This document shows, piece after piece, positions 1-64,000 of a stretch of DNA of 64,000 nt. Position 1 is the stretch's first letter. Each line of letters opens with the position of its first letter. This DNA is from Candidatus Ozemibacter sibiricus. GTDB taxonomy: Bacteria; Muiribacteriota; Ozemobacteria; Ozemobacterales; Ozemobacteraceae. The notes beneath the pieces are model-generated. The model saw only the letters and a list, made by a program, of their open reading frames with translations. It was not told where the DNA came from and ran no database searches. A program made the translations under genes and the position numbers. The stretch covers positions 1-64,000 of the forward strand of contig QOQW01000020.1 of the NCBI GenBank assembly GCA_003327425.1, given 5' to 3'.

Positions 1-38
1 TCCTTCTTGGATGCTGGCACATACTCGGGGCCAACCAT
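1..38 (-). CDS. 5' end of an unidentified gene, cut by the window edge
   Basis: Only the first 12 codons lie in the window, beginning M-V-G-P-E-Y on the minus strand. The ATG at 38 is preceded by a strong GAGGAGGAGT Shine-Dalgarno stretch at 41-50, which is the only reason to call it. No function can be assigned from so short a piece. It lies downstream of hicA on the same strand, with about 125 bases between them in which nothing else is seen. Confidence 0.4.
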   Translation of the reverse strand, partial: MVGPEYVPASKK

Positions 39-164
39 ATACTCCTCCTCGGGGCGATTCCCCGATGAAGGTACTGGTGTTCTGGCCGAAAGTTTTCAAG
101 TTTCATCTGTAGGGTTGCTAGAGTGTCTCCTACCGGTACAAAAATTCCCTTCGGCCAGGCCCTT

Positions 165-344
165 TCATGGGTTGGCCAGTTTCCGCAAAATATGCAGGGC
201 CAATCGCTCGTTCACCTCCGCATGTCGCGGCACCGGTTGGGCCACCAGGGTTTTCGGATTCTGAAACCAATCGTGCTTCCCACCATGCCTGATCAGCACA
301 CATCCCGCAGCCTGCAGCCGTCTGATCAGATCTCGGCGCTTCAT
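165..344 (-). CDS. hicA: HicA-type mRNA interferase toxin
   Basis: A 59-residue protein with the HicA double-stranded RNA-binding fold signature: an N-terminal MKRRDLIRRLQAAG helix, then a glycine pair followed by K-H-D-W-F. The histidine of that motif is residue 24, the position of the catalytic His in characterised HicA toxins. In the family these enzymes cleave mRNA and are held inactive by HicB. The ATG overlaps the stop codon of the upstream antitoxin gene (ATGA at 344-341), so the two are translationally coupled. Length and ending (residues LRKLANP) are normal, so the gene looks intact. Confidence 0.85.
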   Translation of the reverse strand: MKRRDLIRRLQAAGCVLIRHGGKHDWFQNPKTLVAQPVPRHAEVNERLALHILRKLANP

Positions 345-529
345 GCAACCTTCAGGGTGGCTTTCCGGCGAACGGAGGGGATCTCGCCAGAGGTGAGGTC
401 CTTGAAGAGATCTCGGAGATTCTCTTTCAATTCATCCAGTGAACGCCCTTGAGTAAGGTAGTCTGGATACTCTTCAAAATACCCGAGCCAATAGGCCCCT
501 TCTTGCCAATACACATACCTGGCTTGCAT
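341..529 (-). CDS. hicB: HicB-type antitoxin
   Basis: A 62-residue partner of the adjacent HicA toxin. It shows the partial RNase H-like HicB fold: an opening beta strand (ARYVYWQEGAYWLGYFEEYP), then the typical QGRSLDELKENLRDL helix. I start it at the ATG at 529, which has a GGTGGAAGG ribosome binding site; an in-frame ATG 30 bases upstream would add ten residues that match nothing in the family. There is no C-terminal DNA-binding helix-turn-helix or ribbon-helix-helix, so this is the short HicB form and autoregulation through HicB is uncertain. Antitoxin precedes toxin, the less usual order for hic loci. Confidence 0.8.
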   Translation of the reverse strand: MQARYVYWQEGAYWLGYFEEYPDYLTQGRSLDELKENLRDLFKDLTSGEIPSVRRKATLKVA

Positions 530-723
530 GCGCCTTCCACCCCCCATCTTTTTTTGCACCAGAATCGACCACCATTCTACACCCGTGGCTCCCTCTCTGA
601 CTATCGGCAGGGCCCGGTCGGCAAGGTTAGGTCTTTCGCCACTTCTTCTGCCGCTTGCCGCTCCACGGTTGAAATCGTGTCAAAAGCAGCTCAGGGCCAT
701 GATAGAATGGGCAAGGAGGCCCC

Positions 724-1134
724 ATGGAAACGTCGAAGACCCCTCCCCACCTGCATCAGATCATTCGCACCGTGCGGCAGCGGTTTCCCGAGATCGGGGT
801 GGCCTTCCTCTTCGGTTCGCTCGCTCGCGGGAATAGCCGCCCGGACAGCGATCTCGACCTGGGGGTCGCCGGCATCCGCCCCCTTTCTGCAGAACAACGC
901 TTCGAGCTGATTCTGGCCTTGAGCGAAGCCGTGGGGCGTCCGATCGATCTGATCGATCTGCAGACGGCCGGGCCGCTCATCTTGCGATCCTGGTTGCGGG
1001 GCCAGCGCGTGCTCGCGACCGATCATCATCTCCTGGCCGCCCTGATCATTCGCTCGCTCGATCTGACCACCGACTTCGAGCCCTACCGACGGCGCATCCT
1101 GGAATACCGGAGGAAAGCATGGATCGGCATCTGA
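724..1134 (+). CDS. MNT-type nucleotidyltransferase (MntA-like antitoxin)
   Basis: A 136-residue minimal nucleotidyltransferase. Residues 31-45 carry the signature G-S-L-A-R-G then S-D-L-D-L; Asp43 and Asp45 would be the metal-binding aspartates. In the HEPN/MNT (type VII) toxin-antitoxin family, MntA modifies and neutralises the HEPN RNase encoded next to it. An AAGGAGG ribosome binding site lies just before the ATG. The downstream HEPN reading frame begins inside this gene but is broken after about a dozen residues, so the antitoxin appears to have outlived its toxin. The protein itself looks complete. Confidence 0.8.
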   Translation: METSKTPPHLHQIIRTVRQRFPEIGVAFLFGSLARGNSRPDSDLDLGVAGIRPLSAEQRFELILALSEAVGRPIDLIDLQTAGPLILRSWLRGQRVLATDHHLLAALIIRSLDLTTDFEPYRRRILEYRRKAWIGI

Positions 1135-1235
1135 TCGAAGAAAAGCTCGAAGAACGCGACTGGCAACGGTCAAGGCAGCGTATCACGTCCCCGCCATGGC
1201 CAGGCCGTTGGTTCGGATGTAGCGTTCACCGATGA
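1119..1235 (+). pseudogene. Truncated HEPN-domain toxin remnant
   Basis: An ATG at 1119 with an ideal GGAGGAAAG ribosome binding site opens a frame whose first dozen residues (MDRHLIEEKLEE) match the usual start of HEPN toxins paired with MNT antitoxins. The frame then continues as unrelated basic sequence and stops at 1235 after 38 residues, where a full HEPN protein would be about 110-140. The R-x4-6-H RNase motif is absent. The 3' part runs antisense into the end of the RuvC/YqgF-like gene, so the homology break marks a deletion junction at roughly 1155. Confidence 0.6.
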
Positions 1236-1611
1236 TGACGGCAGCGTAGTCGTCGACGGGGCGGGGGGGAATCTGCAGGCCGAGCGGCACCAGGCGCCAC
1301 AGACCGGTCGGCGGGTGGTCGGCGAAGTAGCGGCGCCGGGCCTCGGCGGTCGAGCCGACCTCGTCGCCGATCCGCACCGGCAGGTCGATCTGCAGGTCGG
1401 CCAGCACCCGCAGAACCAGCGCGCCGGCCGTTCCCGCCCCCATCACCATCACCTCGGGGCGCCGCTCGGCGATGATCCGCCGCACCACCCGATGAAATTC
1501 CGAGACGAAGGCGATGCCCTGTTCATAGGTGCGCAGGTCGTACCCGACCACCGCCCACCCGATCTTGTCGCTCCCCGGGTCGACCGCCAGCACCACCGGC
1601 ACCGTATTCAT
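1183..1611 (-). CDS. RuvC/YqgF-like RNase H-fold nuclease
   Basis: A 142-residue protein with a RuvC/YqgF-type beginning, VVLAVDPGSDKIGWAVVG, where the Asp is the first expected metal ligand. A later VDDYAAVIIGERYI segment could supply the C-terminal acidic residues. In the family these proteins process pre-16S rRNA (YqgF) or resolve Holliday junctions (RuvC); which applies cannot be told here. I start at the ATG at 1611, preceded by GAAGGGCGG, because the upstream extension to 1782 has no family resemblance. It converges on the MNT/HEPN remnant. Confidence 0.6.
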   Translation of the reverse strand: MNTVPVVLAVDPGSDKIGWAVVGYDLRTYEQGIAFVSEFHRVVRRIIAERRPEVMVMGAGTAGALVLRVLADLQIDLPVRIGDEVGSTAEARRRYFADHPPTGLWRLVPLGLQIPPRPVDDYAAVIIGERYIRTNGLAMAGT

Positions 1612-1778
1612 CGTCCGCCCTTCATTCCGACCAGACTGGCATTCACGACACAAGGCGAGCAATCGCAGCCTCGGCACCATTGGCAACCTTCGGCCCTCGA
1701 GCCCAATCCTTCGATGCCCACTGGCGACGGGATCAGTTGCGAACTTCGTGGACCAGTTCGCCCGACATGTCGATGGGG

Positions 1779-2063
1779 TCACCGATCGATGGCAGCCGCC
1801 AATGCTTTGGATTTGAGGGGATACTTCTGAGGGTTGTCAAGATTGTCGAGTTCAAGATCGATATCGAGCACAGGCCAGTACAGATGGTCTTGATGCAGCA
1901 ATTCCACCTGTTGAACGGCTCCGATAGGCTGATCCCGGAAGTAGGGGAATTCTTCGAAATCGAGGAAGAATTCACGATCGCCAACCAGCAACCAGATCCC
2001 AAACCGGGTGATGCTCTCAACCCTGACCGAAGTGGGTGTTCCACGCTTGGACGATCTCGGCAC
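1779..2063 (-). CDS. DUF2442-family protein
   Basis: A 94-residue protein with the DUF2442 pattern: an SVRVESITRFGIWLLV opening, a central F-F-L-D-F-E-E-F-P-Y-F segment and an LDNPQKYPL tail. The start is a GTG at 2063 with GGAGGA seven bases upstream, giving a 47-base overlap with the end of the DUF4160 gene. DUF2442 genes commonly sit directly after DUF4160 genes, and the pair is often treated as toxin-antitoxin-like, although biochemical evidence is thin. The match rests on family pattern recognition only. Confidence 0.7.
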   Translation of the reverse strand: MPRSSKRGTPTSVRVESITRFGIWLLVGDREFFLDFEEFPYFRDQPIGAVQQVELLHQDHLYWPVLDIDLELDNLDNPQKYPLKSKALAAAIDR

Positions 2064-2259
2064 GATGTTCCTCCACCAATCTCTGGATCTCTTTCAGAGC
2101 CCGGGTATCGAGGTTCTTGAACATGGCCAGGGCAATGAGCGGCTCCAACCAGAACTTGGCTTCGCCACGTTCACACGTGACATGCACATGCATGCGAGGC
2201 TCCTCGTTGGAAAGGAAATAAAACCGATACCCCTTGGCTCGAAAAATGGTCGGACTCAT
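2017..2259 (-). CDS. DUF4160-family protein
   Basis: An 80-residue protein typical of DUF4160: it opens MSPTIFRAKGYRFYFLSNEE, followed by a central histidine-rich strand (M-H-V-H-V) and an ALKEIQRLVEEHRAEIVQAWN helix. It is the upstream member of a two-gene unit with the DUF2442 gene, overlapping it by 47 bases. The conserved surface histidines suggest binding of a ligand or nucleic acid, but no activity is established. A toxin-antitoxin role is the usual suggestion for this pair and is only inferred here. Confidence 0.75.
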   Translation of the reverse strand: MSPTIFRAKGYRFYFLSNEEPRMHVHVTCERGEAKFWLEPLIALAMFKNLDTRALKEIQRLVEEHRAEIVQAWNTHFGQG

Positions 2260-2271
2260 GCTTTCAGTATC

Positions 2272-2775
2272 TCACGCTTCGGCGTTCAGCGCCACTCGCG
2301 CCTTCAGCGCCATCACCTCGGCCAGAACCATCTCGGCCAGGCGCCGGTCGAAGACCGGGCGGGCGGGCAGGCGGAGCAGGATGGTACCGCGGGTCGCCCG
2401 GGGCGGCAGCGGGCCCAGCAGGATGGTCGGCAGGTCGCGATCGCGGGCGCCTTCGATCAGTACCAGATCGGGCGGGCGTTGGAGGAGCCAGCCGAGAGCG
2501 GCCAGCGCCCGTTCGAACGGGATGGCCTGCTCCGGACGCACCAACAGCTCGGCGTAGCCCGGCGACAGACCGAGGCTGGCGACCGCTCCGGCGGCGAAGT
2601 GCCGCGCCGTGTCTTTCATGGGGGTCGGCGGGTCCATGGTCGTCCGCGAATGTTTGACGACGACTACCGACAACGAGGGACAAGCGCGCACAAACGCTTC
2701 GATGAAGGTGGTCTTGCCGCTGCCCGACCGACCGAGGATGCGAATGATCGGCACCACTGACCGCCTTGGAGGCAT
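2272..2775 (-). CDS. mobB: Molybdopterin-guanine dinucleotide biosynthesis adapter MobB
   Basis: A 167-residue P-loop GTPase-like protein. Residues 15-22 form the Walker A motif GRSGSGKT, followed by VVVVKHSRTTMDPP and a K-D-T-A-R-H-F-A-A-G-A segment matching the MobB 'KH...D...KDS.RH..AGA' pattern. MobB assists MobA in attaching GMP to the molybdenum cofactor. It lies 28 bases downstream of the moaC-MOSC fusion on the same strand, so the two probably share a transcript. I begin at the ATG at 2775; the long upstream extension in this frame overlaps moaC and is a shadow. No obvious ribosome binding site is seen. A molybdoenzyme is not in the window. Confidence 0.8.
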   Translation of the reverse strand: MPPRRSVVPIIRILGRSGSGKTTFIEAFVRACPSLSVVVVKHSRTTMDPPTPMKDTARHFAAGAVASLGLSPGYAELLVRPEQAIPFERALAALGWLLQRPPDLVLIEGARDRDLPTILLGPLPPRATRGTILLRLPARPVFDRRLAEMVLAEVMALKARVALNAEA

Positions 2776-2803
2776 GGTTGTCGGCGCTGCCCCCCCAGTT
2801 TGA

Positions 2804-3757
2804 TCACCCACCTGGGTTGAATGGTGGAAGGGCCAGCAGGGCATCGCCGGTGCGCAGGCGGCCGCCGGCCAGGACGCGGGCGAAGATGCCCTCGCGCGGC
2901 ATGACGCAATCGCCGGCCCGGTGGTAGACGGCGCAGCGGGTGTGGCACTCCTTGCCGATCTGGGTGACCTCGAGCACGACGCCTTCGCCCCCGTACAGGA
3001 TGGTGCCGATCGGCAGTTCGTACAAGCGCAGCCCCGAGGTGGCGATGTTCTCGGCGAACGAGCCGAAATCGACGGCCAGCCCCTTGGCCTGCATCGCCCG
3101 GATGCTCTCGAGACCGAGCAGCGAGACCTGGCGGTGCCAGTCGCCGCCGTGGGCATCGCCGGCCACGCCGAAGCCCGGCACGATCTCGACCTCGTCGCAC
3201 GGGTCTTTCGGCGTGCCTTTGGCCTGGCTGCTGGCCAATTTCTCGATGCGGCCGGCGGCGACGCCCTCGGTTAGCCAGTCGCCGCTCCTGCCGCCGCTCT
3301 TGCGCACCAGCCGCACGCTTTCGAGCCGGGCGCCGCGCGCCACCGCCTTGACCATGTCGTAGACATTGAGCAGCCCGATAGTGGCGGCCGTCATCGCCTC
3401 CATCTCGACGCCGGTGCGATCGGTGGCCCGCGCCTCGGCCAGCACGCCCAGGCGCTCGGGGCCGAGAGGGAAGAAATGCACCCCGACCGCGTCGAGCCGC
3501 AGCGGGTGGGTGAGCGGCAACAACTCAGAGGTGCGTTTGGCGGCCATGATGCCGGCGAGGCGCGAGGCGGCCAGGGCATCGCCTTTGGCCAGCCGGCCGC
3601 CCAGCAGCCGCGCCAGCGGGTCGGCGCCCAGCCAGGCGGCGCCGAAGGCCACGGCCACTCGAGCGGTGACCGGCTTGGCGCCGACATCGACCATCTTGAC
3701 CCGCCCCGCCGCATCGAGATGGGTCAGGCCATTGGGAGCGACAGGGTGTTCATTCAT
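2804..3757 (-). CDS. moaC: MoaC-MOSC fusion, molybdenum cofactor biosynthesis
   Basis: A 317-residue two-domain protein. Residues 1-160 are MoaC (cyclic pyranopterin monophosphate synthase): KMVDVG near 21-26, an ELLPLTHPL substrate loop, and the YDMVKA motif carrying the catalytic Asp and Lys. Residues about 180-317 form a MOSC domain, with the closing C...C..Y.R.GDCVMPREGIF pattern seen in sulfur-carrying MOSC proteins. The first domain makes cyclic pyranopterin from GTP-derived precursor; the second would bind or deliver molybdenum cofactor or its sulfur. The start at 3757 has GGAGG nearby. The fusion occurs sporadically in other bacteria. Confidence 0.88.
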   Translation of the reverse strand: MNEHPVAPNGLTHLDAAGRVKMVDVGAKPVTARVAVAFGAAWLGADPLARLLGGRLAKGDALAASRLAGIMAAKRTSELLPLTHPLRLDAVGVHFFPLGPERLGVLAEARATDRTGVEMEAMTAATIGLLNVYDMVKAVARGARLESVRLVRKSGGRSGDWLTEGVAAGRIEKLASSQAKGTPKDPCDEVEIVPGFGVAGDAHGGDWHRQVSLLGLESIRAMQAKGLAVDFGSFAENIATSGLRLYELPIGTILYGGEGVVLEVTQIGKECHTRCAVYHRAGDCVMPREGIFARVLAGGRLRTGDALLALPPFNPGG

Positions 3758-3772
3758 CGCGACCCTCCACAT

Positions 3773-4018
3773 TCATGGATGCTCACCACTGAGCCGCCGA
3801 CCAGCCGCCGAAGCCTGACCGCGTGAACGTTCCACAACCTCAAGAACTCTCTGAAGGCTGGGGGGATCTTCAACGTACCCATAGTTCAACTGCCGCAGGA
3901 ACTCGATGGCGGCGAACCTTTCCTCGGGCGTTCTGGTCAGCCAGAATGGCCGGTCGCTGACCTGGTCGTGCCACGACCGGACCTCGAAGACGGTCTTGTC
4001 GAGCCGAAGCACGTTCAT
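3773..4018 (-). CDS. Small protein coupled to ADP-ribosylglycohydrolase
   Basis: An 81-residue protein opening MNVLRLDKTVFEVRSW, with a middle section PEERFAAIEFLRQLNYGY. This resembles a widespread family of small hypothetical proteins that sit beside AbiEii-type nucleotidyltransferases and contain the same 'PEER..AIE.LRQ..YGY' core. Its ATG overlaps the stop of the upstream ADP-ribosylglycohydrolase gene (ATGA at 4018-4015), implying translational coupling. No enzyme motif is visible. The usual nucleotidyltransferase partner is absent, so its role here is unknown. It is 15 bases upstream of moaC. Confidence 0.7.
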   Translation of the reverse strand: MNVLRLDKTVFEVRSWHDQVSDRPFWLTRTPEERFAAIEFLRQLNYGYVEDPPSLQRVLEVVERSRGQASAAGRRLSGEHP

Positions 4019-4959
4019 TTGGCCGGTACGGCGAGGCGGTAGAGATCGACCCCGGTCTGTTCGAGGCGAGGAACGGCCTCGAGGGGGACGAGCCATTTCT
4101 CGGGAATGGCCGCCCGGCCGTTGAAGGCGCCGAAGATCGCCCCGGCCATGGCGGCCACGGCGTCGGCATCGCCGCCGACGTTGGCGGCGCCGATGATCAG
4201 ATCGTCGAACCGGCGGGGATGTCGGAAGAACCAGTAGAGCGCCGCCGGCACCGCATCGAGGCAGAAGCCGGTATTCCCGATCTGCTCCATGGCGGCGGGC
4301 GGATCGAGCCGCAGCACTTCGCGCAGCGTCTTCAGCCGTTTGACGATCTCGGGCGAGTAGCCCTGGGCCTTCTCGATGGCGGCATTCAGCATGGTCTCGG
4401 GCACCGGCTCGCCGCCCTCCAGGCCCATGCGGATGGCGGTGGCCAGGATGAGCGCCGCCCCGATCACGCGCGGATCGGTGTGGGTGAGGCGGCACGATTT
4501 CTCGATGGCATCGCGCAGCAGAGCAGGGGTGCGCCAGAAGGCGAGGGCGATGGGCACGGTGCGGGCGGCGGCGATGACGCCGGCCGACGGGAAGCCGGCC
4601 TGGTTCCAGGGGATGCCAGCGGCCAGCTTGCGACAGGCCTTCATCATCGTGTTGCTGGGGAACCGCCAGGCGCTGCGCAGTTTCTGGGAATGGTACCAGT
4701 CGACGAACCGATTGGCCAAATCTTCGATGGCGAAGCCGCGCGCGGCGATCAGGCTGTCGGCGACGACCAGCATGATCTGCGTCTCGTCGGACCATTGTCC
4801 GACCTCTAGGTGGCTGACCGGATGCGAGGGGAAGGCCCGCACGTACTGGGTGATGACCTTGGGCCCCTCGAACGAATCGCGGATGACATCCTCAATCGGA
4901 GCGGCCAGGGCGTCGCCGATGGCGAACCCCAGCAGAGCGGCCTGGAACTTGTCGATCAT
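4015..4959 (-). CDS. ADP-ribosylglycohydrolase (DraG family)
   Basis: A 314-residue hydrolase of the DraG/ARH family, which removes ADP-ribose from proteins or small molecules using a binuclear magnesium centre. Visible motifs are the N-terminal GFAIGDALAAP, the W-S-D-E-T-Q-I-M metal-binding segment (residues about 56-63) and the C-terminal GGDADAVAAMAGAIFGA carrying further metal ligands. The first site reads S-D-E-T where many members have D-D-T, still within family variation. Length is normal. It is followed with ATGA overlap by a small protein of unknown role. No ADP-ribosyltransferase gene is seen nearby, so the substrate is not indicated. Confidence 0.88.
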   Translation of the reverse strand: MIDKFQAALLGFAIGDALAAPIEDVIRDSFEGPKVITQYVRAFPSHPVSHLEVGQWSDETQIMLVVADSLIAARGFAIEDLANRFVDWYHSQKLRSAWRFPSNTMMKACRKLAAGIPWNQAGFPSAGVIAAARTVPIALAFWRTPALLRDAIEKSCRLTHTDPRVIGAALILATAIRMGLEGGEPVPETMLNAAIEKAQGYSPEIVKRLKTLREVLRLDPPAAMEQIGNTGFCLDAVPAALYWFFRHPRRFDDLIIGAANVGGDADAVAAMAGAIFGAFNGRAAIPEKWLVPLEAVPRLEQTGVDLYRLAVPAK

Positions 4960-5011
4960 GCCAACAGAGCCCTTCCTCCGGTTCGGCGAGGCCCGCCGCC
5001 GCCACGGGCGC

Positions 5012-7186
5012 TCACGGCGCCCAGACGATCTGCTGCCGGACGCGCGCTTCGCGCAGCAGCAGGAAGACGCCGGGATTCCGTTCGAGGAACCGGTAGAATT
5101 CGAAGACGTCGATGGTGTAGACCACCACGGCGCTGGTGGTGGTGAGGGTGAAGCGATGCCGCCCCCGCACGGGGTTGGCGTAGATCTTGGCGATCAACGA
5201 TCCGCGGGTGGCCTGCCCGAGCGTCCGGCCGCGCCGGGTCACCGCGATGGTGCCCGCATCGACGAGGTGGAAGCATTCGCGATCGGCGCCTTCCCGCACC
5301 AGGGTCTTGCCGGCCGGCAGTTCGAGCCGGGTCATGATGCCCTGCAACTGGGTGCGCTGGGTCGGCGACAGCCCCTTCAGCAGCGGCGTATCATCGAACA
5401 GCGCCCAGGTATTGTACTCGCGGTTCTCGGCGATGATCTTCATCTGCCGGGCGATCTCGGTGCCGCGAATGAAATACAGGAAGTCGTATTTCTCCATGAC
5501 CAGGACCTTCAGATCGCTCTCGGCGATCACATCGGCGTTGCGAGGCGCATTGAGGATCATCGAGGTCTCGCCGATGTAGTCGTTGTTGGTGTAGGTCTTG
5601 ATCAGCTGGCCTTCGCGCACCACGTTGGCCCGCCCGTTGACGATCATGTAGAAGCGATCGCCGATGGTGCCGCGCCGGATGAAGACATCGCCGGGCGCGA
5701 ACCGCTCGACCTTGACCAGGGTCAGGAATTCGCGGGCCTTCTCGATGGGCAGGCCCGAGAAAAGATCGATGTGGTTCAGCACGTCGAGGTATTCGAGCGC
5801 TTCGTTGCTGGGCGGCGGGTTGACCGGAATGACGATCGTCTCATCGGGCCCGTCGGGGGCTTTGCGCATGCGGGAATTGGGGGGAATGGCCTTCTCGGAG
5901 ACGTGGATCAGGTACAGGCGTTCCTGCACCGCGTCGGGCAGATCGGCGAGGTTCTTGATCGGCGTATGCAGGGGCGGCATGCCCGCCTCGTGGAAGATCA
6001 CGGTATGGTGCCAGGGGAAATTGATCAGTTCGATCATCCGGTATCGGTTGATGATGCCCATCTCATGCAACCGGCGCACGGTGGGCGGATCGTACAGGCT
6101 GTCGGACGAGTAGACGAAGCTCTTGCCCTGGAAGTAGACCTCGAGACCGATGGTCGGCACCGAATGCAACGTATAGAAGAAGCGGAACTCGCCGCCATGG
6201 ATGCGGATGGGCACCCCGAGCGTGACCGGGTGGAAATGGAACAGGCCCATGAAGGTCTTCTGCGACAGGCCGGTCAGCGACCGGTACTTGCGCAGGAAGC
6301 TCTCCATGATCGTCTCGGTGGTATAGAGGTTGATCTTCTTCTCTTCGAGCAGCTTCTGCAGAATACCCGAGTCGTGGTCGGCGTGGCAGTGGGTCAGGAT
6401 GCAGTCATCGATCAGGCGAGGGTTGATATCCATGGCCTTCAGCCACAGGGTGGAATCGACCGGCGGATCGACGAGCACCCCGCGCCGGTTGACCCACAGG
6501 ATGAACCCGCTGGTCATCTCTTTCGGATCGAAGCCGGAGCCGGAGCCGATGACGGTCACGCCGAACAGGGGCGGTTCGAACGGCTTCTGCCGCTGCGGGA
6601 AGGCGCGCGGCGGGCCGAACGTGACATCGAGGGGAACCTCGGCCAGCACCGTGGCGCCTTCCACCACGCGCACCATGCCTTTGGCGGTGCGTTCGAGGGC
6701 CATGCCTCCGAGCGGCACGCGGTTCGAAGGCCCCCAGGGGATACCGACCGCGATATCGCTCAGCTCCATGCGGCGTCGGCCAGAGGGGTCTTTGGCCCGC
6801 AGGAACTCCATCTCGGCCCGCAGGTCGGGAATCAGGTCACGGTTGGTGCCGTAGGGGAATTCCCGAGCGACCTGGACGGCATCGGGACCGAGCACGGCTT
6901 CTTTGAGCACGCCCAGAATGGTCTCGATCTGATGCGACTGGCCGATGACCTTGATCGGCCGGTTCTTGAGGAAATAGTTGTAATAGGCGGGAAACTCGAT
7001 GTCGGCCAGCGAGACGCCCCGTTCGGCGCTGAACAGCTTGTTGGGCAGGACGAACGAATCGGGCACCTCGCCGAGCAGCTTCATCGAGTCTTTGATGGTC
7101 TCGGGCGTGGCGCCGACCTGCAGCAACCCCGCGGGGGTCTTCAGCACGGTCCCGCCTCGTGGCAACTGGATGACTTCGACCGACAT
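5012..7186 (-). CDS. Metallo-beta-lactamase hydrolase with two cyclic-nucleotide-binding domains
   Basis: A 724-residue cytosolic protein. The middle carries a metallo-beta-lactamase fold with the T-H-C-H-A-D-H-D-S-G metal motif near residue 265 and further histidines at about 300-430. Two cNMP-binding (CRP-like) domains follow, the first around residues 475-590 (FAPGDVFIRRGTIGDRFYMI, YIGETSMI) and the second at about 610-720, more divergent. The first 200 residues are an unassigned N-terminal region. The layout suggests a hydrolase gated by cyclic nucleotides, perhaps a phosphodiesterase; neither substrate nor ligand can be read from sequence. The start at 7186 has AGGGAG ahead; an upstream in-frame extension looks non-coding. 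Confidence 0.8.
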   Translation of the reverse strand: MSVEVIQLPRGGTVLKTPAGLLQVGATPETIKDSMKLLGEVPDSFVLPNKLFSAERGVSLADIEFPAYYNYFLKNRPIKVIGQSHQIETILGVLKEAVLGPDAVQVAREFPYGTNRDLIPDLRAEMEFLRAKDPSGRRRMELSDIAVGIPWGPSNRVPLGGMALERTAKGMVRVVEGATVLAEVPLDVTFGPPRAFPQRQKPFEPPLFGVTVIGSGSGFDPKEMTSGFILWVNRRGVLVDPPVDSTLWLKAMDINPRLIDDCILTHCHADHDSGILQKLLEEKKINLYTTETIMESFLRKYRSLTGLSQKTFMGLFHFHPVTLGVPIRIHGGEFRFFYTLHSVPTIGLEVYFQGKSFVYSSDSLYDPPTVRRLHEMGIINRYRMIELINFPWHHTVIFHEAGMPPLHTPIKNLADLPDAVQERLYLIHVSEKAIPPNSRMRKAPDGPDETIVIPVNPPPSNEALEYLDVLNHIDLFSGLPIEKAREFLTLVKVERFAPGDVFIRRGTIGDRFYMIVNGRANVVREGQLIKTYTNNDYIGETSMILNAPRNADVIAESDLKVLVMEKYDFLYFIRGTEIARQMKIIAENREYNTWALFDDTPLLKGLSPTQRTQLQGIMTRLELPAGKTLVREGADRECFHLVDAGTIAVTRRGRTLGQATRGSLIAKIYANPVRGRHRFTLTTTSAVVVYTIDVFEFYRFLERNPGVFLLLREARVRQQIVWAP

Positions 7187-7319
7187 CCCGACTCCCTTTT
7201 TGAAGCCAAGCAACAGCTGAATGAAAAGAGGAATGAGGAGAAGATTACCTGTACTGTCAGGGGATTGCAACTTTAACCGACGGCGGACCACCACCGGCCA
7301 CGGAAGGGCAGTGAGAGCG

Positions 7320-7416
7320 GGCGACGTTCGCCTTTCCCGCCGACCTCACCAGGGGCCGACGGCCCCTGAACCCCAGGTCGCCACCGGGCCGAACGCGGAT
7401 CGAACGAGACGCGTTC
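7320..7416. repeat. Intergenic three-hairpin GC-rich element, copy A
   Basis: Three inverted repeats in a row lie in the 269-base gap between two minus-strand genes: a short stem at 7320-7332, a perfect 7-bp stem with a 3-base loop at 7351-7367 (AGGGGCC GAC GGCCCCT), and a 7-bp stem at 7391-7416 (GAACGCG...CGCGTTC). The order, linker (CACCAGGGGCC) and third stem recur at 12676-12754 and, less perfectly, at 45112-45214. No T tract follows, so it is not a standard intrinsic terminator. It may be a REP-like mobile palindrome or an mRNA-stabilising structure. Confidence 0.55.
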
Positions 7417-7455
7417 GGCTGGTCGAATCGCCGCTTCGCCGGTGGTTGGAGGCGA

Positions 7456-8403
7456 TCATGAGGCTCCCTCGGGCAAGCGGCTCAGGGGGGCGAGAAGGGC
7501 CTCCTGGTCCGCCCAGCCGGGTTCGTTGATCTTCCAGTCGAGACGGTCGTAGCGAGCCACGGCCAGACGGGCCGCCAGTTGTTCTTCGGGGTCGGCCAGG
7601 CGATCGATCACGAAAGGGATGCCCCATGACTCAGACCAGGAGGAGGCGAGACGGTGGGGCAACGTTTCTCGCTCCGGCGCCGGCAGCAGGTCCCCCAGCC
7701 AGGCCACGTTCAGCTCGTGCCAGGCTCGCCCCACCGCGGGGTCGCGCCAGATCTCGACCGGCAGCTCGACAGGATGGATCGGCAGGGAGCCATGCACCGC
7801 CATCACGCCCTCCCGCACCACGCCGGCCGCGCCGACCAGTTTGCGCCCGCCCACGTAGATCGAATGGCCGGCCGCCGCCTGATAGCAGTGGACCCCTCGC
7901 CCCGACGCGGCGGCGGGGTGGCCGCCAAGGTTCGCCCGCACCTCGCGGTCGGTGGCGAACCGGGCGGCGAGGCCCATCGCCTGCAGCCCCGTCACCAGCG
8001 GGGCGATGAGGGCGCGGAAGCGCTGGAGAAAGGCCGGTTCGCCGCCGGCCTCCTGGTCGTTGGGGTCGGCGGTCTGATCTTCCCGGCCGGCCAGGGCTCG
8101 ATCGAGCCAGGGCAACGGCACGACCAGGGAAAAGGTCCATTCGTCGCCATGGAACACCACCCGGCCGCCCGTCATGCGACGGACCAGCCCGATGCCGGCG
8201 GCAACGGCCGCCGCCGGATCGACCAGATGGGCGATGGACTGGGCATATCCGAACGACAGCGAGGGGGGATCCCACCGGTAGAACCGCAGCACGGGTCCGC
8301 TCGCCCCGGCCGCCACTCGCCGCTGCAAGGCTTCGTCGATCGCCATGTTGGCCGCCGGACCACGGGGACCGTCGACCAGCACTCTCAAACAAGAACCGGA
8401 CAT
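7456..8403 (-). CDS. Octanoyltransferase / lipoate-protein ligase family (LipM-like)
   Basis: A 315-residue member of the LplA/LipM/BirA-like acyltransferase family. It has the NMAIDEAL start, the RRMTGGRVVFHGDEWTFSL core (residues 75-93), and GGRKLVGAA with the conserved Lys188. Cys173 lies just before this loop, where LipM-type octanoyltransferases carry their nucleophile, so transfer of octanoyl from acyl carrier protein to lipoyl domains is more likely than ATP-dependent lipoate ligation. The ATG at 8403 has AAGGAGG seven bases upstream. No lipA or lipoyl-dependent dehydrogenase gene is adjacent. Confidence 0.78.
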   Translation of the reverse strand: MSGSCLRVLVDGPRGPAANMAIDEALQRRVAAGASGPVLRFYRWDPPSLSFGYAQSIAHLVDPAAAVAAGIGLVRRMTGGRVVFHGDEWTFSLVVPLPWLDRALAGREDQTADPNDQEAGGEPAFLQRFRALIAPLVTGLQAMGLAARFATDREVRANLGGHPAAASGRGVHCYQAAAGHSIYVGGRKLVGAAGVVREGVMAVHGSLPIHPVELPVEIWRDPAVGRAWHELNVAWLGDLLPAPERETLPHRLASSWSESWGIPFVIDRLADPEEQLAARLAVARYDRLDWKINEPGWADQEALLAPLSRLPEGAS

Positions 8404-8544
8404 GAACACGCCTCCTTCACCCCCGAAGCGAAGGCCGGATGACGGCCAGGGACGGCGCTGCCCCTATGGCCCACCCACGGCCTGACGACGAGCAAAGAAA
8501 TTTTTTTCTTTTTTTTGCTTGTCCGATGAACCTGTACACATTTG

Positions 8545-8694
8545 CGAGCCGTTGCGGAAGGTGCGTCGAGGTTGGCCGATGTCCGTGGAGGTCGGCGCGG
8601 CAACCCTTCAGGAAACATCATTTCGGGCCGACAGGGGTGATGGATTTGTTTGCCTCCTTAATTTCGGGCCGGGCCACCCCGGCCCATTTTTTTT
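8545..8694 (+). ncRNA. Candidate small structured RNA in a 439-base gap
   Basis: The gap 8404-8842 lies between two minus-strand genes, yet carries a good plus-strand intrinsic terminator at its centre with no open frame before it. Upstream of the terminator are a bulged hairpin at 8570-8605 (GGTTG and GCCGA pairing with TCGGC and CAACC) and a small stem pairing 8616-8620 with 8638-8642. A weak promoter-like TTTTGC/TACACA pair lies at 8513-8540. I could not match the sequence to 6S, tmRNA, SRP or RNase P RNA. The rest of the gap holds an A/T-rich hairpin (8494-8515) and a degenerate GC-rich palindrome near 8720-8765. Confidence 0.28.
8666..8694 (+). terminator. Intrinsic terminator without an upstream gene
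   Basis: A perfect 8-bp stem GGGCCGGG (8666-8673) pairs with CCCGGCCC (8678-8685) around a 4-base loop and is followed by one A and eight T residues (8687-8694). The T tract makes it a plus-strand terminator. The nearest plus-strand coding sequence upstream ends before 1240, which is why an RNA gene is suspected just before it. Confidence 0.8.
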
Positions 8695-8842
8695 CTCCCG
8701 ATCCGGCCGTGGCTGACCCGGGGCTCCGCTCCCCGCCCACCCCTGAGCGGCAGACTCTGGCCCGGGCTCTCGCCTGAGCGACGACGAGGCGGGTTCGGGC
8801 CGCGGCGGGCCACCCGTCCGAGGCCGGCCCGGCAGGTGCCGT

Positions 8843-9433
8843 TCAGCCTTCCCCCCCGGGGCCGTAGCGGGGGTGGCGGGTGGCGGCGAGATGCCGGGCC
8901 AGCGCCTCGAGTTCCGGGAATTCCGCGAAGACGGCGAAGGTCGAGGCGTTGGTCCAGAAATCGCCCAGCGAGGTGATGCCGGTGTGTTCATAGTCGCGAG
9001 CCGTCAGCAGCATCTCGAGCTTGTCGATGGCGCGGACGAACCGGGCCTCGACGGTGGCCCCGCTTTCGAATTCCCGAAAGAGGGCCAGGTAGGCTTCGCC
9101 CGGTTCTTGCAGCGGCCGCAGCAGGTCGGTCATCGCCCGATCCTCGGCCCGGGCCTTGTCGGGGAAATAGGGGAGGGCGGTATAGGGAATGTCGCCGACC
9201 CGCGCTTCGGCGAGTTCGTGCACGGTGGCCATCACCACGGCACGGGCCCGATCGATCCGATGGGAGGTGATCTGGTCGGCCAGGGTCAGGGTCAGCAGCA
9301 CCACCCCGAAGCAATGGTCGGCCAGGGATTCGCCGGTCCGGTGACCGCGCAGCTGCCAGCCGGTCCGGCGCAGTTTCTTCAGGGTGAGGAAATCGTGGAA
9401 GAACGGTTCGAGAGCGGTCAGATCACGCGGCAT
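8843..9433 (-). CDS. HD-domain hydrolase (YfbR-like)
   Basis: A 196-residue HD-superfamily phosphohydrolase. The metal-binding residues appear as SLADHCF (His of the first motif) and ATVHELAEARVGDIPY (the H-E/D pair and downstream Asp). This arrangement is that of the YfbR/HDDC2-like group, which dephosphorylates 5'-deoxynucleotides. An alternative role in other nucleotide turnover cannot be excluded. The ATG at 9433 has GGAGGA upstream; a frame extension to 9529 would run into the promoter region of the divergent phaC operon. It is transcribed away from the PHA island and is probably unrelated to it. Confidence 0.75.
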   Translation of the reverse strand: MPRDLTALEPFFHDFLTLKKLRRTGWQLRGHRTGESLADHCFGVVLLTLTLADQITSHRIDRARAVVMATVHELAEARVGDIPYTALPYFPDKARAEDRAMTDLLRPLQEPGEAYLALFREFESGATVEARFVRAIDKLEMLLTARDYEHTGITSLGDFWTNASTFAVFAEFPELEALARHLAATRHPRYGPGGEG

Positions 9434-9500
9434 GCGGACATCCTCCGACACGAGTTGGACGTCCGATGATAGCACGAGCGGCTCGGCGGCCGGCGGCGGC

Positions 9501-9529
9501 TTGCGTTTTTGGCAACGCACAATTATCAT
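9501..9529 (+). promoter_or_regulatory. Promoter of the PHA operon with an internal inverted repeat
   Basis: TTGCGT (9501-9506) and TATCAT (9524-9529) are 17 bases apart, a good sigma-70-type promoter 38 bases before the phaC start. The spacer contains the inverted repeat TGCGTT/AACGCA (9502-9507 and 9514-9519), which could be an operator, since a bound protein would cover the promoter. It differs from the palindrome in front of the phasin gene. Confidence 0.6.
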
Positions 9530-9566
9530 GAATCAGCATCCAGATTTTCCGTGGAAGGGAGTGCCC

Positions 9567-10694
9567 ATGGCCGTCACCCAGCAAGAGAACGCCTCCACCG
9601 CCCCCACCCCTCGCGAACTGCTCCTGGCCGAGCTCGACAAAGTCCGCAAGTTCCTCGACTACCTCCAGCAGGCGTCGGCCCGCGGCGACCGTGCCGATGA
9701 CGACCAGCTGGCCAGCCTGGGCATGGCCCGCACGCCCCGCCGCACCTGGTACCAGGAAGGGTCCTGCCAGGTCCTCGAGTTCCCGGTGCCGGCCGGCGTC
9801 GCCCCGCATCCGACGCCGCTGCTGATGACCTATTCGTTCATCAATCGCTGGTACATTCTCGATCTGATGCCGGGCCACAGTTTCATCGAGGCGCTCGGTC
9901 GGCGAGGCTGGCAGGTCTACCTCATCGACTGGGGCATTCCCGGGCCCGAACACGCCAGCCTGAGTCTCGACTACTACCTCGAGCAGGTGGCCCGCCGCGC
10001 CGTCGAGCGCCTCCGGCGGCGCCACCGGGTCGACCGGGTGTTCCTGTTCGGCTACTGCCTCGGCGGCACTCTCGCCGCCATGATGGCGGCCCGCCATCCC
10101 GAGTGGTACAAAGGGTTGATCCTGCTCACCACCCCGCTCGAGTTCCAGAATGCCGGGCTGCTCTCGCTCTGGACGAACAAGGAGTTCTTCCGACCCGAGA
10201 AGCTGGCCGACGCTTTCGGGGTGGTCCCCGAGAAGCTGCTGCATGCCTCCTTCCCCTTCCTGAAGCCGAAGGACCACCTCGCCAAACCTCGCACCCTCTA
10301 CGACAACATCACCAATGATGCCTTCCTGCAGAATTTCCGCAGCCTGGACCGCTGGGCCACCGACAACGTTCCCTTCCCCGGCCAGGTGTTCAAGCAGGTC
10401 ATCAAAGGCCTCTATCAGGAAGACCAGCTGGCGAACGGAGAGTTCGTGTTGGGCGGGCAGAAGTTGCGGCTGGGCGACATCACCTGCCCGACGTTGAACA
10501 TCTATGCGAAGAACGACCACATCGCCCCGCCCAGCACCTGCCGCCGCAACGCCGACTTGCTGACCGGGTGCCGCACCACGAATCGCGAGTACGATGCCGC
10601 GCACCTGACCGTCACGGTGGCCCACCCCATCCGGGAGACCGTCTGGCGGGAAACCGCCGACTGGCTGGCGGCGGTCGAAACCGGCCGCCCCTGA
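9567..10694 (+). CDS. phaC: Poly(3-hydroxyalkanoate) synthase, class III-like PhaC
   Basis: A 375-residue PHA synthase, which polymerises hydroxyacyl-CoA at the granule surface. The nucleophile lies in the lipase-like box G-Y-C-L-G-G (Cys164), with Asp317 in Y-A-K-N-D-H-I-A-P-P and a likely His346 in D-A-A-H-L-T. Length and the short N-terminus fit class III/IV synthases, which need a second subunit (PhaE or PhaR). No full-length phaE is nearby; two short PhaE-like proteins in the same cluster are candidates. The ATG at 9567 has AAGGGAG ahead. It is the first gene of a run extending to the phaE-like gene at 12.5 kb. Confidence 0.92.
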   Translation: MAVTQQENASTAPTPRELLLAELDKVRKFLDYLQQASARGDRADDDQLASLGMARTPRRTWYQEGSCQVLEFPVPAGVAPHPTPLLMTYSFINRWYILDLMPGHSFIEALGRRGWQVYLIDWGIPGPEHASLSLDYYLEQVARRAVERLRRRHRVDRVFLFGYCLGGTLAAMMAARHPEWYKGLILLTTPLEFQNAGLLSLWTNKEFFRPEKLADAFGVVPEKLLHASFPFLKPKDHLAKPRTLYDNITNDAFLQNFRSLDRWATDNVPFPGQVFKQVIKGLYQEDQLANGEFVLGGQKLRLGDITCPTLNIYAKNDHIAPPSTCRRNADLLTGCRTTNREYDAAHLTVTVAHPIRETVWRETADWLAAVETGRP

Positions 10695-10704
10695 GGAGGA
10701 ACCG

Positions 10705-12066
10705 ATGAGCGTCCGTTTGGTTTGCCCCCCCCGCGCCCGCCGTCATCTTTTCCTGCTCTGGGTGATCGTCCTCGCCACGGCAAGCGCGCTGCTGGCTTCC
10801 GACCGGTTCAATCCGATCCCGCGCCAGGTCTTCACCGGGCCCGAGGCCGGCCCCTGGGAGCGCGTCGAACTCCTGGAAGACACCCATCCAGCCTTCACCC
10901 AGGAGACGTTCGCCCCGCCGACCCGCTGGCAGGACCCCTGGATCCGGCGCTGGTTCGGCACCGACACGCCGTCGTCCGGCCTGGTTCTTTTGCATTGCGC
11001 GAAAGGCTATCAGGGCCGCACCTTCCGCCATCCCGTCCTGCTCGTGCATGGGGCGGGGGACAACGCCAACCGCGCCTGGATCCACCCCTTCCATGCCGTG
11101 CTGCCCGACGACCCTCTGCCACCCGAAAAGCAGGGCTTCGCCCCGTGGCTGGCCAACCTGGGCTACGCCGTCTTCGCCGTCACCTTCGCCCACAACCAGG
11201 GCGACAACTTCCGGCAGGCCGAGCAGGTGGCCAATGCCATCCGGCGCATCCGCATCCTGCTCGGTCGCACCCATGATCCCACTTTCGCGGTCGATGTGGT
11301 GGCCCATTCCAAGGGCAACGTCGCTGTCCGGCTCTACTGTTCCGACGGGGCGGCGCTTTTCCCGCAGAAGCGTTTCTTGACGCCTTTCCGGGGCGATGTC
11401 CGCACCTACATCGCCATCGCCCCCCCGATGCGGGGCATCGACACCCCCTTCCGGTCGTATGCCTACAATCTCGCGGTGGCGACCAAAGGCACCTATAACG
11501 CCCCGGTCGCCCCCGATGCCATGCTGCTCAACGGGCAGTGGCAGTCGATGGATGCCCGTTCGCTGTTCCCCGACAAAGGCGGCAATCCCTTCCCCGGGCA
11601 GTGCCAGCTGCTCTACAACCTGGTGCGGGATGCTGGCGTGAGGCTGGGAGCTGACAGCGCCACGCCCTTCGATCACAACCTGACCCGCGACGCGCTCTAC
11701 CATGGCGGTCGCTCGACCGTCCTGCACGGCCGGGGCATCGATGCCGCCATCGCCGCCGGCGAGCACCTCATCTACCGCCTCGAAGCGCAGGGCCTCGATC
11801 CTCGGGTGCGGCTGGCCGTGCTAGCCGGCACCAAGCGTTACATCACCTGGTATGTCGACGGCCTCGGCTACATCCCGCTGCCGGCCGAACTGGCGGCGCC
11901 CGCCGGGGACGGCGTGGTCTTCCTGGCCAGCGCCTGCCACCTCGATGGCATCCTGCGCCGCCACGCCCCGCTTCTCGGTATGAAGACCCTCGACCTCAAC
12001 CATCTCGGCCTCACCTGCCATCGCGACGCCTTCGCGGCGATCGACGAATGGCTGATCGCCCCCTGA
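10705..12066 (+). CDS. Exported alpha/beta-hydrolase, probable PHA depolymerase (PhaZ7-like) or lipase
   Basis: A 453-residue hydrolase with an N-terminal membrane or signal segment (residues 15-32). The oxyanion region reads VLLVHGAGDNANRAW (111-125) and the nucleophile box A-H-S-K-G centres on Ser202, in a DVVAHSKGN context. The A-H-S-x-G box, the H-G-x-G-D-N motif and position inside a PHA cluster recall Paucimonas PhaZ7 and related extracellular depolymerases. An exported depolymerase would act on external polymer, not on the cell's own granules. A general secreted lipase is the alternative. It follows phaC by ten bases and is probably cotranscribed. Confidence 0.7.
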   Translation: MSVRLVCPPRARRHLFLLWVIVLATASALLASDRFNPIPRQVFTGPEAGPWERVELLEDTHPAFTQETFAPPTRWQDPWIRRWFGTDTPSSGLVLLHCAKGYQGRTFRHPVLLVHGAGDNANRAWIHPFHAVLPDDPLPPEKQGFAPWLANLGYAVFAVTFAHNQGDNFRQAEQVANAIRRIRILLGRTHDPTFAVDVVAHSKGNVAVRLYCSDGAALFPQKRFLTPFRGDVRTYIAIAPPMRGIDTPFRSYAYNLAVATKGTYNAPVAPDAMLLNGQWQSMDARSLFPDKGGNPFPGQCQLLYNLVRDAGVRLGADSATPFDHNLTRDALYHGGRSTVLHGRGIDAAIAAGEHLIYRLEAQGLDPRVRLAVLAGTKRYITWYVDGLGYIPLPAELAAPAGDGVVFLASACHLDGILRRHAPLLGMKTLDLNHLGLTCHRDAFAAIDEWLIAP

Positions 12067-12082
12067 TCGCGCGGAGGACGCC

Positions 12083-12526
12083 ATGACCCACCCCAACCCC
12101 TTCGATTTCGGCCGCACCATGCTGGAAACCTGGGAGAAGACCATGGGCGAAGCCCTGGAGAAGCTCACCCATGACGAAGCCTTCCTCAAGAACATGAGCC
12201 AGGCGCTGGGCGGCTCGCTCGACCTCAAGAAGCAGATGGAAAGCCAGGTCGAGCGCTACCTGCAATCGATCAACATGCCCACCCGTTCGGACCTCGAACG
12301 GATCCTCGCCTACCTGCAGCGCATCGAGTCCCGCCTCCTCGACCTGGAGGACCGGCTCGACCTCCTCGGCGCTCCCGCGGCGACCCCGGCCACGCCGGCG
12401 GCGTCCCCCGCCCGCCGCGCCACGCCGCGCTCGACGGGCACCGCGGCCGCCACCTCCCAGACCAAGGCCCGGCCGAAGGCTGCCGCGACCAAGGCGAAAC
12501 CAACCGCTGCCCGCCGGGCGAAATAA
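12083..12526 (+). CDS. Short PhaE-like protein with basic Ala/Lys/Pro tail
   Basis: A 147-residue protein. Residues 1-100 are helical and end in a PTRSDLERILAYLQRIESRLLDLEDRL coiled coil of the kind that closes PhaE, the class III synthase subunit. The remaining 45 residues are a low-complexity A/T/P/K tail like those of histone H1-like PHA proteins (PhaF, PhaM), which tie granules to DNA. It is far shorter than a normal PhaE (about 350). A paralogue lies at 13202. The ATG has GGAGGA upstream. A role in activating PhaC or partitioning granules is inferred from context. Confidence 0.65.
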   Translation: MTHPNPFDFGRTMLETWEKTMGEALEKLTHDEAFLKNMSQALGGSLDLKKQMESQVERYLQSINMPTRSDLERILAYLQRIESRLLDLEDRLDLLGAPAATPATPAASPARRATPRSTGTAAATSQTKARPKAAATKAKPTAARRAK

Positions 12527-12675
12527 TCCCACCGACCGGTTCCGGCCTCACGCCCCGAACCTCCCCATCAACTGAGTGGCCGCCAGGGCCCAGGGGCCGT
12601 CGGCCCCGGGTGATCGCCTGGGGGAGATGCACCTCCCCCGGCGTGCGCCGGTCTGGCTGGCCGAAGGTTCCTTTC

Positions 12676-12754
12676 AGGGGCTTCGCCCCTTCCCCCCACC
12701 AGGGCCAGCGGCCCTGGACCCGTGGCCTGACCCGGGCAACGCACCGCGTTGCCC
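12676..12754. repeat. Intergenic three-hairpin GC-rich element, copy B
   Basis: The clearest copy, in the 387-base gap 12527-12913. Three perfect stems follow each other: AGGGGC/GCCCCT at 12676-12690, CCAGGGCC/GGCCCTGG at 12699-12717 and GGGCAACGC/GCGTTGCCC at 12734-12754, each with a 3-base loop. Two more palindromes precede it (GGGGCC GTC GGCCCC near 12592-12606 and GGGGGAG/CTCCCCC near 12620-12639). No T tract follows. The rest of the gap holds the phasin promoter and operator; no small gene is seen. Confidence 0.6.
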
Positions 12755-12815
12755 AGGCGACGCCGAGACCCCGCCAGAATATTTCTTCATGACCGACGGC
12801 CGGGTGTCGATAAGA

Positions 12816-12832
12816 TTTTTGCAATGCAAAAA
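12816..12832. promoter_or_regulatory. Palindromic operator upstream of the phasin promoter
   Basis: A near-ideal palindrome, TTTTTGCA-A-TGCAAAAA, continues outward as imperfect arms (GATAA... and ...TTATC) over about 12810-12840. It ends right at the -35 box of the phasin promoter. TGCA-centred operators are used by the PHA-responsive repressor PhaR in proteobacteria, so a PhaR-like regulator is a reasonable guess. No phaR gene is present in the window. Confidence 0.6.
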
Positions 12833-12840
12833 ATTTTATC

Positions 12841-12869
12841 TTGACTTAACCCTTTCAACCATCTATTAT
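12841..12869 (+). promoter_or_regulatory. Strong sigma-70-type promoter of the phasin operon
   Basis: TTGACT (12841-12846) and TATTAT (12864-12869) are spaced by exactly 17 bases, five of six consensus matches in each box and the best promoter in the window. The surrounding stretch is markedly A/T-rich against a GC-rich background. Transcription should begin near 12876, giving a leader of about 38 bases before the phasin ATG at 12914. Confidence 0.8.
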
Positions 12870-12913
12870 TGGTCATGAAGACCGCACAATACCAACCGAC
12901 TGGAGGAGCCCCG

Positions 12914-13156
12914 ATGTTCACCCCCAACCTCGAAGAAACCGCCCGCAACAACACCCGCCTGCTGGCCGCCGGCCTTGCTGCGATGCACAAAATCACGGAG
13001 CAGCAGCTCGCCTTCGCCCAGACCGCCGCTGAGCAGATCGCCAAGATCCAGCTCGATCTGGCGGCGCAGGCTACCACGACCTGGCTGACCACCACCACCG
13101 AACTCAACCGGCTGTGGCGGGAAACCGTCATCCGCACCGCCCCGACCGCGCACTGA
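12914..13156 (+). CDS. Small phasin-like granule protein
   Basis: An 80-residue, mostly helical amphipathic protein rich in Ala, Gln and Thr (LLAAGLAAMHKITEQQ, AQTAAEQIAKIQLDLAAQA), with the low-complexity helical style of phasins that coat PHA granules. It is shorter than classical phasins (about 110-190). The ATG at 12914 has GGAGGAG five bases ahead and lies behind the strongest promoter and a palindromic operator, as expected for an abundant, polymer-responsive protein. The call depends heavily on context; sequence similarity to the phasin family is weak. Confidence 0.6.
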   Translation: MFTPNLEETARNNTRLLAAGLAAMHKITEQQLAFAQTAAEQIAKIQLDLAAQATTTWLTTTTELNRLWRETVIRTAPTAH

Positions 13157-13201
13157 AGGCGAGTCTCGACCGCCCCACCCGCACCGACAGGAGAGAGCCC
13201 C

Positions 13202-13606
13202 ATGGAACAACTGATGCAGGAAATGATGAAATCCACGAAAGACCTCCAGACCTTCTGGGAGAACCGCTTCGCCCAGCTCATGGAGGAGATGGTCAAATCG
13301 CAGAACTTCATCACCGCGATGACCAGATCGCTCGAAGGCTCGCTCGACCTGCGCCGGCTCATCGACTCGGCGATGGGCCGCTGGGCCGAGTTCTACCAGG
13401 TGGTCACCAAGAAAGACCTCGCCCTGATCCAGCAGCAGATGTACGACCAGAGCGTCCGCCTCGAGAAGATGGTCGCCCTGCTCGAGACGATCCGCGATGC
13501 GGTCTGCGCCGAGCGGCCCGCCGCCCCGACGACCGCCGAGACCGCCACCGACGCGACGGCCGATTCGCCCAAAGCCGCCAGGAAAGCGGCCAACCGCTCC
13601 CGGTAA
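13202..13606 (+). CDS. Second short PhaE-like protein
   Basis: A 134-residue helical protein that aligns over its middle with the 12083 gene product: both have a G-S-L-D-L segment followed by R/K and, after about 25 residues, a D-L...I coiled coil. The N-terminus is Met/Gln/Glu-rich (MEQLMQEMMKSTKDLQ) and the end is a basic Ala/Lys stretch. It lies between the phasin and the second phaC, which supports a role as synthase-activating or granule-associated subunit. The spacing of 45 bases to the phasin suggests one transcript. Confidence 0.6.
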   Translation: MEQLMQEMMKSTKDLQTFWENRFAQLMEEMVKSQNFITAMTRSLEGSLDLRRLIDSAMGRWAEFYQVVTKKDLALIQQQMYDQSVRLEKMVALLETIRDAVCAERPAAPTTAETATDATADSPKAARKAANRSR

Positions 13607-13712
13607 TGCGTTCGTCCGTCCCTGACCGGTCCGGCGCCCTGGCTCGCCGGCCGGTCCTGTTCCGTACCGCCGGTCCGGCGCGCCACGCGTCCCCCGGCTT
13701 TCCGGAGAACCC

Positions 13713-14828
13713 ATGAATCACGATCCCTGGCATTGCACACAGCAGTTCATCGACGCCACCTCTGCCGCCACCGCTCTCGCGGGCCAGCTCGCCGAGCGGA
13801 ACCTCCGCTCCTGGCTCCGGCCTGCCCCGTCGCTCGCCTGCCAGGAGCCCTACCAGGGCGCCACGCCGTTCGAGGTGATCTACCGCTTCGATCGGATGCG
13901 GGTGCTCAAGTTCCAGGGCCGGTCGGCCACCCAGCCGGCGATGCCGCTGCTGATGGTGCCGTCGCTCATCAATCGGTCCTATGTCCTCGATCTGATGGAA
14001 GGAAGCAGCCTGATCGCCCACCTGGTGCAGCACCAGCATCCCACCTACCTGCTCGACTGGGGCACGCCCGGTCCGCAGCACGACCACCTGTCCTTCGGGT
14101 TCTACGTCGACGAGCTGATGGCCCTGGCCACGGCGGCCGTGCGCCGCGACGCGCAGACCGAGCAGGTCGACCTGCTCGGCTACTGCATGGGCGGCACCAT
14201 GGCCCTGCTGCACGCCGCCCTCCACCCACAACAGATCGGCCGGCTGACGCTGCTGGCCACCCCGATCAACTTCCACGACGAGGGCGTGCTGTCGCGGTGG
14301 GCCAGCACGCCGGACTTCGACGTCGACCGGGTCGTCGACACCCTGGGACGCATGGACTCCCTCATGCTCCAGTCGAGCTTCCTGTTCCTCAAGCCCCTGT
14401 CCACCTACCAGAAATACAAGGGGCTGTACGAGGCTGCCAACAACCCCCGGTTCACCGAGAGCTTCATCAAGCTCGAGCGCTGGCTGAACGACAACGTCTC
14501 GGTCCCTGGCGAATGCTATCGGGAATATGTGCGGGTCTGCTACCAGGAAAACCGCCTGGTCGAGGGCGGTCTGGTGCTGAACGGCAAAGCCGTCGACCTG
14601 CGACAGGTCACCGGGCCCCTCCTCAACGTGATCGCGCTGAAAGACCATATCGTCCCGCCCGACTCTTCGCGCATCGTGGCGCGGCTGGTCGGCGGGCCGG
14701 TCCGCGAGGTGCTGATCGACGCCGGCCACATCGGCATCGCCATGGGCAGCAAAGCGCGCCAGATGTTCGAGACGGTCCAGCGGTTCCATGCCGAGGGACC
14801 GACGACGATCCTGACCACTGACAACTGA
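13713..14828 (+). CDS. phaC: Second PHA synthase, class III-like PhaC
   Basis: A 371-residue synthase with a complete triad: Cys158 in G-Y-C-M-G-G, Asp311 in A-L-K-D-H-I-V-P-P and His339 in A-G-H-I-G. The closing A-G-H-I-G is more canonical than in the phaC at 9567, suggesting that this copy is the closer match to characterised class III enzymes and the other has diverged. Both share the D-W-G-x-P-G-P strand-turn and the L-L-x-T-P region. It is the last gene of the phasin operon and is followed directly by a strong terminator. Two synthases may differ in monomer preference or form a heteromer. Confidence 0.93.
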   Translation: MNHDPWHCTQQFIDATSAATALAGQLAERNLRSWLRPAPSLACQEPYQGATPFEVIYRFDRMRVLKFQGRSATQPAMPLLMVPSLINRSYVLDLMEGSSLIAHLVQHQHPTYLLDWGTPGPQHDHLSFGFYVDELMALATAAVRRDAQTEQVDLLGYCMGGTMALLHAALHPQQIGRLTLLATPINFHDEGVLSRWASTPDFDVDRVVDTLGRMDSLMLQSSFLFLKPLSTYQKYKGLYEAANNPRFTESFIKLERWLNDNVSVPGECYREYVRVCYQENRLVEGGLVLNGKAVDLRQVTGPLLNVIALKDHIVPPDSSRIVARLVGGPVREVLIDAGHIGIAMGSKARQMFETVQRFHAEGPTTILTTDN

Positions 14829-14846
14829 TTCCTTTCCTCAGTCTTC

Positions 14847-14876
14847 CGCCCGTCGGCCACCCGGCGGGCGTTTTTT
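14847..14876 (+). terminator. Intrinsic terminator of the PHA cluster
   Basis: A 10-bp stem, CGCCCGTCGG (14847-14856) with CCGGCGGGCG (14861-14870), contains one G-T pair and a 4-base loop, and is followed by six T residues. It begins 18 bases after the phaC stop codon and ends the plus-strand operon before the convergent ABC gene. Confidence 0.88.
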
Positions 14877-14912
14877 GTCAGGGGAGGGGGGGAAAAAGAC
14901 CGACGTCGGACA

Positions 14913-15652
<740 letters not shown>

Positions 15653-15656
<4 letters not shown>

Positions 15657-17104
15657 GGTCGCGCCGGACCCTCGGTCGCGGGAGGGGTGGCCGGCGGTTT
15701 CTTGCCCGCTTTCTTCTTGCGCGGCCGGACATTGATGGCCTGCTCGATCGGTTCGTCGGAGATGCCCAGGATGGTCTTGGTCTCGAACAATACTTCGAGC
15801 CCTGGCTCGAGCTTCTCGAGCAGATCCTGCGACAGGGCCGAGAAGGGGAAGACGATCTCGCGATCGGTGGCGGTGCGGATGACCCCGATCTTGCGCCTGG
15901 CGTCGAAGCGATCGATGACGCCGGGCAGCGTATCGCCCTCGCGAGCGCCATCGAGCCGTTCGATCTGGACGGCGACCGGCCCCACCTGGTCTTTGACGAC
16001 GCCGAAGCGAACGGCATCGCCTTTGGCCAGAGTCTCTTGATCTTCGGGTTTGAGGGCGCTGTAATGCAGCAGCACCTCGGCGTATTCGGGGCAGGTCAGG
16101 ACGCCGACGCCGGTCTCGGGGTTGTACCATTTGACCACGCCTTCGACCACGGCATCGGGCGTCGCTTCATAGATGATCTCTTCGACCGTGCGGCCCACTT
16201 CCTTCTGGATCTCGCGGATCTTCTGGACCAGCTTGATCACCTCGGGCTGATCGGGCCGGCTCTTCAGCGATTCCTCGAGAGTCTGCACCGCCAGGGTCAG
16301 CAGGCGGCGCTTGAAATAGACGAGCCCGAGATACAGCAGGGCGGAGGACTCGCCGGGCGAGTTGCGCAGGGCCTCGAGCAGATGGATCTCGGCCTCGTCG
16401 AGGCGATCGAGTTCGTAGAGCACCCCGCCCATGTCGCGATGGTAATCGGCCCGGAAGGGATGCTGCGCGACCAGCCGCTCATACACTTCGAGCGCCTCAT
16501 CGTACCATCGCATCTTGGCGTAGGTGTCGGCCAGCAGCTCCTGGGCCTGCAGGTTCTTGGGATCGACCTTGAGGATCTCCTTGAACCCTTCGGCCGCATC
16601 GAGGTAGTGGGTGTCGGCTTTGTCGTCATCGTGCCGGGCGCGGTAGATATCGCCCAGATACCGATGGAAGACGGCATTGCGCACGTTGAGCTGCAAGCCC
16701 TGCTGGAAGCATTTGATCGCTTCGTCCTGGCGGTCGGAGAGCTGGTAGGCCAGGCCCAGCGTCTCGTAGAAATCAGGCTCGCGCGGGTTGACCTTCAGGC
16801 ATTCCTTCAGCCGGGCGATCGCTTCGTCATACCGGCCGGCGGCCAGCAGATCGACGGCCACCCCGTACTGCGCCTCGAGATCGTGCAGGAAGGCCCGCAA
16901 TCGTGCGTCGTAGTCGGCGCGCCGCTCCGGATCGAGAAGGGTATCGAAGGCATCCTTGAGCTCTTTGAGGCGAGGGAGGTTGGCCAGCGGGCTGCCCGCC
17001 GTGAACAGATCGGCGTACATCTTGTTGAACGCCTTCTGGATCTCTTCGATGGGGGCGAAATCCGGCACCCCGAACAGCTGATAGTAGTTCTGCACTCCGG
17101 CCAC
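15653..17104 (-). CDS. J-like domain / TPR / cold-shock-like fusion protein
   Basis: A 483-residue cytosolic protein. Residues 1-72 resemble a DnaJ J domain (N-Y-Y-Q-L-F-G-V start, LKDAFDTLLDPERRADYDARL end) but lack the H-P-D loop needed to stimulate DnaK. Residues 80-300 are TPR repeats (GRYDEAIARLKECLKVNP and successors). Residues about 325-450 contain two OB-fold, cold-shock-like segments: VEGVVKWYNPETGVGVL and LPGVIDRFDARRKIGVI. The basic tail is R/K/P-rich. The GTG start at 17104 lies about 12 bases after a predicted start of transcription. RNA binding combined with protein scaffolding is inferred. It is coupled to the ABC ATPase gene. Confidence 0.72.
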
Positions 17105-17122
17105 CCGTGGTCAAGTGAAGGC

Positions 17123-17128
17123 ATTATA
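17123..17128 (-). promoter_or_regulatory. -10 element for the J/TPR/ABC operon
   Basis: A perfect TATAAT on the minus strand lies 19 bases before the GTG start of the J/TPR gene. No good -35 hexamer is found 16-18 bases further upstream, so it may need an activator. Transcription from it would leave a leader of only about 12 bases. Confidence 0.5.
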
Positions 17129-17157
17129 GCACACCGGGCCGGACATCCTGATCTGAT

Positions 17158-17186
17158 TTGCAATCTCCCTGGCGGGAGAGTACATT
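17158..17186 (+). promoter_or_regulatory. Promoter of lptF/G-argS
   Basis: TTGCAA (17158-17163) and TACATT (17181-17186) are spaced by 17 bases. The spacer includes the small inverted repeat CTCCC/GGGAG. The promoter sits 41 bases before the permease start and diverges from the J/TPR operon. Confidence 0.65.
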
Positions 17187-17227
17187 GTTCGCACCTTCGG
17201 CCGGCCCGCGGGGCCGGAGCCGCGTCC

Positions 17228-18319
17228 ATGAAGACCATCGACCGCTACATCCTGAACGAACTGCTGCAGCCATTCCTGTTCGGCATGGCGTTCTTCGTCG
17301 CCATCTGGCTGATCGACCTGATGATGGAGCTGATCAATCTGATCTTCTCGAAGGGTGTGCCCTCGTCGGTGGTGTTCCTGTTCTTCCTCTACAGCCTTCC
17401 GCCGACCCTGGTCATCAGCTTCCCCATGGCCATCCTGCTCGCCACGCTGGTCGCCTTCGGCCGGCTCAGCTCCGATTCCGAGATCACCGCCATGAAGGCG
17501 GGCGGGTACAGCTTCGGACGGATCTGCGCGCCCGCCATCGCGGCGGGCCTGTTCGTCACCGGCCTGACCTTCCTCTTCAACGAGCGGGTGGTACCGGTGG
17601 CCAACGACAAGTTCACCCGGCTGTTCCGGCGAGAGGTGACCTTGAAGCGACCCTTGCCGCAGATCGCCGCCAACCGCTTCTTCGAGGCCGGGCCTGGTCG
17701 CAAGTTCTATGTGCAGTCCTACGACCCCAGGACCAAAGACATGTTCGGAGTGGTCATGTACGAGGGGCAGCCGACCAATTTTCCGCGGGTGATCGAGGCG
17801 AAGAAGGCGCGGCTCGAGGAAGGCCGCTGCCTGTTCTGGAAAGGGCGCATCTCGGACTTCCGAAGCACGGGGTCCGATTACCATCACACCTATTTCGACG
17901 AACTCGAATATCCGATCGATACGCACTACGTCAATCCCGACGATGTGCCCGAGTCGAAGAATGCGCGGCAGATGAACATCGTCGAGCTCTACGCCCACAT
18001 CAAGGATCTCGCACAGAAGGGGCTGACCGAGAAGGCCCAGACCCAGAACTGGATCGAATTCTGGACCAAGACCTCGATTCCGTTCGCCAGCCTGATCTTC
18101 GTCATGCTGGGCGCCCCGCTGGGCTCGCAGACGAGCCGTTCGGGCACCAGCATCGGCATCGGGCTGTCGGTGGTGATCATCTTCGTCTATTACGTATTGT
18201 TCGCGGCTGGCAAGGCCTTCGCGAAAGGGGGCTACCTGACCCCGTTCGTCGGGGTCTGGCTGCCCAACCTGCTGATCGGCGCCATCGGCCTGTGGCTGAT
18301 CTTCCGGCTGAAGGCCTGA
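17228..18319 (+). CDS. LptF/LptG-type lipopolysaccharide export permease
   Basis: A 363-residue YjgP/YjgQ-family membrane protein. It opens MKTIDRYILNELLQPFLFG, the family's amphipathic start, followed by three membrane segments before residue 120, a periplasmic beta-jellyroll domain at about 125-265, and three closing membrane segments (IPFASLIFVMLGAPLG, VVIIFVYYVLFAAG, LPNLLIGAIGLWLIF). With LptB it would extract LPS from the inner membrane. Only one such gene is present, so a partner copy or a homodimer is implied. Its presence argues for an LPS-bearing outer membrane. Confidence 0.85.
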   Translation: MKTIDRYILNELLQPFLFGMAFFVAIWLIDLMMELINLIFSKGVPSSVVFLFFLYSLPPTLVISFPMAILLATLVAFGRLSSDSEITAMKAGGYSFGRICAPAIAAGLFVTGLTFLFNERVVPVANDKFTRLFRREVTLKRPLPQIAANRFFEAGPGRKFYVQSYDPRTKDMFGVVMYEGQPTNFPRVIEAKKARLEEGRCLFWKGRISDFRSTGSDYHHTYFDELEYPIDTHYVNPDDVPESKNARQMNIVELYAHIKDLAQKGLTEKAQTQNWIEFWTKTSIPFASLIFVMLGAPLGSQTSRSGTSIGIGLSVVIIFVYYVLFAAGKAFAKGGYLTPFVGVWLPNLLIGAIGLWLIFRLKA

Positions 18320-18351
18320 CGCTGACCGCTCCATTCCCCACAGGAGGAACC

Positions 18352-20124
18352 ATGCGCAAATCCCTCGCCGACGTGATCCATACCCGGCTCGCTCCCCTGG
18401 TCGCCGCGTACGTGGCCAATCCCCGCGAGGTCTTCGACCTGCAGACCACCCCTGACCCGACCAAAGGCGATTTCGCCCTCAATACCGCGATGAAGCTGGC
18501 CAAGGCGGCCCGGTGCAAGCCTCTCGACCTGGCCGGCCGGCTGGCCGAGGCCCTGGCCCAGGAGACCGGCTGGTTCACGCGGGTCGAGGCGGTGCCGCCC
18601 GGGTTCGTCAACCTCTACCTGCGCGAGGACGCCATCGAGCGCGGTCTGCGTCGGTTCGCCGAAGATCCGCAGCTCGGCCTGCAGCGGGAAGGGCGCTGCG
18701 AGACGGTGGTGATCGACTATTCCAGCGTCAACATCGCCAAGCAGATGCACGTCGGGCATCTGCGCTCGACCATCATCGGCGACGTGCTGGCGCGGGTGCT
18801 GGCGGCGCGCGGCGACCGCGTCATCCGGCAGAACCACCTGGGCGACTGGGGCCTGCCGATGGCCATGGTCCTGTGGAAGGTGCGGCCCCTGCTGCGCGAT
18901 CTGGAACGACGCGGCGCCGATCCCGCCACCGAGCTGACGCTGGCCCGCCTCGAAGAGCTGTATCGCGAGGTCACCAAGGCCTGCGACACCCAGCCCGAGG
19001 TGGCGGCCGCCTGCCATGAAGTGCTGGTCGCCCTGCAGCAGGGCGACCCCGGACTGCTGGCCGACTGGCGGACGATCACCCGCCTGTCGATGCGCGAGGT
19101 CTACCGCATCTATACCGAACTGGGAGTGCTGCTGACCCCCGAAGACGAAGCCGGCGAGAGCTTCTATCGCGACCAGCTGGCCGACACCGTCGCCGCCCTG
19201 AAGGAGTCGGGGCACCTGGTCGAGTCGCGCGGAGCGTGGTGCGTCTTCCTCGAGCATTTCAAGGCGAAGGACGGCAGCCCGCTGCCCGTCATCGTGCAGA
19301 AGTCGGATGGCGGCTACAATTACGAGACGTTCGATCTGGCCGCCATCCGGTACCGCATCCACCGGCTGCGCGCCGACCGGATCATCTACGTGACCGATGC
19401 CCGGCAGGCGCTGCACTTCGCCCAGGTCTTCGACGTGGCGCAGGCCGCCGGCTGGACGAAGCGGGACGGCCAGACGGTGCGGCTCGAGCACGTGCCCTTC
19501 GGCAGCGTCCTGGGCGAGGACAACAAGCCGCTCAAGACCCGCAGCGGCGAGAATGTCAAGCTGGCCGACCTGCTGGCCGAAGCCGTGGAGCGCGCCTATG
19601 CCGTCGTCCAGGAGAAGAACCCGGCGCTGCCCGAGGAGACCAAGCGGCAGGTGGCCCGGATGGTCGGGATCGGCGCGGTCAAGTACGCCGATCTCAGCCA
19701 GAACCGCAACAACGACTACGTCTTCTCCTTCCCGCGCATGCTGGCCCTGCAAGGCAACACCGCGCCCTACCTGCAATACGCCCACGCCCGTATCTGCTCG
19801 ATCTTCCGCAAAGGGAACCGCCCGGCCGAGGAGTGCGCCGGTCCGCCCCGCCTGGGCCATCCGGCCGAGCGGGCCCTCGGTCTGAAACTGCTCGAGCTGC
19901 CGACGGCGGTCGCCGCGGTGGCGGCCGATCTGCGGCCCCACACGCTCTGCAACTACCTGTACGACCTGGCGACGCAGTTCACCACGTTCTATGACCAGTG
20001 CCCGGTGCTCACCGCCGACGATCCGGCGGTGCGGGAATCGCGACTCTTCCTGTGCCGGCTGACCCGGCAGGTGCTGGCGCGCGGCCTCGACCTGCTGGGC
20101 ATCGCCGCCCCGCCGGAGATGTGA
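18352..20124 (+). CDS. argS: Arginyl-tRNA synthetase
   Basis: A 590-residue class I synthetase that charges tRNA-Arg. It has the N-terminal Add-1 domain (residues 1-110), SSVNIAKQMHVGHLRSTIIGD with the HxGH nucleotide-binding signature, and the ArgRS-typical D-N-K-P-L-K-T-R-S-G in place of KMSKS. The anticodon-binding domain follows (LALQGNTAPYLQYAHAR onward) and the protein ends normally. The ATG at 18352 has AGGAGG ahead. It lies 32 bases after the permease gene, in the same transcription unit. Confidence 0.97.
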   Translation: MRKSLADVIHTRLAPLVAAYVANPREVFDLQTTPDPTKGDFALNTAMKLAKAARCKPLDLAGRLAEALAQETGWFTRVEAVPPGFVNLYLREDAIERGLRRFAEDPQLGLQREGRCETVVIDYSSVNIAKQMHVGHLRSTIIGDVLARVLAARGDRVIRQNHLGDWGLPMAMVLWKVRPLLRDLERRGADPATELTLARLEELYREVTKACDTQPEVAAACHEVLVALQQGDPGLLADWRTITRLSMREVYRIYTELGVLLTPEDEAGESFYRDQLADTVAALKESGHLVESRGAWCVFLEHFKAKDGSPLPVIVQKSDGGYNYETFDLAAIRYRIHRLRADRIIYVTDARQALHFAQVFDVAQAAGWTKRDGQTVRLEHVPFGSVLGEDNKPLKTRSGENVKLADLLAEAVERAYAVVQEKNPALPEETKRQVARMVGIGAVKYADLSQNRNNDYVFSFPRMLALQGNTAPYLQYAHARICSIFRKGNRPAEECAGPPRLGHPAERALGLKLLELPTAVAAVAADLRPHTLCNYLYDLATQFTTFYDQCPVLTADDPAVRESRLFLCRLTRQVLARGLDLLGIAAPPEM

Positions 20125-20126
20125 CC

Positions 20127-22976
20127 ATGCCCGCCTGTCCCTCTTGCGGCCTGGCCTACGAGAAAGGCATTTACTGCGGTCGCTGCGGCGGCCGTCTGCC
20201 CGCCCCCGGCCAGGGAGGGCGCGGGGGGCGCAGCAAGGACGGCGCCGACCGCCGCGCCCCCGACCCGCCGGGCGGGCCGCCCGAGGCGCCGGCTGAACCG
20301 CCCCCGCCCACGCCCCCGGAGGCGCCCGCGGCGCCCTCTCCTGGCCGGAAGGACGAGGGTGGGGCCCGGCCGGCGGGAGCGGTCGACGTGGCCGCCGAGA
20401 TCGAACGCCTGAACAAGCTGATCAAACGCCAGCCGTCGTCGCCCGAAGCCTACTGCCAGCTGATCGACGCCCTCCTGCGGGCCGGGAAGGCCGACAAGGC
20501 CCTCTCCGCCTTCCGGGCCGTCAAGGGGCTGTCGCCCGACCACCCCCGGATCTACCGGCTGGGGGCCAGGGTCTACGAGGCGCTCGGCCGCACCGAGGAC
20601 GCCATCGCCGCGCTCGACCGGGTGCTCAAGCTCGATCCGCACGACCTCGAGGCCGGCCTGCATTCGGCTCGGCTGCTACGCGAGGCCGGTCTGCGCCAGC
20701 AGTCGCTCCAGCGGCTGCAGGCCCTGCGTTCCCGGGCCGCCGAGCATCCCGAAGTGCTGCTGCGCCTGGCCGAGGTCGAGCTCAGCCTGGGCGACGCCGC
20801 CGCCGCCCAGGAGGATCTGTCGGCCTATCGGCGGATGGCGGGCGAGACGCGGGAGATGTTCCTGCTGCTGGGCCGGGCCATGCTCGCCCAGAACTTCTTC
20901 GACGGGGCGGTCAAGCACTACCAGGACGGCCTGCGCCTCTTCGCCAACGATCCCGATCTGCGCATCGGGCTGGGCAAGGCGTGGCTCGGCCTGAACGAAC
21001 GGGGCAAGGCGGTGCTCGAGTTCGAGCGGGCGCTGCTCGACCGCCCCGACAACGTCGAGATCCTGCTGGAGATGGGCAAGCTCTACGCCGACATGGGCAT
21101 GGAGGAGAAGGCCGACGAGATGTTCGACCGCATCCGCCGCCAGCCCATCCGCGACGGCGAGATCTTCCTGCGGCTGGCCCGCTACTTCCAGTCCCGCGCC
21201 TGGAACGACCGCGCCCTGGCCGAACTCGAGAAGGCCCGCGAGATCAGCCCCCACCACCCCGAGATCGTGCAGGCTCTCGGCGAGGTCCTCGAAGCGCGCG
21301 GCGCGTTCGACCGGGCGCTGGCCGAATACGAAGAGTATCTGACCGGCCTGCCCGGCACCATCTGGGCGCTGCAGGGGGTCGTGCGCTGCGCCGGCCGCAC
21401 CGGCGATTTCCCGCGCGTGGCCAAGGCCCAGAAGGCCCTCATCGACGCCGGCCAGACCCATCCCGACAGCTGGTGCGACTACGGCGAGACCCTGATCCGG
21501 CTGGGCGACTTCGCCGGCGCCGAGAAGGCCTTCGAACAGGCGGCGCGGCTCGACCCGACCTGCGTGCGCGCCTACCAGGCGCCCGAGCTGATCCGCATCG
21601 AGAAAGCCCGGGCGGAAGGCGAGAAACTGGTGCAGCAGGCCCGCGAGGCGATGACCAAGCGGTTCTTCCTGACCGCCATCGAACGGCTCGAACGCGCGCT
21701 CGAACTGGTGCCGCGCGAGCTGTCCTGGCTGCGGCTGCTGGCCGAGGTCAACCTGAAGATCGGGGATCTGCCCCGCGCCTCCGAACTCCTGTCGCGGGTG
21801 CGCGCGGCCGAGCCGCAGGATCGCTGGGTCGCCTTCCAGCTGGCGCGCGTCTATGAGTTCGAAGAGAAGGAGGCGCTGGCCATCGAGCTGCTGTCTTCCC
21901 TGCTCAAGGACCACCGCACCGACATCGAAGCCAATCTCGCCCTGCTGCGCCTCAAACGCAGCCAGATCCAGGGCGAGCGGTTCGAGCAGGAATCGCTGGG
22001 GGCCATGATCCGCGCCCTGCACGCCGACCTGGCCGAGCTGCGCAAGCGCAGCCCGGTGCCGATCCTGCTCGAGGGCTTCGCCAACTATATCTTCGGCGCG
22101 GGAACCCGCTTCCAGACCGAGACCCTGAAACGGGCCGAGCAGCTGTTCTCGGAGGTGGTCGGCCAGCCCGAGGTCAGCGCCTGGGCCCATCGCGGGCTGG
22201 CCCTTCTGTACCGCGTCCGCGGCGATTACCGGCAGGCGGTCGCCCACGTGCAGGAATGGGTGAAGCTGGGCTCCGACCCGCAGGCCCTGATCGGTCTGGC
22301 CCGCCTGCACGAGAACTTCCAGTCCTATACCGAGGCGCGCAAGTGCTACCTGTCGCTCAAGAGCCTGTTCCCCGAAAGCGGGTGGTTCCGCCGCAAGATC
22401 ATCGAGATGATGGCCAAGGAATCGGAAGGCGGCAGCCGCAACGAGTTGATGGATTTCCTGGCCGAGTGCCAGAATCGCTCGCCCCAGGAGAAGGCCCAGC
22501 CCTGGACCCTCTACGAGATGGCCTGGGCCCAGACGCTGGTGGCTCGGCGGTCGCCGCAGCGCGACGAATGGGCCAAGCGGGCCCTGCTCACCTGGCACAA
22601 GGGCGTCGCTCTGCCGGATGCTCCCTCGTGGCTGCGCTGGGGGCTGATGCAGACCCAGCTCGAATTCCTGAAGGGCGCCGACCGGATGCGCGCCCTGCAG
22701 CAGAATCTGAAGGCCTGCGAGAAGATCGTCCGCGAGCGCCCTGACCAGGCCTGGGCCCACTACCATCTGGGGCTGTGCCTGCTGGGCTTCGACGATCTGG
22801 CCCAGACCGAACAGGCCCTCAAGCATCTGGAAACCGCCGCCTTCCTGCAGCCGGCCGGCGCCGACCTGCTGGCCCTGCTCGGCAGGGTCTATCGTCAACT
22901 GGGCAAACCACGGCGGGTGGACGACGTCCGTTACCATCTGCTACTATTGGAGCCGGAAATTCTCCATGGACTCTGA
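20127..22976 (+). CDS. Large TPR protein with N-terminal zinc ribbon
   Basis: A 949-residue cytosolic protein starting two bases after argS. Residues 1-24 form a zinc ribbon with paired C-x-x-C motifs (CPSC...CGRC). A Gly/Pro/Ala-rich linker follows to about residue 85, and the rest is a long TPR solenoid (AYCQLIDALLRAGKADKALSAF, AIAALDRVLKLDPHDLEAGL and many more). No enzyme domain is visible. Such proteins usually act as assembly scaffolds; the partner is unknown. A large antisense frame across this gene is a codon-bias shadow. Confidence 0.85.
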   Translation: MPACPSCGLAYEKGIYCGRCGGRLPAPGQGGRGGRSKDGADRRAPDPPGGPPEAPAEPPPPTPPEAPAAPSPGRKDEGGARPAGAVDVAAEIERLNKLIKRQPSSPEAYCQLIDALLRAGKADKALSAFRAVKGLSPDHPRIYRLGARVYEALGRTEDAIAALDRVLKLDPHDLEAGLHSARLLREAGLRQQSLQRLQALRSRAAEHPEVLLRLAEVELSLGDAAAAQEDLSAYRRMAGETREMFLLLGRAMLAQNFFDGAVKHYQDGLRLFANDPDLRIGLGKAWLGLNERGKAVLEFERALLDRPDNVEILLEMGKLYADMGMEEKADEMFDRIRRQPIRDGEIFLRLARYFQSRAWNDRALAELEKAREISPHHPEIVQALGEVLEARGAFDRALAEYEEYLTGLPGTIWALQGVVRCAGRTGDFPRVAKAQKALIDAGQTHPDSWCDYGETLIRLGDFAGAEKAFEQAARLDPTCVRAYQAPELIRIEKARAEGEKLVQQAREAMTKRFFLTAIERLERALELVPRELSWLRLLAEVNLKIGDLPRASELLSRVRAAEPQDRWVAFQLARVYEFEEKEALAIELLSSLLKDHRTDIEANLALLRLKRSQIQGERFEQESLGAMIRALHADLAELRKRSPVPILLEGFANYIFGAGTRFQTETLKRAEQLFSEVVGQPEVSAWAHRGLALLYRVRGDYRQAVAHVQEWVKLGSDPQALIGLARLHENFQSYTEARKCYLSLKSLFPESGWFRRKIIEMMAKESEGGSRNELMDFLAECQNRSPQEKAQPWTLYEMAWAQTLVARRSPQRDEWAKRALLTWHKGVALPDAPSWLRWGLMQTQLEFLKGADRMRALQQNLKACEKIVRERPDQAWAHYHLGLCLLGFDDLAQTEQALKHLETAAFLQPAGADLLALLGRVYRQLGKPRRVDDVRYHLLLLEPEILHGL

Positions 22977-23020
22977 ATTCCTGGGGGGGCGCTCGCCACG
23001 TCCCCCGCTCGAGGTCATCG

Positions 23021-23521
23021 GTGCCCACTCCCATCCCCGGTCCCCTTTCCGGGGCCCGTCCGCGCTGCACCCGCCTGGACATGGAACTCACGGGGCATCC
23101 CCGCTCCCTGTCCCTGGTTCGGCGCATCCTGTGCACCTGCGCTCCGCCCCAGACCCTGTCTCATCAAGTGCTCAACGATATCCAGCTGGCGGTGACCGAG
23201 GCCTGCACCAACGTCATCAAGCATGCCTTCCATCACGATCCGACCCGGAAGTACGGCCTGCAGGTCCAGGTGACCGCCGACCGGTATCTCATCCAGGTGA
23301 TCTACCATGACCCCACGTTCGATCCTGCCACCATTCCCGTTCCCGATCTCCAGCATGCGCGGGAGGGCGGGCTCGGCGTCTTCCTCATCCGCCACATCAT
23401 GGACGAGGTGGAATACCTCGTCGATGCCGCGACCGGTACTGTCACCCTGCGCATGGTGAAATTCCTCGCGGCGCCAGACGATCCAGGAGGCCAAGGTGAA
23501 AATCGAAACCCGAGTCGATGA
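23021..23521 (+). CDS. RsbW-type anti-sigma factor / serine kinase
   Basis: A 166-residue GHKL ATPase of the RsbW/SpoIIAB class. It has the N box E-A-C-T-N-V-I-K-H (Glu and Asn for metal-ATP) and the G-rich lid GGLGVFLIRHIMDEVEY. These kinases bind a sigma factor and phosphorylate a STAS antagonist, which is encoded directly downstream with a 26-base overlap. I choose the GTG at 23021, preceded by GAGG, because the first family strand (R-L-D-M-E-L-T-G) would be cut by the internal ATG at 23081. No sigma factor gene is adjacent. Confidence 0.82.
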   Translation: MPTPIPGPLSGARPRCTRLDMELTGHPRSLSLVRRILCTCAPPQTLSHQVLNDIQLAVTEACTNVIKHAFHHDPTRKYGLQVQVTADRYLIQVIYHDPTFDPATIPVPDLQHAREGGLGVFLIRHIMDEVEYLVDAATGTVTLRMVKFLAAPDDPGGQGENRNPSR

Positions 23522-23804
23522 GACCCACCGCACCGTGACCTGCTCGCTGGATGGCGAACTCGACGTCCATCAGGTCAAAGGGCTGAAAAGCACGATCAGC
23601 GAAACCATCCACCCCGGGGACTGGACCTACATCATCGACCTGGCCAAGGTCGGCTACCTCGACAGTTCCGGTCTGGGCATGCTGGTCTACCTGCGGAAGG
23701 AGATCACCCGCCAGGGGGGGCGCCTGCAGTTGCTGAATGTGACCGAGTCGATCCGCAACGTCTTCTCGCTGACCAAGCTCGACGAATTCTTCGGCCTGAA
23801 GTGA
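23496..23804 (+). CDS. STAS-domain anti-sigma factor antagonist
   Basis: A 102-residue STAS protein of the SpoIIAA/RsbV type. The phosphorylation loop reads Y-L-D-S-S-G-L-G-M-L-V-Y-L, with the serine that the RsbW partner would modify. It starts at a GTG with an AGGAGG site (23485-23490) and overlaps the kinase gene by 26 bases, ensuring coupled synthesis. Unphosphorylated protein would sequester the kinase and free its sigma factor. Neither the PP2C phosphatase nor the sigma factor of this partner-switch module is in the window. Confidence 0.88.
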   Translation: MKIETRVDETHRTVTCSLDGELDVHQVKGLKSTISETIHPGDWTYIIDLAKVGYLDSSGLGMLVYLRKEITRQGGRLQLLNVTESIRNVFSLTKLDEFFGLK

Positions 23805-23820
23805 AGGGCCCCCGCCACTG

Positions 23821-24489
23821 ATGTCCACCCCCACCCGGTCTGGACTGTTCTTGACCTTCGAAGGCCCGGAGGGCAGCGGCAAGAGCACGCAGATCCGCCG
23901 GCTGGCCGAACACCTGACGGCGGCCGGCCAGACCGTCCTCCTGACGCGGGAACCAGGCGGCACTCCGTTCGGCGACAAGATCCGCCACCTGCTGCTCGAC
24001 CCCGGCGGCGGTCGGTTGCAGCCGGAGACCGAAGCCTTCCTGATGCTGGCCCAGCGGACGGAGCACCTCCGTCAGGTGATCCGCCCGGCGCAGGCGGCCG
24101 GCACCCACGTGCTGTGCGATCGGTACGTCGATTCGAGCCTGGCCTACCAGGGGTACGGCCGCGGCCTGGGCGTCGAACTGGTCCGGCAGCTCCATGCCAT
24201 GACGCTGGGGGAGTTCCTGCCCGATCTCACCGTGCTGTTCGACCTCGACCCGCGGCTCGGCCTCGAGCGGGCCCGACATGGCGGAAAAAAATCCTTTGAC
24301 AGGATGGAATCGGAGGCGGTAGCCTTCCACGACAAGGTCCGCCACGGATATCTCGAACTCGCCCGACGGGAAGCCTCGCGGTTTCTGGTGATCGATGCTG
24401 CGGCCCCCGAAGAGCGGGTCTTTGCGCTTTTGCTCCAGGGGTTGCAAGAGCGGGTGCCGGTGTTGTTCGAAGGAGTCGCACGCAGATGA
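23821..24489 (+). CDS. tmk: Thymidylate kinase
   Basis: A 222-residue dTMP kinase that makes dTDP for DNA synthesis. Residues 15-22 are the P-loop GPEGSGKS, followed by T-R-E-P-G-G-T and DRYVDSSLAYQGYGRGLG, all diagnostic. The lid region near residues 150-160 contains GKKSFDRME. The stop codon overlaps the ATG of the following cyclase gene (24486-24489). In Firmicutes tmk is followed by yaaQ and yaaR; here a diguanylate cyclase is inserted before yaaR. Confidence 0.96.
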   Translation: MSTPTRSGLFLTFEGPEGSGKSTQIRRLAEHLTAAGQTVLLTREPGGTPFGDKIRHLLLDPGGGRLQPETEAFLMLAQRTEHLRQVIRPAQAAGTHVLCDRYVDSSLAYQGYGRGLGVELVRQLHAMTLGEFLPDLTVLFDLDPRLGLERARHGGKKSFDRMESEAVAFHDKVRHGYLELARREASRFLVIDAAAPEERVFALLLQGLQERVPVLFEGVARR

Positions 24490-26378
24490 GCTTCGTCCTC
24501 AAACTGGACCTCCTCCTCGCCCTCGTGGGGGGGGTGGCCTATCTCATCTGCCTGGCCCTGGATTCCCCCCTTCCCGTCCTGCCATTCGTGGGAACGCTGG
24601 CGTCGATCATCGCCACCGTCCACCTGGCGGTGGTGGTGAAGATCCTGCAGCCCTTGCGCCATTTCGCCGCGCTGGCCGACTCGATCGCCGACGGGGAGTC
24701 CCCTGATAACACCGGCCTGGAAAAGCTCGATGCCTTGGGCGATGTCCAGGCCAGTTTCAGCAAGATCGTCTGCAGTCTGGTCGAATCACGCGACGCCATC
24801 GAGCATTACATGAAGACGATCAGCGAGATGAACCGCGAGCTGGAAGCCAAGGTCGACTCGCTGTCCGTCCTCTATGCCGCCAGCAAGGCGATGGGCACCA
24901 GCCTCAGCGTCGACACGCTGGTGCGCACGCTGCTGACCCTGTTCACCGAGCGTCTGCAGATCGCGGGCGCCGCGGTCATGCTGTACAGCGACCGCAACGA
25001 CCTGGTGACGGTCAAGGACATGCTGGGCTTGTCGCCCGAACTGTTCGCCAAGTTCCGGTTCTATTCCGACCACAAAATCGTCACCAACATCTTCTCGGAA
25101 GAAGGCTACTGGCTGATCGACGAGCAGAACGCCACGCTGCTGGTGGCCGAGTTCGAGACGGACGCCTGCCGGTCTCTGCAACTGATGCTGCCGATGCGCC
25201 TCAAAGACCATTTCGTCGGCCTGGTGGCGTTCGGCCCCCGCAAAGACCAGAGCCCCTACCAGGAGGGGGACATCCAGCTGCTGCAGGCGCTGGTCAGCCT
25301 GGCCGCCACGTCGATCAACAATGCCAGCCTGTATGAGCGGTCCGAGACCACCAAGAACGAACTCGATCGCAAGGTGTTCAACCTGATGACCTTGCAGCAG
25401 TCGGGGAAGGTGCTGAGTTCGACGCTCAACCTCGACGAACTGATCAGGATCTCGATCGACATGTTCCTGGAAACGGTCTGGGCCAACAAGGGCGTGTTGA
25501 TGCTGATGGGCGAAGACCGCCCCGAACTCGAGGTGAAGGCCTGCAAGGGAATCGATCGCGAGACGGTGAAGATCCTGGAGAAAGATCCCGCCGAGGTCTG
25601 GGCGATGACGACCATCCAGAAAGAGAAGCGCCCGATCCTGGCCCAGGAGCTGACGTCGAATGCGACCTTCCAGAGCTACACCGCCATCAACCGGCCGCTG
25701 CCGTTCGCCGTCTACGTCCCCTTGCTGAAGGAAGGCGAACTGTACGGGGTGATGAAGATCGGCCCCAAGATCAATGGCGAGCCCTTCACCGAGAACGATC
25801 TCGAATTCTTCTCGACCCTCGCCTCGCAGGCGGTCATCGCCTTCGAGAACGCCCGCCTGTATTCGCTGGCCATCACCGATTCGATCACCAAGCTGTTCGT
25901 CCATCGCTACTTCCAGTTGCGACTGGATGAGGAGGTCAAGCGCAGCCGGCGGTACAACTCCACGCTGTCGCTCTTGATGTGCGACATCGATCACTTCAAG
26001 GAGATCAACGACAAGTACGGCCATCAGCAGGGCGACATCATCCTGCGGGAGATCAGCCTCATCCTGCGCCGGAACATCCGGTCGACCGATGTGGCGGCGC
26101 GCTACGGCGGCGAGGAATTCGTGATCATCCTGCCCGAGACCACCCAGTCCGATGCCCGCATCGTGGCCGAGCGCATCCGGCGCGATGTGTCCAAGCACGA
26201 CTTCCCGGCCATCGTCCAAGGCCAGCCGCCCCTGCATTGTACGATCTCGATCGGCGTGGCGGGCTTCCCGCTCAACGCCAACGACAAGGACGAACTCATC
26301 CAGAAGGCCGACAGCTCGATGTATCAGGCCAAAGGCCTGGGCCGCAACCGGGTGATCCTGTGCGGAGTCGATGGGTGA
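24486..26378 (+). CDS. Membrane diguanylate cyclase with two GAF domains
   Basis: A 630-residue protein. Two N-terminal membrane segments (residues 5-27 and 30-52) are followed by a HAMP-like helix and coiled coil, a GAF domain at about 130-275, a second GAF at about 300-455 and a C-terminal GGDEF domain at about 465-630. The active site reads R-Y-G-G-E-E-F and an RxxD inhibitory site (R-S-T-D) sits five residues upstream, so product feedback by c-di-GMP is expected. Its ATG overlaps the tmk stop. The final codons run past the upstream end of the yaaR frame. Confidence 0.9.
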   Translation: MSFVLKLDLLLALVGGVAYLICLALDSPLPVLPFVGTLASIIATVHLAVVVKILQPLRHFAALADSIADGESPDNTGLEKLDALGDVQASFSKIVCSLVESRDAIEHYMKTISEMNRELEAKVDSLSVLYAASKAMGTSLSVDTLVRTLLTLFTERLQIAGAAVMLYSDRNDLVTVKDMLGLSPELFAKFRFYSDHKIVTNIFSEEGYWLIDEQNATLLVAEFETDACRSLQLMLPMRLKDHFVGLVAFGPRKDQSPYQEGDIQLLQALVSLAATSINNASLYERSETTKNELDRKVFNLMTLQQSGKVLSSTLNLDELIRISIDMFLETVWANKGVLMLMGEDRPELEVKACKGIDRETVKILEKDPAEVWAMTTIQKEKRPILAQELTSNATFQSYTAINRPLPFAVYVPLLKEGELYGVMKIGPKINGEPFTENDLEFFSTLASQAVIAFENARLYSLAITDSITKLFVHRYFQLRLDEEVKRSRRYNSTLSLLMCDIDHFKEINDKYGHQQGDIILREISLILRRNIRSTDVAARYGGEEFVIILPETTQSDARIVAERIRRDVSKHDFPAIVQGQPPLHCTISIGVAGFPLNANDKDELIQKADSSMYQAKGLGRNRVILCGVDG

Positions 26379-26385
26379 GGCGGCG

Positions 26386-26877
26386 ATGAGCGATCTGAAG
26401 GTCAAGGGTCACGGTCCCGATCCCGGCGGTCCTGGCGGGGCGGGGGGGGCGGGCGGCGCGAGCGGCCCCGGAGCGGGAAAGCCCCTCGGCAGCGGCGCGG
26501 CCGGCCCGAGCGGCCCCGCGTTCTCCGCGTCGTTGAAGGAAGCCTGGCGCACCCGGCTCGACGGCGAGTTGAAAGAGATCTTGAGCTCCATCCGCGCCTT
26601 GGGCGAACGTTTCTTCCGCGCCCCCGACGAAGCCAGTCTCAATGCCTACAAGAACGGGATCAAAGGCTATCTGAAGCGGATCGCCACCGAGCTGTTCTCG
26701 CTGCGGGAAGAGGCTGGATCGCCCAAAAATGGCCAGCAGAAGGTCTACCAGCTGGTCGAGACGGTCGACGCCGAGATGGATTCCCTCACCCGGGAAACCC
26801 TGCAGAAAGACAAAGCGCTGGCGCTGCTGGCCAGCCTGGACGAGATCCGAGGACTGGTCCTCGATCTGATCATCTGA
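26386..26877 (+). CDS. yaaR: YaaR (DUF327) family protein
   Basis: A 163-residue protein. The first 50 residues are Gly/Pro-rich and disordered; the rest is the helical YaaR domain, recognised by KVYQLVETVDAEMDSLT and the ending L-D-E-I-R-G-L-V-L-D-L. YaaR's molecular role is poorly defined. It is best known from the Firmicute tmk-yaaQ-yaaR-holB cluster, and its presence after tmk here keeps part of that order. The ATG at 26386 has GAGG upstream; an ATG 15 bases earlier in frame overlaps the cyclase gene. Confidence 0.75.
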   Translation: MSDLKVKGHGPDPGGPGGAGGAGGASGPGAGKPLGSGAAGPSGPAFSASLKEAWRTRLDGELKEILSSIRALGERFFRAPDEASLNAYKNGIKGYLKRIATELFSLREEAGSPKNGQQKVYQLVETVDAEMDSLTRETLQKDKALALLASLDEIRGLVLDLII

Positions 26878-26889
26878 GGAACCGCGACG

Positions 26890-27807
26890 ATGGCGACCAC
26901 CCCGACGATGTCCGGCCCTCCTGCCGCGGCACCGGCCCCTACCAAACCGCTGACCATCTACATCGTGACCGGTCTGTCAGGGGCGGGCAAGAGCCAGGCC
27001 TTGAAGATCTTCGAGGATTCCGGGTTCTTCTGCATGGACAACTTTCCGCCGTCGCTGCTGCCCAAATTCACCCAGCTCTGCCAGGAGACCCAGGGCAAGA
27101 TCCAGCGGATCGCTCTGACCATCGACATCCGGGGCCGGGCCTTTCTCGAACATCTGTTCGACGCCATGGACGCGGTCAAAGCGACCGGGGCCACCCTGCG
27201 CATCCTGTATCTCGAAGCTTCCGACGACGTCCTGGTCCGTCGGTTCTCGGAATCCCGCCGCAAGCACCCCCTCAATTCCGGCGGCCCGATCATGGAGGAC
27301 ATCCGGTTCGAGCGCGAAACCCTCGGGGAGATGCGGGAGCGCGCCGACTACATCCTCAACACCTCGGATTTCACGGCCAAAGACCTGTATGAAGAGATCC
27401 GCAAGATCATCGAACACGAGTCGGCCGCCCGGTTGATGTCGCTGATCTTCATCAGTTTCGGGTTCAAGTACGGGATTCCCCTCGACTGCGACATGGTCTT
27501 CGATGTCCGGTTCCTGCCCAACCCTTTCTACGTTCCGGAGCTGAAGACCTTTTCCGGGCTCGATCCACGGGTTTACCGCTTCGTCCTCGAATCCGAGATG
27601 GGGACCGAGTTCTCGCTCAAGCTGAAGAACTTCATCGACTATCTCATTCCGCAGTTCCTGCAGGAGCCGAAATCGCGGGTGCAGATCGGCATCGGCTGCA
27701 CCGGCGGCAAGCATCGGTCGGTGGCCATCGCCGAGTATCTCTATCGCGAGATCAAGCATCCGCTGGTCGAGAACTCCCGCCGGCATCGCGACCTCGATAT
27801 TCGCTGA
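26890..27807 (+). CDS. rapZ: RapZ / YvcJ nucleotide-binding protein
   Basis: A 305-residue protein with a Walker A motif GLSGAGKS at residues 28-35, CMDNFP shortly after, the mid-region SFGFKYGIP..CD-MVFDVRFLPNP, and the C-terminal G-C-T-G-G-K-H-R-S-V. In enterobacteria RapZ is an RNA adapter controlling GlmS synthesis; in Bacillus YvcJ binds ATP and GTP and influences competence. glmU lies 1.6 kb downstream, so a cell-wall precursor link is plausible. About 20 extra Pro/Ala residues precede the domain. The gene follows yaaR by 12 bases. Confidence 0.93.
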   Translation: MATTPTMSGPPAAAPAPTKPLTIYIVTGLSGAGKSQALKIFEDSGFFCMDNFPPSLLPKFTQLCQETQGKIQRIALTIDIRGRAFLEHLFDAMDAVKATGATLRILYLEASDDVLVRRFSESRRKHPLNSGGPIMEDIRFERETLGEMRERADYILNTSDFTAKDLYEEIRKIIEHESAARLMSLIFISFGFKYGIPLDCDMVFDVRFLPNPFYVPELKTFSGLDPRVYRFVLESEMGTEFSLKLKNFIDYLIPQFLQEPKSRVQIGIGCTGGKHRSVAIAEYLYREIKHPLVENSRRHRDLDIR

Positions 27808-27879
27808 CCAGGAGGAGGAGCACCGACCAAGGCCTCTGGCCAGAAAAACCGCCAGCTCGCCCGGCCGAAAGGATTTTCC

Positions 27880-27907
27880 TTGATCTTTCGGTCTCGTTGG
27901 GTATATT
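27880..27907 (+). promoter_or_regulatory. Promoter of the exported protein-spoVG unit
   Basis: TTGATC (27880-27885) and TATATT (27902-27907) are 16 bases apart in a locally A/T-richer stretch, 24 bases before the ATG at 27932. It separates this unit from rapZ. Confidence 0.65.
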
Positions 27908-27931
27908 CTGGAGGTTGGTGGATTTGCAACC

Positions 27932-28819
27932 ATGGTGTGGCAGACGCTGAAACGATGGTCGGCCGCCGTCCTGCTGGCGGCGCAGATCGTGGTGCTGGCG
28001 CCCCGAGCGCCGGCGCAGACGCCCGATCTGCAGCTGCGCCTTTCGTCTGAAGACCGGGCCCGCCCCCCCCTGCCCGCCCTGGGCGAGTTCCGCATCTCGC
28101 TCGACAGCCAGGTCCTGGCTCCCGAGCGCGGGTTCGACCTGATCGCCGACGAATTCGACGTGCCGACGTTCCGTTCCCCCTCCCGCGGCCAGCTGGTCTT
28201 GCGCTCCGAACCTTGGTCCATGGCCGATCCGGCTCGACCCACCCCCCGCAGCCCCTCCCGAGAGCGCCAGATCCACAATTTCACCTCGACCCTGACCTGG
28301 AACGCCGGCTACCTGCAAGGGGCTCCCGCCCCGACCGGAACGCCCGAGCCCCGGGCGCTGGGCGCCAGTCAACGCCGCGGTCGCTGGGCCGTCTACGGGG
28401 AAGTCGCCCGCCAGGATGTACCACCGTTGCCCGCCGCCGCCCCTGACACCACCCGCATTCCGCTGCCGGCGCGCCCGCTGGCCAACCTGGTCGCCGGCGA
28501 CGGGGCGACCCGACAGGCGGGCACGCGCCCGCTCGACCCGCGCGGCGCCCCCGAATCGGCCAGCTCCTTCCTGCTGAACAACTACTACCTGGAAGCCATC
28601 TACAACTTCCTGCCCACGGTGCAGGGCAAGGTCTCCTACAACCGGGCCGTCGCCGAGACCATCGATCAGAATCAGAAGATCCAGGTCGAAGGGATCGTCG
28701 AAGCCGGCAAGGATGTCGTGATCAAGGCGGGCTACCGCAACGAGAGCGTGCCCGAACTGAAGCACCGCCGCAACGCCAACGACACCAAAGTCTGGACCGA
28801 ATTCATCCTGAAGTTCTGA
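27932..28819 (+). CDS. Exported protein of unknown function, possible outer-membrane protein
   Basis: A 295-residue protein with a signal peptide (residues 1-28, ending A-P-A-Q). The middle is Pro/Arg/Ala-rich with no recognised domain. The last 75 residues consist of alternating polar/hydrophobic strands (QGKVSYNRAVAE, QKIQVEGIVEAG, DVVIKAGYR) and the protein ends in Phe (W-T-E-F-I-L-K-F), as in outer-membrane barrels recognised by BamA. With so few strands it may be a small barrel piece or a subunit. It has its own promoter and lies 7 bases before spoVG. Confidence 0.6.
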   Translation: MVWQTLKRWSAAVLLAAQIVVLAPRAPAQTPDLQLRLSSEDRARPPLPALGEFRISLDSQVLAPERGFDLIADEFDVPTFRSPSRGQLVLRSEPWSMADPARPTPRSPSRERQIHNFTSTLTWNAGYLQGAPAPTGTPEPRALGASQRRGRWAVYGEVARQDVPPLPAAAPDTTRIPLPARPLANLVAGDGATRQAGTRPLDPRGAPESASSFLLNNYYLEAIYNFLPTVQGKVSYNRAVAETIDQNQKIQVEGIVEAGKDVVIKAGYRNESVPELKHRRNANDTKVWTEFILKF

Positions 28820-28826
28820 CCGCCCG

Positions 28827-29102
28827 ATGAAGGTCACCGACGTGCGCATCCACCGCGTACCGCCGGGGCGGGGGCCGGTGCGGGCGTTCGCCACCATCAC
28901 GCTCGACGACGAACTGGTCATCCACGATTTTCGCGTGGTCGAATCGGCGCGCGGACTGTTCGTCGGCATGCCCTGCCGCAAAACCAAGCAGGGGGAATGG
29001 CAGGATATCGTCTTCGCCATCTCGACCCCGCTGGCCGACCATCTCCGCGAGACCATCCTGCGAGCCTACCACGACGAGATGGCCCACCCCGGCCCGGCCT
29101 GA
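28827..29102 (+). CDS. spoVG: SpoVG-family RNA/DNA-binding regulator
   Basis: A 91-residue SpoVG protein. It begins MKVTDVRIHRV and contains the family core F-A-T-I-T-L-D-D-E-L-V-I-H-D-F-R-V and the P-C-R-K-T-K-Q-G-E-W-Q-D-I-V-F signature. SpoVG proteins bind nucleic acids and modulate division, sporulation or virulence in Gram-positive bacteria and spirochaetes. The following tRNA-Gln, glmU and prs genes give the same spoVG-glmU-prs order as in Bacillus, although this organism appears to be a diderm. Confidence 0.92.
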   Translation: MKVTDVRIHRVPPGRGPVRAFATITLDDELVIHDFRVVESARGLFVGMPCRKTKQGEWQDIVFAISTPLADHLRETILRAYHDEMAHPGPA

Positions 29103-29162
29103 TCCCAGCTCCCAGACGCCGCGCCAGCCGGCCCGCAACCCTGTCAGGATCGGCTTGCCGGC

Positions 29163-29191
29163 TTGCCACCCGACGGTTTTTGTGGTAGGGT
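29163..29191 (+). promoter_or_regulatory. Probable promoter of tRNA-Gln
   Basis: TTGCCA (29163-29168) and TAGGGT (29186-29191) are spaced by 17 bases. Transcription would start about 25 bases before the mature tRNA. The -10 box is weak at its end. Confidence 0.45.
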
Positions 29192-29222
29192 GGGGGCGTC
29201 CGTGACACACAACTGCGTCCAA

Positions 29223-29294
29223 TGGGGCGTCGTCAAGCGGTAAGACACTTGCCTTTGGAGCAAGCATTCCCAGGTTCGAATCCTGGCGCCCCAG
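29223..29294 (+). tRNA. tRNA-Gln (anticodon TTG)
   Basis: A complete 72-base cloverleaf. The acceptor TGGGGCG pairs with CGCCCCA, the anticodon stem CTTGC/GCAAG holds the loop CTTTGGA with anticodon TTG (reads CAA), and the T arm CCCAG-GTTCGAA-CTGG is canonical. The discriminator base is G. The CCA end is not encoded and must be added. It lies alone between spoVG and glmU. Confidence 0.96.
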
Positions 29295-29454
29295 CTGTGA
29301 CAAGACGCGTGGGAAAGGGAATCGCCACGTGTCTTTCTTTTTTGGCGACGGTCGGCGGCCCACCCGCCGCCCGCAACTCGCTGCCCGCTGCCCGCGATCC
29401 CCGGGAGGCCAGGAGACCGGGCCGGCCGCCGCCCAGAACGATCGGGAGGAACCT

Positions 29455-30474
29455 ATGAGCTTTCCCGTGACCGCCCTCATCCTGGCGGCTGGCAAGGGCG
29501 TCCGCATGAAATCGGACCTGCCCAAGGTGATGCATCCCGTCCTGGGTCGACCGATGGTCCAATACGTGGTGGAGGCGGTCCGCCGGGTGGGGGCCGAGCC
29601 GGTCCATGTCGTGGTGGGGTTCGGCCGCGATCATCTGATCCGGGCTCTGACGCCGCTGGGGGTCGGCTTCGTCGACCAGACCGAGCAACTGGGCACCGGC
29701 CATGCGGTGCAGTGTTTCGCCCGAGCCCATCCGACCCCGCCTGAGCGGTTGTTGATCGTGTGCGGCGACACGCCGCTGCTGTCGGCCGAGACCCTGCAGG
29801 CCATGGTCGACCTGCACCGCCGCGAGCGCCCTGCCCTGACCATGATGACCCTGACGATGACCAACCCGGGCAGCTACGGCCGCATCATCCGGAATGAGCG
29901 TGGCGAGGTGGTGGCCATCCGCGAAGCCAAAGACTGCACCGAGGCCGAGCGCCAGGTCCGCGAGGTCAACCTGGCCATCTATTTGTTCGAGGGGGCGCCG
30001 CTATATGAGCGGCTCTTCCGGCTGTCGAACCAGAACAAGCAGGGTGAATACTACCTGACCGATCTGGTCGAACTGCTGGCGCGCGACGGCCACCGCATCC
30101 TGACGGTAGCCGAGCGGGATGAAGTCTCCACGCTCGGCATCAACAGCCGGGCCGATCTGGCGCTGGTGGCCCGGCTGCTGGCCGATCGCCTGCTGGCGCA
30201 GCACATGGCCAACGGCGTGTCGGTCCTCGATCCGCGCCAGACCTGGATCGAACCCGACGTCACCATCGGCCCCGACACCGTGATCTGGCCCGGCTCGGTT
30301 TTGACCGGGCGCACCACCATCGGCCGGCGCTGCACGATCGGCCCGCACGCGGTGCTGCACGATGCGACGCTGGGCGATGGGGTGACGGCCGCCTGCTGCC
30401 GGCTGGCCGGGGTCAGCGTGCCCGACGGCACCACCGTTCCCCCCTTCACGGCTCGTCCGGAGGGTCTGCGATGA
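29455..30474 (+). CDS. glmU: GlmU-type N-acetylglucosamine-1-phosphate uridyltransferase with short C-terminal domain
   Basis: A 339-residue protein. The N-terminal pyrophosphorylase domain is complete: LILAAGKGVRMKSDLPKVMHP, G-T-G-H-A-V, V-C-G-D-T-P-L and the E-V-N-L-A-I-Y segment. It would make UDP-GlcNAc for peptidoglycan and LPS. The left-handed beta-helix begins (TIGPDTVIWPGSVLTGRTTIGRRCTIGP) but stops after about five coils, whereas full GlmU is about 450 residues. The acetyltransferase active-site region is therefore missing and another enzyme must acetylate glucosamine-1-phosphate. The ATG has GGGAGGA ahead; the stop is followed directly by prs. Confidence 0.88.
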   Translation: MSFPVTALILAAGKGVRMKSDLPKVMHPVLGRPMVQYVVEAVRRVGAEPVHVVVGFGRDHLIRALTPLGVGFVDQTEQLGTGHAVQCFARAHPTPPERLLIVCGDTPLLSAETLQAMVDLHRRERPALTMMTLTMTNPGSYGRIIRNERGEVVAIREAKDCTEAERQVREVNLAIYLFEGAPLYERLFRLSNQNKQGEYYLTDLVELLARDGHRILTVAERDEVSTLGINSRADLALVARLLADRLLAQHMANGVSVLDPRQTWIEPDVTIGPDTVIWPGSVLTGRTTIGRRCTIGPHAVLHDATLGDGVTAACCRLAGVSVPDGTTVPPFTARPEGLR

Positions 30475-30527
30475 ATCGAGGGCCGGTCTGCATTCCTACT
30501 GCCACTTCCACACGGGAGGCTCCTGTC

Positions 30528-31475
30528 ATGGTCAATCAGGGCAACGTCAAGATCTTCAGCGGCACCGCCCACCCTGAGCTGGTGGCCGAAGTGGCGTCCT
30601 ACCTCGGCGTCCCCGAGGGGAAGATCCACCACAATGCCTTCTCCGATGGCGAACTGTACTGCCGCATCGAGGAGTCGGTGCGCGGGCGGGACATCTTCAT
30701 CATCCAGCCCACCTGTTCCCCGGTGAACGACAATCTGATGCGCCTGCTGATCGTCATCGACGCGCTGCGCCGGGCCTCGGCCGGCAGCATCACCGCGGTG
30801 GTGCCGTATTTCGGCTACTCGCGCCAGGAGAAGAAGAGCACCGGCCGCGAGCCGATCACCGCCAAGCTGGTCGCCAATCTGATCACCACGGCCGGGGCCG
30901 ACCGGCTGATGACGGTCGACCTGCACGATCCCGCCTTGCAGGGGTTCTTCGACATCCCCGTCGACCATCTCTCGGCGGGTCGCCTGCTGTCCGATCATTT
31001 CAAGAAGCGTGATCTGTCCAATACCGTCGTGGTCTCGCCCGACACCGGCGGCGTCCACCGCTCGCGGTCGTTCGCCAACCGCCTGCAGCTGCCCCTGGCC
31101 ATCATCGACAAACGGCGGCCCGAGGCCAATCAGGCCGTGATCATGAACGTCATCGGCGATGTCTCGGGGAAGGATGTCATCATCATCGACGACATCATCG
31201 ACACCGCCGGCACCCTGGTCAAGGTGGCCGAGGTGCTGGTTTCGCGCGGGGCGCGGCGCATCTCGGCCTGCTGCACCCATGCCGTGCTGTCGGGCAACGC
31301 CGTCGACCGCATCCTCAAATCGCCGGTGGCCGAGATCGTCACCACGAATTCCATGCCGATCCCGCCGCACAAGCGGCAGGCCTGTCGACTGGAGGTCATC
31401 TCGCTGGCGCCGTTGATCGGCGAGGCCATCAGTCGCATCTACCAGAAACAATCGGTCAGCGAACTGTTCAGCTGA
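30528..31475 (+). CDS. prs: Ribose-phosphate pyrophosphokinase
   Basis: A 315-residue PRPP synthetase. Visible are the F-S-G-T-A-H-P-E-L start, FSDGELYCRIEESVRG, YFGYSRQEKKSTGREPI, VVSPDTGGVHRSR and the PRPP-binding loop DDIIDTAGT. It supplies PRPP for nucleotide, histidine and NAD synthesis. I start at the ATG at 30528, which has GGGAGG and matches the family N-terminus. An in-frame ATG at 30471 overlapping the glmU stop would add 19 unrelated residues. Confidence 0.96.
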   Translation: MVNQGNVKIFSGTAHPELVAEVASYLGVPEGKIHHNAFSDGELYCRIEESVRGRDIFIIQPTCSPVNDNLMRLLIVIDALRRASAGSITAVVPYFGYSRQEKKSTGREPITAKLVANLITTAGADRLMTVDLHDPALQGFFDIPVDHLSAGRLLSDHFKKRDLSNTVVVSPDTGGVHRSRSFANRLQLPLAIIDKRRPEANQAVIMNVIGDVSGKDVIIIDDIIDTAGTLVKVAEVLVSRGARRISACCTHAVLSGNAVDRILKSPVAEIVTTNSMPIPPHKRQACRLEVISLAPLIGEAISRIYQKQSVSELFS

Positions 31476-31494
31476 CCGTCTCCGGAGGAACTGC

Positions 31495-34032
31495 ATGCGC
31501 CATCCCCTGCTCCGCCTCTGTCTGGCGGCCGTGCTGGCCGCCCTGCTGGCCGTCACCCTGGGCGGCTGCACCAAGAAGCGCCGCGCCACCAGCCCGACCC
31601 CGACGCCCGACGCGCCGGGAGGAGCGATCGGCAAGCCTGCACGCACCGAGCGACCGGCGCGCACCGCCGGGACCGGCCCGGCCTGGGAGCAGAACGTCCG
31701 CATTCGCAGCGCGCTCGACCAGGGCGACGCGCGGCAAGCCGAACGGCTGGCCCGGGCCGTCATCGACAAGCAGCCGGCCAACGCCGAAGCCCATTTCCTG
31801 CTGGGCAAGAGCCTGATGGCCCAGAACCAGCGCGAAGCGGCCCGCCCCTTCTTCGAGAAGGCGATGGCCCTGGCGCCCGACAACAGCCTCTTCCGCCGGG
31901 CTCTCGCCGAGAACCTCGACCTGTCGGCCCAGGAGGCCATCGCCCGCGATGATCCCCGGCGGGCGATCGAGCTGTGGAAACGCTGCCTGGCAATGAAGTA
32001 CAAGCCCTCGCAGATCGGGCAGCATCTGGCCGACGCGTTCCGCCGGCAAAGCGAACAACTGCGCCGGAAAGGCCAAGCGGCCGAGGCCGAGAAGGCCTAC
32101 CGGGAAGCCGTGGCGCTGCTTCCCGAAAACCCCGGGCCGTCGCTCGACCTCGCCACGCTGCTGCTGGAAGCCGACCGGCTGCTCGAAGCCGAGCGGATTC
32201 TCAAAGGCCTGGTCGACAGCCATCCCTCGTTCGAACCCGGCCAGCTCGCCTACGCCCGCCTCCTCCACCGCATGGGCGACATCCAGGGCGCGCGCACCCA
32301 CCTCGACCGCCTGCTGGCGGCCCGACCCGACTCGGAAGAAGCCAAGGCCCTCAAGGCCGAACTGGATCGCGAGGTCCCGCTCACCCCGACGTCGGCCGGC
32401 ACCGAAGCCCAGCCCCAGCCTGATCCTGATCTGGTCCAGAAGCTGACCGTGCTGGAGTCGGCCGGCAATTTCCAGGGGCAGGCCGCCCTGCTCCGGGAAT
32501 TCCTGGCCGCCAACCCGAACGCCGACTGGGCCTACCTGCGCCTGGCCATGGCTCTCGAACGGGCCGGCGATATCCCGGGCGCCCTGAAGGCGGTGGAGAC
32601 CTATCTGAAAGGCCATGCCGACGACCCCCGCGCCCAGTTCTGCAAGGCGCGCTGCCTGCAACTGTCGGGCGATCTCGACGGCGCCCTGCGGATTCTGACC
32701 ATCCTCGACCAGGAGAAGAAAGCCAACCTGCAGGTCTACGACGAGATCGGGCAGGTCTACGCCAAGAAAGGGCAGTTCGAAGAAGCCAAGAAATACTGGA
32801 AGAAAGCGCTGGCCATCGATCCCGAGTATGCCGGGGTGGCCTTCAATTTCGGCCAGCTGGCCATGGAGCAGGGCGACTTCGCCACCGCCCGCGCCTGGTT
32901 CGACAAGGCGATCCAGAAAGAGCCCTACAACACCAAGTACCGCTACTTCGCCGGCCTCAATCTCAAGCAGGCCGGTCTCGGCGCCGAGGCGCAGGCCACC
33001 TGGCAGAGCGCGCGGGCCTGGCTCAACACGGGCGATCCCTACGGGGCGCGCATCCTGCGGGCCCTCGGGGAAGACGTGCCGACCGGCACGACGCCGACGA
33101 CGACGACCGCGACCACGGTCACGGCGCCCGCCCGGCCGCCCGCGTCCGCCCCCCCACCGCCGGCGCCGCCGGTCACCGCCCCTCCCGGCCCGGTGGCCGC
33201 AACCACGCCCACGAGCGAGAGCCCCCTCGACCAACGCTACCTGGCGGCGCTCGAGGCCGCCCGGGCCGGGGATTTCCCCACCGCCATCGCCGGGTTCCAG
33301 GAAGTGCTGCGCCAGCAACCGGACAACGTCAACGCCCTGATCAACCTGGGCAAGATCTACACCGCCCAGGAGCAGCACGCCAAGGCCAGCCTGCAGTATC
33401 TGCTGGCGGTCCGGGCCGCGCCCGACAATCCGCATGCCGCCAAAGCCCTGATCAAGTCCTACACCGAACTCGGCCTGCACCGGCAGGCCGCCGAGCTGAC
33501 CGGCCGCCTGCTGCAAGCCAATCCGGCCCTGGCCGCCGAATTCCCCGACTACCGCCCCAGCGCGCCGCTGCCCCGCAGCAATCCGCGGGCGTATGAACCG
33601 TTCGTCCGGCTCCTGCTGCAGAACCGGCAACCCGAAGAAGCCCTGCCCATCATCCAGGCCGCCGTCGAGGAGAACCCCGAGATGGCCCGCTTCGTCGTGC
33701 TGGAAGGGGAGGTCCGCTACTGCCTGAACCAGCTCGAGGCGGCGGAGGCGACCTTGCAACGGGCCATCAGCATGGACAACGCCGACCCCGAACCATACAT
33801 CAAGCTGGGCGACCTCTACGCCGCCCGCCAACGCCTCGATCAAGCCTTCGCCCAGTATCAACTGGCCCAGAAGGCCCGGTTCCTCGACCCCGATACCGCG
33901 TTCGAGATCGTCGACCGGCTGGTGGCCATCGGAAAAAAACCTGAAGCAAACCTCCTTCTCAGCCGATTGAAAGGAATGAATCTGTCCGAGTCGCAGTTGG
34001 AAAAGCTCAAATCCCGGACCGAAATGCCCTGA
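31495..34032 (+). CDS. TPR lipoprotein
   Basis: An 845-residue exported protein with a lipoprotein signal: a hydrophobic stretch at residues 8-22 followed by L-G-G-C, so Cys25 would be lipidated. Two TPR blocks (about residues 70-510 and 575-830) flank a Thr/Pro/Ala linker. Examples are LLGKSLMAQNQREAARPFFEKA and EEAKKYWKKALAIDPEYAGV. It would sit on a membrane facing the periplasm as a scaffold for a multiprotein complex. It follows prs by 19 bases. No peptidase or transferase domain is seen. Confidence 0.85.
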   Translation: MRHPLLRLCLAAVLAALLAVTLGGCTKKRRATSPTPTPDAPGGAIGKPARTERPARTAGTGPAWEQNVRIRSALDQGDARQAERLARAVIDKQPANAEAHFLLGKSLMAQNQREAARPFFEKAMALAPDNSLFRRALAENLDLSAQEAIARDDPRRAIELWKRCLAMKYKPSQIGQHLADAFRRQSEQLRRKGQAAEAEKAYREAVALLPENPGPSLDLATLLLEADRLLEAERILKGLVDSHPSFEPGQLAYARLLHRMGDIQGARTHLDRLLAARPDSEEAKALKAELDREVPLTPTSAGTEAQPQPDPDLVQKLTVLESAGNFQGQAALLREFLAANPNADWAYLRLAMALERAGDIPGALKAVETYLKGHADDPRAQFCKARCLQLSGDLDGALRILTILDQEKKANLQVYDEIGQVYAKKGQFEEAKKYWKKALAIDPEYAGVAFNFGQLAMEQGDFATARAWFDKAIQKEPYNTKYRYFAGLNLKQAGLGAEAQATWQSARAWLNTGDPYGARILRALGEDVPTGTTPTTTTATTVTAPARPPASAPPPPAPPVTAPPGPVAATTPTSESPLDQRYLAALEAARAGDFPTAIAGFQEVLRQQPDNVNALINLGKIYTAQEQHAKASLQYLLAVRAAPDNPHAAKALIKSYTELGLHRQAAELTGRLLQANPALAAEFPDYRPSAPLPRSNPRAYEPFVRLLLQNRQPEEALPIIQAAVEENPEMARFVVLEGEVRYCLNQLEAAEATLQRAISMDNADPEPYIKLGDLYAARQRLDQAFAQYQLAQKARFLDPDTAFEIVDRLVAIGKKPEANLLLSRLKGMNLSESQLEKLKSRTEMP

Positions 34033-34060
34033 TTCCCATCCAGGAGGAGACGCCAAGGCC

Positions 34061-34309
34061 ATGTGGCAGACCACCACCATCAAGGGCCTCGACGAAGCGC
34101 TGGCCGAACTGCAGCGGGCCATCGAGAGCCTTCCCGATTCGCCCGTCAAAAAGAAGCTGCAGGATCGGTATCAACGGCTGAAGAACGTCCGCGATGGCCT
34201 GGAGGCCCGTCCACCCACCGCCTGGAACCCCTTCCCCCTGCTCGGGACGGTGCTGCTCGCCATCCTGCTGGTGTGCGTCATCCTGCACCTCGGCACCCGG
34301 GAGCGCTGA
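34061..34309 (+). CDS. Small tail-anchored membrane protein
   Basis: An 82-residue protein. The first 50 residues are an acidic/basic helical segment (LDEALAELQRAIESLPDSPVKKKLQ) that could form a coiled coil. Residues 58-78 (PLLGTVLLAILLVCVILHLG) are a single C-terminal membrane anchor. It matches no family I recognise. AGGAGGAG lies 13 bases ahead of the ATG. It sits between a TPR lipoprotein and another exported protein. Confidence 0.7.
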   Translation: MWQTTTIKGLDEALAELQRAIESLPDSPVKKKLQDRYQRLKNVRDGLEARPPTAWNPFPLLGTVLLAILLVCVILHLGTRER

Positions 34310-34385
34310 CCGTCTTCCCCGTCCCGGTCCGTCGCGTCGACCGACCGCCCCCTGCCCGGCCGAAATCTGTCTGAGAGGCGCATCC

Positions 34386-35030
34386 ATGGCCCGATCATGC
34401 CATCCCTTCCTTCGTCTCGCCGTCGTCGTCCTGGTGCTGTCGCTGCTCGGCCCCGCCCGGGCGGGGGCTGGTCTGCTGCCTCCCCCCGGCGAGGAGAAGA
34501 AGCCGGTCAAGCTCGAGAAGGTGGAGCGATCATTCGGGGTGAGATGGTTCCGGAAAGAAGGCTACAAAGACTTCTTCGAACCGCGCGTCGCCTTCATCAA
34601 GCGCAAGCCGCATTTCTCCGAAACGATCGAGTACGCCTGGCGGCCGATGGAGATCTTCGACATGCCGCACCGGGAGCGCATCGACCGGGTGCAATGCCTG
34701 TACAATCGCTACTATTTCGCCGGCCACGAGCGCCGTCTGTTCTATGGCGCGGGAGTGGGCGGCAACATCGTGCTGTTCAATCAGAAACTCAAGGACTGGG
34801 CGAAACAGCACCGCAACATCGATCTGCAAGATGGGGTCAACGGTCTCGGACGACTCTTCGTCGGGTACAAGGTCTCGCAGATCACGCTGGGCAAGAAGGT
34901 CTACCCCGTGGTCGTGCGAGTCGACGGGTTCTTCTCGCCCGATTACCGCTTCGGCGGCACTCTCGGCCGGGCCGGCGACCGGCTCGAACTGTCCGAGATC
35001 AAGGCCGACGTCGGGCTCAGCATCGAGTGA
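34386..35030 (+). CDS. Exported protein of unknown function
   Basis: A 214-residue protein with a signal peptide (residues 1-26, ending A-R-A-G). The mature part has many aromatic, strand-like segments (YNRYYFAGHERRLFYGAGVGGNIVLFN, YPVVVRVDGFFSPDYRFGG) suggestive of a small beta barrel or beta-rich periplasmic protein. No catalytic motif is apparent. The ATG has GAGAGG ahead. It is part of the plus-strand run 31.5-36.0 kb. Confidence 0.68.
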   Translation: MARSCHPFLRLAVVVLVLSLLGPARAGAGLLPPPGEEKKPVKLEKVERSFGVRWFRKEGYKDFFEPRVAFIKRKPHFSETIEYAWRPMEIFDMPHRERIDRVQCLYNRYYFAGHERRLFYGAGVGGNIVLFNQKLKDWAKQHRNIDLQDGVNGLGRLFVGYKVSQITLGKKVYPVVVRVDGFFSPDYRFGGTLGRAGDRLELSEIKADVGLSIE

Positions 35031-35049
35031 GGCCTGGCACGCCGCGGCC

Positions 35050-35979
35050 ATGAGCCGATTCGTCTTCGGTCCGGTTCCCTCGCGACGCCTGGGGCAGTCG
35101 CTCGGCGTCGACCTCACACCGACCAAGACCTGTACGCTCGACTGCCGTTACTGCCAGTTGGTGCCCACCTCCCATCCGACCACCGAACGGACGATGTTCT
35201 GCTCGCCCGAGGAGGTGCTGGCCGAACTGCGGCAGGTGCTGAGCAGCATCGCCGCGCCTGACTGGATCACCATCTCCGGCACCGGGGAACCTACCCTGCA
35301 CGCCGGCCTGGGCCGGATTCTCGAAGGCATCAGGGAACTGGGAATCGCGCCCTCCTGCGTCATCACCAACAGCACGCTGCTCGACCGCCCCGATGTACGG
35401 GCCGACCTGAGGCTGGCCGACCGCCTGCTACCCACCCTCTGCACCGTCCAGCCGGCGACCTTCGAGCGCATCCATCGGCCGGTGCCGGGTCTGCGCCTCG
35501 ATCGGATCCTGGACGGACTGCGCGAACTTGCCAGAAGCTATCAGGGCATTCTCGACCTGGAAATCTTCGTCTGCAAAGGGCTCAACGACACCCCCGAGGA
35601 GATCGAGGGTCTGCGCCGCTACCTGGCGACGCTGGCCCGCTTCGATGCCATCTACCTCAACACCGCCATCCGGCCGCCGCGCGATCCGGCGATCGTGGCG
35701 GCCACCCCGGAAGACCTGGAGGCCTTCCGCCGAGCGCTCGATCCTCGGTGGCGGGTGACCACAGCCTTCGAACACACGGCCCTGCCCCGACGGGTCGACC
35801 GCACACCGCCGCCGCCCCGGCAGGGAGTGCTCGATCTGCTGTTGCGGCATCCGTGCACCCCCGAGCAACTGGAGCGCGTGCTCAACCTCCCCGCGACCAC
35901 CCTGGCCGACACCCTGCATGCTCTCGAGCAGGAAGGCCGGATCGTGCGGTGTCCCGATGGCCAGTGGCGCCTGGCGTGA
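35050..35979 (+). CDS. Radical SAM protein (COG0731-like) with C-terminal winged helix
   Basis: A 309-residue radical SAM enzyme. It starts F-G-P-V-P-S-R-R-L-G-Q-S-L-G-V-D, the hallmark of this bacterial subfamily, followed by the cluster-binding C-T-L-D-C-R-Y-C motif (CxxxCxxC) and the S-A-M-binding G-T-G-E-P-T segment. The last 70 residues (LLLRHPCTPEQLERVLNLPATTLADTLHALEQEGRI) look like a winged helix for nucleic-acid binding. The reaction is unknown; relatives are loosely linked to tRNA modification. The start is the ATG at 35050. Confidence 0.85.
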   Translation: MSRFVFGPVPSRRLGQSLGVDLTPTKTCTLDCRYCQLVPTSHPTTERTMFCSPEEVLAELRQVLSSIAAPDWITISGTGEPTLHAGLGRILEGIRELGIAPSCVITNSTLLDRPDVRADLRLADRLLPTLCTVQPATFERIHRPVPGLRLDRILDGLRELARSYQGILDLEIFVCKGLNDTPEEIEGLRRYLATLARFDAIYLNTAIRPPRDPAIVAATPEDLEAFRRALDPRWRVTTAFEHTALPRRVDRTPPPPRQGVLDLLLRHPCTPEQLERVLNLPATTLADTLHALEQEGRIVRCPDGQWRLA

Positions 35980-36069
35980 AGCGCTCCGAGACGGGGCGTG
36001 AGGCTTGCCCTGCCGCGGGATCGCCCGGGAACGCGCCCTCTCTCAGGCCCGTACAACCATCAGGCTTCT

Positions 36070-37371
36070 CTACGAACCTAGCTGGGGTTGCAGTCGGAGC
36101 GAGCGAGTGCTGCCAGTCTCTTCCAAGTAGATGAGCTGGCGGGTCGGCTGGAAGCCGGGCGCGACCGCTTCCACCGCGTGATAGCCAGGCGGCAGACCAC
36201 GAAATACGGCCTGCCCGCGTCCATCGCTGGTCACCTGCCGATCGCCCAGCTTCACCGACGCTCCCCGCAGAGGTTGCCGGTCGGCGGCCGACTGCACCCG
36301 CACGGTGAGGGTGGCACGCAGCGGCTTCAGCAGGATGGACAGGTCGGAGCGGGTACCGGCGATATGCCGCAGGCGAAGGCTGGCGTGACCCGCCGCGGTG
36401 AACAACAGGTCGAGCTTGGCGCCCGGCGCCGGCAGGGGCAGGCGGAACCGGCCGTCAGCCGAAGGAGCCAGCGGCCGACCATTGGCCACCACTTGCGCGC
36501 CCACCACCGGCTGACGCTGGATGGAGTCACGCACCTCGATGGTCAGGACGGGCCCCGCCAGGCTCGGAGCGGAGGGCGCCGCCGCCCCCGCCGGGGTCGG
36601 CGAGGAGGTGGCAGCCCCCGACCGAGAGGCAGCATCGACAGGCGGCGCCACAACCGCGGCGTGATTCCCTGAACGCCAGGCCTGGACGGTCCGAGCCACG
36701 ATGCCCTGCCAGCGGTTCCGGTCGGCGATGGCTTCCGGCCGGAGATCGGACACCAGGGCGGCATCCATCACGCCCAGGCGGAACAGGCGCTCGAGGTCGG
36801 CCCGCAGCCAGGCCCAGCGCGGGGGAACCGCCACCGCCGCCACCGCTGGCCCGGTCGCGACCGCTAGCACGTTCCCTCGCTCCTCCAGCCACTTGAGCAA
36901 ACGGCTCCAGTGGTAGAGAGCTTCCCCCCAGCGGATCGCGAGGGTCGGCCGAAACGTTCGATCGGCGAATCCCCGCAGCAGAGCCGCTTGATCGAGCTGT
37001 TCGAGGAATGATCGCTGCTCGGTGGCGACATCCGAGAAGCTCTGAGAGGCGCACCGATGGCTGGGCGAGGCGACAGGAAGGGCGAGGCCCAGCTCGTCGA
37101 GCACCTGCTGCATCGATCCGGCCAGGTCGAGGCGGGTCAGATCGGCCGAGGCGGCGGCACTGGAAGTCTCCCCGACCCGGAGCATCGAGATGGCCGCCAG
37201 GGCCAGGGCCAGCCCGACGAAAGCCAGCCGCATCGTCAAACGCGGCCAGCGCGACCACGCCATGACAAAGAGGCCCACTCCGGCATTCCCATTCCTTCGG
37301 AACCGATCGAAATGGGTCGTTGCCAGGGAGAGGATACCCGGGCGATCAGTTCGCCGCCAGAGTGATGCCAT
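36070..37371 (-). CDS. Membrane-anchored SLH protein with two carboxypeptidase-regulatory-like domains
   Basis: A 433-residue protein. A membrane segment at about 47-65 is followed by two S-layer-homology-like repeats, residues about 125-175 (LLRGFADRTFRPTLAIRWGEAL) and 185-232 (LFRLGVMDAALVSDLRPEAIADR). After a Ser/Ala/Pro linker come two beta-sandwich domains of the carboxypeptidase-regulatory/PEGA type (QPVVGAQVVANGRPL and QPLRGASVKLGDRQV). SLH repeats bind cell-wall polymers, so it may link the inner membrane to peptidoglycan. The ATG at 37371 has GGAGAG and overlaps the upstream gene by 26 bases; an ATG at 37263 is the alternative. Confidence 0.65.
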   Translation of the reverse strand: MASLWRRTDRPGILSLATTHFDRFRRNGNAGVGLFVMAWSRWPRLTMRLAFVGLALALAAISMLRVGETSSAAASADLTRLDLAGSMQQVLDELGLALPVASPSHRCASQSFSDVATEQRSFLEQLDQAALLRGFADRTFRPTLAIRWGEALYHWSRLLKWLEERGNVLAVATGPAVAAVAVPPRWAWLRADLERLFRLGVMDAALVSDLRPEAIADRNRWQGIVARTVQAWRSGNHAAVVAPPVDAASRSGAATSSPTPAGAAAPSAPSLAGPVLTIEVRDSIQRQPVVGAQVVANGRPLAPSADGRFRLPLPAPGAKLDLLFTAAGHASLRLRHIAGTRSDLSILLKPLRATLTVRVQSAADRQPLRGASVKLGDRQVTSDGRGQAVFRGLPPGYHAVEAVAPGFQPTRQLIYLEETGSTRSLRLQPQLGS

Positions 37372-38317
37372 GGCTCTCCAGAAGGTTCTGAGCGAACGTG
37401 CGGGGGTTCACCCCGACCGGAACAGGTTCGAGCAGCGGTCGCGCGGCCACTTCAGGCGACAGGCGAGCGCCCAGAAGATCGAGGAAGCGAGGACCGCCGA
37501 TCTGCTGGAGGACGTCTCGCACGGTGGCGACCCCGCGCACCGGCTGGGCGAGGGGCTCGGCCGGCAGCTCGAGCAGAGGATTGTCGCGGCAGGTCAGCCA
37601 CCACCCATCGCTTTCCCGGCTCAGCTGCATGCCCATCCGCTCGGCCACCGCCCGCAAGGCCTCGAGCGCATTCCCCGCCCGGATCTGCGCCGTCACCTGG
37701 CGGGGCAGACCATCGCGGAACCGCAAGGTCACGCCAGCCGCCTGGGCCAGCTGGGTGATGATCGGCAGCGGATCGGCATGGCTGACCTGCAGGACGACCT
37801 CGCCGGTTTCCCCAGCCGGCTGAATGGGAGGCAGCGACCGGCGGCCCGGCCCCAGGAGGCGCGGCGCTTCCACGGTCCGATCGGGGGAACGCAGCACGCA
37901 GCGCAGCCGGGTTCCCGCGCGGGCGACTTTCAGGCGCGCGCCGTTGCTGGTATAGAGCGAGACCCGCTGGATCGGCGGATCGTCGTGGACCAGATCGACC
38001 CGGATGCCCAGCAGCGGCCACCGGAAGGAAGCCGGGAGCGAGGGAGCCACAGGCGGGGCGCCGCTGGTACCGATCAGGTCGATCTGCCAGCAGGCCTCTT
38101 GGGTCGAGTACCGAATGACCGGATCCTGGGGGACATCGAGATCGATGTCGAGCTGGACGGCCGCTCCCGTCGTTTCCTGGGTCACCTGCGTGACCACGGC
38201 GGCATTCCCGACCCTGACGAGCCCGAGTCCGAACAGCAGGGCGCCGATGACCAGAAGCCGACCCAACGGCCGTCGGCACCCGGCAAGCCGGCGATCAGCG
38301 AGAAGCGAGGCGACCAT
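37346..38317 (-). CDS. Exported secretin N-terminal (STN/AMIN-like) protein without a secretin pore
   Basis: A 323-residue exported protein with a signal segment at residues 20-38. Residues about 40-150 form a beta-rich domain like the AMIN domain in front of PilQ secretins. Residues about 170-235 match the STN fold (VSHADPLPIITQLAQAAGVTLRF, LEALRAVAERMGMQL). There is no N1 domain or secretin channel, so the protein stops where a PilQ would continue. It overlaps both operon neighbours. A role as peptidoglycan- or pilotin-like adapter for an envelope complex is inferred. Confidence 0.62.
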   Translation of the reverse strand: MVASLLADRRLAGCRRPLGRLLVIGALLFGLGLVRVGNAAVVTQVTQETTGAAVQLDIDLDVPQDPVIRYSTQEACWQIDLIGTSGAPPVAPSLPASFRWPLLGIRVDLVHDDPPIQRVSLYTSNGARLKVARAGTRLRCVLRSPDRTVEAPRLLGPGRRSLPPIQPAGETGEVVLQVSHADPLPIITQLAQAAGVTLRFRDGLPRQVTAQIRAGNALEALRAVAERMGMQLSRESDGWWLTCRDNPLLELPAEPLAQPVRGVATVRDVLQQIGGPRFLDLLGARLSPEVAARPLLEPVPVGVNPRTFAQNLLESHGITLAAN

Positions 38318-39797
38318 GATGTTCCAGCTCCATCAGCAGATCGGACAGCACCCCGAAGGCTTCCAGACGGGTCGGATGACGATCGACCAGCGACGCCTCG
38401 AGACCGCGATCGGATAGCGGCAAACCCAGCACCGACCGCACCTCGAGCAGGGAGCGGCGCAGATCGTCGCCCGTCATGGGCCCGGCCGGATCGGCGTAGC
38501 GCGGCGGCGTGGGCGTACCGGTCGCGCCGGCGGCTTGGAAGAGAGCGGTGAGCAGTCGCCGCCAGTCGTTGCCCAGGACGGGCTCGAAGGGTCGGGCCCG
38601 GCCTTCGGCGTCGGCCAGGGGCAGTTCGAGCCGCAACAGCGCCCGCCAGGCCAGATAGACCGGGTGATCGAGCGGCACATCGGTGAACCGCCCCGGATGA
38701 GGCAGGCCCGATGGCCACGCGACGAGGTGGTTCTGCCGCAGAGGACCATCAACAAGATCGATAGGCAGAAGCTGGATCTTCTCCTCCTCTTTCTGGTTGA
38801 TGACGGCCTCGATCGCCCGCACCTGTTCGACGGTCAACGGCGTCTCGGGGGCGGGCACCGCTCCCCAGGCCGCCCGCGCCAGAACGTCGGCTTCGGCCAG
38901 GGTGATGGCCAGATGGCGCGAGAGATAGCTCTGGAAATCGCTCCAACATACGGGTGGCGCCGCCACCGCCGAACCGCCCTGCACGCGTTGCGTGGCGAAG
39001 CCGAACAGGGGCAGCAGGAGGAACAATCCCACGGCGAGCCAGACCACCTTCCAGCCGTGTCGGCGCCAGGAGCCGCGCAGGAGCGAAGGCACTCTCGCGG
39101 CCCATTGGGGCATCCGGGAGAGGCGAGTCGGGCGGCGCCACCGCGTTCGTCTCGTTTTTCCGGGGTCAGGAGGGGCTGGCATCGATCGGCTCGCGGCGTC
39201 CGAGATTCCGAGCAGGACAGACTGATCCGTCGCGTCTTCGACGTCTGTTCGAGGCGAAGAGGCCGCCTCCGATGCAGGGAGAATCGCCTCGTCGACGACC
39301 GTCGCCTGAGCGGCGGCCACACCCGGCAGGCCACCGACCCCGGCGGAGGTCGATCGGAAGAACCGGCCACCGGGTTCGCCGGACCGGCGGGCCGGCGGCG
39401 GGCTTTTTTCCGACCGTGAGGCGGGTGGACGGGGAGGTTCTTGGGAGGCGCCCACCAGACGATGGAGAGGCAGGGGTGGACCGAACAGCAGGTCGGTGCG
39501 CACCGCGGAGGCGGCTCGCCTGGCAGCCGAAGGGGGCGGCGGCGCGGGATTGCCACATTTGCCGCAGAACCGCGCCACCCCCACGTTGGCCCGATGGCAC
39601 CGCAGACAGACCCATGGAGCCACAGAAGTTGCAGAAGTTGCAGAAGCCACGGAGGCCGCCAGCGCCGCGGCATTCACCGCGGACGGGTTCGGCCCGGCCC
39701 CGGAGCTGGCGGGTGAGGCGCCCGCGGCCTTCCCGACGTCGGCCACCCCCGACGATGGGCGCGGGGGCAGGAAAGCCGAGGTTCCGGATCTGGTCAT
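38295..39797 (-). CDS. Zinc-ribbon membrane protein with SLH-like periplasmic domain
   Basis: A 500-residue protein and first gene of the operon. A cytosolic zinc ribbon uses Cys64, Cys67, Cys78 and Cys81 (CLRC...CGKC). A long Pro/Ser/Arg-rich stretch leads to one membrane segment at about 248-268. The periplasmic part contains an SLH-like repeat (FTDVPLDHPVYLAWRALLRLELPL...R-P-F-E-P-V) at about 395-450. Thus it would read a cytosolic signal or partner and touch the cell wall outside. The ATG at 39797 has GGAGGAG five bases ahead; the frame extension upstream is not supported. It overlaps the next gene by 23 bases. Confidence 0.62.
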   Translation of the reverse strand: MTRSGTSAFLPPRPSSGVADVGKAAGASPASSGAGPNPSAVNAAALAASVASATSATSVAPWVCLRCHRANVGVARFCGKCGNPAPPPPSAARRAASAVRTDLLFGPPLPLHRLVGASQEPPRPPASRSEKSPPPARRSGEPGGRFFRSTSAGVGGLPGVAAAQATVVDEAILPASEAASSPRTDVEDATDQSVLLGISDAASRSMPAPPDPGKTRRTRWRRPTRLSRMPQWAARVPSLLRGSWRRHGWKVVWLAVGLFLLLPLFGFATQRVQGGSAVAAPPVCWSDFQSYLSRHLAITLAEADVLARAAWGAVPAPETPLTVEQVRAIEAVINQKEEEKIQLLPIDLVDGPLRQNHLVAWPSGLPHPGRFTDVPLDHPVYLAWRALLRLELPLADAEGRARPFEPVLGNDWRRLLTALFQAAGATGTPTPPRYADPAGPMTGDDLRRSLLEVRSVLGLPLSDRGLEASLVDRHPTRLEAFGVLSDLLMELEHHGRLASR

Positions 39798-39866
39798 GCC
39801 ACTCCTCCACATTCCCTTATCGGCGCTTTTCGCTGCTTTCCCAAGACGGAAGCCGAGGAGAAGGCA

Positions 39867-39895
39867 TTGCCCCGCTCGGCGTTCTCCGCTAAAAT
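39867..39895 (+). promoter_or_regulatory. Promoter of the zinc-ribbon gene at 39931
   Basis: TTGCCC (39867-39872) and TAAAAT (39890-39895) have 17-base spacing. Transcription would start near 39902, about 29 bases before the ATG, which has GGAGGAG upstream. It lies in the 133-base divergent region shared with the SLH operon. Confidence 0.7.
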
Positions 39896-39930
39896 GGGAC
39901 CATCGGGCCTGAGGCCCGCAGGAGGAGCCC

Positions 39931-40377
39931 ATGAAATCCGTCCAATGTCCCGTCTGCCATCAAGCGATCTACTCGGAAACCTTTTCGCCAGGGGAATCGT
40001 TCCCCTGCCCGCATTGCGAATTCCAGTTGATCGTCGAGACCTACGACCAGAATCCGAAGGTACACACTCCCGAAGATCTGTTCCAGAGCCTGAACTGGGC
40101 CCAGGGCATCTGGAAGAACGGCCGCCTGTTCCTGACCCCGCAGAAGCTGGCCGTGCTGGGCGAGATGTTCGTCCGGGCGATCGGGTTGACCGACTGGTCG
40201 CAGATGACCCCCGACCAGTTGCGACAGCGTCTGGCCGAAAGCGAACAGGCGCAGAAGATCCTCAAAGAGAAGAAGCTCGACCAGCCCGTTCTGCAGATCG
40301 AACGCATGCTGCTCGACCTCTTCCTGAACATCAAGCTGAAGGAAGTCGGCCAGCACGACTCCCGCCCGAACGGCTGA
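39931..40377 (+). CDS. Zinc-ribbon protein of unknown function
   Basis: A 148-residue cytosolic protein. Residues 6-29 form a zinc ribbon with two C-x-x-C knuckles (CPVC and CPHC). The rest is helical and charged (LRQRLAESEQAQKILKEKKL), ending with a hydrophobic helix (IERMLLDLFLNIKL). It has its own promoter and is a single-gene unit between convergent neighbours. No family is recognised beyond the ribbon. Confidence 0.72.
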   Translation: MKSVQCPVCHQAIYSETFSPGESFPCPHCEFQLIVETYDQNPKVHTPEDLFQSLNWAQGIWKNGRLFLTPQKLAVLGEMFVRAIGLTDWSQMTPDQLRQRLAESEQAQKILKEKKLDQPVLQIERMLLDLFLNIKLKEVGQHDSRPNG

Positions 40378-40492
40378 AGCCACGCAGGGCCGGCGCGCCT
40401 TTCAGGGCTTGAACCACGGCCCCCAGGCGACGAATTTCCCCACCAGGCGGGCTGGCCGGCGCAGCAACGGGCCGGCCGACCGCCGATCGACC

Positions 40493-42340
40493 TCAGCTTC
40501 CTGAGCCGCCCTTGGTGGGAGGCAGATCTTTGGTTTGGATCGGCGGATAAGGCTGGGAGGAGGGGGTCGCGGGGATAGCCGGTTCTTCGCGGGTGGGGCC
40601 CACCGCATTGCCGGGAGGAATGACCGGCGGATAGGGCTGGCTTTCCAGCTTGGGTTTCCCTTCCATGGCCATCATGGGCGGGTAGGGCTGGCTTTCCAGG
40701 GGGACTCCCTGGACGCCGGGACCGGCCTCGGCCTCGTTCATCTCGACGGCCTGCTCGTCGGCCCGCAGGACCATGTCATCGGAATCGGGCAGTTTCTCGA
40801 AATACTGGAACAGCTTCTTTTCGAACGCCGCCAGGAACGCTTCGACGCACTTGGGATCGAACTGCTTGCCCGAGAACTTCTTGAGTTCGCCGACCGCCAC
40901 ATTGACGCTCAGCCCTTTGCGATAGGGACGGTTGGTGGTCATGGCGTCGAAGGCGTCGGCCACGCAGATGATGCGCCCGATGAGGGGGATGTCTTCGCCG
41001 GCCAGATGGGCGGGGTAGCCACGCCCATCGTAGTATTCGTGGTGGTGCAGGACGCCGGGAATCTTGTCGGCCAGGAAGTCGACCGGCCGGAGGATGCGGG
41101 CCCCGATCTCGGGGTGCCGTTTGATGATGGCATATTCTTCGTCGGTGAGGCGGCCGGGCTTGCGGATGATGCTGTCTTTGATGCCGATCTTGCCGACATC
41201 ATGGAGCAGCCCGGCATACCGGACATTCTCGAGTTCCTTGCGGTCCATGTTCAGTTCTTCGGCGACCGCCACCGAATACTGGGTCACCCGGCGGGAATGG
41301 CCCTGGGTGTAGGGATCTTTGGCATCGATGGCCGTGGCCAGCACCTCGATGGTGGCCAGGTAGACCTTCTGGATGTTCTCGTACAGGCGGGCGTTGTCGA
41401 TCGCCGACACGGCCTGGTTGGCCACCGCCTCGAGAATCTCGATGTCATGGTCATTGAAGGGGATGTCGCCGGTCCGGTTGAGGACCTGCAGCACCCCGAT
41501 GACTTCGTCTTTCAGGCGCATCGGCACGCAGATCATCGACCGGGTGACGAACCCCGATTTCTTGTCGGCGCCCTTGAAGAACCGCGGATCTTTGGAGGTA
41601 TCTGGGACGATGACCGGCTTGTTCTCTTTGGCGCACCACCCGGCCAGGCCGGTACCCATGGGCAGCCTGATCTCTTGCAGCTTGGCCCCGACCTTGGCAT
41701 CGCCCTGCACGATGTGGAAGTACAGCTCGTTGGTGGCTTTGTCGATCAGGTAGACGGTGGAGGTTTCGCACCGCATGACCTGCGTGGCCATTCCCATGAT
41801 CTTGCGCAACAGCTCGTTGAGATCGAGGGTCGAACTGATCGCCTTGCCGACTTCGAGCAGCGTGGCCAGCTCGGCCATCTGCAGCTGGATCAGCTCGACC
41901 TCCATGAAGCGGCTGATGGCGTCGGTAGCCATCTGACGGAAGGCGTCGAGGCCCTCCAGTTCGGCCTCGCCCATCCACGGCATGATCAGCACCCCGAACG
42001 GCTGGGCCGGATGACCGAGGGGAATGAAGTGGCGAACGGTGCCGTCGGCCAGGGTCACGATCTCGGACGAGACCGGCAGGTTGCCCAGACGCGAGGCGGT
42101 CAGGCTCTGGCAATGCGGCTTCAGAGATTCGGGGTCGAACCCGCTGTTGTAGCGAACCCGCGAGGTCTTGGTGGCGGCATCATAGAAGATGACGGCGAAC
42201 CCAGGCCGGCCCGTCAGGTCGTAAGCCGTCTTCTGCAAGACGTCGAGCATGGCGTTGGTGTCCTTGCCGCAGGACGAGAGAATCTGGCGCTGCGCCTTGA
42301 AGAGCAGCTCCAATTTCTCGCGGCTCAGGGTCTCAGCCAC
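40493..42340 (-). CDS. GAF-GAF-HD-GYP c-di-GMP phosphodiesterase
   Basis: A 615-residue cytosolic protein. Two GAF-like domains (about residues 20-150 and 165-315) precede an HD-GYP domain (about 330-500). The latter shows H-D-V-G-K-I-G, the H-H-E-Y-Y-D-G-R-G-Y-P signature and CVADAFDAMTTNRPYRKG, so it should hydrolyse c-di-GMP. The final 75 residues are low-complexity, with three spaced copies of S-Q-P-Y-P-P. The GTG start at 42340 overlaps the end of a possible small gene by 8 bases. It opposes the two GGDEF cyclases in the window. Confidence 0.9.
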   Translation of the reverse strand: MAETLSREKLELLFKAQRQILSSCGKDTNAMLDVLQKTAYDLTGRPGFAVIFYDAATKTSRVRYNSGFDPESLKPHCQSLTASRLGNLPVSSEIVTLADGTVRHFIPLGHPAQPFGVLIMPWMGEAELEGLDAFRQMATDAISRFMEVELIQLQMAELATLLEVGKAISSTLDLNELLRKIMGMATQVMRCETSTVYLIDKATNELYFHIVQGDAKVGAKLQEIRLPMGTGLAGWCAKENKPVIVPDTSKDPRFFKGADKKSGFVTRSMICVPMRLKDEVIGVLQVLNRTGDIPFNDHDIEILEAVANQAVSAIDNARLYENIQKVYLATIEVLATAIDAKDPYTQGHSRRVTQYSVAVAEELNMDRKELENVRYAGLLHDVGKIGIKDSIIRKPGRLTDEEYAIIKRHPEIGARILRPVDFLADKIPGVLHHHEYYDGRGYPAHLAGEDIPLIGRIICVADAFDAMTTNRPYRKGLSVNVAVGELKKFSGKQFDPKCVEAFLAAFEKKLFQYFEKLPDSDDMVLRADEQAVEMNEAEAGPGVQGVPLESQPYPPMMAMEGKPKLESQPYPPVIPPGNAVGPTREEPAIPATPSSQPYPPIQTKDLPPTKGGSGS

Positions 42341-42467
42341 GATGCGGGTTCTCCTTGTCGTCGGGCATCTTCAATGCAATGACATGATCCGCCTCGTGAG
42401 GCGCATCCTCTTCTTTTACCAGAAATGGGCACCCATACTCAACTGCTTTTTTCCAAGAACTCATCAT
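42333..42467 (-). CDS. Possible 44-residue protein coupled to the HD-GYP gene
   Basis: A short frame from ATG 42467 (a second ATG follows at 42464) encodes 44 residues, including W-K-K-A-V-E-Y-G-C-P-F-L-V-K-E-E-D-A. Codons are less GC-biased than in neighbouring genes, and GGTGGAA lies just before the start. Its stop lies inside the HD-GYP gene (8-base overlap) and the latter's AAGGAG site lies within it, an arrangement typical of coupled genes. No homologue is recognised. It could instead be a remnant. The rest of the gap 42341-42535 shows nothing. Confidence 0.4.
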   Translation of the reverse strand: MMSSWKKAVEYGCPFLVKEEDAPHEADHVIALKMPDDKENPHRG

Positions 42468-42535
42468 TTCCACCCATGCCACCGGGCGTAGAGGAGGGAT
42501 CGTTCGGAAGTCGGACGATCGTACCGACCGGCAGG

Positions 42536-43339
42536 TCATGTTCCCCACCCTGGGACTTTGAGCCGGAGGGGGGTGGCGGCCGCCACCCGCCCGTTGGGCT
42601 CCAGGATGAGATGTACCCCGTCGACCCGCAGATACCCCGCACCGGGGGAAGCTGGCGGCGGCGTGGGCAGATGCCGTCGGAGCGTCCACCACTGGGCGGG
42701 CGGCAGCCCACCGATCAGATGCTCTTCCCCGACGATGCCCACATCGGTGAGGGTCAGGCGCCCATCGGCCAGACCGAGGTCGTCAGTGGCCACACCCAGC
42801 CCGGAACCGAGGACATGCACCGGCCACGGATACTCGGCGGCCCGCCAGGCCAGGGCTTTCCGCACCTCCAGATCCGGTCCCGAGATATCGACCAGGACGG
42901 CCGTGGGGCGATGCGCCCGTCCGAACGCCTCGAGCGCATCGAACGGATCATCGACGGGGAAGCGCTCGGAACCGGTCATCAGAGAGACGATCCAGACGCC
43001 TTCCCCTGACCCATACTCCTTCAAAGCGAACGCGCCCTGCCCAGGGGCGGCAGGAGGGAGATTGAGCGGGCGTATCAGGCGAGGCCATCGTTCCAGGGCC
43101 CGCCGCGACGAGACCCGGGCCACCGCTTGATCGCCCAGGGTGACCACGTCCACCCCGTTTTCGAACAGGGTGGCCAGGCACCGTTCGGCGAGGGGCCCGT
43201 CCCGCACGGCCAGGTTGCCGTTCACCACCAATGACCCGGCACCGGGGTGCCGCTGGCAGGCTGCCGCCAGACAGGATCGCCAGACTTCGACGGGAAGATC
43301 GCGAAGCAGACTGCCCAACCACAGGATCTCGATGGCCAT
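42536..43339 (-). CDS. YmdB-like metallophosphoesterase relative lacking its metal ligands
   Basis: A 267-residue protein aligning along its length with YmdB-type phosphodiesterases: the opening IEILWLGSLLRD, a central G-V-D-V-V-T-L-G-D-Q, and the highly specific ending L-T-D-V-G-I-V-G-E-E-H-L-I-G-G. Active YmdB proteins carry G-N-H, D-x-H-A-E and T-H-T-H motifs at the corresponding places. Here they read G-D-Q, D-I-S-G-P and G-S-G-L-G, so nearly all metal-binding residues are gone. The reading frame is intact, suggesting a maintained pseudoenzyme. Its position after the outer-membrane barrel gene gives no hint of function. Confidence 0.7.
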   Translation of the reverse strand: MAIEILWLGSLLRDLPVEVWRSCLAAACQRHPGAGSLVVNGNLAVRDGPLAERCLATLFENGVDVVTLGDQAVARVSSRRALERWPRLIRPLNLPPAAPGQGAFALKEYGSGEGVWIVSLMTGSERFPVDDPFDALEAFGRAHRPTAVLVDISGPDLEVRKALAWRAAEYPWPVHVLGSGLGVATDDLGLADGRLTLTDVGIVGEEHLIGGLPPAQWWTLRRHLPTPPPASPGAGYLRVDGVHLILEPNGRVAAATPLRLKVPGWGT

Positions 43340-43404
43340 CGCGAGCAGTCTATCACCGGGGCGAGTCGTGCCGCAATGCGCGATCGCCCATCAGCCGCGA
43401 AGGT

Positions 43405-45036
43405 TCAGAAGTGCGAAAGCCACGAGAAGAACAGGCTTTTCTCGGTCTGATCATTCACGGGGTGGAGGGTATGGGTCTCTCGCTTGTACTGATACCCGAG
43501 TTCCAAGCCCTGGGACCGGCTCAACACCTTCTCGACCGCTACCCGCCAGGTATGGCGCACGTACGACGAATAGAGCGGATCTTCGAAATCGTGATAATCG
43601 TGGTCGATCCACTCGTCGCGCAGGTGCAGCCGGAACGAAGGCGTGATGGGGTAGTCATACCCGAGAACCGCCTGGAACCGGTCGGAATCGCAGAAGTACA
43701 GGCGCGGACTGCCATAGCGGGTCAGATCGCCCCGCAGGTGCAGACTGGCGATCGACCGGCCGTTCCAATACCAGGTCTCGAAGGCGAACGTGTCGACGCG
43801 GTAGTCGAACTCCTTGTACCGATCATGCCGATAGCGCTCGTCGCTCAAGGTGTAATAGTAGGTGAACCGCGGATCGGTGCGATAGGTCAACCGCAAGGAG
43901 ACGCGGTTCGAGTCGTGGTTGAACAGGTGGTGAGCCGCCGATTCCTTCTCATAGCGCCGCTTGTAGTAGACTTCGTCGAGCGTCACCCGGACATTGCGCA
44001 CCACGTCATAGTCGATGCGCAACCGCCCCTGGGGCTGGAAATGGCCATTATCGATGGTGGTCCGTTCGCGAGTCCGGAAATCGCCCGCCAGGAAAACGTA
44101 CAGATCGCCCCGGGTGACTTCGGGCCGATACCTGGCCTCCGGTTCGTCCTCGCCAGGCTTGCGGGTCCAATGGGTGTAGTACTCCATGACCCGACGATGA
44201 TCGACCCCGGTGGGACTGCGCTCGAACGTCTCGCGGTCGCCCCGGGTCGCATTGGACACGGGAATGTACCGGAGGCGCTCGGGCAGGAACTTGGAGAAAT
44301 CGACGGTGAGAGCCCCTTCCCGATAATCCTGGGAAGGATCGTCATGGTACTGACGCTCTTCGAAGGTGCCCTCCATGCCGAGGGCGGCGAACTCGTCGAT
44401 CTGGTGGTTGAAGCGAGCCTTGCCAAGATGCGACGTGTAGTCACAGATGCTGAATGAGGGCAGGCGATAGGCATTATGGAAATAATCGAGCTGGAAGGCA
44501 TCCGCCTCGCCGACCGCCAAGCCATACGTCACATTGAGCAGATGGTCGAGACTTTTCACCTTCTGCGTGTCCAGGGTGAACGAGGTCCGATCTTCCGGTC
44601 GGAAGTGTCGGTACCACAGAGTTTCTTTGATGTCGAAAAATTGGGTGTCGGTGAAGGTCCATTTCAGTGCCAGCTGCAGGTCGGTCTCGTAGCTCAGGAA
44701 CGTCTTGTCGTACGCCCACGGCTGCACCACCGGATCCAATGAAGTCATCGTGTAGACCGGACGCGCATAATCCTTGCGGGTGCTGTCAGCCGTCGTGCGA
44801 GATTCGTAATCGAACTTCAACTGGAAAGGCGAGGGCGGCTGCGCTTCGGGAGGGGGCCCAAGGAGGGGAGGATCGCGAAAGGTCTCGTAGGGAACCGCCG
44901 CCCCGACCGCCTTCCCGCCCGATGCCAGCCAGGCGAGGCAGACCAGCAGCACGGGCCACCAGCGGCCACAGGCCGGCGCCGGCACCGGGCGGCTCCGGCA
45001 GCGGAGAAATCGGGCGACAACGCGATATCGGGCCAT
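43405..45036 (-). CDS. Outer-membrane beta-barrel protein
   Basis: A 543-residue exported protein with a signal segment (about residues 28-46, ending G-A-A). The mature part is a succession of strands with alternating hydrophobic and polar residues and aromatic girdles (FTYYYTLSDERYRHDRYKEF, FRLHLRDEWIDHDYHDF, YVRHTWRVAVEKVL). It ends F-F-S-W-L-S-H-F with a terminal Phe as BamA substrates do. Roughly 24-28 strands could be fitted. Substrate or pore selectivity cannot be told. A GTG at 45054 with AGAAGAG is an alternative start. Confidence 0.75.
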   Translation of the reverse strand: MARYRVVARFLRCRSRPVPAPACGRWWPVLLVCLAWLASGGKAVGAAVPYETFRDPPLLGPPPEAQPPSPFQLKFDYESRTTADSTRKDYARPVYTMTSLDPVVQPWAYDKTFLSYETDLQLALKWTFTDTQFFDIKETLWYRHFRPEDRTSFTLDTQKVKSLDHLLNVTYGLAVGEADAFQLDYFHNAYRLPSFSICDYTSHLGKARFNHQIDEFAALGMEGTFEERQYHDDPSQDYREGALTVDFSKFLPERLRYIPVSNATRGDRETFERSPTGVDHRRVMEYYTHWTRKPGEDEPEARYRPEVTRGDLYVFLAGDFRTRERTTIDNGHFQPQGRLRIDYDVVRNVRVTLDEVYYKRRYEKESAAHHLFNHDSNRVSLRLTYRTDPRFTYYYTLSDERYRHDRYKEFDYRVDTFAFETWYWNGRSIASLHLRGDLTRYGSPRLYFCDSDRFQAVLGYDYPITPSFRLHLRDEWIDHDYHDFEDPLYSSYVRHTWRVAVEKVLSRSQGLELGYQYKRETHTLHPVNDQTEKSLFFSWLSHF

Positions 45037-45111
45037 ACAGGGCTTTTTTCCCACCTCTTCTGTCGGCAGCGGTCGGCCTTCCCTGAAGGGGTTCTGCCAA
45101 TTTTGCCCCGA

Positions 45112-45214
45112 GGCGATACAACCTTCGCCCCATTTCCTCGCGAGGGCCCCCCCCAGGAGGGGCCCCGGCCCCGGCCCCTGACTCCTGATCGCACCCTGCG
45201 AAACGCCTCGCGTT
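45112..45214. repeat. Intergenic three-hairpin GC-rich element, copy C (degenerate)
   Basis: Within the 324-base gap 45037-45360, GGCGA/TCGCC pair at 45112-45129, a C- and G-rich imperfect palindrome occupies 45143-45180, and AACGC/GCGTT pair at 45202-45214. The order of elements matches copies A and B, although the middle stem is ragged. The rest of the gap holds only the promoter for the downstream activator gene. Confidence 0.4.
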
Positions 45215-45319
45215 CGGCCGGCGGGTCTTCGACCTCGCCAGCGCGGAGGCCACGATAGGTTGGGCTGGCAGCAAGGGTTGTCAGGGGGGCGTTAGACCTG
45301 TGAACCAACGCGCCTACCA

Positions 45320-45348
45320 TTGCCGGGTGTGAACCCATGGTGTAGAAT
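45320..45348 (+). promoter_or_regulatory. Promoter of the sigma-54 activator gene, near-leaderless
   Basis: TTGCCG (45320-45325) and TAGAAT (45343-45348) have 17-base spacing. Transcription should begin near 45355, only about six bases before the ATG at 45361. No Shine-Dalgarno sequence is present, so translation may be leaderless. Confidence 0.6.
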
Positions 45349-45360
45349 GGGGCCCGAACC

Positions 45361-46869
<1,509 letters not shown>

Positions 46870-46966
46870 ACGCTCCCGTCCCGCCAACCGCTCGGATGAT
46901 GTCCGCCCTCGCGGCACGGGCGTCGGGAGCTGGTCTACTGGTTGGTCGGTCGGGGGTGTGAGCCGA

Positions 46967-49237
46967 TCAAGCCTGCGCAGGCCCTGCGGCCGGCGCCACC
47001 TGGTAGCGGTTGCGGCCGGCGTGCTTGGCCGCATAGAGCGCCTCGTCGGCCGCCTTGATCATCTCCTGGGTCGTGTCGACCGCATTGTGCGGGATCGAAG
47101 CGACCCCGAGGCTGATGGTGACCTGCAACGGGCCTTTCGGCCCCTGGCAGGTGGTGGCCTCGACCTTGAGCCGCAACCGCTCGGCGAACTGGGCGGCGCC
47201 TTCGACGTCGGTCTCGGGCAGGATGACGGCGAATTCCTCGCCCCCGTAGCGGGCGGCCACATCGGTGTCGCGGATGGTCGACCGCACGCATTTGGCGACT
47301 TCGCGCAAGACGAGGTCGCCGGTCTGGTGGCCCCAGGTGTCGTTGAATTTCTTGAAGTGATCGATGTCGGTCATGATGATCGACAGCGGCTTGCCGTACC
47401 GCTTGGCGCGTCGGAACTCCTCTTCGATCTTCGACTGGAAATGCCGATGGACGATCAACCCGGTCAGGCCATCGATGGTGGCGAGGTTGTACAGCCGCGC
47501 CTGTTCGATCACGATGGCCGCCTGGTTGGCCATGATGTCGGCCAGTTTCAGGTCATCGGCATCGAAGGGACCGCCCAGTTTGTTGAGGATGGTCATGACG
47601 CCGATCGGCGTTTGATGCACCAGCAAGGGCAGGCCGATGACCGAGCGCACCGAGGCTTCCCCATGCGCCAGGGCGGCCAGCTCGGGGTCGCGACTGACAT
47701 CGGCGACCAGCAGCGAGGTTCCCTGCTCGACCAGGCGCGCCGCCATCTCCCGCAGGCCGGTCGGCACTTCGCCCCGGCCGGCCGGCCCGACCACCACCGC
47801 TTCTTCGACGAGATTCTCATAGCGCTCGTCCAGCATGATGAGGGCGCCGCGCTCGGCGCCCAGCACCTCGACCGCCCGACGCAGGATGGCATCGAGCGTC
47901 TTGGTCAGGTTGTCCATGAAGACGATGGCTTTGCTGATCTCGTTGAGGATCGACAGTTCCCGGTTCTTCCGCTGGAGATCGACGTTCAGCAGGGCGAGAT
48001 CGCGGTTGCGCTGCCGCAGGGCGACGAATTGCTGAATGAGCCGGGTCATCGCCCATTGCACGGGAACCAGGACGAGCACCGGCACCACCTCGAGGACCAC
48101 ATCCCGCCGGAACGCCTGGTCGGCCCCCAGCATCCAGGCGACGAACAGTCCCAGCACCGCGAGGTTGCCGGTCATCCCGGGCCAGGCGATCAGGAACAGG
48201 GCCACGACCAGCCCCAGGCCGACCAGCAACCCGGCGAAGGCCGGCGGCGACAGGCGCGTGAACATCCGGCCGCTGACGATGGTCTGGAAGAGGTGGGCAT
48301 GGACCTCCATGCCGAGCAGCACCCCGTAGGGGCAGAACTTCCGATCTTCCGACGTGCCCTTGGTGCGGGTGCCGACCATCACCGCCTTGCCCTTGAACAG
48401 ATCGGGCGGGAATTTCCCGTCGAGCACATCCTGGAAGGGCACCTCGTCGAAGAACCCGGTCTGGTTGGCATAGTTGATCATGAACGCCTGCACCGGCCCG
48501 TCCTCATGGCGCAGGCCGGGCAACGCGTAGGCGGGCAATCGACGACCGCCCAGGGCGACGCCGTCCGAACCGACGGTGATGGGCTGGTCCAGGAAGCGGG
48601 AGGCCAGTTGCAGTCCGAAGGGGAAGAAGGTCATCCCCTCCGAGCGATTCTGCAGGAAGACATAGCGCAGCACGCCATCGGGGTTCATCTTCTGGTATTC
48701 CATGTCGATGAACCCTTCGCCGGCCGTCGCCTGGCGCAATTCGGGAATCGGCCGCTCGGCGACGCTGCGATCGACCACCTCCATGACGTCGTTGTCCCAG
48801 ACCTGCTTGCGCTCGAAGACGACGGGCAGGAGCACATTGCCGGTCTCGGCCAGGGCCTTCACGAACTCGGCATCGTCTTCGGGGCCATAGGAAGACGGCT
48901 CATGGAAATAGATGTCGAAGCCGACCACGCGCGCGCCGGCGGCCTTCAACCGCCGGGCCAGCTGGGCATGCTGCGCCCGCGGCCAGGGCCAGGGCCCCAG
49001 CCGGACCAGCGACTCGTCGTCGACCACCACCAGCACCAGATCCTTGGCCAGGGCCAGCCCGCCCCGGGATTTGAAGCGCAGGTCGATGGCACGGTTCTCC
49101 AGGTCGACCAGCCAGCCTTGCAGGAAAAGCAGGGCCACGGCCAGGCTGAGACCCACCCCCAGCCAGATTTCCCACCGCCGGTACCAGGAGGCGCCGGCCG
49201 GCGTATCGGCAGGGGAAAGCAGGGAAGGGTCGCTCAT
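46967..49237 (-). CDS. CHASE2-GAF-GGDEF diguanylate cyclase
   Basis: A 756-residue membrane protein. An N-terminal membrane segment (about 20-40) precedes a periplasmic CHASE2 domain (about 45-320; AIDLRFKSRGG, VVVDDESLVRLGPWPWPR, GFDIYFHEPS). Three membrane segments (about 330-410), a coiled coil, a GAF domain (about 430-590) and a GGDEF domain (about 595-750) follow. The catalytic site is Y-G-G-E-E-F, with an RxxD inhibitory site (R-D-T-D) five residues before. It should make c-di-GMP in response to an external cue. I choose the ATG at 49237; a TTG at 49267 would add ten residues. No clear ribosome binding site is seen. Confidence 0.9.
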   Translation of the reverse strand: MSDPSLLSPADTPAGASWYRRWEIWLGVGLSLAVALLFLQGWLVDLENRAIDLRFKSRGGLALAKDLVLVVVDDESLVRLGPWPWPRAQHAQLARRLKAAGARVVGFDIYFHEPSSYGPEDDAEFVKALAETGNVLLPVVFERKQVWDNDVMEVVDRSVAERPIPELRQATAGEGFIDMEYQKMNPDGVLRYVFLQNRSEGMTFFPFGLQLASRFLDQPITVGSDGVALGGRRLPAYALPGLRHEDGPVQAFMINYANQTGFFDEVPFQDVLDGKFPPDLFKGKAVMVGTRTKGTSEDRKFCPYGVLLGMEVHAHLFQTIVSGRMFTRLSPPAFAGLLVGLGLVVALFLIAWPGMTGNLAVLGLFVAWMLGADQAFRRDVVLEVVPVLVLVPVQWAMTRLIQQFVALRQRNRDLALLNVDLQRKNRELSILNEISKAIVFMDNLTKTLDAILRRAVEVLGAERGALIMLDERYENLVEEAVVVGPAGRGEVPTGLREMAARLVEQGTSLLVADVSRDPELAALAHGEASVRSVIGLPLLVHQTPIGVMTILNKLGGPFDADDLKLADIMANQAAIVIEQARLYNLATIDGLTGLIVHRHFQSKIEEEFRRAKRYGKPLSIIMTDIDHFKKFNDTWGHQTGDLVLREVAKCVRSTIRDTDVAARYGGEEFAVILPETDVEGAAQFAERLRLKVEATTCQGPKGPLQVTISLGVASIPHNAVDTTQEMIKAADEALYAAKHAGRNRYQVAPAAGPAQA

Positions 49238-49357
49238 GCGATCGGCGGGAAGGCCACGGCCAGGCAAGGGCGGCGCGCCAGAGGCGCGGCGACGGCCCCG
49301 CCCGGGAGCCGCCGCGCCGGCGGCCCGCGGCGGCCCCGTGGTGGCGCGCTCACCCGT

Positions 49358-50452
49358 TCACTTGGCGGTGGCAGGGAGCGAGGGCTGGTTGAGCTGGGCC
49401 CGCAGCTTCTTCATCTCCCGGAAGGTTTCATGGAACAGCCGGTCGGAACGCGGATACAGCTTGAGCGCTTCCTTGTAGCTGCGAATGGCCTTCTCGAGCT
49501 TGAGCTGATCGCGGAACCGATCGCCGCGGCTCTTGTACAGGTTGGCCAGATTGCGCCGCGCGCTGAGGAACCGGTCCTCGTAGATGTTGACGCCGGTGTA
49601 GGCGGGAGACAGCGGGTCGCTGAGGGTGAACGAGGAGTAGAGATCGAGGGCTTCCTCATAATCGCGGATGGCCTTGGCCCAGGTTTCGGGCGATTCGACC
49701 TCTTCGCCTTCTTCGACCTCGGCCGGGGGCGGGACCGGAATGGCATCGCGAATCTGGGTCAGGAAGGCTCGATAGACGAGATCGGTCTCGTCGAGCAGGA
49801 GCATGGCGCGCTTCAGCAGATTGTGGGCATGGGCCGGCTTGCCGGCATGGATCGCACGATGGATGCGGACGAGGTAGGGCTTGATGAGCTGGCGCCGGCA
49901 CTCGCGCAGCGCTTCGCGCAAGTAGCTGACGAAGCGATGGGTGGGCGGGAGACCGGCGATGGCCTTGAGGGCCTCCTGGTATTCGAGAATGGCTTCGGCG
50001 TAGTTGCCGGCCCGTCGGAAGTCATCGCCCCGTTCGACGAAGGGCGTGAGTTCTTCGTACAGCTCGTGATCGCGGTTCTTCACCCGAGCCTTGTCGAGCA
50101 GCTGCTTGACCTCTTCGAGGAAGGGCAGGTTGTCCTCGCCGGCCAGGTCGATGGCTTCTTCGAACTCCTCGACGGCGCGCGCGTAGTCTTTGCTCTTGAG
50201 GGCATCCAGGCCCCACTCGCGGTGCTGCTGGGCCAGTTGGAAGGATGCTTGGCCGAGAGCCTCTTCGATCTGGGTCCGCAGCTCCTTGTCGTCGGCGGTC
50301 ACCAGTTCGAATTCCTCTTCCGACTGGATCCGATCGAACTCCTCGAGCGCCTTCTCGTAGGCGATCCGGGCCGGGCCCCATTCTTGATTCTTCAGGTGGA
50401 TGTCGCCCTCGATTTTGTAGGATGCGATGAGTTGTCGGGTTTCGTCGTTCAT
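49358..50452 (-). CDS. TPR-like helical protein
   Basis: A 364-residue cytosolic protein built of TPR-like helical pairs (ASYKIEGDIHLKNQEWGPARIAYEKALEEF, GNYAEAILEYQEALKAI, LEKAIRSYKEALKLYPRSD), with an acidic stretch (EVEEGEEVESPE) near residue 240. No catalytic motif is seen. The ATG at 50452 overlaps the stop of the exported TPR gene upstream (50452-50449), with GGAGAAG ahead. It belongs to a dCache-TPR-TPR operon. Confidence 0.78.
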   Translation of the reverse strand: MNDETRQLIASYKIEGDIHLKNQEWGPARIAYEKALEEFDRIQSEEEFELVTADDKELRTQIEEALGQASFQLAQQHREWGLDALKSKDYARAVEEFEEAIDLAGEDNLPFLEEVKQLLDKARVKNRDHELYEELTPFVERGDDFRRAGNYAEAILEYQEALKAIAGLPPTHRFVSYLREALRECRRQLIKPYLVRIHRAIHAGKPAHAHNLLKRAMLLLDETDLVYRAFLTQIRDAIPVPPPAEVEEGEEVESPETWAKAIRDYEEALDLYSSFTLSDPLSPAYTGVNIYEDRFLSARRNLANLYKSRGDRFRDQLKLEKAIRSYKEALKLYPRSDRLFHETFREMKKLRAQLNQPSLPATAK

Positions 50453-52320
50453 GGTTCTTCTCCTTGGTGGGTCTGGGCCGCGGACGCGGCGGGCCGGGCC
50501 TTTGGTCGGGACTGCTGCATCCGCTTCGCGGCGTTCTGCGGGTCGAAGAACGTCAGGCCTTCGCCGGAGGCAGCCGAGGACTCGCCGGTCTGGCCATAGA
50601 CATCGGCGGCTTTCTGGTAATCCTTGCGCTGGTAGTGGCAGTAGCCGAGCAGGGAACGGGCATCCTGGTTGTTGGGGTCGAGCGCCAGCAGCCGATTCAG
50701 GCTGACCTCGGCCTCGCCATGCCGCTCCTGCTGGACCTGCACCAACGCGAGATCCCACCAGATGGCAGGATCGTCAGGGTAGAGACGCGACAGGGCCTCG
50801 AAGTCGCGCAAGGCCAGGCTGTAGCGCTCGGCCGCCACGCGCCGTTTCGCTTCCTGGTAGCGAGGATCGTCGGCCAGCTTGCCGCGCGACGCGCCGGGCC
50901 TGGCCGACCGCGGGGCCGGGGCGGCGCTCGCGGCCGACGCCCCCGAGCCGGCGGCGCCAGGGGCGGCCGGGCCACCGGAGGCGGCCGCGGGACGGGGCGC
51001 TGCCCCGGGCTTCTGGAGCTGGGCGCGGGCGAAGGCGATCAGGCGTCGCACAGCCGGCCCCCGCGACGAGCGCGGGAAGGTCTGCAGAAAGGTTTCCCCC
51101 CATTCGACGACCGGTTTGTAGACTTTCAGGTAGGCCCGCAACCGGATCGCTTCATAGTAGGCTTCCTCGACATATTGGGAGGAGGGAAATTGCGTCAACA
51201 ACCGATCGTAGGTCTTGCAGGCCTCGAGATGCTCGCCGAAGCGAGCGGTCGCGCTGGCCATCCGGAACAGGAGGGTGTCGTTGTCGGGCGCCTCGGGGGA
51301 GCGCTGGAGGGCTTCCTGGGCCTGGAGGATCTCGCTGGCCAGGGCTTCCCGCTCGGCCTGGGTGGTCGGAGGGAAGCGGAGGAGATCGGCGGGGAACCCG
51401 ACGGGAGCAGGAGGCGGAGAGGACGGCGGCGCTCCGCGGCTCGGCGGGGCGATGGCCTTCGGCTCTTCCGCACGACCTGAAGCCTGCGAAGAGGCCGGAG
51501 CGGCAGCCACCCCAGCGGGGCCCGCCCCCGCCCCGCGCGTCGATCGCGTCGTTGGGGCGGGAACGGAGGCGGGAGCCGGCGCTTTCTCAGGAGCGGGCTC
51601 AGCGGTGGCGACCGCCTCATCATCTGCCCCGGTTTCGTCGGGCAGCGGGCCCCCCGCATCGGGCTCTTCATCGGGCAAGGGGTCGGGCCGCGACGACGCC
51701 GGGCGAGCGGGCGCGGCAGCCTTGGGAGCAGCAGACGTGGGAGCGGCGGCCGAAGGCGGCGGTGCCTTCACGGGCGAGGCGGCGCGGACCTGGGCGGCCT
51801 CTTCCGCGGAGATGTATTCCGAGGGCGGGGCGGACCGACGGTCGAGCGTGGCTTCCAGGAGGCGAGCCAGTTGGGCGAAGGAACTCCCCCGGTGCTGCCG
51901 GGCGATCTCCCGGCAGAGGCGGCGCGCCTCGTCGATCCGGCCCAGCCGCTCGAGGCTCTGCGCGAGCCGATAGCGAGCCTCGGCCCGCTCGTCGTCGGTG
52001 AGATCGGCCGACAGCAGCTCGGCATAGACGGCCCGGGCGGCTTCGGCCTGGCCGGCCTCGAGGAGGCAGTCGCCGAGCATGAACTGGGCCATCGTTCGCT
52101 GCGCCGCACGGGGCGCGGCTCCGACCGCCTGCTCGAGAGAGCGGATGGCATCGCTCAGTTGGCCGCGCGCGCGCCATTTGAGGGCTTCCCCCATCAGGTC
52201 GGTGGCGGTGCGGGACGTCTGGGCGACGACGACCGGGCCGCCCGCCAGGACCAGGAGCAGCGGCAGCCACCGCAGACGGGCCGGCCGGTGGCCCGACGAA
52301 CGAGGGGCAGCGCAGCTCAT
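50449..52320 (-). CDS. Exported TPR protein
   Basis: A 623-residue protein with a signal peptide (about residues 16-34, ending V-V-V-A-Q). TPR repeats occur at 40-140, 300-420 and 480-590 (AIRSLEQAVGAAPRAAQRTMAQF, TYDRLLTQFPSSQYVEEAYYEAI, EVSLNRLLALDPNNQDARSLLGY), separated by long Ala/Pro/Ser linkers. It should act in the periplasm as a scaffold. It starts nine bases after the dCache gene's end and is coupled by ATGA overlap to the next TPR gene. The final 30 residues are basic and Gln-rich. Confidence 0.8.
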   Translation of the reverse strand: MSCAAPRSSGHRPARLRWLPLLLVLAGGPVVVAQTSRTATDLMGEALKWRARGQLSDAIRSLEQAVGAAPRAAQRTMAQFMLGDCLLEAGQAEAARAVYAELLSADLTDDERAEARYRLAQSLERLGRIDEARRLCREIARQHRGSSFAQLARLLEATLDRRSAPPSEYISAEEAAQVRAASPVKAPPPSAAAPTSAAPKAAAPARPASSRPDPLPDEEPDAGGPLPDETGADDEAVATAEPAPEKAPAPASVPAPTTRSTRGAGAGPAGVAAAPASSQASGRAEEPKAIAPPSRGAPPSSPPPAPVGFPADLLRFPPTTQAEREALASEILQAQEALQRSPEAPDNDTLLFRMASATARFGEHLEACKTYDRLLTQFPSSQYVEEAYYEAIRLRAYLKVYKPVVEWGETFLQTFPRSSRGPAVRRLIAFARAQLQKPGAAPRPAAASGGPAAPGAAGSGASAASAAPAPRSARPGASRGKLADDPRYQEAKRRVAAERYSLALRDFEALSRLYPDDPAIWWDLALVQVQQERHGEAEVSLNRLLALDPNNQDARSLLGYCHYQRKDYQKAADVYGQTGESSAASGEGLTFFDPQNAAKRMQQSRPKARPAASAAQTHQGEEP

Positions 52321-52329
52321 GGCCAGGAC

Positions 52330-53748
52330 TCAGCCTCCGTATTCATCTTCCACCCATGCCAGGACCATGGTGGAGACATACAATAAGATGAAAAGGCCGC
52401 CGGCTGCAACTGCCACCGCCACCAGGATCGAAGCGAGGCCGGAGGGGAGGACCTCGGCGACCGGAGCCAGTACCAGCACGCCCCACCCCGGGAGACTGTT
52501 CTGGTCGAGGGTCTTCAGCGCCCGATACGCCACGAAATGCGGAATCCCGCCCACCCGCAGTTCTTCGACCCCTTCCTGGCCATGCAGGACGGCGGGAACG
52601 GCCGGATTGGCCCGGCTGGCGTTGGCCTGCGCGGCGATCAGGGAGAGCCGGGGATGGCCGATGATCACGCCTTCTTCGTCGACCACCATGAGGTGGGTGC
52701 CCTGGCCCAGGCGGGTTTTGCCGGCCAGATCGGCCAGGAAGGCCAGATCGACCTGGGCGGTCAGCAGGGCGAAGGGCTGGCGCTCCTGGTCGCGCAGCGG
52801 CACCGCCATCTGCCATAGCGGCCGCCCGAGCCCTTCGGCGAAGAGCACCGGCCCGGGATAGAAGGAACGGTTGGCCTGCGCCGCTCGCACCATCCAGCCG
52901 GTGAACAGATCGATCTCGTCGCCGATCTCGGTGACGCCGGCCAGGCGACGGCCTCGCAGATCGCGCACGGTCAACGACCGGATCAGATCGCGATCGCTCA
53001 GGCTGACCGCCAGTACCCGGTTGATTTCCGTCAGATCGGCGGGCTGCAGCGGCCCCGGGACCAGGGCGGCATCGAGCAGCCGGGCCGGGACCGCCAGCCC
53101 GGCCAGCAGCGACCGCATCGCCTCGGCCAGCCCTTCGCCCAGGGCGAGCTCGCCCCGCCGGGTCGATCCTCCGAAATCGAATACGGAAGAAGACCCCAGG
53201 CCACGATTCCCGGCTCTTCCCGTCAGCCAGCCGCCCAAACGACCGTCGAGGTCGTCCAGCCACGGCTCGGCGGCCGTCAGCAGGCCAAGATCATAGAACC
53301 AGCGACGCAGGCCGGCCAGACCGACGTCGACGGTCAGGCGCAGATCCTGGCGCAGCGCGTGGGTCAGCTCGCGCCAGGTCTGCCAGCCAGTTTCGCACCG
53401 CTCCGGCAGCTCGGCCGTCCAGGTCTCGAGCGCCGCCAGCCGATCGCTCAGCCACCCGGTGCGCCGGACCTGCCGCATCATCGGCAGGCGGGACAGCAGA
53501 CGCAGGGTATCGCGCGCCCCGAACAGGCCGCGAGCGATGCCGTCGGCGGCCACGGTCGCCAGCGCGCCCAGCCGCTGGCGCACGCCGGCGGCTCGCGCTT
53601 CGCGGTCCTGGCGGGCGAAATCGAGGCTCAGCCAGACGATGGCCAGAGCCAGCAGACCCGTGACGATCTGGACCACCACGACCGGCGACACGAGCCGCGT
53701 CGGCCCCAGCGCGGCCGGGGCGGTGGCGGCAGGTTTCAGCGCCGGCAT
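52330..53748 (-). CDS. dCache-like sensor protein with no cytosolic output domain
   Basis: A 472-residue protein with a membrane segment at about 24-44, a large extracytoplasmic region (about 45-435) resembling a double Cache ligand-binding domain (RDLRGRRLAGVTEIG, QMAVPLRDQERQPFALLTAQVDLAFLADL, LMVVDEEGVIIGHP), and a second membrane segment at about 440-463. It then ends within ten residues, so HAMP, kinase, cyclase or methyl-accepting domains are missing. It may pass its signal to the TPR proteins of the same operon or through membrane contacts. The ATG has GAGGTGAG ahead. Confidence 0.72.
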   Translation of the reverse strand: MPALKPAATAPAALGPTRLVSPVVVVQIVTGLLALAIVWLSLDFARQDREARAAGVRQRLGALATVAADGIARGLFGARDTLRLLSRLPMMRQVRRTGWLSDRLAALETWTAELPERCETGWQTWRELTHALRQDLRLTVDVGLAGLRRWFYDLGLLTAAEPWLDDLDGRLGGWLTGRAGNRGLGSSSVFDFGGSTRRGELALGEGLAEAMRSLLAGLAVPARLLDAALVPGPLQPADLTEINRVLAVSLSDRDLIRSLTVRDLRGRRLAGVTEIGDEIDLFTGWMVRAAQANRSFYPGPVLFAEGLGRPLWQMAVPLRDQERQPFALLTAQVDLAFLADLAGKTRLGQGTHLMVVDEEGVIIGHPRLSLIAAQANASRANPAVPAVLHGQEGVEELRVGGIPHFVAYRALKTLDQNSLPGWGVLVLAPVAEVLPSGLASILVAVAVAAGGLFILLYVSTMVLAWVEDEYGG

Positions 53749-53766
53749 GCGCTCACCTCTAAATGT

Positions 53767-53790
53767 TTCCCGCGGGAATGTCGATACATT
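53767..53790. promoter_or_regulatory. Adjacent palindromes in a divergent promoter region
   Basis: A perfect 12-bp palindrome TTCCCGCGGGAA (53767-53778) is followed at once by the inverted repeat AATGT-CGAT-ACATT (53777-53790). Both lie in the 89-base region between the divergent dCache and zinc-ribbon genes, where a regulator could control both. No clear -35/-10 pair was identified. Confidence 0.4.
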
Positions 53791-53837
53791 GACTAGGAAG
53801 GTTTACGAGACGTTCGAACCGCTGAGGAGGTGGAACC

Positions 53838-53969
53838 ATGTTGTGTCCGCAGTGCAGCGCCCCGATGGTGCAAAGGACCCATTCCGGCCGCAAATCCCCC
53901 TACTTCACCTTGAATTGCACCCATTGCAAGTTCGTCATCTTCTACCGAGGCCCCTTGTCGGAGGAGTAG
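53838..53969 (+). CDS. 43-residue zinc-ribbon protein
   Basis: A very short gene with a textbook ribosome binding site (GAGGAGG, seven bases before the ATG). The product has two C-x-x-C knuckles (CPQC near the start, CTHC near residue 27) around a basic, aromatic stretch, forming one complete zinc ribbon and little else. It is followed by a strong hairpin at 54012. Its role is unknown; ribbons this size usually bind nucleic acid or a larger protein. It is one of four zinc-ribbon proteins in the window. Confidence 0.7.
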   Translation: MLCPQCSAPMVQRTHSGRKSPYFTLNCTHCKFVIFYRGPLSEE

Positions 53970-54011
53970 GCTCCGCCCGCCGACCGCCCGGTTCCAGGAT
54001 CAGTGCTCGAC

Positions 54012-54037
54012 GCGGCCTTCTCGCCAGAGAAGGCCGC
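54012..54037 (+). terminator. Strong hairpin after the zinc-ribbon gene
   Basis: A perfect 11-bp stem, GCGGCCTTCTC with GAGAAGGCCGC, encloses a 4-base loop. Only a short mixed tail (TTCCATT) follows, so termination may be inefficient. It separates the zinc-ribbon gene from the convergent pepF. The rest of the gap 53970-54184 holds nothing recognisable. Confidence 0.55.
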
Positions 54038-54184
54038 TTCCATTCTGGCTAAGAATACAGGATTCAGGCCGTTATTTCAATGTACGGCGAGCCGACCTGA
54101 CCGTTTCCCTCCGGCTGCCTACCGCTGCTGCCGGCCGCACCAGCCAGGAGAAGAGGGCGAAGCAGACGGAGAACCGGCGAGCGA

Positions 54185-56041
54185 TCAGCGCTTCCGAGCT
54201 TTGGGGGCGACCGCGAGCTTGGCCGCCAGGCCCTCCGCCTCCTGGACCATCTCGGCGATCAGATCGATTCCTTTCTTCCAGAACGAGGGTTTCGAGATGT
54301 CGAGGCCCATCTTCCGGGTCAGGGCCTCGGGGCTCTCGCTGCCGCCCGCTGCCAGCAGATCGAGGTAACGAGGAACGAAGCTCTTGCCTTCCTGGCGGTA
54401 CAGGGCGTAGAGCGAGAGGACCAGCAGCTCGCCGAACGAATAGGCATAGCAGTAGAACGGCGTGTGGATGAAATGGCCGATGTAGCACCACCACGAGGCA
54501 TACCCGTCGGTCAGATGCACGCTGTCGCCGAACATGGCCTTGTTGCAGTCCATCCAGAACTTGCTGATCGCCTCGGCGGTGAGTTCCCCTTCCTGGCGGC
54601 GGGCCGCATGGACCTTCTGCTCGAAGCGGGTCATGCAGGCCTGCCGGAAGACGGTGGCGAAGGCATCTTCGATTTTGTTGCAGAGCAGGGCCAGCTTGAC
54701 CTTCGGGTCTTTCTGGGCCTCGAGCAGGCGATGGAAGGTCAGCATCTCGCCGAACACGCTGGCCGTCTCGGCGACGGTCAGCGGGGTATCGGCCTGCAGA
54801 TACCCCTGCTTGCGGGCGAGGTAGCCATGGACCCCGTGCCCGAGTTCGTGGGCGAGCGTGCTGACATCCCGCATCTTGTCGGTGAAGTTCATCAGGATAT
54901 AGGGGTGCAGATCGGTCGGTCCGCTGCAGCAGAAGGCGCCGCCCCGCTTGCCCGGCCGCAGTTCGGCATCGATCCAGTTCTTCTGGAAGAACTCATCGAC
55001 GATCTTGCCCAGCACCGGCGAAAACGCGTGGTAGGAAGCGCTGACCATGGCGCGGGCTTCCTTCCAGGCGCAGCGCGGCAGATCGCCCGAGATGGGCGCA
55101 TAGCGGTCGTAGTCGTAGAGGGTCTTCAGGCCCAGCAGCTTCCCTTTCAGGCGATAGTAGCGGGCCACCAGCGGATTGTGCTCGTCGCAGGTCGCGAGCA
55201 GGGCCTCGACCGTCTTGCGGTCGATCTCGTTCGACAGGTTGCGGCTGGCCATGGGGTCGGGATAGTGCCGCAGACGGTCCATGGTGGAGTGGTTCTGGAC
55301 CAGGTTGTTGAAGATGAAGGTCAGCGGCTTGAGCATCGTCTGGAACCCGGCGCTCAGCCCTTCGGCCGCCGCCTTGCGCACCTCGCGATCGGGATCGTAG
55401 AGCAGCGAGAGGGCTTCCTGCTCGGTGAGCTGGCGCGGCTTCTCCTTCCCTTTGCCTTTGACCGTGAAGCGGGCCGCGCCTTGCAACTCGTCGAACAACC
55501 GCATGAAGGCGCGGCTGCCGGTGTTCTCGAGCTCGTCGATGATCTTCTCCTCGGGCTCGCTCAGCAGGTGCGGCTTGTACCGGCGGGCCGCCTCGAGATA
55601 GTGCCGATAGCGCGCGCACGCCTTGTCGGCGATCAGCTTGGCGGCGAGCTTGTCGTCGGCGGCGCACCATTCCAGGGTGAAAAAGATGAGATGGCGGGAG
55701 ATCTCGGTCGAGCGCTGCTGCATCTGCTGCAGCAACCGCCCATAGGCCGGATTCTGGGTGTCGCTGGCGAAGAGAAGATGGGCATAGATGTGGGGCCGGT
55801 CGCGCGTGCTCAGGATGTCCTCGTATTCTTGCAGCAGCTTGACCAGACCGGCGCCGGTCGGGGCAGGTTTGCGCGCGAAGAACCCGCGGTATTTCCGCTC
55901 GAAGGCCTGGGCCCGCGACAGGGCCTCTTTCAGGTCCTTGTCGATCGCCGGATCTTTCTCGGATTTGTAATAGTCATTCAGATTCCAGCGAACACCAGCG
56001 GCGGAATTGGTTCCCGATGAGGAAGAAGAAGATTTGCTCAA
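54185..56041 (-). CDS. pepF: Oligoendopeptidase F (M3 family)
   Basis: A 618-residue zinc metallopeptidase that degrades short peptides in the cytosol. The zinc site reads T-L-A-H-E-L-G-H-G-V-H near residue 395, with the third ligand in ETASVFGEM about 30 residues later. Other M3 features include GRLLQQMQQRSTEIS and the closing HFIHTPFYCYAYSFGELLVLSLY. The start is a TTG at 56041, giving MSKSSSSSSG, with AGGGG upstream; no ATG fits better. It is a single gene with its own promoter. Confidence 0.93.
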   Translation of the reverse strand: MSKSSSSSSGTNSAAGVRWNLNDYYKSEKDPAIDKDLKEALSRAQAFERKYRGFFARKPAPTGAGLVKLLQEYEDILSTRDRPHIYAHLLFASDTQNPAYGRLLQQMQQRSTEISRHLIFFTLEWCAADDKLAAKLIADKACARYRHYLEAARRYKPHLLSEPEEKIIDELENTGSRAFMRLFDELQGAARFTVKGKGKEKPRQLTEQEALSLLYDPDREVRKAAAEGLSAGFQTMLKPLTFIFNNLVQNHSTMDRLRHYPDPMASRNLSNEIDRKTVEALLATCDEHNPLVARYYRLKGKLLGLKTLYDYDRYAPISGDLPRCAWKEARAMVSASYHAFSPVLGKIVDEFFQKNWIDAELRPGKRGGAFCCSGPTDLHPYILMNFTDKMRDVSTLAHELGHGVHGYLARKQGYLQADTPLTVAETASVFGEMLTFHRLLEAQKDPKVKLALLCNKIEDAFATVFRQACMTRFEQKVHAARRQEGELTAEAISKFWMDCNKAMFGDSVHLTDGYASWWCYIGHFIHTPFYCYAYSFGELLVLSLYALYRQEGKSFVPRYLDLLAAGGSESPEALTRKMGLDISKPSFWKKGIDLIAEMVQEAEGLAAKLAVAPKARKR

Positions 56042-56098
56042 AGTTTGCCCCTGCCTTTCAATAAAAAGTGGGAATGGGAGAGTTCCATGATCACTTCC

Positions 56099-56127
56099 AG
56101 AATGAAGGAAGCCTTCTCCTGTGTCAA
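56099..56127 (-). promoter_or_regulatory. Promoter of pepF
   Basis: On the minus strand TTGACA (56127-56122) is a perfect -35 box, with CATTCT (56104-56099) 17 bases on. Transcription would begin near 56092. The leader of about 50 bases contains a 16-codon frame starting ATG at about 56088 whose TGA overlaps the TTG start of pepF, possibly a coupling leader. The rest of the gap 56042-56291 shows nothing. Confidence 0.55.
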
Positions 56128-56291
56128 CCCGCAGAGATCGGATGCCCAGGAATGCTCGCTCACCCGTCTAAGACCGGCTTCGGGGTGTCGATGCATCGAG
56201 CGGGTCGTCGGCGACGGCTCGCTCCGTTGCTCCGTCGTCGGCCGCAACGGAAGGCCCCGGGCCGCCCTGGAACCGTGGGCGTCGTGACCGA

Positions 56292-57329
56292 TCAGCGCAG
56301 CGGGCGGGCCGCCAGCCGGAAATACGTCACCAGGCGATCGAGGCCAGGCAGATAGCGGGTGGCCAGCGCATCGACCTTCACCTGCTCGTACCACCCGCTG
56401 TCCTGCAGTTCCCGCACGAAGCGAGACACCGCCTTGGGATCGGCCGCCGCCCCCTGGAAATGCCAGCAGGGGCTCCCATCGGGATCGGTGGTCCCTCGCA
56501 GCTCCTGCAACCAGATGGTGGTCGTGGCGGTCCCCGGCGGGGCCAGCCATCCCCGCTCGAACCGCGGAACGTCGAGGAGCTGATCGAGCGCCCCCCGCCA
56601 CGCCCCATCGGGATCCCAGGGCGAATGCGTCCCGGGCTGGAAATCCCCATGGTGGCCGACCTGGCGAGCTTCGGCTTCAGCTTCTTCCGCCTTCCGCCGC
56701 GGAGGAACGAAGAAGGGGAAGAATCGTACCAGCAGATACCGTCGACCATCGGGATCGATGTCGGGCGTAAGCGAGAGAGAGAATTCCCGGGTGAGGTCGA
56801 ACCGCAGCCCGGAGGCCTGGAAATCCCTGAGCTGGTCGACGAAGGTGAGCGCTTCCCGTTCGTCGAACACATGCAATTCGACCGGAAAGGGGCGTTCCCA
56901 GAGGGAGAACGACTCGATCCCCGGTTCCGGACGCCCTTCGAACAGGGCGACATTGAACCGGGTGCGCCAGGTCCGGGTCCGCGGCGCATCGCGGCGTTCG
57001 AAGACCACGATCGCCTGGTTCTCGCGAGGATAGACCGACATGTCGATTTCATGGAACTCGTACAGACGCCGCACGGTCTCGAGCAGGGTCGACCAGGAAT
57101 TCAGTTCGTATTCGAGAAGGAAGGGATACCATCGACCGTTGCGAAAGCCGCGGCTCCCCACGAAGCGGGGCATGGTATGACGGCGATAGGTCCCCTGCTC
57201 GGGCGGGACGAGGGTGGCGATCAGCAGTTCCAGATACTCGAGCTGCTGCAGATCTTTGGCTGGGACAGGCTGGGCCAGATGCCCGATCAACCCGACCAGG
57301 GCCAACGCCACGAGGGCCAGCCGTCGCAT
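56292..57329 (-). CDS. Exported protein with PilN-like C-terminal domain
   Basis: A 345-residue protein with a signal peptide (residues 1-23, ending P-V-P-A). The last 80 residues (IWLQELRGT, WHFQGAAADPKAVSRFVRELQDSGWYEQVKV, LVTYFRL) match the C-terminal fold of PilN, the type IV pilus alignment protein. The N-terminal 230 residues are unassigned and strand/helix mixed. PilN normally has an N-terminal membrane anchor and cytosolic tail, absent here. The ATG at 57329 is preceded by AGAGAGG. A link to pilus-type machinery is inferred only. Confidence 0.55.
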   Translation of the reverse strand: MRRLALVALALVGLIGHLAQPVPAKDLQQLEYLELLIATLVPPEQGTYRRHTMPRFVGSRGFRNGRWYPFLLEYELNSWSTLLETVRRLYEFHEIDMSVYPRENQAIVVFERRDAPRTRTWRTRFNVALFEGRPEPGIESFSLWERPFPVELHVFDEREALTFVDQLRDFQASGLRFDLTREFSLSLTPDIDPDGRRYLLVRFFPFFVPPRRKAEEAEAEARQVGHHGDFQPGTHSPWDPDGAWRGALDQLLDVPRFERGWLAPPGTATTTIWLQELRGTTDPDGSPCWHFQGAAADPKAVSRFVRELQDSGWYEQVKVDALATRYLPGLDRLVTYFRLAARPLR

Positions 57330-57436
57330 GCCCAACCTCTCTTCCAGATGCTCAGGTGCCGCCATCCTACCACAACGGCGCCTCTGATCGCACGAGCGAT
57401 CGACCGCTTGTCGCATCTCCCACCTTACGGAAGAGC

Positions 57437-58654
57437 ATGGGGCAGCACCTGCCGATTGGACGAGCCCCAGGCCGAAGTGGTACACCTGACCCTGTGACGA
57501 CTTCCATCCGGATTCCCCTGACTGACGGCACGCGAGCAGGAGTGCTCCTGCTGGCCGACATCGAAGGCAGTTCGGAATGCCACGACCGGGCCGGCGCGCG
57601 CCTGTTGTCTCGCGCCTGGGCCCAGGCCTGCCTCGGCCTGACCGACGATGTGGCGGCCGTGGCCAGGCGCCTGCTGGAAGAGGGAACGAGCCCCTTGACC
57701 ATCTACGATTTCCACCGCACGGGGTTCAATCTCCTGCCCGAACGACTGCCGGCCGGCACCCGCCTCTTCCTGCGGCAGGGATATCGCCTGGGCCCCCTTC
57801 CCGGTCTCGGTCGCCTGCCGCCGGGAACCGCCTCGCTGGTGATGCTGGGCATGCATGCCGCCTCGGGCACCCCAGGGTTCCTGGCCCATACTTTGACGTC
57901 GCGCTTCCGGGAAATCCGCTTCCGGGGGCATCTGCTCACCGAGGCCGAGCTGTTCGCGGGCGCGGCCGGCACCCGGGGGCTGGCCCCGCGCTTCTTCTCG
58001 GGGTGCGAGGAAGCCTGCCGCCAGGCCGCCGCGACCATTCCCGGCCTGGTCACCTTCCCCGTCCCCAAACCGCTCACCGCGCTCGAACCGACCACCCCAC
58101 CCGGCGAGACCGCCCCGACCGCAGCCTCCACCGAAGCTCCAACCGACGCTCCCACCGCCGCGACCGCCGTTCAGCCTCTCGCGGCGCCGCTCTTCGCGAC
58201 GCCGACCGGCATGCCGGCCGCGCCGATGCACGCCCAGACGACTTTCCCGCCGGTCGCTTCCCGATCCTCGACAGCGCCCGTGACTGCAGATCTGGCCCGC
58301 TGGCGAGCCACTCTGGCCGAGGCCGTGATCGACAGCCTCCGACGGTGGCCCCCACCGCCGCCGTTCATCGTCGAAGGCTCCTGCTCGGCCGAGGTCGTGT
58401 TCGGTTCCTCCCGCGAAGCCGCCCGCCATGCCGCGCCCTGGGGGTTTCCCCGGCGAGGAGCGGTGGTCACCATCACCGGGAACGACTTCCTGGCCTTCTA
58501 TTGGAACCTTGTCCGGCTGGCCTATTTCACCCCGCTGGCCTTCGCCGCCCGCCGGCTGAGCCTGCGTCTGGGCGCCCTGGTCGGCCGCCTCACCCTCGAC
58601 TGGGTTCGCCGCCAGGCCCTGCCCGACGAGCGCTTGCACCGAGTCGGGCTTTGA
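57437..58654 (+). CDS. M55-family D-aminopeptidase (DppA-like)
   Basis: A 405-residue zinc peptidase related to Bacillus DppA, which cleaves D-Ala-containing dipeptides from cell-wall turnover. All active-site positions can be traced: A-D-I-E-G (Asp and Glu ligands), D-F-H in the second strand, L-G-M-H-A-A-S-G-T-P-G-F-L-A-H (ligand His and nucleophile-site His) and L-T-E-A-E-L with a Glu. A Pro/Thr/Ala linker of about 85 residues interrupts the C-terminal half, making the protein longer than DppA (about 275). The start at 57437 has GGAAGAG; a GTG at 57494 is possible. No dpp transporter is adjacent. Confidence 0.82.
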   Translation: MGQHLPIGRAPGRSGTPDPVTTSIRIPLTDGTRAGVLLLADIEGSSECHDRAGARLLSRAWAQACLGLTDDVAAVARRLLEEGTSPLTIYDFHRTGFNLLPERLPAGTRLFLRQGYRLGPLPGLGRLPPGTASLVMLGMHAASGTPGFLAHTLTSRFREIRFRGHLLTEAELFAGAAGTRGLAPRFFSGCEEACRQAAATIPGLVTFPVPKPLTALEPTTPPGETAPTAASTEAPTDAPTAATAVQPLAAPLFATPTGMPAAPMHAQTTFPPVASRSSTAPVTADLARWRATLAEAVIDSLRRWPPPPPFIVEGSCSAEVVFGSSREAARHAAPWGFPRRGAVVTITGNDFLAFYWNLVRLAYFTPLAFAARRLSLRLGALVGRLTLDWVRRQALPDERLHRVGL

Positions 58655-58693
58655 TCTACTCTGGGGCGGAGACGGAAGGAGCCAGGCAACAGC

Positions 58694-59980
58694 ATGAGCG
58701 GGTTCTTCGAACGGCAGGCGCAGTACCAGTCGCTGCGCGAGCAATGGCAGCAAGGTCGCATGAACCGCGAAGCCTTTCTCGAGAAGGTCAGCCACCTGCG
58801 CCTGGTCGACGCCCAGGGCTGGTGGTGGCAGATCGACCCTCAAACCGGCCGGTGGCAATGCTGGAACGGCTCCGCCTGGGTCTTCCGCGACCCTCCGCCC
58901 GCGCCCGCCCCACCACCGACGCCGCCCCTGCCACCGACGCCGCAGCCGACGGCGACATCAGGGCCACAGCCGGTATCGCCCGTTCCGCCCACCCCAGCGC
59001 CTGAACCGTTCCCGTTTCCGCCCGACCCCCCGCCCGCTGCTTCACAGCCGGCCGGGCCGCCCGCGGCGGCCGTCGCGGCCGACACGCCCGCTCTGCTCCT
59101 CATCGACGCCGCTGGCGCCGCCTGGCCCGTGCCTGTCCTGCCCGCCCTCATCGGCCGCCAGGAGGATTGCGCGATCCGCCTCGACCGCCGTCAGATCAGC
59201 CGCCACCACGCCCGTCTGACCCAGGAAGGAAGCACCTTCTTCCTCGAAGACCTGGGCAGCGCCAACGGCACCTTCCTCAACCACCAGCGGATCCAGGCGC
59301 GCACCGCCCTGCGCCATGGCGACCTGCTCATGGTCGCCGACATCCCCTTCCGGATCGCCTTGGGCGACGCCCTCGCGGCGGGGGCGGCCACTCTCTCGCC
59401 GGCCCAGACCGGCCCTGCTCCTGAGGCTGGAAGCATCACCGCCCCGCGGGAGGCAGCGCCGGCCATGACCTGCCCGCCAGGACCATCCACGCTGCCCCCC
59501 CCGCGCGCCAGCCCCGCGCCGCGCCGCTCGTCGAAGTCACCGCCTCCACCACCGCCCCCTGAACCGGCGACGATCGCTCCGCCGCCTGCTCCTCGCTTTC
59601 CCCTCGGGGGGCCCGCCTTCCTTCTGCTGCTTCTGGTAGCGGGCGAACTGGGCGCCCTCGCCATCACGTTCACCCGAACCGATCCCGACGGCCTGTCTCT
59701 CTTCTGGCAGGCCGTGACGAGCCCGCCGCACCTGCCCTACCTGGGCCTGGCCGGGCTCACCATCGGGCTGGCCTTCCTGACCGGCCGCCGCTCCGGAACC
59801 TGGCGGGTTCTGACCGGCGTGGCCGCCCTGCTGTGTCTCATCGCAGGCAGCGAACGGCTGCCGACCCTGCTGCCGCGCCTGCTGGCCAGTCCCGACCTTC
59901 TCTGGTACCAACCGGCCATGCTGTTCCATCTGGCCGCCCTGGCCATCGTCCTGCTCATCGTCTGGAAAGCCGTCTTCTAG
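58694..59980 (+). CDS. FHA-domain membrane protein
   Basis: A 428-residue protein. Residues 38-66 contain a WW-like motif (GWWWQIDPQTGRWQCWNGSAWV), followed by a long Pro-rich region. An FHA phosphothreonine-binding domain spans about 132-222 (ALIGRQEDCAIRL, RQISRHHARL, LEDLGSANGTFLN). A second Pro-rich linker leads to four C-terminal membrane segments (about 310-428). It would tether a phosphopeptide reader to the membrane facing the cytosol. No Ser/Thr kinase of the PknB type is in the window. It follows the DppA-like gene by 39 bases. Confidence 0.85.
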   Translation: MSGFFERQAQYQSLREQWQQGRMNREAFLEKVSHLRLVDAQGWWWQIDPQTGRWQCWNGSAWVFRDPPPAPAPPPTPPLPPTPQPTATSGPQPVSPVPPTPAPEPFPFPPDPPPAASQPAGPPAAAVAADTPALLLIDAAGAAWPVPVLPALIGRQEDCAIRLDRRQISRHHARLTQEGSTFFLEDLGSANGTFLNHQRIQARTALRHGDLLMVADIPFRIALGDALAAGAATLSPAQTGPAPEAGSITAPREAAPAMTCPPGPSTLPPPRASPAPRRSSKSPPPPPPPEPATIAPPPAPRFPLGGPAFLLLLLVAGELGALAITFTRTDPDGLSLFWQAVTSPPHLPYLGLAGLTIGLAFLTGRRSGTWRVLTGVAALLCLIAGSERLPTLLPRLLASPDLLWYQPAMLFHLAALAIVLLIVWKAVF

Positions 59981-59985
59981 CACCG

Positions 59986-60008
59986 CCCCCCTGCCAGCGG
60001 CAGGGGGG
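59986..60008. terminator. GC-rich hairpin between convergent genes
   Basis: A perfect 10-bp stem, CCCCCCTGCC with GGCAGGGGGG, around an AGC loop starts six bases after the FHA gene stop. No T tract follows on either strand, so it is a weak or atypical terminator, or an mRNA 3'-end stabiliser for both convergent transcripts. Confidence 0.45.
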
Positions 60009-60053
60009 TGGGAAGAAGCAGCTCAGGAAGAACAGGAAAGGAAGCGGCCCGTC

Positions 60054-60632
60054 TCAGGCCTCGTGGAACACCAGATCGATGGCCAGGGCCCCCGCCAGTA
60101 CGAGGGGAGCGATCTTCTGATCGCCGACGATCTTCACCCGATAGTCATCGGCGGTGGTCAGAAGTTCGCGCGCCACCCCGCCATAGAGATGATCGATGGT
60201 GGCCAGGGTGCGCCCGGCCGTATCGCAGAAGAGGTACTGCCGACATTTCCAGTCGCCCGAGATGGTGCCCAATGGCAGACCATCGGGGCCGGTCACCTCG
60301 AGCGCCCCGCCATAGGACAGCAGATTCTGCTTGAAGGTGCCCAGCAACTTCCCTTCGGCATCGCGGGCGTTCAGAGTGGCCACGATCAGTGACCGCGGCT
60401 GTTCCAGCTCGAGCAGCAGCCGACCGGCCGCGTCATGAACCTGGACCAGCGCCGGCAGGAAGGCCTTGTCGAGAAACAGCTTCTGGATCATCACCCACAG
60501 GCTGGTCTGCTCGGTGGCGGTGGCCAGGAGGGTCTTCCCCTCGGCATCGTAGATGTCGTAGGCCTCGTGAAGGCTGGTGAACCCGACATGCTCGCGGATC
60601 ACATACTCGGTGCGCTGGAAGAAATCGGTCAT
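60054..60632 (-). CDS. LURP-one / scramblase-like family protein
   Basis: A 192-residue protein with the beta-barrel-plus-helix pattern of the LURP-one-related/phospholipid scramblase superfamily: DFFQRTEYVIREHVG start, Y-D-I-Y-D-A-E-G-K strand, W-K-C-R-Q-Y-L-F-C-D-T-A-G segment and a hydrophobic C-terminal helix (PLVLAGALAIDLVF). The function in bacteria is poorly known; a role at the membrane is often suggested. The ATG at 60632 has GAGG ahead. The upstream frame extension is not supported. It is a single gene with its own promoter. Confidence 0.72.
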   Translation of the reverse strand: MTDFFQRTEYVIREHVGFTSLHEAYDIYDAEGKTLLATATEQTSLWVMIQKLFLDKAFLPALVQVHDAAGRLLLELEQPRSLIVATLNARDAEGKLLGTFKQNLLSYGGALEVTGPDGLPLGTISGDWKCRQYLFCDTAGRTLATIDHLYGGVARELLTTADDYRVKIVGDQKIAPLVLAGALAIDLVFHEA

Positions 60633-60736
60633 GGCTGCATCCTCACCACACGAAATGGGACCGGGCCGACGGCCACCCGGTCGCGGGCAGGACAAGCACC
60701 GCACCGAGGAGGCCATGCCGGAGGTTCATAGGCCCG

Positions 60737-60765
60737 ATTGTATCTTGGCCTTCCTCCAGGGTCAA
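60737..60765 (-). promoter_or_regulatory. Promoter of the LURP-one gene
   Basis: On the minus strand TTGACC (60765-60760) and TACAAT (60742-60737) are 17 bases apart, a strong match. Transcription would begin near 60730, leaving a leader of about 97 bases, long for this genome, in which no riboswitch was recognised. Confidence 0.7.
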
Positions 60766-60845
60766 TCATCTTCCAGCCTGACGGTCGCGCGACACGGGGA
60801 GCGACCGCCGATCGATCGCTTCGCCATGTCGGCAGGAGGGTGGCA

Positions 60846-60854
60846 TGGTATAAT
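60846..60854 (+). promoter_or_regulatory. Extended -10 promoter of the HEAT-repeat gene
   Basis: TGG directly before a perfect TATAAT (60849-60854) forms an extended -10 element; no -35 box is evident at the usual distance. Transcription would start near 60861, about 19 bases before the ATG, which has GAGGG upstream. It diverges from the LURP-one promoter. Confidence 0.6.
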
Positions 60855-60879
60855 GCCCCACCAGTGAGGGACGTGGACC

Positions 60880-63759
60880 ATGCCTGACAAAATGACCATG
60901 AAGGGGGAATGCGCCGTGCAGCGCGAACTGGAAGATCTGGTCACCGACCTCAAATCGACCCTGATCACCAAACGGCTGAAGGCCGTCAAAGCGCTGGGGA
61001 AACTGAAGACCCCCCTGGCCATCGAACCGCTGCGCGACGTGCTCAACGACCGCTCGAAGGAAGTGCGCTGCGCTACCGTCGAGGCCATCGCCCAGATCGG
61101 CCCGTCCAACCTGGCCGAGATCCTGGTTCCCCTGGCTCGCGATCGGTCGGCCGATGTGCGTTTGCGCGTGGCCTACGCCCTGGCCGGCACCTCCCACGAC
61201 GACGCCGTGCGCTGCCTGTTCGAGCTGATCCGCGACCCCAAGGATCCGGTGGCGGTGATGGCGGCCAAATCGCTGGCCCGCAGTCCCAAGGCCAGTCTGG
61301 CCCAGTTGATCCGGCTGTTCGGCGACAAATCCTGGAAAGTGCGATCGCGCGCCGCCATGGCCATCACCCGCATGGGTCGCGCCGCCGAGACCGCCCTCCA
61401 GTCGGCGATGGAAGATCCCGATCCCAACATCCGCTTCTGGGCCTGTCTCTGCCTGGGCCACCTGCGCGACCGCACCCACACCAAAGCCCTCCTCGACAAA
61501 CTGTCCGACCGCGACCTCGGCGTGCGGCTGGCCGCCTTGCGCTCGCTGCGCGAGATCGGCGACCCGCACATCGTCAGTCGGCTGTTCGAAGCCCTGTCGC
61601 AGCCCTCCGAACAGGTCCGCGACCTCATCTACGACATCCTCAAGGACTTCGGCACCTACTCCATTCCCTACCTCATGGAGAGCCTGTCGAGCGAATACTG
61701 GATGGGCCGCTCGCTGGCGGCGCGCGCCCTCGCCGAGATGGGCACGGAAGCGATCCTGCCGCTGACCGAAGCGCTCGAGGGCCAGAACAAGGAACGGAAG
61801 TTCTGGGCGATCAAGATCCTCGGCCAGATGAAGGAAGAAAGCGCCTTCCCCGAGATCCGCACCTTCCTCAGCGATCCCGATTCCGAGATCCGCATGGCGG
61901 CCGTGCAGGCCATGGGCTCGTTCCAGAACCCCGACGCCATCCCGCTCTTGATCGAACGATTCATCGACCCCTCCTGGGTGGTGCGACGCGAAGCCTGCAA
62001 AGCCATCGTCCGCTTCGGCCCGGCGGCGTATTCCGCCCTGCTCAGCGCCCTCGGCTCGATGGAAGAGGACGTCCGCTACTGGGCGCTGCGGGCGATCGGC
62101 GAACTCAAGCCGCCCGGCGCTTTCCATGAGCTGATCAAGCTGCTGCGCGACCGCTCCTGGAACATCCGCAAGACCACCGCCGAGATCCTGGCCACCTTCG
62201 GCGAGGACGCCCTGCTCGAACTCACCTCGCTGGCCACCGAATCCGATGCCGAGGTCCGGTTCTGGGTCCTGCAGTCGCTCGGCCGGATCGGCTCGAAGAT
62301 CTCTTTGCCGCTGCTGTTCAAAGCCCTGGAGGACCCTTCCGAAGCGATCCGGACCGCCGCCCAGAAAGCCCTGGCCCACTATGGCCCGACCATCGTCGAT
62401 GACCTCTTCACTCTATTCAAGAGCGAAAACCGCCGCCTGCTCGAGAGCGTCGTCGCCACCTTCCGCAACATGGGCCAGGATGCCGTCCTCGGGCGGCTCT
62501 GCCACAATCTCGGCAAATACGACGACCACGTCAACTACTGGATCCGACGCGCCATCGAGAGCTTCGGGCCCGCCGCCCGCCCCGCCGTGCTGGCCCTCCT
62601 CGAGAGCAAGAACCACGAGGTGCGCCGGCAGGCGCTGCTGGCCCTCGGCCAGATCGGCCAGCCCGGCGACGCCGAAACCGTCATTCCCCACCTGAAGGAC
62701 GAGCACTGGCCGGCCCGCATCGCCGCCGCCGAGACCCTCGGCGTCCTGGGCGACGCCAGCGCCGTCGAGCCGCTGATGGACGCCCTCGAGGACGACGACG
62801 AGGACCTGGCCCTGGCCGCCGCCCGCGCCCTCGGCCGGATCGGCGATCATCGGGCGGTGCCCGCCCTGCTGTCGGCCCTCACCCGTGAGTACTGGACGCT
62901 CAAGCTGACCGTCATCGGCATCCTCGGCCAGATGCGGGTGCAACGCGCCGTTCCCGACCTGTTGCGCCTGCTCGACGAAGACCTGATCGATCTGAAGATC
63001 CCGGTGGTCAAGGCCCTCGGCGAGATCGGCCACCCCGACAGCTACCGCCCCCTGCGCGAGCGCTTCGAGCGCGAGACCGATCCCGAGGCGCGCAGCGTCT
63101 ACCTGCGGGCCTTCGCCGCCCTCGGCAATCCTGCCATCATCCCCACCCTCATCGAGCTGACCAAGCCCGACCACCCCTGGGAAGAACGCCGCGCCGCCAT
63201 CAAAGCCCTCGGCCTGCTCCATGCCGAGGAGGCCAAGGCCCCGCTGCTGACCGCGCTGCGCGACGCCGACCTGCTGATCAGCCGCGAGGCCCTCGCCGCC
63301 CTCAAGGCCATCCTGCCGCCCGCCGACTTCCGCAAGCTCGAAGAGGCCCATGCCACCGCCCGCAAACGCGAAGAGGCCTTCCAGAAGAGCTTCCAGGAAG
63401 GCATGCGCCTGATGAAGCTCGGCCAGCTCGCCGACGCCGAGAAAGCGCTCAAGGCCGCCGCCCGCATCAATCCCAAAGCCGCCTACGTCTATTCCGCCCT
63501 CGGCAACATCTATTACAAATCCGGCAAACTGATCGACGCCACCAAGGCCTATGTCATGGCCACCACCGTCGAACCGCGCGACATCACCCTGAAGATCAAC
63601 CTCGGCATGGTCTACTACCGGCGGCGCGCCTACCGCGAGGCCACCGAGGTCTTCACCACCATCGCCAAGCTGGTCGACCCGCGCAGCCAGCAAGGCCAGT
63701 ATGCCGCCAAGATGCTCGAGAAGATCAAGGCCGAGGTCGCCCAGGCCCTCAAACCCTGA
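60880..63759 (+). CDS. Giant HEAT-repeat protein with C-terminal TPR
   Basis: A 959-residue cytosolic protein made of about 25 HEAT/PBS-lyase-like repeats (residues 15-840), each about 31 long and centred on patterns such as VRxxAxxALGxIG and D-x-S-x-x-V-R. The last 120 residues switch to TPRs (AFQKSFQEGMRLMKLGQLADAEKAL, LGNIYYKSGKLIDATKAYVMA). Internal repeats are regular, suggesting recent amplification. Such solenoids bind other proteins; the absence of phycobilisome genes rules out a lyase role in context. The ATG at 60880 is chosen; a GTG at 60916 with its own purine-rich site is an alternative. Confidence 0.85.
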   Translation: MPDKMTMKGECAVQRELEDLVTDLKSTLITKRLKAVKALGKLKTPLAIEPLRDVLNDRSKEVRCATVEAIAQIGPSNLAEILVPLARDRSADVRLRVAYALAGTSHDDAVRCLFELIRDPKDPVAVMAAKSLARSPKASLAQLIRLFGDKSWKVRSRAAMAITRMGRAAETALQSAMEDPDPNIRFWACLCLGHLRDRTHTKALLDKLSDRDLGVRLAALRSLREIGDPHIVSRLFEALSQPSEQVRDLIYDILKDFGTYSIPYLMESLSSEYWMGRSLAARALAEMGTEAILPLTEALEGQNKERKFWAIKILGQMKEESAFPEIRTFLSDPDSEIRMAAVQAMGSFQNPDAIPLLIERFIDPSWVVRREACKAIVRFGPAAYSALLSALGSMEEDVRYWALRAIGELKPPGAFHELIKLLRDRSWNIRKTTAEILATFGEDALLELTSLATESDAEVRFWVLQSLGRIGSKISLPLLFKALEDPSEAIRTAAQKALAHYGPTIVDDLFTLFKSENRRLLESVVATFRNMGQDAVLGRLCHNLGKYDDHVNYWIRRAIESFGPAARPAVLALLESKNHEVRRQALLALGQIGQPGDAETVIPHLKDEHWPARIAAAETLGVLGDASAVEPLMDALEDDDEDLALAAARALGRIGDHRAVPALLSALTREYWTLKLTVIGILGQMRVQRAVPDLLRLLDEDLIDLKIPVVKALGEIGHPDSYRPLRERFERETDPEARSVYLRAFAALGNPAIIPTLIELTKPDHPWEERRAAIKALGLLHAEEAKAPLLTALRDADLLISREALAALKAILPPADFRKLEEAHATARKREEAFQKSFQEGMRLMKLGQLADAEKALKAAARINPKAAYVYSALGNIYYKSGKLIDATKAYVMATTVEPRDITLKINLGMVYYRRRAYREATEVFTTIAKLVDPRSQQGQYAAKMLEKIKAEVAQALKP

Positions 63760-63854
63760 CCTGACCAGGTCGAGCCCCTCCATCCCCCGATCTGGAATTC
63801 TCTGACGGTTGCCGATAGAAGTCGGGAACCTCCACCTTTCCGAAGAAGAGAGGA

Positions 63855-64000
63855 ATGGCAAAACCACCGTTGATCCGGATGACCGCCTGCCTGCTGCCCC
63901 TGCTGCTGTTGGTCGGGTGGACGCCGACCACGACCCAGGCGGCCCCGACCGCCTCGACCATTCGGCCGTACGATCTGGGGCTCTGCCCGACCTGCGGGTT
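63855..64000 (+). CDS. 5' end of an exported protein, cut by the window edge
   Basis: The frame opens at ATG 63855 behind GAAGAGAGG. The first 48 residues include a signal peptide (hydrophobic core A-C-L-L-P-L-L-L-L-V-G-W at about 11-22, ending T-Q-A-A) and then C-P-T-C, the first knuckle of a possible zinc ribbon. The gene runs past 64000. No function can be given. Confidence 0.65.
   Translation, partial: MAKPPLIRMTACLLPLLLLVGWTPTTTQAAPTASTIRPYDLGLCPTCG

Follow-up and report, generated by a model that had tools for sequence, protein, structure and literature searches.

A poreless paralogue of the type IV pilus secretin module, accompanied by SLH-like membrane proteins, in Candidatus Ozemobacteraceae

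The fixing of secretins and pilus machines to the cell wall is known mainly from Proteobacteria, where it involves AMIN domains, LysM domains and GspA/B. In Myxococcus, PilQ binds peptidoglycan through its AMIN domains, which also determine its polar placement (PMC10653833). OutB/GspB, an inner-membrane protein, anchors the secretin to the inner membrane and the wall via the secretin N0 domain (PMC9239104). The SLH domains of OmpM and SlpA, meanwhile, bind modified peptidoglycan or wall polymer (PMC10628300, PMC9388160). Among open-licence papers, no description of an SLH-PilQ accessory or of a poreless secretin was found.

The operon considered here, ABC, occupies positions 36070-39797 of the window, the 64,000-nucleotide stretch of DNA that was analysed, in a genome from Candidatus Ozemobacteraceae (Riflebacteria). 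A sequence-only reading had placed three overlapping minus-strand genes at this location and the open reading frames bear this out, with successive ends overlapping by 23 bases (A/B) and 26 bases (B/C) in ORF coordinates. The start of gene A at 39797 is consistent with its orthologue in genome G002. The genes and their neighbours are as follows.

34744-35979, plus strand: radical SAM protein with a winged helix, the convergent neighbour downstream of C, kept in most relatives.
36070-37371, minus strand: gene C, 433 residues; membrane helix, SLH-like repeats (LTRLDLA ... LLRGFADRTFRP) and two CarboxypepD_reg domains.
37346-38317, minus strand: gene B, 323 residues; signal/membrane helix, then an AMIN-like beta sandwich (42-143), an STN/N0 domain (174-243) and a helical tail corresponding to where PilQ N1 begins; the secretin pore domain is absent.
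38295-39797, minus strand: gene A, 500 residues; zinc ribbon at about residues 64-84, then an extended disordered linker, a membrane helix (about 239-272) and a helical SLH-like part, predicted to be periplasmic.
39931-40377, plus strand: small protein with a CxxC pair resembling a zinc ribbon; several relatives also have it between A and the HD-GYP gene.
40493-42340, minus strand: GAF plus HD-GYP type protein, the upstream neighbour of A, often kept beside the operon.

Protein B corresponds to the N-terminal region of PilQ. Its AlphaFold model (pLDDT 83) opens with a signal helix, which is followed by an 8-strand sandwich and a beta-alpha-beta domain of STN type, and the tail is helical; the best Foldseek match of the model is PilQ (4av2, E 5.5e-6). 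The best profile match is also a PilQ (9sh1, E 1.7e-4), with the AMIN region of PilQ aligned, and the N0/STN domain is identified by the predicted fold together with PilQ/HofQ profile matches. Pfam names no family in the window copy of B and finds AMIN in one B orthologue only (E 9e-4); the STN/N0 domain is kept in 19/19 aligned copies. Set against full-length PilQ of relatives, the B profile aligns to position 300-306 of 309, covering AMIN, N0 and the first part of N1. The order of folds is thus that of PilQ, with homology across nearly the whole of B, but B stops inside N1, has no pore and sits with A and C away from pilus genes. The secretin pore domain PF00263 has no match on contig C14; B stops at 323 residues and C starts in another frame. 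Truncated inside N1, B cannot form an outer-membrane pore, and it is not a secretin. A second poreless secretin-type protein, of about 200 residues and consisting of STN and half of N1, occurs in the window's genome (G000) and in G002 (L089 9495-10091, L096 3183-3803), on a contig in G000 that has no secretin match.

Pfam and NCBIfam name little in the window copies alone, and the domain calls lean on sets of orthologues. For the zinc ribbon of A, the window copy gives a weak Pfam match (E 0.007), but 13-15 of 19 orthologues match (best 7e-6). Within its presumed periplasmic part, A has the SLH-like sequence FTDVPLDHPVY and, close to the C terminus, a TRLE motif; the residues R477 (of TRLE), D373, H378 and Y381 are invariant across 19 orthologues. 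The A profile matches the SLH domain of OmpM, an outer-membrane tether of Veillonella (8bym, E 4.6e-4; 8bz2, E 4.8e-4), whilst the top Foldseek match of the predicted structure is the Sap SLH domain 3pyw, with a probability of 0.95 but an E-value of 0.17 that is weak alone. In the window copy of C, CarboxypepD_reg is found in two stretches (Pfam E 3e-16), and orthologues have one or two such domains. Pfam detects SLH in 10/21 C orthologues (best 5.4e-8) and reaches none in the window copies of A and C alone; the C profile also matches OmpM SLH. For C the domain calls come from sequence alone, the AlphaFold models being those of B and A, and its second SLH-like repeat is a putative one. The profiles of A and C match one another (hhalign probability 89.8), and the residues of the TRLE/LTRxD motifs are present. 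A and C resemble the OmpM and SlpA tethers in having an SLH domain expected to face peptidoglycan in the periplasm, but differ from them in possessing an inner-membrane helix and in lacking a barrel or coiled-coil stalk; A ends in SLH-like helices and C in CarboxypepD_reg domains, neither with an outer-membrane barrel.

These results agree with much of the sequence-only reading. A is, as it proposed, a zinc ribbon, one membrane segment and an SLH-like part (from the orthologue Pfam matches and the OmpM SLH profile match), and B an exported AMIN/STN-like protein that ends where PilQ continues (from the PilQ fold, profile and full-length alignment). The SLH and STN folds are likewise supported by structure prediction and profiles, through Foldseek and OmpM for A and PilQ for B. 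C has its membrane anchor, and its SLH-like part and two CarboxypepD_reg domains are upheld by Pfam and profiles, the second of its two proposed SLH-like repeats keeping its provisional standing. The suggestion of a trans-envelope complex joining inner membrane, wall and outer-membrane machinery survives in part: the picture of a periplasmic, wall-facing, membrane-anchored and secretin-related complex stands, whereas a reach to the outer membrane finds no support, and B lacks the portion that would provide it.

A search with the A profile located A-like proteins adjoining PilQ-like secretins. The pilus loci concerned read pilB-M-N-O-P-C and pilQ, then C' (membrane helix, SLH-like part, two CarboxypepD_reg domains), and next A' and two pseudopilin genes. 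A complete PilQ is directly followed by C' in nine family genomes, four of which also have A'; genomes with both copies are G004, G005, G007, G008, G012, G014, G016, G021 and G023. All three members of ABC are homologous to this trio, the operon profiles matching A' at E 7e-39, PilQ at E 4e-33 and C' at E 1e-50, and pilQ overlaps C' in most pilus loci just as B overlaps C. In trees of A/A', B/PilQ and C/C', one branch parts the operon copies from the pilus-locus copies, with support of 100/99, 100/99 and 98/98, respectively. This single-branch split, together with the presence of both copies in the same genomes, indicates that the trio was duplicated; descent of ABC and the pilus-locus trio from one duplication is well supported, as is, in the sense of descent, the description of ABC as a poreless paralogue of the secretin (wall-anchoring) end of the type IV pilus machine. 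The trees alone give no order of age between the two copies, although it would be simpler for a full PilQ to have lost its pore. The sequence-only reading had called the complex undescribed. The open-licence literature offers nothing against this, yet with a paralogous trio present in type IV pilus loci, ABC looks less like something wholly undescribed than like a pore-free duplicate of a pilus secretin module. In G001, a further C' of 627 residues with a clear Pfam SLH match (1.2e-11) stands beside another secretin locus.

In line with the sequence-only reading, the trio stays together throughout the family, with the order A-B-C in 20/24 genomes. ABC is cut by contig ends in G016 and G023 and is thus found in 22/24, whilst B was not seen in G013 and G020, each about 70% complete. 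In 16 genomes belonging to other families of the phylum, there was no match to B or to the full A profile, only to short STN, zinc-ribbon or generic SLH stretches, and a wide genome scan with a four-sequence B subset returned only three close relatives (CALLCO010000131, JAAYVD010000040 and MNYA01000385, from Candidatus Ozemobacteraceae / Riflebacteria MAGs). Compared with G002, the dN/dS values are 0.36 for A, 0.19 for B, 0.34 for C and 0.07 for the HD-GYP neighbour. ABC is under purifying selection (dN/dS 0.19-0.36 between the two closest copies), and this, with the kept gene order, argues that the arrangement is not due to chance. Not every part is essential, since A of four g4 genomes (L044, L047, L048, L049), only about 155 residues long, has no zinc ribbon but retains the SLH-like part, and C of G003 (L040 10354-11121) has lost its SLH part, with a lipobox-like LLGC replacing the plain membrane helix. 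It might be supposed that ABC is a decaying relic of a second pilus locus with no present function, given that B is a shortened PilQ, that the sequences diverge fast and that an in-frame stop lies in the B stretch of the G008 assembly. This is very improbable: purifying selection already contradicts it, the order persists in 20 genomes and the split is of family-wide age. In the G008 stretch (L045 1083-4722), where the stop interrupts B, C looks by eye like the longer pilus-locus form.

The surroundings of ABC are often kept, with genes for GAF-HD-GYP, radical SAM, TPR, PRPP synthetase and nucleotidyltransferase proteins, and in genus g6 ABC occurs as a unit in a different gene context. The radical SAM neighbour probably reflects mere synteny, and a regulatory link of the GAF-HD-GYP neighbour to ABC is possible; in G010 (L038) the HD-GYP gene lies about 70 bases upstream of A. 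ABC could accordingly be viewed as a module for envelope sensing or regulation, in which the zinc ribbon of A, on the cytoplasmic side, would report wall or pilus state, perhaps with the HD-GYP neighbour. The make-up of A, a zinc ribbon, a single membrane helix and a periplasmic domain, suits such a role, and many genomes have a GAF-HD-GYP gene upstream in the same orientation. A of the four g4 genomes, however, has dispensed with the ribbon and retained the rest, no match to the HD-GYP gene lies beside ABC in g6, and its synteny may be general gene-order conservation, so that a sensing role seems quite improbable.

Separate from ABC, a core pilM-N-O-P-P-Q locus (G000 contig C38, L085) is present family-wide, recognised by Pfam PilM, PilN, PilO and Secretin, with its two PilP-like genes named by position. 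The same stretch (G000:C38:6001-26000) continues into genes that read as flagellar flgF, flgG, flgA, flgH and flgI. The core PilQ, of 461 residues, passes from its signal peptide straight into N0 and has no AMIN domain. Homologues at 62-95% identity occur in 21/24 family genomes, and the three seeming exceptions have PilM of the core locus. G012 was rejected as a genome without core PilQ, the stretch being masked with N, and in G021 the contig ends there; the losses thus provide no contrast. Nor does co-occurrence of ABC with pilus genes, as the latter are universal in the family; ABC and a core PilQ without AMIN accompany each other throughout, with no contrast by which to prove a link.

The reading we favour, tentatively and at slightly less than even confidence, is that ABC may act as a platform at the inner membrane, facing peptidoglycan, on which pilus-type machines dock or are anchored. 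A and C would be held in the inner membrane, with their putative periplasmic SLH domains gripping peptidoglycan or wall polymer. B would be exported, its AMIN domain binding peptidoglycan and its STN/N0 domain docking with the PilP-type part that normally meets PilQ N0, with a secretin, or with C. The AMIN-less core PilQ would in this way gain wall binding in trans, with ABC serving to dock or position the pilus-type machines. The working analogy is the GspB/OutB scaffold (with GspA) of type II secretion, with which ABC shares a single membrane helix, a periplasmic part and the expected docking to secretin N0 and anchoring to the wall. It differs in having SLH and CarboxypepD_reg in place of the periplasmic HR domain, for which Pfam gave no match among orthologues of A, B and C at E-values up to 0.1, and in coming from a different phylum. 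TsaP and other LysM-type secretin anchors have the same expected role of fixing the pilus secretin to peptidoglycan; ABC by contrast has SLH and AMIN, and Pfam finds no LysM domain in A, B or C orthologues. Several observations count against the platform: the operon lies outside pilus loci, the universal presence of pilus genes deprives co-occurrence of contrast, the PilQ of the second pilus locus carries its own AMIN domain in several genomes, A and C have degenerate SLH domains, and neither the zinc ribbon of A nor the SLH part of C is kept in every genome.

The window's genome encodes OmpM/SlpA-like SLH porins (L090 7263-9455 and L091 8615-10951), which point to SLH-type outer-membrane tethering in Riflebacteria. 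The L090 porin, the one compared with a structure database (8bys, E 1e-20; SlpA, E 9.5e-19), suggests that an SLH ligand is present in the wall of this organism and is likely in use; in a search for CsaB, all relatives in the genomes score under the curated cut-off. Elsewhere, a short secretin of 331 residues without N0/N1 (L086 6852-7847) has an SLH multi-repeat membrane protein (444 residues) and PilC/PilB-like genes a few kb away, and this locus is possibly a split secretin system. The porins would also be in keeping with a different fate for ABC, namely that after duplication it departed from the pilus machine to become a stand-alone inner membrane-peptidoglycan tether or envelope spacer, the inner-membrane counterpart of the OmpM-type tether. 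Wall-binding-type domains and an N-terminal membrane/signal helix in all three proteins, the lost pore, the distance from pilus loci and the altered context in g6 are all compatible with this. Yet STN/N0 is a protein-docking domain, which a plain tether would not need, and every one of the aligned B copies has it; divergence is moreover fast for a housekeeping tether. A tether of this kind seems unlikely.

Returning to the platform, it is attractive, if on balance doubtful, to consider that Riflebacteria anchor type IV pilus-type machines by a new type of wall anchor, made of SLH proteins (A/A' and C/C') and not of LysM or GspA/GspB proteins, with the pore-free duplicate as a separate inner-membrane secretin-like hub that gives the AMIN-less core PilQ wall binding in trans. 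The ABC trio points to an SLH-based solution to wall anchoring in a phylum that has received little study and possesses OmpM-type SLH porins, and B represents a secretin N-terminal region that has persisted without its pore. ABC supplies concrete proteins with which to ask whether SLH domains anchor nanomachines, besides S-layers and outer-membrane tethers.
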